Assembly (NCBI GenBank): GCA_004524535.1
Contig: SDNY01000023.1
Coordinates: forward strand, 1-38,436
Length of the DNA stretch: 38,436 nt
From: Promethearchaeota archaeon
GTDB lineage: Archaea > Asgardarchaeota > Lokiarchaeia > Sigyniarchaeales > SOKP01
Reading direction: 5' to 3'
The notes under the pieces are model-generated. The model saw nothing but the letters and a program-made list of their open reading frames with translations. It had not been told where the DNA came from and searched no databases. Positions within the stretch are counted from its first letter, which is position 1; every line of letters begins with the position of its first letter. Shown here one piece after another: positions 1-38,436 of this stretch. Both the position numbers and the translations under genes were made by a program.

Positions 1-116
1 ATACCTGTTATAAAGGCGAGCGCCCAGCATGTGGAAAATGCTTTGCTTGCGAATTACGTCTCAAAGGTTTTAAGGAGGCGGGCTTGAAAGATCCTTTAGA
101 ATATAAATCTCTTTAG
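1..116 (+). CDS. queC: 7-cyano-7-deazaguanine synthase QueC, C-terminal fragment (gene enters from the left edge)
   Basis: Frame 3 is open from the window edge to the TAG at 114-116, giving about 37 residues. They contain a cysteine cluster Cys-x7-Cys-x2-Cys-x2-Cys ([15 protein letters not shown]), then [13 protein letters not shown]. This is the zinc-binding tail and ending typical of QueC, the ATP-dependent enzyme that converts 7-carboxy-7-deazaguanine to preQ0 on the route to archaeosine or queuosine. The call is supported by queD and queE about 0.8-1.4 kb downstream on the other strand, which supply the earlier steps. The ATP-binding N-terminal part is outside the window. Confidence 0.88.
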
Positions 117-204
117 ATAAACCAACTCTAAAATAGATATAACCTGTTAGAATTTTTTTTTTTTTTTTCAAAAAATGATTATTAATCAATTATTTATAGG
201 TAGA

Positions 205-212
205 TTTATATA
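205..212 (+). promoter_or_regulatory. TATA-like promoter box
   Basis: TTTATATA matches the archaeal box A and lies about 78 bases before the ATG of the membrane-protein gene at 290. A start of transcription about 25 bases further on would leave a leader of about 50 bases. The region is very AT-rich, so the match is only suggestive. The rest of 117-289 holds a poly-T run (about 152-168), which may end the queC transcript, and nothing else I recognise. Confidence 0.35.
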
Positions 213-289
213 TAACGAATTCAAAATATTCATATAAAAATACGATTAGAATAAAATCTAATAAATTTAATAAAATAAAGTGTGAATTT

Positions 290-853
290 ATGAATACTGG
301 GCAAAAATTATGTATTATAGCAGCAATAATAACCCTCGTAGCTAGTTATCTCTTTTATTGGTATTCTTATGAATATATCGATATTTATAATGTTGGTGGT
401 ATGGGGCTTTTAGAAAGATACCTTGATTTGTGGTTTAATACTAATTGGAATGCGGTAGTATTGGGTTTACCTTTAGTTTTTTATTACGGTCTTGTCGGTA
501 TTTTCACTCTCTTTCTATTATCACCTATCTTAATTGCACTAGGTACAAAGAAACGTAGTTTAGCACTCTTAGGTTCTATTATGCCTTTAGTAATTGGAAT
601 AATGGTCTTACTTTATGCGGCAAACATCCATAAATTACTTTATCCGTATCTTAATTCTGTTCCGACCTTTATGGGCTTTCTCACGGTATTTCGGGATGCT
701 GAACCCTTATTTCGAGGAATACCAATTATTGGAGAAATACCAATGCTAATACCATATAAATCTCATTTCGAATTCATCGGATCATATATATTATTAGGAG
801 GAGGCGTAATGGGATTGATTGCGTGGAAAAATAGTAGCACGGCTAGATTCTAA
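290..853 (+). CDS. hypothetical multi-pass membrane protein (187 aa)
   Basis: I do not recognise the family. The 187-residue protein has about four hydrophobic stretches that should span the membrane: residues about 8-26, 55-85, 90-112 and 163-182. The N-terminus is a short hydrophobic segment after MNTGQK with no lipobox, so it is more likely a first membrane helix than a cleaved signal. A central loop of about 45 residues (115-160) is rich in Pro, Phe and Gly. The gene stands alone between queC and the convergent queD, and a T-rich stretch follows its stop. Codon use and frame integrity suggest a real gene. No function is proposed. Confidence 0.7.
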   Translation: MNTGQKLCIIAAIITLVASYLFYWYSYEYIDIYNVGGMGLLERYLDLWFNTNWNAVVLGLPLVFYYGLVGIFTLFLLSPILIALGTKKRSLALLGSIMPLVIGIMVLLYAANIHKLLYPYLNSVPTFMGFLTVFRDAEPLFRGIPIIGEIPMLIPYKSHFEFIGSYILLGGGVMGLIAWKNSSTARF

Positions 854-880
854 ATCTTTTTTTTCTTTCTTTTTTATTTT
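854..880 (+). terminator. T-rich transcript end after the membrane-protein gene
   Basis: Two T tracts (eight and six T) follow directly after the TAA at 851-853, in the 45-base gap to the convergent queD. Archaeal termination often occurs at such oligo-T runs without a hairpin. Confidence 0.4.
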
Positions 881-898
881 ATAATATTTTAGTACAGC

Positions 899-1357
899 TT
901 ATTCACTATAGGAAGCCATAGAACTCTTACTTTCTCCAACCTTTACTTCTATTTTCTTATTTTTATAAATTTTTTTCAATTTATCGTGAATGTACTTAGC
1001 TAAAAGTTCGCTGGTTGTAGCTTGTAATGGAAGAAAACATACATCTGATCTCGGAAATACATATTTTTTAGTAGGAGTTAATATTTCAATTGATTCTTTC
1101 TCTTCATTTATTTTAATGTCTTTTGATTGTGTTGGAATTAGAATAGTATGGTCCATAGGCTCAACAATATCTTTTAATTTTTCGTTTAATTCCATAAAAT
1201 CTACTACGAAATAATTATTGTCTAGTTTATCGGAAATAATTTCAACCGAAACATAATAATTATGCCCATGGAGTCTCGAGCATTTAAAGTGCTCTTTTAA
1301 AAAATGACAAGCACTAAATTTTACATTTGACTCGTTTATGATAACTTTAAAACCCAT
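899..1357 (-). CDS. queD: 6-carboxy-5,6,7,8-tetrahydropterin synthase (QueD, PTPS family)
   Basis: QueD converts 7,8-dihydroneopterin triphosphate to 6-carboxytetrahydropterin, the first committed step toward 7-deazaguanine bases. In the sequence, His18, His30 and His32 form the zinc site (FSACHF and RLHGHN), and Cys26 in the Cys-x3-HGH motif is the expected catalytic cysteine. This CxxxHGH arrangement is typical of the QueD branch. DHTILIPT near 93-100 and the C-terminal VGESKSS supply the remaining conserved Asp-His and Glu positions. At 152 residues it is slightly longer than the roughly 120-140 usual for bacterial QueD. It lies 157 bases downstream of queE on the same strand and could be transcribed with it or from its own promoter. 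Confidence 0.9.
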   Translation of the reverse strand: MGFKVIINESNVKFSACHFLKEHFKCSRLHGHNYYVSVEIISDKLDNNYFVVDFMELNEKLKDIVEPMDHTILIPTQSKDIKINEEKESIEILTPTKKYVFPRSDVCFLPLQATTSELLAKYIHDKLKKIYKNKKIEVKVGESKSSMASYSE

Positions 1358-1514
1358 ATAAAGAAAAATGATTTTTTTTTTGAAATTCTTCTACTAATCT
1401 TATTTAATAGAAGCTATTTATGATTGTTATATTTTTCGCTTAAAATAAATGAACTGAAGATTAAACTTTAATCAAATTATCTGCAGTTTAATAAAAATAA
1501 TTTGATAGAAATGT

Positions 1515-2363
1515 TTAAAGTAATTTTAGATATTTATGTGCTTGAATAGATAAAGTTAGATTTTCTGGATTCAAGTATTCTGCTGATGTATGGAAGATTT
1601 CATTTAGATGAGATATGGAAATAGAATATTTATCTTTTAAATCCTCATTTTCAAGACTGACAGGTTGGATAGCTAAACCTACAATTTCACCATTAGAATA
1701 TTTGATTTCAGAAAGTTTTTTACTTATCCATTGAATATCTTGAATTTGAGTTTGAGAAGTTACCACGATTTTAGCAAATGTTTCAACACCATAATGAATC
1801 ATTTTAGATATAAATTCTAATTCATTATTTACTAAATTTTCCCAATTAAATAGAAGTGCTGCCATTGAACTTTTATCTTTTATATCACAACAACAATATT
1901 TAATGTATTTTGCGAGTTCTTTTAAGTCATTCTCAAAAGGAATTATTGATCCATTAGTCTCTAAATATAATGGATAATTCAATGCTTTTATTAATTCACT
2001 AATAAATTCTAATTGATAAAGAGGTTCGCCTCCAGTAAGGCTTATCGAATGAAGATCCGGCGTTATTAAATTTTCTACAATTTGAATGATTTCAGAGATC
2101 TTTACAGGATTTTTCATTCTTTCGAATTCTTGTGAACATGGTTTTTGTTCATAGTTAAGATACTCCGTTTCCATGATTTGAGCTTGAGGTGTATCACACC
2201 AAAAACATCCCGTAGATTTAAATGCCCCATTAGCAATATTACATCCAGAAAATCGAATAAATATCTGTCTCTTTCCAAAACAGCTGCCTCTAACTGTACC
2301 ACCTTCTCCTTGTATAGATGAGAATATTTCTGCTATATATCCTTCTAAATCTGGATTATTCAT
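1515..2363 (-). CDS. queE: 7-carboxy-7-deazaguanine synthase QueE (radical SAM) with an expanded cysteine motif
   Basis: QueE is a radical SAM enzyme that rearranges 6-carboxytetrahydropterin to 7-carboxy-7-deazaguanine. The N-terminus SSIQGEG and IFIRFSGCN, together with SLTGGEPLYQ near 104, are family hallmarks. The three cluster cysteines are Cys41, Cys53 and Cys56, so the motif is C-x11-C-x2-C instead of the canonical C-x3-C-x2-C. Expanded motifs are known in this family (C-x14-C-x2-C in Burkholderia multivorans QueE). The protein is 282 residues, longer than the roughly 210-240 common in bacteria, with extra sequence at 75-95 and 155-200. Its start overlaps the end of mobA by 8 bases, so the two are translationally coupled. 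Confidence 0.9.
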   Translation of the reverse strand: MNNPDLEGYIAEIFSSIQGEGGTVRGSCFGKRQIFIRFSGCNIANGAFKSTGCFWCDTPQAQIMETEYLNYEQKPCSQEFERMKNPVKISEIIQIVENLITPDLHSISLTGGEPLYQLEFISELIKALNYPLYLETNGSIIPFENDLKELAKYIKYCCCDIKDKSSMAALLFNWENLVNNELEFISKMIHYGVETFAKIVVTSQTQIQDIQWISKKLSEIKYSNGEIVGLAIQPVSLENEDLKDKYSISISHLNEIFHTSAEYLNPENLTLSIQAHKYLKLL

Positions 2364-3042
2364 AGTTTGATTTTCTTTGATATCCTTCCATCAATTTTTC
2401 AATATCAATTGGCCCATTAATATTAATGAAACTAATAAATTTCTTATCTATAGCCTTAATAGAACTTTGAGAAATATAATTAATTTTCCAATTATTATCT
2501 AGTATCTTAGTCAATTTATATTGTTCACTCTTTAGACATTCTTCAACCCTATCAAATGCCTTTTTCACAGGATAAATCGCGAATAAAGGTTCTAAGAATC
2601 CATTATTCCACCGTGGAATACAACAGTCAAATCCTTCAGATTGTTCTATTAATAATTCTATTAAATCATATTTAATTAAAGGTGCGTCACAAGATAAAAT
2701 AAATACCTTTTCATAATCTAATTTCCTTAGCTCTTTAAATGCTGTATAGAGTCCAATCATTGGTGTTCTTAAATTTTCATTTGAAATTAGATCAATATCA
2801 TCTAAAAAAAATTCCTTGATATTATCGGTTTCAATTTTTATCTTATATGTTTGAACTTGCTTTTGAGAATGCGCAACTAAAAAAATTTCCTTGTTAAATT
2901 TCACTATTGTCTCAATCTGATATGATATTAATGGTTTTCCAAGGAATTCAAAAATCCCTTTATCACTTCCAAAACGAGTGCTCTTGCCACCAATTAAAAT
3001 AACGAAGGCAAGAGATTTATCTTTATAGGTTATCTTTGACAC
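2356..3042 (-). CDS. mobA: MobA-like nucleotidyltransferase (molybdenum cofactor guanylyltransferase family)
   Basis: The N-terminus carries the nucleotide-binding signature LIGGKSTRFGSDKG (residues 16-29), the L-x-GG-x-S-x-R-x-G-x-DK pattern of MobA, which attaches GMP to molybdopterin. An acidic metal site follows in FILSCDAPLIK, near residue 116. The length of 228 residues is slightly above the usual 190-215. It sits 8 bases after the PurF-like gene and overlaps queE, so it belongs to the same transcription unit. No molybdoenzyme or other moa/moe gene is in the window. The MobA-like superfamily also contains transferases for other cofactors, so the substrate is inferred. Confidence 0.75.
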   Translation of the reverse strand: MSKITYKDKSLAFVILIGGKSTRFGSDKGIFEFLGKPLISYQIETIVKFNKEIFLVAHSQKQVQTYKIKIETDNIKEFFLDDIDLISNENLRTPMIGLYTAFKELRKLDYEKVFILSCDAPLIKYDLIELLIEQSEGFDCCIPRWNNGFLEPLFAIYPVKKAFDRVEECLKSEQYKLTKILDNNWKINYISQSSIKAIDKKFISFININGPIDIEKLMEGYQRKSNYE

Positions 3043-3050
3043 ATTCTTTA

Positions 3051-4475
3051 TTAATTAGTTATTTCCAAGGTTAAGTACTTTTCTACACCATCCCAACAAT
3101 ATGTGCACAGCTTTTCCTTTGGTAAACCAATAGCTTTTACCAGATCTTCGAGTTTCTGGTATTTCAATGACGTTAATTGCAACTTTTTACGAATGACTTC
3201 AACCATGGCTTTATAATTTTCAGAATCTGGATCCGTATATTCAGCAGGATCGTCGATATCTCTTCCAATTAGATCTTTAATTGCCCATCTTCCTGCTAGA
3301 TCTAACTCCGAACGGGAACGCGAGAAGTTAAGGAATTTACAACGATAAACAAGGGGCGGGCAAGCAGGTCTCATATGAACCTCCTTTGCCCCTGATTCAA
3401 ATAGCCTTTTAATTTGTCTTCGAAGTTGGGTTCCTCTAACGATTGAATCCTCGCAGAAAAGTAAACGCTTACCTTCAATGAGTTCTTTAATCGGTATGAG
3501 CTTCATCTTCGCAACTTTGTCCCTAACGTTTTGATCATGAGGCATGAAACTACGAGGCCAAGTTGGCGTATATTTCACATATGGCCGAGAATAAGGAATC
3601 TTTGCTTCATTAGCATAACCTACACCATGTGCTGTGCCAGAATCTGGAATACCTGCAACGAGATCGATCTCAATATCATCATTCTTTGCTAGAAGTGAGC
3701 CACATTTATAGCGAACAGCTTCCACATTAATCCCCTCATAATTCGATGCCGGATATCCATAATATACCCATAAGAAAGCACATATTTGCATCTTATCTCC
3801 TGGTGCAATTTTCACCTCACAACCATTTTCTCCTAGATAAACTACTTCTCCAGGCCCTAAGTATTTCACTATTTCATAACCGAGGTTTGGGAAAGCACAA
3901 GTTTCCATCGCTACAGCATAAGATCCGTTTTTTGCTCCTATGATGAGGGGTGTTCTCCCAAGCTTATCTCGTGCACAATAAATCCCATCTTTAGTCAAAA
4001 TTAGCATTGTACAAGATCCATCAATTATAGCATTAGCTTTTTTTATTCCCTCCTCAAAAGAAAGACATTGGCTAATTATTGTTGCAACCATTTCTGTGGG
4101 ATTAATCTCCCCTCCATGCATTTCTGAGAAATGTGTCCCTCTTTTTCTAGCGTCATTCGCAAGAGATTCAATATTATTTATTTTTCCTACCGTGGCGATC
4201 GCGAATACACCCAAGTTAGAGCTGATTATTAAGGGCTGATCATCGTAATCACTGATTACACCTATTCCTTTATTCCCATGCATCTGTAATATTTCTTTTT
4301 CAAATTTGGACTTGAATTGAGAAGTCGTGATATCCTTAATATACCTTTGAAAACCACCCGAGTTTTTTACAGCTAATCCCCCTCGCATAGTTCCTAGATG
4401 GGAATGGTAATCAGTCCCATAAAAAAGATCTTCTACACAATCTGAATTTGAAAATACTCCGAATAGACCACCCAT
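3051..4475 (-). CDS. PurF-like protein lacking the catalytic N-terminal cysteine
   Basis: This 474-residue protein has the two-domain layout of glutamine PRPP amidotransferase (PurF): an Ntn-type glutaminase domain (about 1-230) followed by a phosphoribosyltransferase domain. PRPP-binding residues are intact in LLFCEDSIVRGTQ (338-350), and the C-terminal LCTYCWDG is also PurF-like. True PurF starts its mature chain with the nucleophilic cysteine (MCGIxG). Here the sequence reads MGGLFGVFS, so Gly replaces it, and I found no upstream in-frame start that would supply one. Proteins with an MGG-FFG-like start are a known paralogous group annotated as amidophosphoribosyltransferase. The missing nucleophile implies no glutaminase activity; the transferase half may use free or channelled ammonia. 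It is 62 bases downstream of hisH. Confidence 0.8.
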   Translation of the reverse strand: MGGLFGVFSNSDCVEDLFYGTDYHSHLGTMRGGLAVKNSGGFQRYIKDITTSQFKSKFEKEILQMHGNKGIGVISDYDDQPLIISSNLGVFAIATVGKINNIESLANDARKRGTHFSEMHGGEINPTEMVATIISQCLSFEEGIKKANAIIDGSCTMLILTKDGIYCARDKLGRTPLIIGAKNGSYAVAMETCAFPNLGYEIVKYLGPGEVVYLGENGCEVKIAPGDKMQICAFLWVYYGYPASNYEGINVEAVRYKCGSLLAKNDDIEIDLVAGIPDSGTAHGVGYANEAKIPYSRPYVKYTPTWPRSFMPHDQNVRDKVAKMKLIPIKELIEGKRLLFCEDSIVRGTQLRRQIKRLFESGAKEVHMRPACPPLVYRCKFLNFSRSRSELDLAGRWAIKDLIGRDIDDPAEYTDPDSENYKAMVEVIRKKLQLTSLKYQKLEDLVKAIGLPKEKLCTYCWDGVEKYLTLEITN

Positions 4476-4537
4476 AACTTGTTCACTATGTTTTATACGG
4501 AATTATCTCATATAAATAAAATTATTAATCCATTATA

Positions 4538-5167
4538 TTATTTACGACAATAATTTATAAAGTTCTTATAAATCTGAATTCCATACTTACTTGATTTTTC
4601 TGGATGGAACTGAGTTGCGACAATATTGTCTTTACCAATAATGGAGCAATATTCAACATCTCCATATGTGGTTAGACCTATAATTTCATCCTTATTTTTA
4701 GGATTTGAGTAAAAACTATGAACAAAATAGAAATAAGAATGATTAGGAATTCCTTCAACTAAAAAATTATCACTATCTAATAATCGAACACTATTCCAGC
4801 CAATCTGGGGTATTTTTTCTACTTTTGAGATCTCGAATGGAATGACTTCTCCTTCAACAAGACTTAAACCCTTATGCTCTCCCATTTCACTACTTCTTGA
4901 GAATAATAATTGTTGACCTAAACAAATACCAAATAGCGGTTTTTTCTTAATTACTATTTGATTTAGCACAGGGATAAGGTTTTTTTCTTTTAAATGTTTC
5001 ATTGCATCACCGAATGCTCCAACTCCAGGTAAAATCACTCCATCAGCTTCTAATATCTCCTTGAGATCATCAGTTATAATGGCATCTGCATTTAAGTGCT
5101 TGATACATTTAAAGATGCTTTTTAAATTACCCATTTCGTAGTCTATTATCGCTATATAAAAAGGCAT
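4538..5167 (-). CDS. hisH: imidazole glycerol phosphate synthase glutaminase subunit HisH
   Basis: HisH hydrolyses glutamine and passes ammonia to HisF. The class I glutaminase triad is complete: Cys82 in FGICLGQQLLF, and His188 and Glu190 in TQFHPEKS. The oxyanion-strand region LPGVGAFGDAM (46-56) is also typical. At 209 residues it has normal length. It begins 3 bases after the stop of hisF, so the two are certainly coupled. No other histidine genes are present in the window, so the pair may serve histidine synthesis through genes elsewhere, or may supply ammonia to another acceptor. Confidence 0.9.
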   Translation of the reverse strand: MPFYIAIIDYEMGNLKSIFKCIKHLNADAIITDDLKEILEADGVILPGVGAFGDAMKHLKEKNLIPVLNQIVIKKKPLFGICLGQQLLFSRSSEMGEHKGLSLVEGEVIPFEISKVEKIPQIGWNSVRLLDSDNFLVEGIPNHSYFYFVHSFYSNPKNKDEIIGLTTYGDVEYCSIIGKDNIVATQFHPEKSSKYGIQIYKNFINYCRK

Positions 5168-5169
5168 AA

Positions 5170-5997
5170 TTATAACCTCATTGGGATTCCTGATTTCTTA
5201 CATTCTTCTTTAACAATTCCTATTGGATATTCGTTATAATGAAAAATTGAAGCGGCCAGAGCAGCATCTGCCTTTCCCAACTTAAATACATCAATTATAT
5301 GTTGTGGGTCTCCTGCCCCTCCGCTCGCGATAATAGGAATAGTTAACTTTTCGCTAAATATATGAGTAAGCTCTAGATCATAACCAAGATGAGTCCCATC
5401 TTTATCCATACTTGTCAAAAGTATTTCGCCACTCCCAAGATTCTGTGCTTCTATACCCCATAAAATTGCGTCTATTCCAGTGGGCGTCCGACCACCGTGT
5501 ATATAAACTTCCCACCAACAATATTTTTCTCCAATTTGAATTATGATATTATTTTTCGCTACTTCTGGAGATTTCACATAAACTCTTTTCGCATCGATAG
5601 CTGTAACAATACATTGAGAACCAAAAATTTTAGCGCTATCTTTAATAAGATTAGGATTTTGTATAGCTGCAGTGTTTAATGATATTTTATCAGCTCCAGC
5701 TCTCAAAATTTCTTTAATATCCTCAACAGTCCTTAGACCTCCTCCTACAGTAAAAGGTATGAATACTTGTTCTCCTGTCTTTTCAACCATATCAATAAGA
5801 ATATTTCTATCATCTGAAGATGCTGTGATATCGAGAAAAACTAACTCATCAGCCCTTTGCTCATCATAAAATGCCCCTAACTCAACGGGATCTCCCGCAT
5901 CTCTTAAATTTATGAATTTAGTACCTTTTACAACTCTCGCAACACCTTCTCTTGTTGTGACATCCAAACAAGGTATTATACGTTTTGTAAGGGGCAT
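5170..5997 (-). CDS. hisF: imidazole glycerol phosphate synthase cyclase subunit HisF (copy 1)
   Basis: HisF is a (beta/alpha)8 barrel that uses ammonia from HisH to make imidazole glycerol phosphate and AICAR. Catalytic residues are present: Asp12 (IIPCLDV, equivalent to Asp11 of Thermotoga HisF) and Asp135 (TAIDAKR, Asp130). All four residues known to form the ammonia gate appear conserved: Arg6, Glu51, Lys104 and Glu191 (SGEILLTS). The loop MDKDGT is canonical. At 275 residues it is about 20 longer than the usual 250-258, with the extra length around 145-170. This copy is 2 bases upstream of hisH and is the likely HisH partner. Confidence 0.9.
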
Positions 5998-6111
5998 AAT
6001 TCTAAATTAATAAATCGTGCAAATTATTTAGGATTTTCTATGTTTCCTAATAAATTATACCGCCTTAATTAATATAATCTAAAAAAAGTTAGGGAATTTT
6101 TTTTTATTATT

Positions 6112-6927
6112 TTATAATCTCATAGGAACTCCATTTTCTATGCAATATTTTTTTACTTCTCGTATAGTTATCTCTCTAAAATGAAATATTGAGGCTGCTA
6201 GGGCAGCTGCAGCTTTACCAATTGTAAATGCTTCAAGCATATGTTGTTTTGTACCCGCTCCTCCACTTGCGGTCACAGGGAGTCCAGTCGCTTCAGCTAT
6301 ACCTCTTGTCATTATTAGATCAAAACCTTTTTTAGTGCCGTCAAATTTCTTGCTCGTAGGTAAGATCCCACCTGCACCAAGCTCCTTTACTTCTTTCGCC
6401 CATTTTATAGCATCCATTCCAGTTGATTTTGAACCACTATGCGTCATGACATCAAACCAACAAAATTTATCTTCCACTTCAAATAATGTTTTATTGGGTG
6501 CTTCTTCTTCAGAATTCACATACACTCTATTACCGTCGATCGCACACACGACTCTTTCATGACCGTATTCTTTTGAGATTTCTCCTAATAAGTCTGGATT
6601 TCGAACAGCAGCACTATTCAAAGATACTTTATCTGCGCCAGCATCCAGTATTGCTTGTACATCCTTCATTGAAGCAATACCTCCTCCCACAGCAAACGGA
6701 ATTGAGATTTCATCAGCAACTTTTTTTATTAAATTTACAACTGTTTTTCTTTTCTCTACTGTAGCTGTGATATCTAGAAAAATAAGCTCATCAGCCCCTT
6801 CATCTTCATAAAATTTCCCAAATTCCACAGGATCACCAGCATCTCTGAGATTAACAAATTTAATACCTTTTACAACTCTGCCATCTTTTACATCCAAACA
6901 AGGAACTATCTTTTTATAATCAGTCAT
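6112..6927 (-). CDS. hisF: second HisF-family cyclase (copy 2) with altered ammonia-gate region
   Basis: This is a 271-residue paralog of the neighbouring HisF, sharing the barrel and the catalytic aspartates Asp12 (VPCLDV) and Asp131 (CAIDGNR). Two gate positions differ: Arg5 (Thermotoga numbering) is Lys6, and Glu167 is Gly187 (GAGGILPTS instead of GAGEILLTS). The following loop reads SKKFDGT instead of the usual MDxDGT; the second Asp (Asp196) is kept. Lys100 and Glu47 are conserved. It also carries the extra segment near 140-165 seen in copy 1. It lies 114 bases upstream of copy 1 and 19 bases downstream of hypF. It may be a HisH-independent or differently specific cyclase; that is inference. 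Confidence 0.85.
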   Translation of the reverse strand: MTDYKKIVPCLDVKDGRVVKGIKFVNLRDAGDPVEFGKFYEDEGADELIFLDITATVEKRKTVVNLIKKVADEISIPFAVGGGIASMKDVQAILDAGADKVSLNSAAVRNPDLLGEISKEYGHERVVCAIDGNRVYVNSEEEAPNKTLFEVEDKFCWFDVMTHSGSKSTGMDAIKWAKEVKELGAGGILPTSKKFDGTKKGFDLIMTRGIAEATGLPVTASGGAGTKQHMLEAFTIGKAAAALAASIFHFREITIREVKKYCIENGVPMRL

Positions 6928-6946
6928 ATTAATTCTTAATATTTTT

Positions 6947-9319
6947 TTAAATAATATAATTATTATATTTAAATATTCCTCCTATCAATTGACCTGTGCT
7001 AATACCCGCATCACCTGGAGCAACTTTATCATGTTCTAAGAAGATAAAATCTCTACTAATTACAACTTCCTTTAGTGCTTTTGAAAATGAATAATTATAA
7101 GCCACCCCTCCACTCAATCCAATTTTTTTAATATTATTCGCTTTAGCCACTTTCATTGCCACCTCTGCAAAAACTTTTCCAAATTCTATCTGAAATTTTG
7201 CTGCTATATCTTCTTTCCTAATCTGGGATTCTTCTAATAAATTATAAATATCAAGAATTAATTGAGTGGTGTCAATAATATAACTTCCATTTTTCTGTAT
7301 AAATCCAATCTCTAGTTTTACTTTATTGGGGTCTCCTTTAGAGGCTAGACTCTCTAATCTCATAGCAGGTTCTCCTCTATAAGTTTTAATTTTAGAAGCA
7401 CCTAATAAATAAGAAACAGTATCAAATATTCTTCCTGTCGAACTTGATAATGGAATATTTTCTTGCTTCTCAAATTGTGAGATTAATGCGTTTAATTCTG
7501 TGTTTTTATATTCTACGTCTTTTTCTAATCCAATTCTATTAAATATCTTAATTGATTCCTTTTTACCAAGTTTATTAAGTAATATTGAAGCCGCCATTCG
7601 TGCAGGATACTTAGTGCATCGATCCCCTCCAATCATAGGTTGATATTCTAAATGGCCAAGGCGTTTGTATCCCCTATAAGAACATAATAATATTTCTCCC
7701 CCCCAAACATTTTCATCGTCTCCAAAACCTACTCCATCAGTGCTAATTCCAATAATTTCCTCATCTTGACCTACTTTATTTTCTGCCATTAATCCTAATA
7801 TATGAGCGAAATGATGTTGTATAGGAAATATTGGGACTTTGAATTGCTCAGAAAGTTCTTTAGCAAACTTGGAAGTAATAAATTCTGGATGTGCATCACA
7901 AGAAATAAATTTTATTTCAGTATCTTTAATCTGTAGTAATTTTCTCATGTGAAAAATTGATTCCTTTAAAAATTCATATGTTTCAAGATGAGTCACATTA
8001 CCAATATGTTGTGTAGGGAAGATGCGATTTCTTCTTAAAATAGCACCTGTTACTGACAAATCGGGCCCTGTTGCAATAGCACCAGGTATATTCGCTTCGA
8101 ATGGAAGAGACAAATATTCTGGAACATATCCCCTTGATCTCCTTATTAATTTCACCTTATTATCATGTACCCTTAAAACACTATCATCTGCTCTTTGATG
8201 GATAGTTCTATTATGAAGGAGAAAAAAGTCTGCTAAATGTTCCAACTGTTTAATAATAATATCATTATCTAAACCCATTGGAATGTTTGATCTATTCCCG
8301 CTTGTATAAACAAGAGGTTTTTCTCCTATATAATCAAATAATAAATAATGAATTCCAGAATAAGGGAGCATAATGCCAATATTATTAAGACCTGGAGCTA
8401 CTTGCTCACCTATTATATTTTTATTTAATATCTTCTTTCTTTCTAAAAGTACAATAGGTCTTCTGAAAGATGTTAATAATTCTTTTTCTTTTGTAGATAT
8501 ATTTAAAGATTGTTCAATAATTCTCAGTTTAGGAACCATAAGAGCAAAAGGTTTGTATTTTCTTCCCCCTTTTCTATTTCTTAGTTTTAAGATAATATTA
8601 TCGTCGTCAGCTAAGCAAACTAAGTGAACCCCTCCGATTCCCTTTACAGCAGCAATCTCGCCTTCATTAATTCGGGTAGCTGCTTCTTTAAGAATATCAT
8701 CGATTGATTTCTTTTCAATTAATTTTCCTGACTTATCGTATAAATGATAACTTGGACCACATTTTGAACAAGCAAAAGTTTGGGCATGGAATCTACGATT
8801 GTCGAAATCTGAATATTCTTTAACACACGATACACAAAAAGGAAATTCATTCATCGTAGATCTAATACGATCATATGGCAGATCTATTACTGTTGTAAAT
8901 CTTGGACCACATACAGCACAAGCGATAAAGGGATATTTATTATATTTTTTTAAAGTATGGTCTCCCATTTCTTTTATACAATTATCACAAATAGCGATAT
9001 CTGGAGGAAGTGTTAAACTAATCCCTCTCCCAGGTTCACTTTTTTTAATTTCGAGATCACTAAATATTTCTTTGTCAAATAATTCTTTAACGTCTGAATT
9101 TTCAATAAAAGATATTTTAGGTCTTTTTATATCAACATCTATAATAAATTGGTCAATATCTTTAGATTCTCCTTGAAGTATTAATCTAACTCCTGCGTTC
9201 CCACGATTAAGAATATACCCTGTCAATCCTAAACTTCTTGCTAAATTAAATAAGAAAGGACGAAAACCTACACCTTGAACTATACCTGTAATATTGATTT
9301 CTACTGTTTTTTTATTCAT
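6947..9319 (-). CDS. hypF: [NiFe]-hydrogenase maturation carbamoyltransferase HypF
   Basis: HypF uses carbamoyl phosphate and ATP to carbamoylate the C-terminal cysteine of HypE, the first step in making the cyanide ligands of NiFe hydrogenases. The 790 residues show the full domain order: an acylphosphatase domain with VQGVGFRPF at the start, two zinc-finger pairs (CDNC/CAVC and CVSC/CSKC), a YrdC-like domain, and a Kae1-like domain with HHFAHILG. Length is normal. It is divergent from the TIM-barrel gene and hypE, with about 150 bases between. It is the first gene of the long minus-strand run and is followed after 19 bases by the second hisF, an unusual neighbour. No hydrogenase subunits are in the window. 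Confidence 0.96.
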   Translation of the reverse strand: MNKKTVEINITGIVQGVGFRPFLFNLARSLGLTGYILNRGNAGVRLILQGESKDIDQFIIDVDIKRPKISFIENSDVKELFDKEIFSDLEIKKSEPGRGISLTLPPDIAICDNCIKEMGDHTLKKYNKYPFIACAVCGPRFTTVIDLPYDRIRSTMNEFPFCVSCVKEYSDFDNRRFHAQTFACSKCGPSYHLYDKSGKLIEKKSIDDILKEAATRINEGEIAAVKGIGGVHLVCLADDDNIILKLRNRKGGRKYKPFALMVPKLRIIEQSLNISTKEKELLTSFRRPIVLLERKKILNKNIIGEQVAPGLNNIGIMLPYSGIHYLLFDYIGEKPLVYTSGNRSNIPMGLDNDIIIKQLEHLADFFLLHNRTIHQRADDSVLRVHDNKVKLIRRSRGYVPEYLSLPFEANIPGAIATGPDLSVTGAILRRNRIFPTQHIGNVTHLETYEFLKESIFHMRKLLQIKDTEIKFISCDAHPEFITSKFAKELSEQFKVPIFPIQHHFAHILGLMAENKVGQDEEIIGISTDGVGFGDDENVWGGEILLCSYRGYKRLGHLEYQPMIGGDRCTKYPARMAASILLNKLGKKESIKIFNRIGLEKDVEYKNTELNALISQFEKQENIPLSSSTGRIFDTVSYLLGASKIKTYRGEPAMRLESLASKGDPNKVKLEIGFIQKNGSYIIDTTQLILDIYNLLEESQIRKEDIAAKFQIEFGKVFAEVAMKVAKANNIKKIGLSGGVAYNYSFSKALKEVVISRDFIFLEHDKVAPGDAGISTGQLIGGIFKYNNYII

Positions 9320-9469
9320 TCAATTAAATTAAAACTCAAAAATTATTAAATCGAATGTTTTTTCAAATTAAGCGAAAGTAATAAGTTTCATAAAATGAAC
9401 TAAAATTATATTTAAAGTTTATATTTAATGACTCTTTAATGAAACAAAAAACAATAGTATCGTTAAAAT

Positions 9470-10285
9470 ATGAAATTAGCCGTAAATCAAGCAACTTTGA
9501 TGAAAACTCCTATGGATATTTTTTTTGATGCATTATCTAAAGCTGGTTTTAAAGGTGTTGAATTGAGACGAGATGAAACGTTTGTCTATTTAAAACATCA
9601 CACTGTTCAAGAATTGAAAGAATTATTGGAAAAAAACAATCTTGAATGTATAACTTTTAACGCAATTGAATTATTCTCTTTATGTCCTGATGATGAGTTC
9701 AAAAGCATTTTAGAATATACTGAAAGATTGATGGAAATAGGAAACCAAATCGAATGCGATATGATTATAGCGGTTCCAAGTTTTCTTGAAGATCCTAATA
9801 TAAACGATTCAAAAATGATTTCTCAAACCGTAGATCGATTGAAAATTCTTGCGAATTTGGCTGAAAAGTACGATTTCAAACTTGGATTTGAACCATTGGG
9901 ATTTCCAAATTGTTCTGTAAGGAAACTCGAGATGGCATTAAAGATTATCGAACATCAAGATTTACCGGAAATGGGATTGGTGATTGATACTTTTCATTAC
10001 TTCGTCGGCGAACATTCTGTTGAAGAATTAGAAACTATTGAGCTTGAAAAATTATGGCTAATCCATATTAATGATGCCATTGAGAAACCCTTTAATGAAT
10101 TAAAAGATTCTCATAGAGTTTTACCATGCCAAGGCTTTTTTAATCTTGAAATGTTTGTCGATAAATTAAAAGAAATAGGATATGATAAATGGATTTCTTT
10201 AGAATTGTTTAACGAAAAGATTTGGGAGAATGATCCTTATAAAGTAGCCATAGATTCAATGGCTTCTCTAAAAAAATTGATTTAA
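9470..10285 (+). CDS. sugar phosphate isomerase/epimerase family TIM-barrel protein
   Basis: This is a 271-residue protein of the xylose-isomerase-like / AP endonuclease 2 superfamily. The start MKLAVNQATL and FKGVELRRDE, then LGFEPLGFPN (near 143), VIDTFHYFVGEHS (near 170), LIHINDA and ISLELFN near the end match the usual metal-ligand positions (Glu, Asp/His, Glu) of this barrel. Members act on inositol derivatives, hydroxypyruvate, ketohexoses and others, so the substrate cannot be read from the sequence. It stands between the divergent hypF and the co-directional hypE, 67 bases upstream of the latter. A role in hydrogenase maturation is not supported beyond that position. Confidence 0.8.
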   Translation: MKLAVNQATLMKTPMDIFFDALSKAGFKGVELRRDETFVYLKHHTVQELKELLEKNNLECITFNAIELFSLCPDDEFKSILEYTERLMEIGNQIECDMIIAVPSFLEDPNINDSKMISQTVDRLKILANLAEKYDFKLGFEPLGFPNCSVRKLEMALKIIEHQDLPEMGLVIDTFHYFVGEHSVEELETIELEKLWLIHINDAIEKPFNELKDSHRVLPCQGFFNLEMFVDKLKEIGYDKWISLELFNEKIWENDPYKVAIDSMASLKKLI

Positions 10286-10352
10286 TATTTTATATCACAA
10301 TCTTTTAATTTATCACACAAATTCTTTTAATTTCAAATTCTTTCATTTTATT

Positions 10353-11408
10353 ATGAGTGAGAAAAAAGAGAGCTCAAAATTTATCATCCGATTAGCGCAC
10401 GGAGCTGGTGGAGTTTTACAAGAAGAATTAATAAATTTCATTACAAAAGATATAGCGCTGAAAAATGTAAATAAAGGTATTGGTGTGGAAGAATTAGATG
10501 ATGGTGCAACAATCCCTTTAGAAAATTACGATAAAGAAATGGTTATAACTGCTGATGGACACACAGTATCTCCTTTATTCTTTCCGGGAGGTAATTTGGG
10601 GACATTAAGTATTTGCGGCACAGTAAATGATTTATTGATGATGGGTGCAGAGCCTTTGGCATTAACTTCTACGATTATTATTGAAGAGGGTTTTAAGTTC
10701 GAAATTTTAGAGAAGATTATAAAATCATTTAATGAAAAAGCAAAAGAAGCGAATATTGCGATCATTGCTGGTGATACTAAAATTATGCCTAGGGGAAGTT
10801 TAGATGAGATGATTATTGCCACATCTGGTATTGGAATTAAGGATAAGAACATTAAAATCGTAGATAATGGTTTAAAAGTAGGGGATAAAATAATAATTAC
10901 AGGGACGATCGGAGATCATGGAACCGCATTAATGGCAAGTCGTGAAGGTTTAAATATTTCCACTGATTTAGAATCTGATGTAAATTTGTTGCTTGAAATT
11001 AATGAATCTATTAAATCCGAAATTAAATCTAATTATATTCATGCAATGAAAGATCCAACCAGAGGAGGAATTGCTGGAGCTCTAAACGATTGGGCGTCAA
11101 AATCTAATGTAAGTATTTATCTAGAGGAAGAAAAAATACCTATTAAAAAACAGGTAAATGCTATATGCGATATGTTAGGATTAGATCCATTCAATATAGC
11201 CTGTGAAGGAAGAGCTCTCTTATCTGTTGATCCAGCTCAAGCGGAAAAGATTCTTCAAAAAATTAAATCCACTCAAATTGGAAAGGAAGCTGAAATTATT
11301 GGAGAGGTAAAAGCTGAAAATCCTAAGAAAGTATTTTTAAAAACAATTATAGGTGGTACAAGATTCGTAGATATGCCTCTAGGCGAACCTATACCTAGAA
11401 TTTGTTAA
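10353..11408 (+). CDS. hypE: hydrogenase maturation protein HypE
   Basis: HypE is a PurM-like ATPase that dehydrates its own C-terminal thiocarboxamide to a thiocyanate and donates CN to the HypCD complex. The N-terminus LAHGAGGVLQEELI and TADGHTVSPLFFPGG are the nucleotide-binding elements, and HAMKDPTRGGIAGALNDWA is characteristic. The protein ends PIPRIC, with the essential last residue Cys351 present. Length (351) is slightly above the usual 330-340. Its stop overlaps by three bases the stop of the convergent hepT gene. hypD follows 790 bases downstream on the same strand, after the intervening toxin-antitoxin pair. Confidence 0.96.
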   Translation: MSEKKESSKFIIRLAHGAGGVLQEELINFITKDIALKNVNKGIGVEELDDGATIPLENYDKEMVITADGHTVSPLFFPGGNLGTLSICGTVNDLLMMGAEPLALTSTIIIEEGFKFEILEKIIKSFNEKAKEANIAIIAGDTKIMPRGSLDEMIIATSGIGIKDKNIKIVDNGLKVGDKIIITGTIGDHGTALMASREGLNISTDLESDVNLLLEINESIKSEIKSNYIHAMKDPTRGGIAGALNDWASKSNVSIYLEEEKIPIKKQVNAICDMLGLDPFNIACEGRALLSVDPAQAEKILQKIKSTQIGKEAEIIGEVKAENPKKVFLKTIIGGTRFVDMPLGEPIPRIC

Positions 11409-11761
11409 TTATCTGTATTTTTTTCTTCCTTTTTAATTATTTCTTCAATATTTTTTTTTAAAATAGGAATATCTTTAACAATTACTTTCCAAACGATATC
11501 AATATCCACGTTAAAATATCCATGTATTATTTTATCCCTCATTCCAGCAATTTTTTTCCATGGAATCTCTATATATTTCTCTTTAAAAAATGGAGACACA
11601 TTTTTAACTGCTTCTCCAATAACTTCTATTCTTCTTATAACGGCATCTTGGACAATATTTTTAGAGCTAAAGCTTGACTTATTAAATTCTTTAGTATAAT
11701 CAAGAATTAATCCAATAGCATCTCTGATATGCTTTATATAAACAATGTCCTTTTTCTTCAA
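11405..11761 (-). CDS. hepT: HepT-like HEPN toxin (DUF86) of a HepT/MntA system
   Basis: This is a 118-residue all-helical HEPN-domain protein. The RNase-type motif R-x4-H-x-Y is complete: Arg75, His80, Tyr82 in MRDKIIHGYF. In characterised HepT/MntA systems the Tyr is modified by the MntA nucleotidyltransferase, which silences the toxin. The upstream gene here encodes just such a partner and overlaps it by 4 bases (11758-11761). The pair lies on the minus strand between hypE and hypD. Confidence 0.88.
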   Translation of the reverse strand: MKKKDIVYIKHIRDAIGLILDYTKEFNKSSFSSKNIVQDAVIRRIEVIGEAVKNVSPFFKEKYIEIPWKKIAGMRDKIIHGYFNVDIDIVWKVIVKDIPILKKNIEEIIKKEEKNTDN

Positions 11762-12057
11762 TCATATATCACTTTTGCTTCTGCTAATACATCATCTATA
11801 ATGTAAGGACTAATAGATTTTTCTGTTAATAATTCAACTTTAATACCTAACAAATCAGATAAATCAAGTTCAAAACCTACTAAGTCTAATAGACTTATAC
11901 TTTTATTAAACTCAACAATAATATCTAAATCACTTTCAGAAGTAGCTTCTCCCCTTATATAAGATCCAAAAATTGATATCTTTTTTGCACCACATTCTTT
12001 TAGAAATGTTATAATTTGCTCTTCAATTTCTTTAGTTAATTTTAACTTACTTTCCAT
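11758..12057 (-). CDS. mntA: MntA-like minimal nucleotidyltransferase antitoxin
   Basis: This is a 99-residue minimal nucleotidyltransferase with the pol-beta-fold active-site motif G-S-x10-D-x-D: Gly31, Ser32, Asp43 and Asp45 in FGSYIRGEATSESDLDI. A third Asp/Glu is expected near VELLTEKSI. Such proteins transfer AMP to the HepT toxin Tyr and so neutralise it. Antitoxin first, toxin second, with a 4-base overlap, is the usual order. About 140 bases of AT-rich DNA separate it from the divergent hypD and should hold both promoters. Confidence 0.88.
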   Translation of the reverse strand: MESKLKLTKEIEEQIITFLKECGAKKISIFGSYIRGEATSESDLDIIVEFNKSISLLDLVGFELDLSDLLGIKVELLTEKSISPYIIDDVLAEAKVIYD

Positions 12058-12197
12058 TATAAAATACCGATTTTTTATAGGAAGAATATTTAAATTTTTT
12101 ATTTTTATTTCTAAAGTAATTCTAATAATTTAATATAATCCTCTGTTTTTTATTTTTTGTGATTTGAATAATAACAATAAACAAAAATATAATTAAA

Positions 12198-13292
12198 ATG
12201 GAAATCACTGATTTGAATATCCTAAGAAGTAAAGACTTTACTGATAAGATTATTAAATCAATCAATAAAATAATGAGAGAGCTAGATAAATCTATAAAAA
12301 TAATGCATGTATGTGGGACGCATGAGCATACTATCTCTAAATATGGGTTAAGATCACTTTTGCCAAAAGAAATAGAAGTAATATCTGGTCCTGGATGTCC
12401 CGTATGTGTGTGTCCAGCCGCAGATATAGATAAGGCAATCGAACTTGGAAGGCGAGAAGATATAATAATTACGACATTTGGAGATATGATACGTGTCCCC
12501 GCTTCAAATCTTTCTTTATCAGAATTAAAAGCGCAAGGTGCAGACGTACGTATCGTTTATGGTCCAAACGACGCTGTCAAAATTGCAAAGGATAATCCTA
12601 ACAAAGAAATAATATTTTTTGCTATTGGATTCGAAACTACTGTTCCATTAACTGGTTATGAGATAAAAAGCAATCCTCCTTCAAATTTTTCTGTAATCTG
12701 TGCTCATAAACTCATTCCTGCGGCTTTAGAATTATTAATGAGCATCGATCAATTAAGTATAGATGGATTTATATCACCTGGGCATGTGTCGACGATTATT
12801 GGTATAAAACCTTATAAATTATTTTCTGATGCTTATCACGTTCCAAATGTTATTACCGGCTTTGAACCTAATGATGTTCTACTCGCAATTCTTATGCTAC
12901 TTAAACAAATTAAAAATAAAAAATTCGAAACGCTTAATGAATATTCAAGAGTAGTTAAGCCTGAAGGAAATATTGTCGCTCAGAAAATTATTTCTGAAGT
13001 TTTTGAGTCTGTTTCTTCTCCATGGAGAGGAATTGGTAGAATTCTCGATGGAGGTTTGATGATTAAAGACAAATATGAAAAATACGATGCAGACAAAAAA
13101 TTTGATATAAAAATAGAAAAATCTACGGATATCCCCCCTGGATGCTCATGTCATTTGATAATGACCGGAAAATTGTCACCAAACGAATGTAAATTATTTA
13201 GAAAAACTTGCACCCCTCTTAATCCAGTGGGGCCCTGTATGGTTTCCATGGAAGGAACTTGTAGTATTTATTATAAATATTATAGTGAATAA
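12198..13292 (+). CDS. hypD: hydrogenase maturation Fe-S protein HypD
   Basis: HypD forms the scaffold with HypC on which the Fe(CN)2CO unit of NiFe hydrogenase is assembled. Signatures: MHVCGTHEH with Cys39 and His42, ISGPGCPVCVCP with Cys67, Cys70 and Cys72, GFETTVPLTGY, and SPGHVSTIIG. The 4Fe-4S ligands near the C-terminus are in CSCHLIMTG and KTCTPLNPVGPCMVSMEGTC. Length (364) is standard. The radical SAM gene begins 15 bases after its stop, so hypD probably heads the operon that runs into the lipoylation genes. hypA, hypB and hypC are not in the window. Confidence 0.96.
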   Translation: MEITDLNILRSKDFTDKIIKSINKIMRELDKSIKIMHVCGTHEHTISKYGLRSLLPKEIEVISGPGCPVCVCPAADIDKAIELGRREDIIITTFGDMIRVPASNLSLSELKAQGADVRIVYGPNDAVKIAKDNPNKEIIFFAIGFETTVPLTGYEIKSNPPSNFSVICAHKLIPAALELLMSIDQLSIDGFISPGHVSTIIGIKPYKLFSDAYHVPNVITGFEPNDVLLAILMLLKQIKNKKFETLNEYSRVVKPEGNIVAQKIISEVFESVSSPWRGIGRILDGGLMIKDKYEKYDADKKFDIKIEKSTDIPPGCSCHLIMTGKLSPNECKLFRKTCTPLNPVGPCMVSMEGTCSIYYKYYSE

Positions 13293-13307
13293 TTTTTATT
13301 CAATAGC

Positions 13308-14441
13308 ATGATTGATATTTACACAGTTTTTTTAAAAAAAACGGAATTATTATGTAAAGGCGTCTATTTAGACGGAACCCTAATTCAACATTATAAATCA
13401 CAAGGTATCAATATAAATTTTGGTCGAAAAGGTGGAGCGGGACCATTAGGTGGAAGATATTTTTTATTTGAAGATGGAACTTTGATAAATGTAGCTTTAT
13501 GGGATGATCCTAAAAAATCTAATCTAGTTTTAAAAGAAAATATAGATGGCTATTTTGAAGTCTATGATTCTAAAAAAAATGGAACTTTTGGAAAGATCAA
13601 ACTTATTGATGAGCCCCAATTTTACAACCAAAAAACATCTGAAGGAATTTTAATGAAAAAAATAGCATTAGTTCATGGAATTGATTGTTTATCAAGTACT
13701 ATATACCAAAAATGTAGGTATTGGGGCTGTGGAGAAGCTTGTAGTTTTTGTGGGATTGAACTTTCATTGAAATATAAAACAACAATATTAGAAAAAAATT
13801 ATAAACAAATGAATGAAGTAATAGCCGCTGCGAAGAAAGAAAAACGTTGTAATCACATGACCCTTACTAGTGGAACCGAGGATACCGTTGACAAAGGGGC
13901 TAACCGTTATATTGAGCTTTTAAAAGGTATTAAACATGAATATCCTGATCTTCCTTTACATATACAAATTGAACCACTAGAAGATTTATCTTATATTGAT
14001 AAGCTTAAAGATGCGGGAGCTGACACAATTGGCATTCATATCGAAATTCTCGACGATTCTCTAAGAAAAATTATAACTCCTGGGAAATTTAAGATACCAT
14101 ATAAATTATTTGAAGATAATTGGAAGCAAGCCCTTGAAGTTTTTGGCAAAAACCAAGTAGAAACTTATATTCTAATGGGCTTTGGAGAATCTCCCGAAGA
14201 ATTTATCGATGATCTTGAAAGAATAGTATCTTTAGGAGTTATACCGTATATAACTTCTGTAAGACCAATCCCAGATATGAGATCTACTATGCCTACTATG
14301 AATCCTGATGTTCTTTTAGATATTTATATTAAGGCTGCAAAAATGATGAAAGAATACGATGTCAATCCATTGGAGAATAAAGCGGGTTGCGTGAGATGTG
14401 GAGGATGTTCTGCTATTAGTGAAGCTTATAAAGCCTCATGA
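13308..14441 (+). CDS. radical SAM protein of the MSMEG_0568-like type
   Basis: This is a 377-residue radical SAM enzyme. Features that recall the MSMEG_0568 family (a component of bacterial Nit1-type nitrilase clusters) are GRKGGAGPLGGR near residue 39, HGIDCLSSTIYQKCRYWG, and then the cluster site Cys141-x3-Cys145-x2-Cys148 in CGEACSFCGIELSL. A second cysteine group near the C-terminus, Cys361, Cys364 and Cys367 (GCVRCGGCSA), could bind an auxiliary cluster. About 100 residues precede the barrel. It is 15 bases after hypD and 33 bases before the first LipS-like gene, and no nitrilase or other Nit1 gene is seen. Family recognition is from memory of motifs; function is unknown. Confidence 0.72.
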   Translation: MIDIYTVFLKKTELLCKGVYLDGTLIQHYKSQGININFGRKGGAGPLGGRYFLFEDGTLINVALWDDPKKSNLVLKENIDGYFEVYDSKKNGTFGKIKLIDEPQFYNQKTSEGILMKKIALVHGIDCLSSTIYQKCRYWGCGEACSFCGIELSLKYKTTILEKNYKQMNEVIAAAKKEKRCNHMTLTSGTEDTVDKGANRYIELLKGIKHEYPDLPLHIQIEPLEDLSYIDKLKDAGADTIGIHIEILDDSLRKIITPGKFKIPYKLFEDNWKQALEVFGKNQVETYILMGFGESPEEFIDDLERIVSLGVIPYITSVRPIPDMRSTMPTMNPDVLLDIYIKAAKMMKEYDVNPLENKAGCVRCGGCSAISEAYKAS

Positions 14442-14474
14442 AAAAATTTTTAATTTATAACAAAACGAGAGATA

Positions 14475-15473
14475 ATGACTATAGAGAAAATTAGAGTTTC
14501 TATTGGAAGTGCATCTGTTTTAGGATTAAATTCAATAAAATTGAACGCTCCACCCACCACGTGTTATCTAATGACTTATAAAGAAGGTCATTGTATTGCG
14601 AATTGTGGCTTTTGTCCCCAAGCAAGGGATTCACATAGTTCAACTGAACAACTTTCACGTATTAATTGGCCTGTCTTTCCTTTTAAAGAATTTTTAACAA
14701 AATTAAAATATGTCTCTCCTCTAAAAAAATTTCAAAGGATATGCCTCCAAACGCTTAACTATCCTGAGAATTTTCATGATGTAATGGAGATTGCTACTCA
14801 AATTAGGAAAGTTTCAAATATTCCAATATCAGCAGCAATACCTCCAATGTCAAAAGAAAAATTGAAGCAAATAGAGGCTGTAGGCGTTCAAAGAGTAGGA
14901 ATCGCTTTAGATGCGTCGACACCTGAAATCTTTGAAAATATTAAAGGGATAGGAGTTTCAGGGCCATATAATTGGAATAATCATCTACAAAGTTTAAAAA
15001 ATGCTCTTGAAATTTTTTCTAAAGGTTTTGTAAGCACTCATCTCATCGTTGGATTAGGGGAAAATCAGAGAGATCTTTTAACACTTATTGAAAAATTGCA
15101 TAATTTAACCATTTTACCTTCATTATTTGCATTTATGCCAATAAAAGGAACTAAATTTGAAAATATAGAACAACCAACTCTAATTGATTTCAGAAAAGTA
15201 CAACTTGGAAGATATCTTATCATACATAAGAATAAAAAGTTAGAAGATTTTACTTTTAATTTAAAAGGAGATATAATTAACATTAATATAAATAAAGGAG
15301 ATTTAAGAAATATTGTTGATGAGGGCAATGCATTCTTGACTTCAGGATGTTCAGGATGTAATCGGCCTTATTATACTTCAAGACCTTCGGGACCGATCTA
15401 TAATTTTCCGAGAAAATTAACTGAGGAAGAAAAAGATGAGATTTATGATCAATTACAAAGATTTGTAAAATAA
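14475..15473 (+). CDS. radical SAM lipoyl synthase component (LipS1/LipS2 type), gene A
   Basis: This is a 332-residue radical SAM protein with Cys40-x3-Cys44-x2-Cys47 (HCIANCGFCPQ), which looks biotin-synthase-like. Near the C-terminus SGCSGCNRPYY (Cys292 and Cys295) could hold the sulfur-donating auxiliary cluster. Thermococcus and other archaea make lipoyl groups with two such proteins, LipS1 and LipS2, that replace LipA. The call rests on the gene order: this protein, an LplA-family protein 16 bases later, and a second radical SAM protein overlapping that. I cannot say from sequence alone which of LipS1 or LipS2 it is. Substrate would be an octanoylated lipoyl domain; no such domain protein is in the window. 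Confidence 0.75.
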   Translation: MTIEKIRVSIGSASVLGLNSIKLNAPPTTCYLMTYKEGHCIANCGFCPQARDSHSSTEQLSRINWPVFPFKEFLTKLKYVSPLKKFQRICLQTLNYPENFHDVMEIATQIRKVSNIPISAAIPPMSKEKLKQIEAVGVQRVGIALDASTPEIFENIKGIGVSGPYNWNNHLQSLKNALEIFSKGFVSTHLIVGLGENQRDLLTLIEKLHNLTILPSLFAFMPIKGTKFENIEQPTLIDFRKVQLGRYLIIHKNKKLEDFTFNLKGDIINININKGDLRNIVDEGNAFLTSGCSGCNRPYYTSRPSGPIYNFPRKLTEEEKDEIYDQLQRFVK

Positions 15474-15489
15474 TTTTTTTTATTAAATT

Positions 15490-16269
15490 ATGAAAACTTG
15501 GCGATTTATACCTTTAGAAACAAAAAATGGTTTTTGGAACATGGCTTTAGATGAAGCCATTCTAAATGCAGTTATAGAGAAGAAATCTCAGAATACATTA
15601 AGGTTTTATAAATGGAGTCCTTCTACAGCTAGTATTGGCAGAAATCAGAGTTTATCAGCTGAAATAGATATGAATTTTGCGAAAGAAAGAGGTTTTAATG
15701 TAGTAAGGAGAATCACGGGAGGTGGCGCAGTACTTCACGATAATGTAGGCGAAATCACATATTCTATTGTGTGTCCAATAAAATCTTTAGAGGATATAGG
15801 TGCTAAAAATGTATTAGAACAATTTGAGATTATAACTCAAGGAATTATTGCCGGATTGACCATATTTGGACTGAAACCTGAAAAAGGAATTATTCATTGT
15901 CCTGCAATTTTTTTGGATGGAAAAAAATTTTCTGGGAATGCACAGTTAAGAAAAAGAGGGCATCTCCTTCAGCATGGTACTATTTTATTAGAAATTGATC
16001 CTGAATTAATGTATTCAATTCTGAAAGCACCTGAAAATGTAGGTAAATCAAGGATGGTTAAATCTGTTAGAGCTAAATGTATAGGTCTTAAAGATGCGCT
16101 GCTTAATTATGATGAAAAGAAAATTCTTTCTTCATTGAAAAATGGCTTTGAAAAAATATTGGGAGTTAAATTAAAAAATGGTTCTTTTTCAGACTACGAA
16201 TTAAAACTAGCTAAAAGGTTAGTAATTGAGAAATATTCAAATATAAATTGGTTAAAAAAATATGAGTAA
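15490..16269 (+). CDS. lplA: lipoate-protein ligase A / octanoyltransferase family protein
   Basis: This 259-residue member of the BirA/LplA/LipB fold has the family motif RRITGGGAVLHD (73-84), GEITYSI, then the lysine segment DGKKFSGNAQ (143-152) and QHGTILLEID. The start KTWRFIPLETKNGFWNMALDEA also resembles LipM-type octanoyltransferases. A cysteine at 137 lies near, but by my alignment not at, the catalytic LipM cysteine. It could therefore be an ATP-dependent ligase or an octanoyl transferase. It lies between two LipS-like genes and overlaps the second by 8 bases, a clear lipoylation context. The C-terminal 60 residues resemble the accessory region found in single-chain LipM/LplA proteins. 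Confidence 0.88.
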   Translation: MKTWRFIPLETKNGFWNMALDEAILNAVIEKKSQNTLRFYKWSPSTASIGRNQSLSAEIDMNFAKERGFNVVRRITGGGAVLHDNVGEITYSIVCPIKSLEDIGAKNVLEQFEIITQGIIAGLTIFGLKPEKGIIHCPAIFLDGKKFSGNAQLRKRGHLLQHGTILLEIDPELMYSILKAPENVGKSRMVKSVRAKCIGLKDALLNYDEKKILSSLKNGFEKILGVKLKNGSFSDYELKLAKRLVIEKYSNINWLKKYE

Positions 16270-17323
16270 ACCTAAAGAACTCTTAGATAGGATAAAATCT
16301 GGAAAGGCAACTTGGTCAGATTATTCTAAGTTTTTAGAATTGGGGGTGAATGATTTAGAACCATTTTTCAATCTTGCTTATAAAAAAACTTTGCAAAATT
16401 TTGGAAATCAATTAAAAATATACACTCCAAACAAGAGATTTCCAGCAATTAGTATAACTGGAAATGAATGTGCTTTAGGTTGTGAGCATTGCGATAAGAA
16501 GTACTTGAAGGGTATGAAATCACTTCAAAATAATGCAGATTTAGAAACTTATCTAATAGAACTTTCTAAAAATAATGGAGTTGGTGCCTTAATCTCTGGA
16601 GGCTGTGATCCTGAAGGAGCCGTCCCTTTAATAGGTTTTCTAGATACAATTAAAAAAATAAAAAATCAAACTAATTTAGTTATTAACGTCCACACAGGGT
16701 TATTAAATGAAGAAACCGCAAAGAAGCTGGCTGATGCTAAGGTAGATATAATTTCATTTGATATAAATATGGATAATGAAATTATTAAAGAGATATACCA
16801 TTTAAATAAAGATTTAGATGATTATAAAAGAGCTGTAAGTTTAATAAAAAAATATAACTTAAATTTTGTTCCGCATACTTGTATAGGATTGTTTTATGGA
16901 AGACTACATAAGGAATTGGAATCAATCAAATTTTTAAAAGAATTAAATCCATCTTTAATAGTATTAATCGCCTTAATCCCTCCAAAAAGTTCCAAAGATA
17001 ATAGCATTATTAAATTTGAGACTCCAAAGCCAGTTGATATAGCCAAAATAATTGCAGCGATTAGATTTCTATTTCCTTATACTGAAATTTCATTAGGTTG
17101 CATGAGACCACGAAAAAATATGAAAATTGACATCGAGAAATATGCTGTTAGAGCAGGAATTACGAGGATTGAAAATCCTTCAAAAAAAACGCTTAATTGG
17201 GTAAAAAAAAGAAATCCAGAGGTTTTATTCAAATTTTATTCTTCATGTTGTGCAATTCCGAATAAATTTGAGAAAGTTTCAGAAAGTTCTGAAAAAGAAA
17301 TTAAAAGATATTTAAATAATTAG
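16262..17323 (+). CDS. radical SAM lipoyl synthase component (LipS1/LipS2 type), gene B
   Basis: This is a 353-residue radical SAM protein with Cys70-x3-Cys74-x2-Cys77 (NECALGCEHCDKKYL), LISGGCDPEGAVPL, and late cysteines (LGCMRPR and SSCCAIP near 330) that could ligate an auxiliary cluster. It overlaps the LplA-family gene by 8 bases, so it is part of the same operon. With gene A at 14475 it matches the two-component archaeal lipoyl synthase pattern, where two radical SAM proteins each insert one sulfur into the octanoyl chain. Assignment to LipS1 or LipS2 is left open. Confidence 0.75.
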   Translation: MSKPKELLDRIKSGKATWSDYSKFLELGVNDLEPFFNLAYKKTLQNFGNQLKIYTPNKRFPAISITGNECALGCEHCDKKYLKGMKSLQNNADLETYLIELSKNNGVGALISGGCDPEGAVPLIGFLDTIKKIKNQTNLVINVHTGLLNEETAKKLADAKVDIISFDINMDNEIIKEIYHLNKDLDDYKRAVSLIKKYNLNFVPHTCIGLFYGRLHKELESIKFLKELNPSLIVLIALIPPKSSKDNSIIKFETPKPVDIAKIIAAIRFLFPYTEISLGCMRPRKNMKIDIEKYAVRAGITRIENPSKKTLNWVKKRNPEVLFKFYSSCCAIPNKFEKVSESSEKEIKRYLNN

Positions 17324-17357
17324 ATCTTATCAATTCCTAAGAAATAAGGTATAATAA

Positions 17358-18338
17358 ATGAATGCAATTATAGCAAAAGATTTATCTAAATTTTTTAAAC
17401 AATCTAAAGGAAAAAAAAAAGAAAAAAAAAGTAAACAAGTTCAACAAAAAGAGACTAACTTAATTTGTGCTGTTGATAATATTAGTTTTAAAGTTAAATA
17501 TGGTGAGATATTTGGATTTTTAGGACCCAATGGCGCAGGAAAAACAACAACAATCCGAATGTTAACGGGTGTTTTAAAACCATCCAGTGGGAATATAACA
17601 ATTTTTGGTGAAAATGTCTGGAAACATCCTATCAGAGTAAAACAAATAATGGGTAATGTTCCTGAAATGGCAAATGTATATTTAGATCTAACAGGTATTC
17701 AAAACTTAGATTTCATCGGAGAAATTTATGGAATTCCAAAAAAAGAGAGAAACGAACTTGCCGAAAATTTACTTAAAAAATTTGAATTATTTGACAGACG
17801 TTATTCTAAAGCTAAAAAATATTCAAAAGGTATGAAACAGAGATTATTATTATGTATGGCATTGATGAGCAGCCCTAAAATCTTATTTTTAGACGAACCA
17901 ACTTCTGGTTTAGATGTCCAATCGGCACGAATTATAAAGCAACTCATAAGAGAATATAATAAATCGGGAATGACTATTTTCCTGACCACTCACGATATGG
18001 ACGTCGCTAATGAATTATGCAATCGTATTGCAATAATTAATAAAGGTAAAATCATTGGTTTAGATTCTCCGGAAAACTTGAGAAATTTAAAACAAGAGTA
18101 TCAAGCAATTGATCTATACCTGATAAATGATTTGAATCAGAAAGAGGTAGAAAAATTAAGTACCATAAAAGAAGTTAGAAAGATCGAAGATCATTATCAC
18201 ATAATAGTTCATGATATTAATAACGGTATTTTTGAAATTATTGAATACTTGAAATCAAACAATATTAAAGTAAAAAAAATAAATACTTATGAACCTCATT
18301 TAGAGGATGTTTTTGTAAAAATGGTTAATGGAGGGTGA
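17358..18338 (+). CDS. ABC transporter ATP-binding protein (ABC-2 type exporter)
   Basis: This 326-residue ATPase has Walker A GPNGAGKT (56-63), signature SKGMKQRL, Walker B ILFLDEPTSGLD and the switch region TTHDMD. A C-terminal domain of about 90 residues is typical of the drug/polysaccharide exporter (CcmA/NatA-like) group. A lysine-rich stretch at residues 15-31 (KGKKKEKKSKQ) interrupts the first strand region, where family members have only a few residues. Its stop overlaps the start of the permease gene (GTGA), so the two form a transporter. The substrate is unknown. It starts 34 bases after the LipS-like gene and may share its transcript. Confidence 0.92.
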   Translation: MNAIIAKDLSKFFKQSKGKKKEKKSKQVQQKETNLICAVDNISFKVKYGEIFGFLGPNGAGKTTTIRMLTGVLKPSSGNITIFGENVWKHPIRVKQIMGNVPEMANVYLDLTGIQNLDFIGEIYGIPKKERNELAENLLKKFELFDRRYSKAKKYSKGMKQRLLLCMALMSSPKILFLDEPTSGLDVQSARIIKQLIREYNKSGMTIFLTTHDMDVANELCNRIAIINKGKIIGLDSPENLRNLKQEYQAIDLYLINDLNQKEVEKLSTIKEVRKIEDHYHIIVHDINNGIFEIIEYLKSNNIKVKKINTYEPHLEDVFVKMVNGG

Positions 18339-19135
18339 TTATAATTAGTAAAATAAATGAAAATTTTTTACAAAATTTAAAATCTAAGAGTTTTTTAACA
18401 CAAATTAAAAGATCTTTTGCGATAGCTAAGAAAGATTTAAGAATATATTATAATAAAGGACCTGTAGTAATTCAAGGAATATTGTTTCCAATCATGTTAT
18501 TTTTTGCTTTTACTGTTGGGAGAAATATTCTTCCGATTTATATAATTTCTGGGCTTATGGCAATGGTTTTATTCTTAACTTCAACATCTATTGGTCCAGT
18601 AGTTTTTCCATGGGAGACTCGACAAAAGACTTTAGAACGATTGATATCTTGTCCGATTTCAATAAAAACAATTTTACTTGGTAATGTGTGGAGCTCATTT
18701 ATTTTCGGTTGTATATTTTCTGCTATCCCGATGGTTTTAGGTGTGTTTATTTTTGGATTATGGTCATATATAAATATTTTAATCATAATCATCGGAATTA
18801 TAATAGCGGCTTTTGCATATTCAAGCTTCAGCTTAATATTATCAGTTCCTCCAACAGATACACCCGCAAATACTATGATTCTAACTATTTTAATAAAATT
18901 TCCAATTGTATTCATGAGTCCATTGTTTATGCCAATTTCATTAGCGCCATTAGCCTTAATATCCCCGCTTACATATTTCATTGATGTTATTAATATTGGT
19001 TTAGGTGAAGTTAGTGCTTTTGGAACTTATGGTGTAATTCTCGATTTTTTTATACTTATAATTTTTGGATTCGGATTTTTATTCTTAGCTTTTACATTGC
19101 ACACTATTACTTTGCAAAAAAGATTTCGAGGGTAA
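18335..19135 (+). CDS. ABC-2 type permease
   Basis: This is a 266-residue membrane protein with a soluble N-terminus of about 50 residues and about six hydrophobic segments (residues 50-65, 68-85, 112-137, 145-167, 185-215 and 232-255). ETRQKTLERL and SPLTYFIDVI are typical of ABC-2 exporter permeases. The GTG start overlaps the TGA of the ATPase gene. The purine-rich GGAGGG directly before it is too close for normal use, so translation may depend on coupling or begin a few codons later. Confidence 0.88.
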   Translation: MIIISKINENFLQNLKSKSFLTQIKRSFAIAKKDLRIYYNKGPVVIQGILFPIMLFFAFTVGRNILPIYIISGLMAMVLFLTSTSIGPVVFPWETRQKTLERLISCPISIKTILLGNVWSSFIFGCIFSAIPMVLGVFIFGLWSYINILIIIIGIIIAAFAYSSFSLILSVPPTDTPANTMILTILIKFPIVFMSPLFMPISLAPLALISPLTYFIDVINIGLGEVSAFGTYGVILDFFILIIFGFGFLFLAFTLHTITLQKRFRG

Positions 19136-19274
19136 CCACAGTCTCAAATCTGGTTGCGATAATTTTCTTGTTTGCATTTTTAACTTTTTTAAGTCTTATA
19201 ATTTTAACTTGAACAATCGCAAGTAGATCGTCATCATCAAATGGTTTTGTAAGATAATCATCAACACCCAGCAT
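19107..19274 (-). pseudogene. remnant of a response-regulator receiver domain
   Basis: Read on the minus strand, the 55 codons starting MLGVDDYLTKPFDDDDLLAI encode the last third of a CheY-like receiver domain: the DDYLTKPF stretch carries the conserved Lys-Pro of beta-5. A stop codon lies a few codons upstream of this Met. The phospho-acceptor half is absent, and the end runs 29 bases into the permease gene. It looks like a broken gene remnant rather than a functional protein. The rest of the gap to 19551 holds two regulatory palindromes and no other gene I can support. Confidence 0.6.
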
Positions 19275-19393
19275 TTTTCCAAAATATTATACACAAGAAA
19301 ACAATGCCGAAAAGGCTTTCAAGTACGCAAAAATTAAATAAAAAATGAAAAATTTAACTATTGAAAATATGAATTTAATGATTAAATAAATAT

Positions 19394-19407
19394 TGAATAA
19401 TCATTCA
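19394..19407. promoter_or_regulatory. palindromic operator TGAAT-N4-ATTCA, distal copy before DUF5320 gene 1
   Basis: TGAATAATCATTCA. Identical to the copy at 19454, whose start is exactly 60 bp away. It lies 145 bases before the ATG at 19552. Both half-sites are perfect. See the palindrome findings for the full set. Confidence 0.7.
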
Positions 19408-19453
19408 GTTCATTCTCCTATTTTTTTGATAGCATAGAATGTGAGATCAATTA

Positions 19454-19467
19454 TGAATAATCATTCA
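19454..19467. promoter_or_regulatory. palindromic operator TGAAT-N4-ATTCA, proximal copy before DUF5320 gene 1
   Basis: TGAATAATCATTCA, 84 bases before the ATG at 19552. A TATA-like stretch (CTTAAATAATATAA) follows within 10 bases, so a bound protein would sit next to or over the TFB/TBP site. Confidence 0.72.
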
Positions 19468-19551
19468 ATAAAACTTAAATAATATAATAACTATTATTTA
19501 ATTAGAAACAAATTAAAAAAAATAAAAAAAAAAAGAGTTGAAAAAATTAAT

Positions 19552-19953
19552 ATGCCACGCGGAGATAGAACTGGACCAAGAGGATTAGGTCCGATGACTG
19601 GAAGAGGATTAGGCTATTGTGCTGGATATGATACTCCAGGCTATACCAAGGGCTTCGGCATGGGATTAGGGCGAGGACTCGGCTGGGGTAGAGGTGGAGG
19701 CTGGGGCAGAGGTGGCGGTTGGGGTAGAAGTGGAGGTTTTTGGGGATATAATGCTCCATATTACGGACCAAATGTAGTTCCGCCTCCCGCTTACGGAGTT
19801 GCACCTCCTGTTTATCCATCTACAACTACACCTGAAGCTCAATTAAATATGCTTAAGCAAGAAAAGCAATATTTAGAGTCTGAAATGGAAAACATTAAAA
19901 GCGCAATGGAAAATATCTCAAAAAGAATTAATGATTTAGAAAAATCTGAATAA
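19552..19953 (+). CDS. DUF5320-type Gly/Arg-rich protein with C-terminal coiled coil (copy 1)
   Basis: This is a 133-residue protein starting MPRGDRTGPRGLGPMTGRG, followed by GYCAGYDTPGYTKG, a Trp-Gly-Arg-Gly repeat region (about 42-65), a Pro/Tyr-rich linker, and a C-terminal helix of about 45 residues from PEAQLNMLKQEKQ that is a clear coiled coil. This layout matches the DUF5320 family often found beside NifX-like, MinD-like and DUF134 genes in anaerobes. Function is unknown. The single cysteine (Cys24) and the Met/Gly content could suit metal or cluster contact, but that is speculation. A second copy is at 23565. Two palindromic operators precede it. Confidence 0.82.
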   Translation: MPRGDRTGPRGLGPMTGRGLGYCAGYDTPGYTKGFGMGLGRGLGWGRGGGWGRGGGWGRSGGFWGYNAPYYGPNVVPPPAYGVAPPVYPSTTTPEAQLNMLKQEKQYLESEMENIKSAMENISKRINDLEKSE

Positions 19954-19954
19954 A

Positions 19955-19977
19955 TTTTTTTTTTATTTTTTATTTTT
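19955..19977 (+). terminator. T-rich transcript end after DUF5320 gene 1
   Basis: A run of ten T, then further T-rich sequence, begins just after the stop codon at 19951-19953. The following gap to 20122 separates this gene from the convergent feoB. Confidence 0.45.
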
Positions 19978-20122
19978 AAATAAATTCAAAATTCCTCCTA
20001 TAATTTTGAAATAATTTGAAATCGCTCTTATCATTATAACAAAGGAAATTTATATTTATAGACCTTCTAAAAATTAATTTTTAACAAAATTTTGATAAAA
20101 ATTAAAGATTCAATATTTTTGA

Positions 20123-22276
20123 TTAAAAAAAATTAGTAAAAAATACATAGCCCCAATATACCGCACCACCAATTAACAATGCTATAACAATCTCAGAGAG
20201 CGATATTGAAAGCGAATATCTCCAACTGGTCTGTTTAGCGATTATAATCGCGGTCGCGAGACAAGGAAAATATAACATAATTATTAAACAGAAAACAATC
20301 ATTTGTATCGGTGTCATCAGTTCTAATATAGTTACTCCCATTGAAGCTGCTAAAATGGCTAGAAGGACTAAAGTTAATTCTTTTCGTAAAATACCATAAA
20401 TTAAAAAGACACCAACAACAACAGGTAATCCTAACCAAAGAACGGTGATTGGAGATAACACGATATTAATTGGCTCCAAAAGATTGAAGATTAACATGAT
20501 TTCTAATAAGATTCCTAAGATGATAATAATTGGTAGAGCTTTAAATATAAATTCCTTACTTCTCATATACGTTTGTTTAACAATTACATTAGGGTTAGGA
20601 ACGCGATAATCGTGCATTTCCATAATTAATTCTGTACATTCACCAGGCATTATTTTTTTTAATATTCTTCCTACTAATAGAATTACAGAAAAATTTATAA
20701 TGAACAAAAATAAAACCCATAAAAGCCCTAAATAACGCCCAACTAAACCTAGAACTACCGTCATCACTGCTGCGCAAGGAACGAGTGAAGTTAACGCAAC
20801 TGATATCTTCTTTTCGCGTTCAGTCTCCATTATTCTACACCCAGCACATGCGGGGACATTACATCCAAAACCTAAGATCATTGGAATTATCGTCTTTCCA
20901 TGAACACCTATTACGTGCATTACTCTATCCATAAGGAAAGCTGCTCGTGGTAGGTATCCTGAATCTTGAAGTATTTCGATGATAAGAAAAAATGGTATGA
21001 CATATACAAGAACTCCTCCAACAGCTCCAAAAAATCCGCCCATTGCCCCATCCCACAGAAGTTTAACCCAAAAATTATCTTCACCGTAAGTAGCATATAT
21101 GGGTATGCTTAAATTCATAAATAAATCTTCTACTAATCCGCCTAAAAAATCGCCAACAATAAAGGTAAATGCATAGATTCCAACAATTACTAATACTAAT
21201 ATTACATAACCCCATATTGAATGCGTTGTAATGTGATCAATTTTTTCGGCCAATGTTTCCTTAATTGTTTCTGGATTATAATCTAGGACCGTTTTTTCAA
21301 TTATTTTATGGATATTGTTATAAATTTCGGAAGATATTATTGTATTAATGTCTTCACCATGAAGATCTTCCAATTCTTTACGATATTTTTCAGCTTTCTT
21401 AATAATATGTTTAGATTTATCATCAAAATCAAAAATATTAATTATTTCCTCATCATTTTCTAAAATTTTTATTGCTAAAAATCGTGAAGGATAGTTGAAT
21501 TGTAAAAAATACTCTCGATATTCATTAATCAATATGAGTAAGTCCTTTATCTTTAATTCAACTTCCTTACCATAGGAAAGTATTGATGATAAATCAGGAA
21601 ATTGAAAATATTTCTGTGCGGATCTCTCTTGAGCAATTTTAAGTTTACTTTCTTCCCTTAAATGATAATCATGACTAAGATGTTCATGTTTGTTTTTTCC
21701 ACCTTCAACATAATGAGAATGGGGATGATGAAATATGACTAATTCGATAGCCTCTTCTAATAATTGATGAACTCCTGTACCATGTACCGCAACAACAGGA
21801 AGAACTGGTAATTTAAAGATTTCTTCTAACCTTTTGAAATCTAAGTCAATTTTTCTTTTCCTGAGTATGTCCATTTGATTGATTGCCAGGATCATTGGAA
21901 CTTCTAATTCTAAAAGCTGAAATGTAAAAAATAAGTTACGCTCTAAATTAGTGGCGTCAATCACGTTTATAATAATATCTACCTCTTCAGAAACAATATA
22001 TTCTCGACTTACGATTTCTTCCAAAGAATAAGTAGATAAGCTATATATACCAGGTAGATCGACGATATTAAATTGGTAGCCTAAAAAATTAAGATGACCT
22101 TCCATTCTTTCTACAGTTTTGCCAGGCCAATTTCCGATTGTTTGCGAGAGACCAGTTAATTGGTTGAAAATTACTGATTTCCCTACATTTGGATTACCTG
22201 CTAAAGCTATATTAATTATATCCTTATATTTTCCATTATTTTTATTCGATTTCTTCTTTGGAGGATGACAGCTCAT
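20123..22276 (-). CDS. feoB: ferrous iron transporter FeoB
   Basis: FeoB imports Fe2+ across the membrane using an N-terminal G domain. In the 717 residues, G1 is GNPNVGKS (27-34), the G2 Thr is in WPGKTVE, G3 is DLPG (73-76) and G4 is NQMD. A histidine-rich linker follows around 190-215 (FHHPHSHY and KHEHLSHDYH). The membrane domain begins near 350 and carries GFGCNVPACAGCRIMETE with conserved cysteines. Length is at the lower end of the family range. It is 57 bases downstream of feoA on the minus strand. Confidence 0.97.
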   Translation of the reverse strand: MSCHPPKKKSNKNNGKYKDIINIALAGNPNVGKSVIFNQLTGLSQTIGNWPGKTVERMEGHLNFLGYQFNIVDLPGIYSLSTYSLEEIVSREYIVSEEVDIIINVIDATNLERNLFFTFQLLELEVPMILAINQMDILRKRKIDLDFKRLEEIFKLPVLPVVAVHGTGVHQLLEEAIELVIFHHPHSHYVEGGKNKHEHLSHDYHLREESKLKIAQERSAQKYFQFPDLSSILSYGKEVELKIKDLLILINEYREYFLQFNYPSRFLAIKILENDEEIINIFDFDDKSKHIIKKAEKYRKELEDLHGEDINTIISSEIYNNIHKIIEKTVLDYNPETIKETLAEKIDHITTHSIWGYVILVLVIVGIYAFTFIVGDFLGGLVEDLFMNLSIPIYATYGEDNFWVKLLWDGAMGGFFGAVGGVLVYVIPFFLIIEILQDSGYLPRAAFLMDRVMHVIGVHGKTIIPMILGFGCNVPACAGCRIMETEREKKISVALTSLVPCAAVMTVVLGLVGRYLGLLWVLFLFIINFSVILLVGRILKKIMPGECTELIMEMHDYRVPNPNVIVKQTYMRSKEFIFKALPIIIILGILLEIMLIFNLLEPINIVLSPITVLWLGLPVVVGVFLIYGILRKELTLVLLAILAASMGVTILELMTPIQMIVFCLIIMLYFPCLATAIIIAKQTSWRYSLSISLSEIVIALLIGGAVYWGYVFFTNFF

Positions 22277-22303
22277 AATTTTCTCTTATTTAAACTTATT
22301 AAA

Positions 22304-22318
22304 TGAATACATAATTCA
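22304..22318. promoter_or_regulatory. variant palindrome TGAAT-N5-ATTCA before feoB
   Basis: TGAATACATAATTCA has the same half-sites as the regulon palindrome but a 5-base spacer. It lies 27 bases before the feoB start, between feoA and feoB. The changed spacing makes binding by the same protein uncertain. Confidence 0.4.
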
Positions 22319-22333
22319 TATTAAAAAAATTAG

Positions 22334-22633
22334 TTAAAGATCGCAAGTTTGATCACATTCAACAAGAATTTTTGATGCTAAACCTCTACCTATAGCTAAT
22401 GTTGAACCTTTTACAATAATTTCTAATGGTCCATGAAAAGGGGCTTCCCTTTTTTTCTTAATTATCGTTCCAGGAACTATTCCCAAATTCGCTAATCGTC
22501 TTTTTGCTCCGAATCCCGCATTAACACCTAAAACTTTTGTTTTTTCTCCTTTATCGCATTCAGTCAAACATTTAATTAATGGCGTTCCACGCTTTTTATG
22601 ATAATTATGATTTTTATATCTTGAACTTATCAT
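22334..22633 (-). CDS. feoA: FeoA-domain protein (copy 1, upstream of feoB)
   Basis: FeoA is a small SH3-like protein that supports FeoB. Core motifs here are PLIKCLTECDKGEKTKVLGV, AKRRLANLGIVPG, APFHGPLEI and GRGLASKILV. The reading frame is open to 22720, but I place the start at 22633 (MISSRYKNHNY), because GGAGAT lies 8 bases before that ATG and the longer N-terminus is not FeoA-like. That gives 99 residues. It lies upstream of feoB in the same direction. The tail ends in CDQTCDL, an extra Cys pair beyond the fold. Confidence 0.9.
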   Translation of the reverse strand: MISSRYKNHNYHKKRGTPLIKCLTECDKGEKTKVLGVNAGFGAKRRLANLGIVPGTIIKKKREAPFHGPLEIIVKGSTLAIGRGLASKILVECDQTCDL

Positions 22634-23021
22634 TATTTTTATCTCCAAAAGAAACTTTGACTTTATTTGAAAAAAAGAAAAAATCATATTTAAGTTTTTA
22701 GATGCACCAAATTTAATCATTTTTATCTTGATTCTAATATATTATAAGAAAAAGATATTCAAAAATTATAACATATTAATTATACTTTAATATTATTTAA
22801 TATGATCTTTTATATTTAAGAAATTCTCTTTCAATTTAGATTATGAAGATATCATAAAAAAGTTTGAAACTTATTATTTTCATATTAAATGTTTAATTTA
22901 AATGAATCCGATTATTTTTAATTACTATAATATTCTAAATATTATTTAATCCATTATTTCTTCTATATATTTAGTTGGACTTAAATATTAGGAATTCTTT
23001 TTTTTGTGTAAGGTAGTATTA
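22634..23021. other. AT-rich intergenic region between divergent feoA genes
   Basis: These 388 bases separate the two divergent feoA genes and should contain both promoters. The sequence is extremely AT-rich, so TATA boxes cannot be picked reliably. TGAATCCGATTAT near 22900 resembles half of the regulon palindrome, but the second half-site is missing. I see no gene, repeat array or stable hairpin. Confidence 0.5.
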
Positions 23022-23324
23022 ATGGTAAATAATATGAATAACTTTCATAAAAATCATTACAATCATCCTTCAAAACCATTAATAAAATGCTTAACTGATT
23101 GTGAATTAGGTTCAGAATTCACGGTTGTTGGGGTAAATGCTGGTCAGAAGGCAAAAAAACGTCTTGCTCATCTTGGAATTTTTCCTGGTGTGAAAATTAG
23201 CATGAAACATTGTGCACCTTTTCGAGGCCCCATAAATATTATTGTAAAGGGAACATCCATAGTTTTAGGTAGAGGTTTAGCATCTAGAATATTAGTTGAT
23301 TCTGTAAATATGCATAATCAATAG
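23022..23324 (+). CDS. feoA: FeoA-domain protein (copy 2)
   Basis: This is a 100-residue FeoA paralog with PLIKCLTDCELGSEFTVVGV, AKKRLAHLGIFPG, APFRGPINI and GRGLASRILV, closely similar to copy 1. The frame is open from a TTG at 23004, but the ATG at 23022 has AAGGT a few bases upstream and starts a more natural N-terminus (MVNNMNNFHKNH), so I chose it. The first 15 residues contain several His and Asn. It is divergent from copy 1 and alone on its strand until DUF5320 gene 2. A role as second FeoB partner or as a separate iron-responsive adaptor is possible. Confidence 0.88.
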   Translation: MVNNMNNFHKNHYNHPSKPLIKCLTDCELGSEFTVVGVNAGQKAKKRLAHLGIFPGVKISMKHCAPFRGPINIIVKGTSIVLGRGLASRILVDSVNMHNQ

Positions 23325-23435
23325 AAGAATCTGGTTTTATTATCAACATTTTACTCATATTTTATATAACTCAAGAACTAAAACATCAAACTATTATTTA
23401 TCTTATATTTGCTATATTTCTTACGAATATGTTTA

Positions 23436-23449
23436 TGAATGATTATTCA
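23436..23449. promoter_or_regulatory. palindromic operator, distal copy before DUF5320 gene 2
   Basis: TGAATGATTATTCA. Its start is 61 bp before that of the next copy at 23497. This version is the reverse complement of the two copies before DUF5320 gene 1. Confidence 0.72.
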
Positions 23450-23496
23450 ATAATTCAAACAGATATATTTTTATATGAAAAAAACTATTTATATTA

Positions 23497-23510
23497 TGAA
23501 TAATTATTCA
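23497..23510. promoter_or_regulatory. palindromic operator, proximal copy before DUF5320 gene 2
   Basis: TGAATAATTATTCA, a perfect 14-bp palindrome. A TATA-like ATTTATATTA (23487-23496) lies directly before it. The site would thus cover the region between TATA box and transcription start, as expected for repression. Confidence 0.75.
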
Positions 23511-23564
23511 TTATAAGTTACAATATAACAAAACCAAAATTTAAAACCGAGGTGTAAAAAAAAA

Positions 23565-23945
23565 TTGCCTAGAGGTGATGGTACAGGACCTTGGGGTCAA
23601 GGTTCAATGACTGGTAGAGGTTTAGGCTATTGCGCAGGTTATAATACACCAGGATATACTAAGGGACCGGGTATGGGTCTTGGAAGAGGATGGAGTAGTA
23701 GAAGCAGGTTTGGAATTGGTAGAAATTTAGCTTGGCGTAGGGGTTGGGGCAGAGGAGTGGGTGGTTTTGGGAGTTATCGAACTCCTATTTATTTACCATC
23801 CACAATGCCTCAACCAATTGTTCCAGAGAATCAATTAAACATGCTAAAACAAGAAAAACAATTTTTACAATCTGAAATGGAGCGAATTAAAAACGGATTA
23901 GGCGATATTTCTAAAAGAATTGAGGAATTAGAAAAAACTGAATAA
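23565..23945 (+). CDS. DUF5320-type Gly/Arg-rich protein with C-terminal coiled coil (copy 2)
   Basis: This is a 126-residue paralog of the protein at 19552: MPRGDGTGPWGQGSMTGRG, then GYCAGYNTPGYTKG, a Gly/Arg/Trp-rich middle, and a C-terminal coiled coil from PENQLNMLKQEKQ. The start codon is TTG at 23565, chosen because GAGGTG lies 10 bases upstream and the N-terminus then matches copy 1 exactly. Two palindromic operators precede it. The DtxR-like gene follows after 45 bases, although a nine-T run (23949-23957) lies in between and may end part of the transcripts. Function unknown. Confidence 0.85.
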   Translation: MPRGDGTGPWGQGSMTGRGLGYCAGYNTPGYTKGPGMGLGRGWSSRSRFGIGRNLAWRRGWGRGVGGFGSYRTPIYLPSTMPQPIVPENQLNMLKQEKQFLQSEMERIKNGLGDISKRIEELEKTE

Positions 23946-23990
23946 TTATTTTTTTTTAATTTAAAAGTCCTATTAAGAAGATGAAATAGA

Positions 23991-24377
23991 ATGAAACACT
24001 TAAATAAGAGTTATGAGGATTATATAAAAGCCATATATTTAATTTCAAAAGAAAATAAAGGTGGCTGGGTATCCAATTCAAAAATTTCAAATCTTTTAAA
24101 AGTTAAACCATCTTCAGTTACAAATATGTTGTATAAGTTAAAAGCGAAAGATCTAATAGATTGGAAGCCAAACAAATCTTTAAGATTAACCAAAAAGGGA
24201 AAAAAAATTGCCCTTAGCATTGTTAAAAACTATAATAGTTTATTTGATTTTTTTGTACATGTTTTAAAATTAAAAGACAATGATCAAGTGAAAAATTTAT
24301 GCTGTAATATTGAGCATTATATAACTCCAGAGATATCTGATGCTCTAGAAAATCTTATTCTTGAATTTCATTATTAA
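23991..24377 (+). CDS. DtxR/MntR-family metal-dependent regulator (short form)
   Basis: This 128-residue protein has a winged helix at 6-70 (EDYIKAIYLIS, SKISNLLKVKPSSVTNMLYKL) and a shortened metal-binding/dimer domain, without the C-terminal SH3-like domain of long DtxR proteins. By hand alignment, one metal site appears kept: Asp10 (Met10 in DtxR, Asp8 in MntR), Cys105, Glu108 and His109 (matching DtxR Cys102, Glu105, His106). The other site is lost, with Tyr81 and Lys101 where DtxR has His79 and His98. It should bind DNA as a dimer when loaded with Fe2+ or Mn2+. Position among feo genes and behind two palindromes makes it a candidate regulator of the palindrome regulon. Confidence 0.85.
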   Translation: MKHLNKSYEDYIKAIYLISKENKGGWVSNSKISNLLKVKPSSVTNMLYKLKAKDLIDWKPNKSLRLTKKGKKIALSIVKNYNSLFDFFVHVLKLKDNDQVKNLCCNIEHYITPEISDALENLILEFHY

Positions 24378-24444
24378 TAAACGATAAAATTATCCCCTAA
24401 AGAATAATTATTTTAAGTTCAATTGGACCATATAAATACCAACT

Positions 24445-25428
24445 TTACTGAAAATAAAATAAATAAGCAAAAAAGAAGAAATATGAACCTATATATATAC
24501 AAATGAATAGAATTCCAGACTTTTTATCTACTTTTTCTCTCCAAGCTATTACTGCTATTACGAGCATTGAAGCAAAAATAGTATATATAATCAAAGGAAT
24601 AATCAATTTCGCAGAAACTTCTTGGGGGAAAAAAAGTTGCCCTATCGTTATACTAATGGTTGCATCTATTATACATGAACCCAAAATATCTCCAATAGCC
24701 AAATTATAATTTTTTCTTTTAATTGCATTAATATCTACTGCTAATTCGGGGAGAGATGTTCCAATACTTAGAATAAAAAAACTAATGATTAATTCATTAG
24801 CATTAAACCTTAAGGAGAGCATTATTACTGCTGAAACAATAATAATTGAACTCAGAACCACTCCCAATAACCCTATAATCATTATTGTAGCATGATATTT
24901 TTTACTCTTGCACCTTTTTGAAATTAAAATCAATTCTACTTCTTTTAAGAGGTCACTTTTAGTCACGTTGTAAATTACCATTAAATAAAAGACTAAGCTA
25001 CAAATTATAAATATTGCATTTAAACGAGTAAAGTAGCCTTTTTCAATGACTGAATAAATTAAAATAAGCGATAATATGACGCAAGATCCTATAATTATAA
25101 TTTGTTTTCTTTTAACAACAAATCCTCCACATATTATGGGAAGTAACCCGAAAATCAGAGTTATTTGAGTTAGAACTGAACCAATGGAATCTCCTGCATC
25201 AATATCTCCATGCCCAATTGAACATGAAATAATGGAATTAATAATTTCAGCAATATCTGTACCTATCGCGACAATGGTAATTCCAATCACTAGATTTGAT
25301 ACTCCTAAAGCTGAAGCAAGCTTTGCAGCATGCTTAACTACTAAATTACTCATATATGCGATGAGCAGAATCCCTCCAATGAGCATAGTTATTGCTAAAG
25401 AAATAATCATCATTTCTTTATAATCCAC
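24445..25428 (-). CDS. sodium/calcium exchanger family membrane protein (CaCA)
   Basis: This 327-residue, roughly ten-helix protein has two alpha repeats typical of the CaCA superfamily. Repeat 1 is GITIVAIGTDIAEIINS and repeat 2 is FFILSIGTSLPELAVD, each with the Glu that binds the cation. After each repeat comes the Gly-Asp segment (GDSIGSVLTQ and GDILGSCIID). Repeat 1 deviates from the usual GTSLPE (it reads GTDIAE), so ion preference may differ. It is convergent with the regulator gene. Which cation it moves is not visible from sequence. Confidence 0.85.
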   Translation of the reverse strand: MDYKEMMIISLAITMLIGGILLIAYMSNLVVKHAAKLASALGVSNLVIGITIVAIGTDIAEIINSIISCSIGHGDIDAGDSIGSVLTQITLIFGLLPIICGGFVVKRKQIIIIGSCVILSLILIYSVIEKGYFTRLNAIFIICSLVFYLMVIYNVTKSDLLKEVELILISKRCKSKKYHATIMIIGLLGVVLSSIIIVSAVIMLSLRFNANELIISFFILSIGTSLPELAVDINAIKRKNYNLAIGDILGSCIIDATISITIGQLFFPQEVSAKLIIPLIIYTIFASMLVIAVIAWREKVDKKSGILFICIYIGSYFFFFAYLFYFQ

Positions 25429-25659
25429 ATCCTATATCTTCTCTTTTTCAATTTTAATGGATTGATTATCTTCTTATAATTAACTCCAATTTCCTCTTAT
25501 TAAATGAACTTTAAATGAGGGATGTAGATAATCTCCAATTAATTTAATAATTAGATTAATCAATCCCTGTTATGTTCCATTTATATTTCTTCAATTATAC
25601 AATATAATTTCTCTACTAATGAATTGTCTTTTGATTTTAAACCATTGATCTAAAATTGA

Positions 25660-26154
25660 TTATACTTCCCCATAATTCGTTGGGTATTTAATTTCCATTC
25701 TTTTTTTCTTTTCACCTTTATAATTAACTTCAATTATCTTTTTCTTTATCAGACTTGATGAATTTAATCCATATTTATCGTAAGATCTGTTTAATCTCCT
25801 CACTTCAATATGCCCCAAACCTTTTCTTTTTAATGCTTTTTTTAAAATGTTTCCATCAAATTTTTGATCTGGACCTAATAAAATGATATCAGGATTAATT
25901 CCTGATACAGTTAATAATATTTCATTATCTTTCCTTCCTAATTTGGCTTGTTTAACATTTTTTAGACTTTTAACAACTTCTAACCTTTGTTCTTCAGGGA
26001 TAATTGGCAATTTTCCTGAAAATTTTTCTCGATTTATATCTGTAGCTACAATTATATAAACTTCTCCTAACTTTGCAGCTTCATTAATTAAAAAAATATG
26101 ACCTGGATGTAAAATATCAAAAGTACCTGCGATAAGTACTTTTTTAGTAATCAT
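25660..26154 (-). CDS. ribL: archaeal FAD synthetase RibL / glycerol-3-phosphate-cytidylyltransferase-like protein
   Basis: This is a 164-residue nucleotidyltransferase with the HxGH motif (His16 and His19 in GTFDILHPGHI), LLGPDQKFD and a C-terminal SSSLIKKK segment in the place of the ISSTxI signature. The closest match I recall is archaeal RibL, which adenylates FMN to FAD; the cytidylyltransferase TagD is the related alternative. A basic tail of about 25 residues extends beyond the usual end. It is isolated from flavin genes in this window. The gap 25429-25659 before it holds nothing I recognise. Confidence 0.75.
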   Translation of the reverse strand: MITKKVLIAGTFDILHPGHIFLINEAAKLGEVYIIVATDINREKFSGKLPIIPEEQRLEVVKSLKNVKQAKLGRKDNEILLTVSGINPDIILLGPDQKFDGNILKKALKRKGLGHIEVRRLNRSYDKYGLNSSSLIKKKIIEVNYKGEKKKRMEIKYPTNYGEV

Positions 26155-26211
26155 AGATAATCCCTCTATTAATATTTTTAAATATATTTATTATGATTTT
26201 AAAGGAGAAAT

Positions 26212-26556
26212 TTATATTTGCCTAATAATTTCTTTCAAAATCAATTCATTGAAAGCTCCAATCATAACTCCTTTTTTTACTAATACTTCTTCATTAATCT
26301 TAATATTTTTGTTTAAGAGCATACCATCCTTAAAAAATATTAAAGCTGGCACAGCATAGATATTCAATTCTCGAGCTAAATTGCTATTTTTATCAATATC
26401 AATTTCTTCTAATTTTAATATCCCATTATCTCTAAAATCTTCTAAAATAGTTGAAAGTAATTCACAAGATTTACACCATTTAGAACATAAAACTATAATA
26501 AATTTACCCTTGTTAGGACCATAGATTCCGAACTTTTTTAAATCTTCTATTTTCAT
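26212..26556 (-). CDS. thioredoxin-like protein
   Basis: This is a 114-residue single-domain thioredoxin-fold protein. The redox motif is Cys28-Lys-Ser-Cys31 in KWCKSCELL, and the cis-proline is in YAVPALIFF. Asp residues and EIDIDKN follow the normal strand order. An extra cysteine, Cys24, precedes the motif. No dedicated reductase is adjacent. A role in redox balance near Fe-S genes is plausible but not shown. Confidence 0.85.
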   Translation of the reverse strand: MKIEDLKKFGIYGPNKGKFIIVLCSKWCKSCELLSTILEDFRDNGILKLEEIDIDKNSNLARELNIYAVPALIFFKDGMLLNKNIKINEEVLVKKGVMIGAFNELILKEIIRQI

Positions 26557-26709
26557 ATAATGAATTATTTATTTATTATACTTTGAGATTAAATAAATGG
26601 CTTTTAGATAATATTCAATATTTTCATTGGCCATCAAAATTCAACCCTTTTATTTCATTTTTTTTAATAATATAACTTCTTTCATAAATTTCTAAAAAAA
26701 ATTTCAAAT

Positions 26710-26919
26710 TTATAAATTCTTTTGCTCACAATTGAGTAAAAATGTATATGGATATTCCAATAGGTCTAGCTTTTCGATTATTAAATTTTCAATATGTTTT
26801 TCTTTCTTAGATATAGAGATAATAGGTATTTTTGTTATGATATTTTCACCATTTAAATATATGTTATAGTAAATGACTTGTTTATCCTTATCGAAATCAA
26901 TAAATTTGTCTATATTCAT
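26710..26919 (-). CDS. small hypothetical protein (69 aa)
   Basis: I do not recognise this protein. It is Ile/Lys/Asn-rich, with a predicted beta-type first half (QVIYYNIYLNG, IITKIPIIS) and one cysteine near the end. No membrane segment is present. It lies 80 bases downstream of the zinc-ribbon gene at 27000-27191 and might share its operator-controlled transcript. Confidence 0.5.
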   Translation of the reverse strand: MNIDKFIDFDKDKQVIYYNIYLNGENIITKIPIISISKKEKHIENLIIEKLDLLEYPYTFLLNCEQKNL

Positions 26920-26999
26920 AAAGATTCCATATTTTTGTTTGATTTTTGGGAGATTTCATTTTTTTTCTAATTAATATTAAAAAAAAAAGAAAATGAAAC

Positions 27000-27191
27000 T
27001 TAATTCTTCAATTTCGCAAAGCAATCTTCACAAAAAAAAATCCTTCGCATTTTAGTAGTATCTCTGACCATATGACCTGATTTATATTTCTTTTCGCAAC
27101 CCCAACATATCTTAAATACTTTTGTATCAACAAGATATTCATCTTTCGGATCAAAATTATCATCCTTTATGATTTCTTTATAACTTGTCAA
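27000..27191 (-). CDS. small CxxC-CxxC zinc-ribbon-like protein behind paired operators
   Basis: This is a 63-residue protein with two cysteine pairs, Cys29-x2-Cys32 (CWGC) and Cys54-x2-Cys57 (CEDC), separated by 21 residues and forming a plausible zinc ribbon or metal site. The first 25 residues are acidic. No family is recognised. It is the gene directly behind two copies of the regulon palindrome, which is the best clue to its role: probable membership of the iron/Fe-S regulon. Confidence 0.7.
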   Translation of the reverse strand: MTSYKEIIKDDNFDPKDEYLVDTKVFKICWGCEKKYKSGHMVRDTTKMRRIFFCEDCFAKLKN

Positions 27192-27222
27192 TTTTTTTTA
27201 CCAACTCAATTCTATATGTTTT

Positions 27223-27236
27223 TGAATGATTATTCA
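27223..27236. promoter_or_regulatory. palindromic operator, proximal copy before the zinc-ribbon gene
   Basis: TGAATGATTATTCA, 31 bases before the start of the minus-strand gene at 27191. Its partner copy starts 62 bp away. Confidence 0.72.
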
Positions 27237-27284
27237 TAAATCTAATACTATGTAATAAATATCACTATAGTAATTTAAATGTTC

Positions 27285-27298
27285 TGAATAATTATTCA
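27285..27298. promoter_or_regulatory. palindromic operator, distal copy before the zinc-ribbon gene
   Basis: TGAATAATTATTCA, perfect palindrome. It lies between the zinc-ribbon gene and the end of the upstream radical SAM gene (27425), so it can only serve the zinc-ribbon transcript. Confidence 0.72.
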
Positions 27299-27424
27299 TA
27301 AAATAAATAAATAGAAAGGTAAATTATAGCCTTGATATATTGAAATATTATTTTAATGGATTGGAATATTAAATTTCATCCTAATTACCATTATCAAATC
27401 TTTTCTCTATATATTGATCTCTCG

Positions 27425-28357
27425 TTAAATATCTAATTTCCAAAAGATTTCATTATTATAAATTATCCTTTGAATTCTTTTTCGATATTCAAGTGCTTTT
27501 AATCGCTTTAATATTTCTTTTTGGTTAAAATTTTCAGTAGAAAAAGTCTCTATAATTTGATCTTGTCTCATAGGATGTCTTTCAATTATTGACAAGACCT
27601 CTTTTTCAAAATCTAAAGAATAAAAATCGAAATTTCCCTTCTCTGGAAATGTGATATCATAAATATCACCAAAAATTGCCTTAACAAGAGGAATAATGCT
27701 TTTATCTGGAATTTTAACCCAATTTTCAGTAGGAGGTCTTGTTGGAACGTTTATATCAATTCTATCTGGTTTTATTAAATCAATTTTTTCTTTAATTTTT
27801 AATAAATTTTCATTTGAGTCGTTGACGCCCTTTATTATCATTATTTCTAACCATAACTTACCTTTAAATTTTCTTTTAAATTCAATTATACCCTGAATAA
27901 TGTCATTATATTTAAGAGAAGGGTGAGGCCGATTTATTTTGATAAAAAGCTGACTATCTCCCGCATCTAGGCTAGGTAAAACAACATCAGCAAGCATAAG
28001 GGCCTTGCTAACCTCGGAATTATACAATAATGCTCCATTTGTAATTACGCAAACGGGATTTTTTGATAACTCTTTTGCTTTTAAAATCAATTTTTCTAAA
28101 TCTTTATATAATGTGGGTTCACCGCTGCCAACAAAAGTTATATAATCTATTTTTTTTTCATTTTGTTCGATAGCTTCTCTCATTTCAGCAATAATGTCTT
28201 CCTTCGGATAATAATTTCTCCGTTCATTCGTAAAAAAAGTCGTTTTTCCTATTTGACAATATATGCATTGGAAATTACAAGTTTTTGAGGGAATAGGATC
28301 AATTCCCAAAGATCTACCTAATCTCCTACTCGGTACAGGCCCATAGATATATTTCAT
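27425..28357 (-). CDS. radical SAM protein, COG0731-like, with C-terminal winged helix
   Basis: This is a 310-residue radical SAM protein starting MKYIYGPVPSRRLGRSLGID, with cluster cysteines Cys27-x3-Cys31-x2-Cys34 (TCNFQCIYCQ), FVGSGEPTLY and ITNGALL. The barrel ends near 235 and a winged-helix-like domain (about 245-310, VLSIIERHPMRQDQI to the end) follows. The GPVPSRRLGxSLGI start is typical of COG0731-like proteins that often sit with NifX- and MinD-like genes in anaerobes. The reaction is unknown. It is 90 bases downstream of the IscU-like gene and may be last in the mrp-iscU transcript. Confidence 0.82.
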   Translation of the reverse strand: MKYIYGPVPSRRLGRSLGIDPIPSKTCNFQCIYCQIGKTTFFTNERRNYYPKEDIIAEMREAIEQNEKKIDYITFVGSGEPTLYKDLEKLILKAKELSKNPVCVITNGALLYNSEVSKALMLADVVLPSLDAGDSQLFIKINRPHPSLKYNDIIQGIIEFKRKFKGKLWLEIMIIKGVNDSNENLLKIKEKIDLIKPDRIDINVPTRPPTENWVKIPDKSIIPLVKAIFGDIYDITFPEKGNFDFYSLDFEKEVLSIIERHPMRQDQIIETFSTENFNQKEILKRLKALEYRKRIQRIIYNNEIFWKLDI

Positions 28358-28447
28358 ATAAACTTCTAAAAATAATATTAATGTATTAAAAAAAATAATT
28401 TAATAGTTCTTATTCACATAAAAAATAAAAGAACAATATAATCATAA

Positions 28448-28894
28448 CTATCCCTTTGTATGTTTGAATTTTTCAATCGACCGTTTTAAAGTTCTCGCAG
28501 CTAATTCTGCGCAATGTTTATGATCTTCTGGTAGCCCTCCTAAGGCATTTTCAATATCTTCTGGTCTTAAATTTTCAGCAAAATCTAAAGATTTACCCTC
28601 AATCAAAAGAGTTGTTTGGCTTCCTGCTGCTACTGTTGCTCCACAACCGTCTGTAATAAAGTTTGCTTTTTCGATTATATTATTATTATTATTAATTTTT
28701 AAAAAGAACTGCATCGTATCCCCACAAGGACCCTCATAAGCATGCCACACACTTATTTTATCAATGGGGGGTTTACCCCAATTTTTTGGATTATGGAATA
28801 ATTTAACAACGTATTGATTATATTCTTCTAATTCTTTATTTAGAATTTCTTTTTGAAGATTTTTTACAAATTCATCAAAATGCTCTTCGGCCAT
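28448..28894 (-). CDS. IscU/NifU-N-like Fe-S cluster scaffold (copy 1)
   Basis: This is a 148-residue scaffold of the IscU/SufU fold. The three cluster cysteines are Cys57 (GPCGDT, with Asp59 beside it), Cys84 (DGCGAT) and Cys128 (HKHCAE), the classic IscU set. The first 35 residues are an extra acidic helical segment. It starts 60 bases after the Mrp ATPase gene, a natural scaffold/carrier pair for making and delivering clusters. A second copy of both genes is at 35235-36495. No cysteine desulfurase is in the window. Confidence 0.88.
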   Translation of the reverse strand: MAEEHFDEFVKNLQKEILNKELEEYNQYVVKLFHNPKNWGKPPIDKISVWHAYEGPCGDTMQFFLKINNNNNIIEKANFITDGCGATVAAGSQTTLLIEGKSLDFAENLRPEDIENALGGLPEDHKHCAELAARTLKRSIEKFKHTKG

Positions 28895-28954
28895 GCTATC
28901 TTAAATTAGTTTTTTTATTAAATAAAATTTTAAATCTCAATTTAAAATTATGAA

Positions 28955-29827
28955 TTATTTTTCTAATATTTCTTGAATATTTTTTACAGCCTCCTTGAAA
29001 GCTTTCGCACTTTTACTATCAGTATATTTAATAATAAAAGGTAAACCTTTATCTCCTTGAATTCCTATTTCAACTTCAAAAGGTATTTTACCCAATAATC
29101 GAATATTGAAATCCTTCGCAGCTTTTTCAGCTCCTCCTGGAGGGTAAAGATCGATATGTTTACCACAATGAGGACAGGCAAATCCAGACATGTTTTCAAT
29201 GATCCCAAGAACATTTCTTTCCATTATTTGAGACATTTTTATTGTTTTTCGAGCATCCATAAGAGCAACTTCTTGAGGAGTAGAAACAACGACCACATTT
29301 TCATCAGGTATAAGTTGGAGAATGTCTAAAGTCTCATCAGAAGTTCCAGGTGGTAAATCACATACTAAATAATCAAGTTCGCCCCATATAGCATCGCCAA
29401 GAAATTGTCTTACAGCACCCATTTTCATTGGACCTCTCCAAATTACTGGTGAATCAGAATTCTCAAGAAGAAATGCCATACTCATAACTTTTATATTTAA
29501 AGGGCCATTAATTGGAAAAAATTTCCTAGCGTCTGGATCAACTCTTGGCTTTAATTCAGGGCTTATTCCTAACATTTTTGCAACATTAGGACCCGTAATG
29601 TCAACATCTAAGATTCCTACTCTTAATCCCACACTTGCTAAACTCATGGCAAGGTTAACAGCAACTGTTGATTTTCCAACACCTCCCTTTCCGGAGATCA
29701 CAACAATCTTATGTTTAATTTTTGCCATATTTTTTTTTATCTCTTCCATGCGTAGATCCATGGCTTCTTTTTTACCTTGTTCTACAGTATCTTTTAAGTT
29801 AATATCGGGTATCTCATCTTCAGTCAT
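28955..29827 (-). CDS. mrp: Mrp/NBP35-type Fe-S carrier ATPase (copy 1)
   Basis: This 290-residue P-loop ATPase has the deviant Walker A GKGGVGKST (46-54), DVDITGPN and PPGTSDE, plus the cluster-binding pair Cys218-x2-Cys221 (ACPHC) that bridges the dimer in ApbC/Nbp35 proteins. It carries or transfers Fe-S clusters. The N-terminal 35 residues differ from copy 2 (35235), while the remainder is strongly alike. It is divergent from the NifX-like gene at 30088 and upstream of an IscU-like gene. The 260-base gap to 30087 contains one palindromic operator, nearer the NifX gene. Confidence 0.93.
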   Translation of the reverse strand: MTEDEIPDINLKDTVEQGKKEAMDLRMEEIKKNMAKIKHKIVVISGKGGVGKSTVAVNLAMSLASVGLRVGILDVDITGPNVAKMLGISPELKPRVDPDARKFFPINGPLNIKVMSMAFLLENSDSPVIWRGPMKMGAVRQFLGDAIWGELDYLVCDLPPGTSDETLDILQLIPDENVVVVSTPQEVALMDARKTIKMSQIMERNVLGIIENMSGFACPHCGKHIDLYPPGGAEKAAKDFNIRLLGKIPFEVEIGIQGDKGLPFIIKYTDSKSAKAFKEAVKNIQEILEK

Positions 29828-30016
29828 ATCATCACTTATTCTAATTTTTTTTCCTTATTTTTATCAAAATTAAAATCTTCTCTATTTAATTTAATGTTTA
29901 ATAATATTCTTAAATTGGTTTTTAATAATTTATAAAAATTTTAAGTTTTTCTCTAAAGTTTTTTTTTATTATGAGAAAACTTTTATAGAATTAATTTTTT
30001 TATTACTTAAACAATA

Positions 30017-30030
30017 TGAATAATTATTCA
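30017..30030. promoter_or_regulatory. palindromic operator before the NifX-like/MinD operon
   Basis: TGAATAATTATTCA, perfect palindrome, 57 bases before the ATG at 30088. A TATA-like TTTTATAGAA (29981-29990) lies 26 bases upstream, so the site should cover or follow the transcription start. No second copy was found near 60 bp away. Confidence 0.72.
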
Positions 30031-30087
30031 TAATTTAAAAAACTTATCAAATAATAAAAAGAAAAACATAAAGAGGTAAATATAAAT

Positions 30088-30558
30088 ATGGTTATAGTAG
30101 CAGTTCCATCTTTTGGAGAGGGTGGATTGAATGAAATTGTCAATCCCAGATTTGGTCGCTGTGACTCATTCACTTTTGTAACAATTGAAGATAACTCTAT
30201 AAAAGAAGTTAAAGCTGTATCTAATATGGCTGCAGGTGCTATGGGTGGTGCTGGAATCCAAGCAGCTCAAACTATAGGAAATCATGGAGCTACAATAGTA
30301 ATTGCTGGAAATTTAGGTCCTAATGCTGCCCAATCATTAATGGCCTTGAATTTAAAGATTTATCAAGCGCCAACTCAACAGCTAACGGTAAAACAAGCTG
30401 TAGAATTATTCATTGAGGGTAAATTACAAGAAATGGGCGGTTCAAATGTCGGCGCTCATTTTGGAATGGGTGGTGGTGGAATGGGTGGCGGCCGAGGAAT
30501 GGGCGGTGGTCGTGGAATGGGTGGTGGAGGAGGAATGGGCGGAGGCCGTAATTTCTAA
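30088..30558 (+). CDS. NifX / orange-protein-like domain protein with Gly-Met-rich tail
   Basis: This 156-residue protein has a domain of the dinitrogenase iron-molybdenum cofactor (NifX/NifB-C, MTH1175-like) family at 1-118 (IVNPRFGRCDSFTFV, GAAGIQ-like Gly segment, IVIAGNLGPNAAQSL). The tail (about 125-156) is a GMGGG/GGRGMG repeat rich in Met, Gly and Arg. Desulfovibrio orange protein, a Mo-Cu cluster carrier, has this domain. The gene heads a cluster with two MinD-type ferredoxin ATPases, 40 bases upstream of the first. GAGGT stands 11 bases before the ATG. No nitrogenase genes are near, so a nitrogen-fixation role is not implied. Confidence 0.88.
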   Translation: MVIVAVPSFGEGGLNEIVNPRFGRCDSFTFVTIEDNSIKEVKAVSNMAAGAMGGAGIQAAQTIGNHGATIVIAGNLGPNAAQSLMALNLKIYQAPTQQLTVKQAVELFIEGKLQEMGGSNVGAHFGMGGGGMGGGRGMGGGRGMGGGGGMGGGRNF

Positions 30559-30598
30559 TTCATCATTTTAAATTGAAGGAAATAAAGTTAAATAAATA

Positions 30599-31519
30599 AT
30601 GTCAAAAAAACCTGTAGTAATTTGCGTAACGGGAGGTAAAGGCGGAACTGGCAAAACCTTGGTGGCAGTTAATTTAGCGACCATGTTTAAAAATATTGGA
30701 AAAAAGGTTTTGTTAATTGATGGTGACGTAGAAAATCCAAACACATATTTATTGTTAGGGGGAGAACTTGAAAATAAAGAATCTGTTCCTTTTTTCAAAC
30801 CAGAAATTATTGAAGAAAAATGTACTAAATGTGGTCTATGTGCGGAAAATTGCGCTCCACATGCTTTATTGCATATAAAAGATGCGTATCCAATACCAAT
30901 TTTACCAGTTTGTTCGGGATGTAAGTTATGTTATAAAATCTGCCCTGCAGAAGCTATTAAAGCAGGGCAAAAAACTATTGGTTGGACGTATTCAACAATC
31001 AAAAATGGCATCTCTCTCCTAATCGGTGAATTAAAACCATCTGAAGCGCGTTCTGCCGCCGTAGTTGAAGTTCTACTTGAGAAATTAGACGAGACCATCA
31101 AAACAGAACCAACTAAATATGATTATATTGTTCTAGATACCGCCCCTGGTGCTCATTGTGATGTTGAATTATTAATTAATAAAGCTGATTTTGTTGTACC
31201 TGTAACAGAGCCCACGAGATTTGGAAAATTAGATTTAATAAGGATAATTGAGTTGATTGAATTAATAAATAAAGATTCTCGAGCAATTGTTAATAGATCA
31301 TCATTGTTGGGTTATAGAGATCAATTCTTAAAGGAATTGGAAGAGAAAAATATAAAAATTTTAGGGGATATTCCTTTAGATGATGATATTGTCAATTCTT
31401 ACTGTCAAGGAATACCGTTAATGGACGAAAATAGCGAATTTAAAAGTGGCGAGGGTTATAAAGCATTTCAAGAAATATTTAATAATCTTATTGAATGGAT
31501 TGATACAAATAACACTTAA
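30599..31519 (+). CDS. MinD-type ATPase with inserted 2[4Fe-4S] ferredoxin domain (first of pair)
   Basis: This 306-residue protein has a P-loop at 12-20 (GGKGGTGKT), an inserted ferredoxin domain with Cys75, 78, 81, 85 and Cys105, 108, 111, 115, and the MinD core DTAPGAHCDVE and PVTEPTRFG. It resembles ORP3/ORP4 of Desulfovibrio, two such ATPases that form a complex with orange protein. It follows the NifX-like gene and is 15 bases before the second ATPase. An operon of three genes driven by the palindrome-bearing promoter is likely. The molecular task is not established in any organism I can name with certainty. Confidence 0.9.
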   Translation: MSKKPVVICVTGGKGGTGKTLVAVNLATMFKNIGKKVLLIDGDVENPNTYLLLGGELENKESVPFFKPEIIEEKCTKCGLCAENCAPHALLHIKDAYPIPILPVCSGCKLCYKICPAEAIKAGQKTIGWTYSTIKNGISLLIGELKPSEARSAAVVEVLLEKLDETIKTEPTKYDYIVLDTAPGAHCDVELLINKADFVVPVTEPTRFGKLDLIRIIELIELINKDSRAIVNRSSLLGYRDQFLKELEEKNIKILGDIPLDDDIVNSYCQGIPLMDENSEFKSGEGYKAFQEIFNNLIEWIDTNNT

Positions 31520-31534
31520 AATAATAGGAAAAAA

Positions 31535-32461
31535 ATGAAGAGAAAAGCAATAGGAATAATATCTGGAAAAGGTGGTGTTGGAAAAACATCATTAACAGCA
31601 GCACTAGCAAGCATTGTAAGAACAGATAATGAAATAAATGCAATTATCTTAGATTGTGATGTAGATGCCCCTAATCTGGCTTTAATCCTTCCTGAAGAGC
31701 CAAATAGTAAAATAAAATCACTAGATACTTTTACAACACTAAAAGCTACTTTCTTAGAGGATAAATGCGTTCAATGCAGGCAATGTATTGATGATCACTT
31801 CTGTGAATTCAATGCGTTAAAATGGGACGAAGAAAATTCTATTCCAACTATTGATTATTTAGCATGTGAAGGCTGTGGAGCTTGCAAAGTTTTATGTCCT
31901 GAGCACGCTTTTGAAATAAATACTGTAAAAAGTGGCGAAATAATTTCTTATAAAACAAACATTACATTACCATTAATATATGGTAAAACTAGACTTGGTA
32001 GTACGACATCTGGAAAATTAGTTTCAGATGTCAAAGAATATGCTAAACAAGTTGATGAATTTGAAGATTGCAATTTAATTTTGATAGATGGACCACCTGG
32101 CATAGGTTGCCCTGTAATTGCCACGGTTTCTGGATTAGATTACATTATTACAATAACAGAGCCAACTCCCTCCGGTTTACATGATCTTGTAAGAGCAATC
32201 GAAGTAGTACAACAATTTGAAATTCCATTTGGGATAGTAATCAATAAATTTGATTTAAAAAGTCCTTTTCAAGATGATTTTAAAGAGTATATTGAGAATA
32301 CAGGATTTTATATTTTAGGAAAAATTCCTTTTGATCTGTCAATACCTAAAGCAATGTCCTATGCAGAATCCGTAGTGGATTTCGCACCAAACTCAGATGC
32401 AAGTTTAGCTATTAAGGCTATTTATAATAATCTCAAAAATGCTTTATGGAATAGTGAATAA
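31535..32461 (+). CDS. MinD-type ATPase with inserted ferredoxin domain (second of pair)
   Basis: This is a 308-residue partner of the previous ATPase, with P-loop SGKGGVGKTS (10-19). The first cluster motif is Cys78, 81, 84, 90, i.e. C-x2-C-x2-C-x5-C, a wider last gap than the normal x3; the second is canonical, Cys111, 114, 117, 121. The core has LIDGPPGIGCPV and TEPTPSGLHDL. The same CIDDHFC-like unusual motif recurs in the polyferredoxin at 36498. The two ATPases likely act as a heterodimer. It ends convergent to the DUF134 gene 122 bases away. Confidence 0.9.
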   Translation: MKRKAIGIISGKGGVGKTSLTAALASIVRTDNEINAIILDCDVDAPNLALILPEEPNSKIKSLDTFTTLKATFLEDKCVQCRQCIDDHFCEFNALKWDEENSIPTIDYLACEGCGACKVLCPEHAFEINTVKSGEIISYKTNITLPLIYGKTRLGSTTSGKLVSDVKEYAKQVDEFEDCNLILIDGPPGIGCPVIATVSGLDYIITITEPTPSGLHDLVRAIEVVQQFEIPFGIVINKFDLKSPFQDDFKEYIENTGFYILGKIPFDLSIPKAMSYAESVVDFAPNSDASLAIKAIYNNLKNALWNSE

Positions 32462-32583
32462 ATTTTAGCTATAAGTTAATTGAAAACATTAAAAAGAAGG
32501 AATTATATTCTCTATAATATTATTCTGAACTAATTCTAATTATTTAGTTAATTCTATCCCTGTGATTAAAAAAAAAAGTATTA

Positions 32584-33003
32584 TCAGATAGGTTCTCGTA
32601 TTAAATAATAAACATTATCCGAATCGCAATTAATACACTTAACTTTTTTATCTCTAGATGCGGATCTATCCTCCCATTCACTATCGCAATCCGCACATCC
32701 ATACCCAATGAAAGTTATTTTATAATCAACCTCCCCGCCGAATACCTTAATAGTTTTTCCTTCAATTAAAGCTTGAGTAACTTTTTGATGAGTTCTTTCT
32801 ATGATACGAGAAAATGTTGGTTGACTTATTCCCATCCATTCGGATGCCTGTTCCTGATTCAAATTCATATAATGTTTAAGGCGAAGAGCTTCAAATTCTG
32901 CTACAGTTAGAATAATATTTGCTTCCGTTGATGGGCTCTCGCGAGAGAAATAAAAATTATTTGGTGGTTGACCAACCCATCTGCGACGAATTCTTCTTCC
33001 CAT
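32584..33003 (-). CDS. DUF134 predicted DNA-binding protein
   Basis: This is a 139-residue protein with the family start MGRRIRRRWVGQPP, a sigma-70-region-4-like helix-turn-helix at 34-82 (LTVAEFEALRLKHY, LNQEQASEWMGISQPTFSRI), and a C-terminal CxxC pair set (Cys103, Cys106, Cys123, Cys126) likely binding zinc. DUF134 genes are regularly found beside NifX-like and MinD-like genes, so it may regulate them. It lies between the MinD operon and the His-tailed NifX gene. It is, with the DtxR-like protein, a candidate binder of the palindromes. Confidence 0.87.
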   Translation of the reverse strand: MGRRIRRRWVGQPPNNFYFSRESPSTEANIILTVAEFEALRLKHYMNLNQEQASEWMGISQPTFSRIIERTHQKVTQALIEGKTIKVFGGEVDYKITFIGYGCADCDSEWEDRSASRDKKVKCINCDSDNVYYLIREPI

Positions 33004-33132
33004 TTCGAATCAACTAGCAAGTTTTGAATGAAAAATATTTATAATATTATCATAAAAAAAAATTTCTCAAGATCTATAGAATTTTAATTTTTTTAGGGGA
33101 ATTAATTAAGTTTGATTAATGAGTTATTTCTT

Positions 33133-33540
33133 TTAATGATGATGATGATGATCATCATCTATATCATCAGCGTCAGTATGGATTTTTTCTACTCCAAAAC
33201 CCTTACCTATACCAGGAGAACATAAACTCTCTCCGCCTTCTAGTGTCCCATTTAATATTCTTTCAATAACATCATCAATAGAGCCAACAACCCCTACAAT
33301 TACTTCAATCCCATATTGGTTAAAAAATTGGACTGCTCGAGGTCCCATTCCCCCAGCAATCATAAAATTCGCACCTTGTTGACTTACAAATTGGGGGATA
33401 CTTCCTACGGAATGCCCTGGATTGGGAAGTACTTCTTTTTTAACTACTTTATTATCTTCAATTGTAACAAAAAGAAACTCTGGAGCTCTTCCAAAATGTG
33501 CACAAACTTTTCCCGATTCCATACTAATAGCTATTTTCAA
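33133..33540 (-). CDS. NifX / orange-protein-like protein with acidic, five-His C-terminus
   Basis: This is a NifX-like domain protein: KIAISMESGKVCAHFGRAPEF, PNPGHSVGSIPQF and MIAGGMGPRAVQFF are the hallmarks. It ends DADDIDDDHHHHH, a natural acidic and histidine tail likely to bind metal. The frame is open to an ATG at 33573, but I prefer the TTG at 33540: AGGTG lies 10 bases upstream, the same arrangement as DUF5320 gene 2, and the protein then begins with the domain's first strand (135 residues). The promoter holds a palindromic operator over the expected transcription start. It is 129 bases upstream of DUF134, same direction. Confidence 0.85.
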   Translation of the reverse strand: MKIAISMESGKVCAHFGRAPEFLFVTIEDNKVVKKEVLPNPGHSVGSIPQFVSQQGANFMIAGGMGPRAVQFFNQYGIEVIVGVVGSIDDVIERILNGTLEGGESLCSPGIGKGFGVEKIHTDADDIDDDHHHHH

Positions 33541-33606
33541 TTTTATTATACACCTATTTATTTTTATATTCATATTTTAAGAATAAATTCAAGCATTTAA
33601 ATTTTA

Positions 33607-33620
33607 TGAATAATTATTCA
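33607..33620. promoter_or_regulatory. palindromic operator before the His-tailed NifX-like gene
   Basis: TGAATAATTATTCA, perfect palindrome. On the minus strand a TATA-like box (within 33631-33644, TTTTTATATAAAAA) precedes it at a distance that places the transcription start near 33612, inside the palindrome. This is the clearest case for repression by steric block. Confidence 0.75.
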
Positions 33621-33630
33621 TAAATAAACC

Positions 33631-33644
33631 TTTTTATATAAAAA
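33631..33644 (-). promoter_or_regulatory. TATA-like box for the His-tailed NifX-like gene
   Basis: TTTTTATATAAAAA, symmetrical, about 25 bases before the palindrome centre in the direction of the minus-strand gene. One of the few TATA candidates in this AT-rich region that is flanked by G/C-containing sequence. Confidence 0.45.
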
Positions 33645-33710
33645 GCTGGAATTCCTTTTTTACTGTAATTATATATTTTAAATAAATGTTATCCTTATAA
33701 TTTAGAATTC

Positions 33711-33920
33711 TTAATAATGAAGATTTTTCTTAATTTCTCCGTTAGGAAGCATATTATCAGGATGGTATTCACCATTTTCTTCCATTTGGTATCGAATACA
33801 TTCTTTATTTCCAATTAAGCAATAATCTTCAACCCATTTTGAATCGAGTTTTCCATGATCCACAAAATACTTGATTGGACAGACCATATACCATTTACAT
33901 ATTCTTTTTTTATTTGTCAA
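33711..33920 (-). CDS. small four-cysteine protein (69 aa), family seen in anaerobes
   Basis: This 69-residue protein starts MTNKKRICKWYMVCPIKYF and has Cys8, Cys14, Cys34 and Cys41, then YQMEENGEYHPDNMLPNG. I recall similar short proteins in other anaerobic prokaryotes under uninformative names, but do not know a function. Four cysteines could hold a cluster or zinc. It is divergent from the gene at 34181, with unusual GC-containing palindromes between them. Confidence 0.7.
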   Translation of the reverse strand: MTNKKRICKWYMVCPIKYFVDHGKLDSKWVEDYCLIGNKECIRYQMEENGEYHPDNMLPNGEIKKNLHY

Positions 33921-34018
33921 GTTGTAAATTTGATCCTCATTCTAATTTAATAATAATTGAAAATTAATAATTACCGATTAAATAAATTTTTTATTTTATT
34001 AAGATATATTGAATTCTA

Positions 34019-34053
34019 TCCGATGTATTGGACTTTATCCGAATGATGTTCGA
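34019..34053. promoter_or_regulatory. tandem imperfect palindromes (TCCGAT..ATTGGA and CCGAATGATGTTCG)
   Basis: TCCGATGTATTGGA (34019-34032) and TCCGAATGATGTTCGA (34038-34053) are adjacent imperfect inverted repeats, both beginning with TATCCGA. They lie 5 bases before a TATA-like TTTAAATA (34058-34065). A related CGAATATTATTCG lies at 34132-34144. They resemble, but do not equal, the TGAAT-N4-ATTCA sites. Confidence 0.4.
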
Positions 34054-34131
34054 TAGATTTAAATATGATAATTCATACATATATTATGGAAGATGAGTTA
34101 AAATATTTTAAATAAGAAAAAAAAATAAAAC

Positions 34132-34144
34132 CGAATATTATTCG
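34132..34144. promoter_or_regulatory. inverted repeat CGAAT-N3-ATTCG in the leader of the gene at 34181
   Basis: CGAATATTATTCG has five-base arms. It is placed about 40 bases downstream of the predicted transcription start and 36 bases before the chosen start codon. It is a candidate third copy of the GC-type operator. Confidence 0.35.
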
Positions 34145-34180
34145 AATTATAATTAAAAAAAAAATTGAGGTGATATGGAT

Positions 34181-34462
34181 ATGATTGAAGCAAAAGTAAA
34201 TCTCGAAAAAAGAGATGATTTTGAATCAAAAATTAGGATTGAAGCATATAATCTAATGAATGCATGTTACCCCTACGATGTATTGTGTTGGGAACTCGCT
34301 GAATTTATACTACTTTATCAAAAAGGGCATGGAAAATATTCCGAACACGATCTTAGTAAGAAAAAAGAGATGATTTTTGATATTTCCCCTACTTATGAAC
34401 AAATCTGCTTACTAATTAGTACATATAAATGCTACCTTACGCAAGAACATCGTTATCCATAA
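34181..34462 (+). CDS. small hypothetical protein (93 aa)
   Basis: I do not recognise it. The frame opens at an ATG at 34175, but GAGGTGA (34167-34173) ends only one base before that; the ATG at 34181 is 7 bases after it and is the better start. The protein is soluble and mainly helical, with three cysteines (in NACYP, VLCWEL and TYKCYL) and an aromatic-rich centre. It is followed after 26 bases by a universal stress protein gene, so probably co-transcribed. The GC-type palindromes before it suggest its own regulator. Confidence 0.65.
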   Translation: MIEAKVNLEKRDDFESKIRIEAYNLMNACYPYDVLCWELAEFILLYQKGHGKYSEHDLSKKKEMIFDISPTYEQICLLISTYKCYLTQEHRYP

Positions 34463-34488
34463 TTAATAAAAAATAATTAATATTAGAG

Positions 34489-34959
34489 GTGATTATTATT
34501 TATAAAAAAATATTACTCGGATTAGATGGATCCGAAAATTCTAATAGAGCAGCTAAGAAAGTGATTGAGCTTCAGAAAAAATGGAATTGTAATGTTGTTA
34601 TATTTCATTCGATTAAACATCCTAAGAAAATTTTTCTATATCCATTAGTACTGACAGCATCTTTTGGCTCATGTTATACAACTGAAATAAACTTCCTAAC
34701 TGAGTATGAAAAAGAAGCTAAGAAGATATTGAGAGACAATAAAAAAATATTTGACGAAGCACAAGTACCAGTTGAAAGTCGACTAATTAAAGATGAAAAT
34801 CCTGAAGATTATATCGAAAGAGTGGTAAAAGAAGAAGGATTTGATTTAGTCGTAGTAGGTATTAAAGGAGTCCATTCTAAATTAAGGCAAATCATTACGG
34901 GATCAGTAGCTCAAAAAGTGATTAAACACACTCCTTGTGATGTTTTAATCGTCAAATAA
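34489..34959 (+). CDS. universal stress protein (UspA family)
   Basis: The conserved Usp start is YKKILLGLDGSENS and the ATP-binding motif G-x2-G...GS is VVGIKGVHS...ITGSVAQ near the end, followed by CDVLIVK. The formal start is GTG at 34489, but this GTG is part of the ribosome-binding sequence GAGGTGA (34486-34492). The family normally begins with Met directly before YKK; that codon is ATT at 34498, 5 bases after the purine stretch, so a non-canonical ATT start is possible. Usps bind ATP or signal under stress; the specific role is unknown. Confidence 0.88.
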   Translation: MIIIYKKILLGLDGSENSNRAAKKVIELQKKWNCNVVIFHSIKHPKKIFLYPLVLTASFGSCYTTEINFLTEYEKEAKKILRDNKKIFDEAQVPVESRLIKDENPEDYIERVVKEEGFDLVVVGIKGVHSKLRQIITGSVAQKVIKHTPCDVLIVK

Positions 34960-35000
34960 TAATATTATATCTATTGAAAATTCATGAGGTTAAAAGATTA

Positions 35001-35159
35001 ATGTCTAAAAGTAAAAAATATATCTCTCAAGAGCTCTCAAAAATAATAAGAGATACCAAAAATCTTAATGAAAGAGTAAAAACTATACCACACCTATATA
35101 AAATTTATGAAGTTCCAGATGCAAAGATTTTACATAAAAAACGTAGAGAAGGGGATTAA
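35001..35159 (+). CDS. small basic hypothetical protein (52 aa)
   Basis: This is a Lys/Arg-rich helical protein beginning MSKSKKYISQELSKI, with no recognised domain. The frame opens at a TTG at 34974, but ATG 35001 lies 9 bases after GAGGTT and is preferred. It stands 41 bases behind the Usp gene and 75 bases before the second Mrp gene. It may be a genuine small gene because it has a ribosome site and fills the gap, but the evidence is thin. Confidence 0.5.
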   Translation: MSKSKKYISQELSKIIRDTKNLNERVKTIPHLYKIYEVPDAKILHKKRREGD

Positions 35160-35234
35160 TACTTTATAGATTTATTTAGTTTATTTAAAAATTATTAGTA
35201 TATTAGCAAATTCAACAAAAAGGAGGTTAAAATT

Positions 35235-36080
35235 ATGTCAAAAAGTGAAATGGAAGAAAAAATAAACAAGACGGATAAAATAGTAGATAAAATTCATAAA
35301 AATATGGCAAAAATTAAGCATAAGATTGTTGTGATCTCTGGAAAGGGAGGTGTTGGAAAAACTACAGTCGCTGTCAATCTCGCTGCAGCTCTAGCAAATG
35401 AAGGGCAGAAAGTTGGAATTCTAGATGTTGACATTACGGGTCCTAATGTAGCTAAAATGTTGGGAATTAGCCCTGAATTGAAACCTTGGGCAGATCCAAA
35501 ATCAAAGAAAATCTTTCCAGTTGATGGACCCTTAAATTTAAAGGTGTTGAGCATGGCACTTCTAACTAAAAATCCAGACTTACCCGTGATATGGAGGGGT
35601 CCAATGAAAATGAATGCTCTAAGACAGTTTTTAGGAGAGGTTGTATGGGGTGAACTCGATTATTTAGTATGTGATTTACCACCTGGTACTTCCGATGAAG
35701 TCTTAGATATATTGCAATTAATTCCAGACGAGACTGTAGTAGTAGTTTCAACACCTCAAGATGTAGCTATAATGGATGCTCGAAAAACAATTAAAATGAC
35801 GCAAATAATGAAAAGAAATCTCTTGGGAATCGTTGAAAATATGTCGGTATTTAAATGTCCAAAATGCGGCGAACTTATCGAAATTTTTGGAAGTGGTGGT
35901 GGAGAAAAGGCAGCGAAGGATTTTGGAATTAGAATGCTTGGAAAGATCCCTTTTGAAAAAGAAATAGGAAAACAAGGAGATCTAGGCCTACCATTTATCT
36001 TCAGATACCCAAATTCCGAGAGTTCGAAAGCTTTTAAATCTATAGTGAAAAAGATACGTGATATTAATGAGAAAAATTAA
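35235..36080 (+). CDS. mrp: Mrp/NBP35-type Fe-S carrier ATPase (copy 2)
   Basis: This 281-residue ATPase is closely similar to the protein at 28955: P-loop GKGGVGKTT (36-44), the cluster cysteines Cys208-x2-Cys211 (KCPKC), PPGTSDE and RYPNSESSKAF. A strong ribosome-binding sequence AGGAGGT (35221-35227) precedes the ATG by 7 bases. Its stop overlaps the start of the IscU-like gene. It forms with that gene and the polyferredoxin an operon that repeats the mrp-iscU order of the first locus. The N-terminal 25 residues diverge from copy 1. Confidence 0.93.
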   Translation: MSKSEMEEKINKTDKIVDKIHKNMAKIKHKIVVISGKGGVGKTTVAVNLAAALANEGQKVGILDVDITGPNVAKMLGISPELKPWADPKSKKIFPVDGPLNLKVLSMALLTKNPDLPVIWRGPMKMNALRQFLGEVVWGELDYLVCDLPPGTSDEVLDILQLIPDETVVVVSTPQDVAIMDARKTIKMTQIMKRNLLGIVENMSVFKCPKCGELIEIFGSGGGEKAAKDFGIRMLGKIPFEKEIGKQGDLGLPFIFRYPNSESSKAFKSIVKKIRDINEKN

Positions 36081-36495
36081 ACAAAAAAAAGTTGAAAAAG
36101 AACTCTCAGAATATAATAAGTATATAATAGAATTATTTCACAATCCTAAGAATCTTGGCAAACCCAAGAAAGCCGATATTAGCGTATCTCAATCATATAC
36201 CGGACCATGTGGAGATACAATGCAGTTCTTTTTAAAAATTAATGATAATATAATCGAAAAGGCCAATTTTATCGCAGATGGTTGTGCTGCTTCTGTTACG
36301 ACAGCCAGCCAAACAACAATTCTCATTGAAGGTAAATCTTTAGATTTTGCAGAAAAATTAAAAGCAGAAGATATTGACGAAGCGTTGAAAGGCTTACCGG
36401 AAGATCATAAACATTGCGCAGAATTATCAATAAAAACTTTAAAATGGGCAATAAAAAAATATAAAGATAAAAGATTATTGGATATTTATGAATAA
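36067..36495 (+). CDS. IscU/NifU-N-like Fe-S cluster scaffold (copy 2)
   Basis: This is a 142-residue scaffold with the three cluster cysteines Cys48 (GPCGDT), Cys73 (DGCAAS) and Cys117 (HKHCAE), aligned to those of copy 1 at 28448. I chose the ATG at 36067 over the GTG at 36058. It overlaps the Mrp gene by 14 bases. The polyferredoxin gene starts 2 bases after its stop, so the three are one operon. DGCAASVTTAS replaces DGCGATVAAGS of copy 1, a difference around the second ligand. Confidence 0.88.
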   Translation: MRKIKQKKVEKELSEYNKYIIELFHNPKNLGKPKKADISVSQSYTGPCGDTMQFFLKINDNIIEKANFIADGCAASVTTASQTTILIEGKSLDFAEKLKAEDIDEALKGLPEDHKHCAELSIKTLKWAIKKYKDKRLLDIYE

Positions 36496-36497
36496 TA

Positions 36498-36920
36498 ATG
36501 GAAAAATTATTTCCTATAAATATTAATCCGCAGTTATGTATTCGCTGTCAAAAATGTTCCTTTTCCTGTCCTACAAAGGCAATTTTTTTTAGAAATTCCT
36601 TAAGGTATGTAGATTATAATAAATGTAAAGGATGCCTTAAGTGTGTAGACGTTTGCGAACATAATGCTATTGAAGTAATTTCAATGGAAGAAGGACAATT
36701 AGTTAATTTTAAAATTGATAACGAGAGATGTAATCTTTGTAAAAAATGTTTAGAGGATGAATTTTGTTTTCAAAATTTATTTTCTCTTAGTATTGACTCA
36801 GAGATAGGTCAAGAGCTAATTACATTTAATAAAAAAAACATGTATCTCTGTCAAAATTGTTTGAAATGTGTTTCTACTTGTCCTAATAATGCAATAATTC
36901 CGATTATTGCTCTTGAATAA
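36498..36920 (+). CDS. polyferredoxin with four cysteine motifs
   Basis: This 140-residue protein is made of four Fe-S binding motifs: Cys14/17/20/24, Cys43/46/49/53, Cys78/81/84/90 and Cys118/121/124/128. Motifs 1, 2 and 4 are C-x2-C-x2-C-x3-C. Motif 3 is C-x2-C-x2-C-x5-C, without the usual proline, as in the MinD-type ATPase at 31535. It can hold four [4Fe-4S] clusters and pass electrons. It follows the IscU-like gene by 2 bases. Possible roles are electron supply to cluster assembly or client of the Mrp-IscU pair. Confidence 0.88.
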   Translation: MEKLFPININPQLCIRCQKCSFSCPTKAIFFRNSLRYVDYNKCKGCLKCVDVCEHNAIEVISMEEGQLVNFKIDNERCNLCKKCLEDEFCFQNLFSLSIDSEIGQELITFNKKNMYLCQNCLKCVSTCPNNAIIPIIALE

Positions 36921-36976
36921 ATATCATGATTTTTATAAATAAATTTATTTAAGATTAATAAAATATAAGAAGTGTA

Positions 36977-38197
36977 ATGTCTGAAATAGATAAAAATTTA
37001 AAATTTTACAAGCAACCAGTTTTTATAAATCTTTTACTCTTACTTTTCAATACTATTTTTTTTATATTTAAACTAATTTTTGGTATTTTAACAAACAGTT
37101 TAGCAATCCAAGCAGATGCGTTTGACAACATGACTGATATTGTTATCTGTATTACTTCCTTTATTGGGATTTATTTTGCAAAAAAAAAGCCGAATGAAAA
37201 GTTCCCTTATGGATTTTTCAAAATAGAAAATATAATTTCTTTAATAATTTCTTTATTCATTTTTTTCACGGCATATATTATTATTAATCAATCTATTTTA
37301 GATATAATTACTTTCATAAATGGAAATCCAAAAATTGTTGATTTTTCGCTAATAGCTTTTTTTTTTCTAATCATTTCATTGTTAGCTTCCTTAATTTTAG
37401 CATTATATTTGAAATTAATAGCTAAACAAACTAATTCACCGATTATTAAATCAGAAGCACAGGAAAAAATGTTTGATATTTTTATTTCTTTATCTGTACT
37501 TGTTGGATTCATTTTTGTTTTATTAAAAATCTCTATTTTAGATTCAATAATAGGTTTAATTATTGCAATCCTCATAATTAAAGGAGGATATGAGATTTTT
37601 CTTACGTCCACAAAAACATTACTTGATGCTGTTATTGATTTTGATAACAGAACAGAACTTTATAACTTAATTCAAAATACTCCGAAAGTTAAAGAAATTG
37701 AAACTATGGAAATAAGGTCTTATGGCAGGTACATCTTTTTAGAGTTGGAAATCTATTTAAGTAAAAATTTTCCATTATCTCAGATAGATAACTTAAAAAA
37801 TAAGTTAAGTTCCGATATAAAAAAGAAGTTTCCGTCAATATTTAAAATTATAATAATTGTCAAAAGTCAGAAAAAAGAAATTACTATAATTGCTATTCCT
37901 TTAGAAAATAATCGAGGTTTAGATTCGAATCTTTCAAATCATTTTGGAGAAAGTCCCTATTTTGGGATCGTAGAATTTCAAGAAGGAACTCTCTTAAAAT
38001 TTGAGATTATTGTAAATAAATTTGCTCACGAAGAAAAAAGAAAAGGAATATTAGTTTCTGATTGGTTAATCTCTAAAAAAATTGATAAAATTTATTTAAA
38101 AGAACCTCTTAAAAAAGGGCCCTCCTTAATTTTTAATAATAACTTTGTGGATGTTGAGCTCAGTAATTTCAATTATTTAAATGAGATTATTAATTAA
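36977..38197 (+). CDS. cation diffusion facilitator fused to a C-terminal NifX-like domain
   Basis: This 406-residue protein has a CDF transporter at 1-295: about six membrane helices (14-38, 41-67, 86-107, 124-149, 167-185, 186-206) then a cytoplasmic domain. A NifX-like domain follows at about 302-400 (EITIIAIPLE, LSNHFGESPYFGIVEF). The metal site in helix 2 is Asp50-x3-Asp54. In helix 5 Glu163-x3-Asp167 stands where zinc/iron CDFs have His-x3-Asp, so metal choice may be altered. It is 56 bases behind the polyferredoxin. CDF-NifX fusions are known from genome annotation, but I know of no tested function. It could export Fe2+, Mn2+ or another metal sensed by the NifX domain. Confidence 0.88.
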   Translation: MSEIDKNLKFYKQPVFINLLLLLFNTIFFIFKLIFGILTNSLAIQADAFDNMTDIVICITSFIGIYFAKKKPNEKFPYGFFKIENIISLIISLFIFFTAYIIINQSILDIITFINGNPKIVDFSLIAFFFLIISLLASLILALYLKLIAKQTNSPIIKSEAQEKMFDIFISLSVLVGFIFVLLKISILDSIIGLIIAILIIKGGYEIFLTSTKTLLDAVIDFDNRTELYNLIQNTPKVKEIETMEIRSYGRYIFLELEIYLSKNFPLSQIDNLKNKLSSDIKKKFPSIFKIIIIVKSQKKEITIIAIPLENNRGLDSNLSNHFGESPYFGIVEFQEGTLLKFEIIVNKFAHEEKRKGILVSDWLISKKIDKIYLKEPLKKGPSLIFNNNFVDVELSNFNYLNEIIN

Positions 38198-38365
38198 GTT
38201 AAAGAACAACTAAAACCTTTATTCTTTTCTATTTTGAGATATCAAAAGTAAATTCAATTATTCCATACTCAATACTTTTTGATATTATTTTTTATTTTTT
38301 TTTTCCTTGTGTATTTTTTTAGACTATAACCTTTTAATGAAATAGTTCATTTAGGATCTTAATTA

Positions 38366-38436
38366 TTAATGGCTATTCACCCATTCATTAACTTGCTCAT
38401 TTCTTAACTTTGGGTAATCCTTATTTAAGGAATAAT
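38366..38436 (-). CDS. possible 3' end of a gene entering from the right edge
   Basis: The minus strand is open from the window edge to a TAA complement at 38366-38368, encoding about 23 residues that end DYPKLRNEQVNEWVNSH. The composition is protein-like, but the stretch is too short to identify. The gap 38198-38365 before it holds a long T tract near 38290 and no gene. Confidence 0.3.
   Translation of the reverse strand, partial: YSLNKDYPKLRNEQVNEWVNSH

Follow-up and report, generated by a model that had tools for sequence, protein, structure and literature searches.

The window analyzed here is a 38,436-nucleotide stretch of a Promethearchaeota archaeon (contig SDNY01000023.1), and its closest public copies are in Lokiarchaeota MAGs at 92-93% identity. 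An open reading frame near its end (36977..38197, + strand) runs in one frame from ATG to TAA, encodes 406 amino acids with matches to PF01545, PF16916, and PF02579, and has full-length orthologues. A preliminary description of this DNA had assigned it as a CDF metal transporter with a NifX-type C terminus, and that assignment was confirmed by Pfam and by a profile match to solved structures. The CDF transmembrane domain (residues ∼18-218; 37028..37630, +) was located using PF01545, an AlphaFold model, and Foldseek. Cation_efflux (PF01545) matched residues 21-216 with 136 bits (Pfam cut-off 26.6), TIGR01297 matched with 200 bits (NCBIfam cut-off 82), and the AlphaFold model (pLDDT 85, pTM 0.62) contains helices at residues 2-39, 42-68, 81-114, 125-152, 155-182, and 187-215; with a Cation_efflux score above the cut-off and six transmembrane helices, this part of the protein is a CDF. 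The model also has an alpha/beta region at the location of the ZT_dimer cytoplasmic domain (residues 223-293; 37643..37855, +; PF16916, 29.9 bits) and a second alpha/beta domain at the C terminus. Foldseek placed it on YiiP over ∼285 columns with a TM-score, normalized to the target, of 0.81. The fusion shares with YiiP/FieF, the zinc/iron/cadmium exporter of E. coli and Shewanella, the fold of its first ∼295 residues, the DxxxD motif of TM2, and the xxxxD motif of TM5, but differs in having Glu163 in place of His153, in the loss of all four CTD zinc-site His residues, and in its extra NifX domain, with about 20% identity. Its best resemblance among NCBIfam equivalog-level models was to the iron-associated magnetosome CDFs MamB and MamM (143 and 134 bits, respectively); membership was ruled out, as these scores are far below the curated cut-off of 350. 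Those models also lack a NifX domain. An assembly chimera was likewise excluded by full-length, stop-free copies in dozens of separate assemblies. One broken copy was seen in a Lokiarchaeal relative (G157:C11:176313-176837), with a TGA and a TAA within the match.

The C-terminal NifX-type domain (IPR003731; residues 301-406; 37877..38194, +) carries an H322-F-G motif and no Cys. The Nitro_FeMo-Co/NifX match (PF02579, residues 316-373) scored 24.2 bits in the whole protein, slightly under the Pfam cut-off of 26.3, and 27.5 bits, slightly over it, when the domain was scanned alone; PF02579 was matched by 11 of 11 fusion C-terminal domains taken singly. A profile built from these 11 domains found MTH1175 (1eo1, E = 1.5e-20) as the best solved match, followed by the same-family structures 1t3v (3.4e-20) and 1o13 (4.5e-20), together with PH0822, and it also matched ORP (2wfb, E = 5.7e-7), so the weak Pfam score reflects divergence rather than absence of the domain. 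The earlier statement that this C terminus belongs to the same family as two free-standing proteins nearby also held, all three falling in PF02579 (78 and 68 bits for the free proteins). Among 81 distinct fused proteins the domain retains H322 in 66, N347 in all 81, and G357 in 80, and Cys is usually missing. NifX-family domains bind Fe-S species in IssA, which stores iron and sulfur as thioferrate (PMC5524996), and in MrpORP (PMC6345978). IssA and MTH1175 are both soluble, single-domain proteins; the cationic tail of IssA is absent from the fusion, and MrpORP has a CxHFGHCE motif whereas the fusion's domain is free of Cys. Because H322-F-G, N347, and G357 are kept without Cys, any Fe-S binding would be closer to that of the IssA globular domain than to that of the MrpORP motif. 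A C-terminal NifX/NifB domain is also present in FmpB (DMR_41100), an iron-biomineralization protein of Desulfovibrio magneticus (PMC4287615), where it is fused to a magnetochrome domain and not to a CDF.

Upstream of the fusion lie genes for an Mrp/NBP35 Fe-S carrier ATPase (35235..36080, +; PF10609, 317 bits; NCBIfam MrpORP, 327 bits, below the cut-off of 450), a NifU_N-type scaffold that overlaps the Mrp gene (36058..36495, +; PF01592, 102 bits), and a ferredoxin-type protein with several [4Fe-4S] motifs (36498..36920, +; Fer4, three stretches). The last of these ends 56 bp upstream of the fusion, the gene order is kept in a second locus (L060), and a TATA-like stretch lies within the 56 bp, making co-transcription with the upstream genes likely rather than certain. 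The block further encodes two MinD-type ATPases with inserted ferredoxin motifs, similar to Orp3/Orp4 (30599..32461, +; CbiA/ParA plus Fer4), a DUF134 regulator-like protein (32584..33003, −; PF02001, 74 bits), and the two free-standing NifX-type proteins, one of them ORP-like (33133..33573, −; 78 bits) and the other with a Gly/Met/Arg tail (30088..30558, +; 68 bits). Two Mrp plus NifU_N pairs in opposite orientation flank the block (28448-29827, −, and 35235-36495, +), apparently through duplication. Farther off in the window, genes for FeoB, two FeoA-type proteins, a DUF5320 protein, and a DtxR/IdeR-type iron-dependent repressor are clustered at 20123-24377. A MinD-ferredoxin pair, Mrp, and a free NifX-type protein occur close together at 28955-36080, as in ORP-type clusters, and by its gene content the block corresponds in archaea to the orange-protein (ORP) cluster of bacteria. 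ORP-type clusters are also characterized by sigma54-controlled divergent operons and by a Mo-Cu cluster in Orp8; archaea are not known to have sigma54. The fusion's neighbors share with the Desulfovibrio ORP cluster (Orp3, Orp4, Orp5, Orp8, and MrpORP) the MinD-ferredoxin pair, Mrp, and free NifX-type proteins, Orp3/Orp4 there having ferredoxin motifs and Orp8 being NifX-type (PMC6345978). By contrast, the Desulfovibrio five-protein complex includes no CDF, and its NifX-type domain is fused to Mrp (PMC6345978). The long tail of the 30088-30558 protein (GGGGMGGGRGMGGGRGMGG...) recalls the glycine-rich, positively charged tails of the thioferrate-storage proteins IssA/IssX (PMC5524996).

The preliminary description had also proposed that the fusion ties metal export to this cluster-handling block, and comparison across archaea strengthened the proposal. 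At least two of the four gene types (free NifX, MinD-ferredoxin, Mrp, and DUF134) were found within 6 kb at 20 of 61 fused loci and at none of the 23 loci with a plain CDF (Fisher test, p = 0.001), and DUF134 was present in 15 of 17 non-Asgard genomes with the fusion versus 61 of 148 without it (p = 0.0002; hand count), where both p-values ignore shared ancestry and treat related, non-independent loci as separate samples. Co-directional NifX, MinD-ferredoxin, Mrp, or DUF134 neighbors of the fusion occur in about 13 archaeal families, and an ANME-2a record places a CDF gene near 4Fe-4S, NifX-family, and P-loop NTPase genes (PMC12622379). The linkage is frequent and not universal: about two thirds of the sampled fusion loci, most Lokiarchaeal ones included, have a single block gene or, in most cases, none within 6 kb, and Lokiarchaeal loci L061-L068 have no block gene nearby. 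These results suggest a link between the export of metal and the handling of iron-sulfur species in these anaerobes. In many archaea the fusion and MinD-ferredoxin genes are arranged as in an operon, which would also fit a protein that serves as a membrane anchor or metal channel, placing an ORP-like NifX/MinD-ferredoxin complex at the membrane or moving metal for cofactor assembly instead of acting mainly as a detoxifying exporter. Also in favor of this role, MrpORP has a polar location, and a C-terminal amphipathic helix like that of MinD has been reported for Orp3/Orp4 (PMC6345978). We regard this role as quite improbable, however, in view of the many fusion loci without a block nearby, and transport is expected because site A is fully kept, as described below.

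The distribution of the fusion was examined by searching 228 Asgard genomes, which contained full-length fusions throughout Asgard, and by a profile search of 393 archaeal genomes, which turned up 17 more, complete or almost complete, in archaea outside Asgard. Besides Asgard, at least 10 archaeal families have the fusion. The CDF domains of 63 fused and 20 plain proteins were placed in a maximum-likelihood tree after long branches and near copies had been taken out, and the fused CDFs formed one side of a single branch (98/88), recovered in 98% of bootstrap trees. A larger quick tree agreed, apart from one long-branch degenerate plain CDF. We conclude that the fusion is one old archaeal CDF family, a single clade among the sampled archaeal CDFs. 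The CDF-like archaeal protein encoded at L137 7737-8633 has a degenerate site (DDAS) and sits close to the fused clade on a long branch; it may be a paralogue without transport activity. The same genome as the window has a second CDF (L002 1477-2928, G000:C135) of 483 amino acids with a DD-ND site and three tandem ZT_dimer stretches, and similar CDFs are found in other Lokiarchaea (L064, L066, and L067). A search of plasmids did not find the fusion: the window protein had no match, and a more typical fusion matched plain CDFs only, none covering 80% of the query. One Acetoanaerobium record contained a plain CDF and no fusion. A CDF-NifX fusion was not found described in the literature searched; domain databases may already list the architecture.

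The residues of metal site A were assigned by alignment to E. coli FieF, whose D45, D49, H153, and D157 correspond to D50, D54, E163, and D167 of the fusion, giving a DD-ED quartet divided between TM2 (D50xxxD54; 37124..37138, +) and TM5 (E163xxxD167; 37463..37477, +). The earlier reading that Asp50 and Asp54 are kept and that Glu163 takes the place of the usual His was borne out, and the possibility that another His completes the site was eliminated, as the whole protein has only two His residues, H322 and H351, both within the NifX domain, and the transporter part has none. The second Asp of each pair (D54 and D167) is present in 81/81 fusions. Since D54, E84, D167, and D217 are invariant among the 81 fusions and E163 is found in 31/31 proteins of the Lokiarchaeal branch, the site appears to be under selection. 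Other positions vary: residue 50 is D in 42, H in 20, and N in 17 of the 81, with one gap, and at the third position of the site 50 fusions have E, 24 have H, 6 have D, and 1 has N. The corresponding quartets are DDED in 40 (plus one with its N terminus cut short), NDHD in 13, HDHD in 11, HDED in 7, and rarer types in the rest, with ND-DD and DD-DD sites also occurring within the clade. In the sample of plain CDFs, almost all of them from archaea, the third position is H in 14, N in 11, D in 1, and A in 1, and at least six changes between Glu and other residues are required on the tree. The suggested search for the same Glu in other fusions therefore succeeded on the Lokiarchaeal branch and failed in general, fusions elsewhere having H, D, or N, and Glu as a signature of the fusion was rejected. 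The regulatory region is also altered: FieF H232, H248, H261, and H283, the regulatory zinc ligands in YiiP, align with E242, E258, D271, and I294, so that every YiiP zinc-site His is gone. The ZT_dimer His residues are missing from some plain CDFs as well, and any coupling between Glu163 and the loss of the CTD His residues would be judged on just four to six independent contrasts, too few to demonstrate it.

The fusion, with neither the TM5 His nor the CTD zinc ligands, falls outside the FieF/YiiP-type zinc CDFs, and its TM5 ExxxD sequence places it outside the Mn-CDFs (group III), which have DxxxD. With every zinc-sensing His of the YiiP type gone, regulation by zinc in the ordinary way is disfavored. 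The suggestion that a site made up of acidic residues points to Mn2+ or Fe2+ instead of Zn2+ is weakly supported. It gains some weight from these two features, TM5 ExxxD rather than HxxxD and the missing regulatory His residues; it is offset by the HD-HD, ND-HD, ND-DD, DD-DD, and HD-ED sites of other fusions in the clade. CDF clade 8, classed as zinc, also has HD-ED, and A-site composition correlates poorly with metal (PMC5703985), so an acidic site is not enough by itself to decide which metal is carried. The same points, together with the same-clade HD-HD and HD-ED fusions, would be accommodated by an ordinary broad-range or zinc exporter in which Glu is simply tolerated at the site and the NifX domain extends the dimer in a passive or structural way, but E163 does not vary in the Lokiarchaeal branch, none of the four YiiP CTD His residues remains, and N347 and G357 are kept clade-wide, unlike the expectation for a passive tail; we consider this reading rather unlikely. 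An Mn2+ exporter, with E163 replacing Asp in an all-carboxylate site, would be in keeping with TM5 DxxxD marking Mn-CDFs and HxxxD marking the Zn and Fe/Zn groups (PMC1868760), with the Mn assignment of the DD-DD and ND-DD clades (PMC5703985), and with the ND-DD sites of close sister fusions (L039 and L040). It is nonetheless unlikely in our judgment, for the Mn-CDF residue is not Glu, a preference for His/Glu was seen for Fe2+ in a literature survey, and the gene context is Fe-S rather than Mn. Fe2+ is favored because of this Fe-S context, the loss of the zinc-sensing His residues, and the presence of FeoAB and an iron-dependent repressor on the same contig, although its likelihood remains below even.

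Our tentative interpretation, which we hold with less than even confidence, is that the fusion exports a divalent first-row metal, most likely Fe2+ and possibly Fe2+/Mn2+, and that its NifX domain is a sensor of Fe-S material or a docking site for it. The domain layout, the site residues, the single clade, and the gene neighborhood are observed here; the direction of transport, the metal, and the regulatory role of the NifX domain we infer. D50, D54, E163, and D167 would bind the metal within the membrane, between TM2 and TM5, and an alternating-access cycle like that of YiiP would carry it out of the cytoplasm, with E163 perhaps serving both as a ligand and as the proton or counter-ion carrier that is normally a His. 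The dimer domain on the cytoplasmic side is without the YiiP zinc-sensing His residues, and the NifX domain may replace or add to it as a regulatory module, sensing an Fe-S species or docking the ORP-like NifX/MinD-ferredoxin/Mrp machinery, such that export would answer to the iron-sulfur state of the cell. This Fe2+ export scheme is favored by the CDF fold and site, the invariant residues, the His-free transporter part, the lost YiiP zinc ligands, the NifX domain, the Fe-S binding of such domains in IssA and MrpORP, the 20/61 versus 0/23 linkage, and the FeoB, two FeoA, and repressor genes on the contig. Against it stand sister fusions with HD-HD sites, which would be read as Zn, the distance of FeoB and the repressor (12-17 kb) and their being common archaeal genes, the Cys-less NifX domain, the majority of fusion loci without a nearby block, and the loss of ZT_dimer His residues in plain CDFs too. 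A bolder version, in which CDF-NifX would be the dedicated membrane arm of an archaeal ORP-like Fe-S system, with the NifX domain reading the Fe-S/thioferrate pool and gating Fe2+ export, is in our view somewhat improbable as it stands.

The results define an archaeal CDF subfamily that arose once, carries its own NifX domain, and occurs across Asgard and other archaea. Its site A quartet has shifted several times under a constant architecture, making the subfamily a natural test set for CDF metal choice. The ORP/MinD-ferredoxin/NifX gene block gains a membrane transporter, and if the proposed gating is correct, metal efflux would be controlled by cluster state instead of by free metal.
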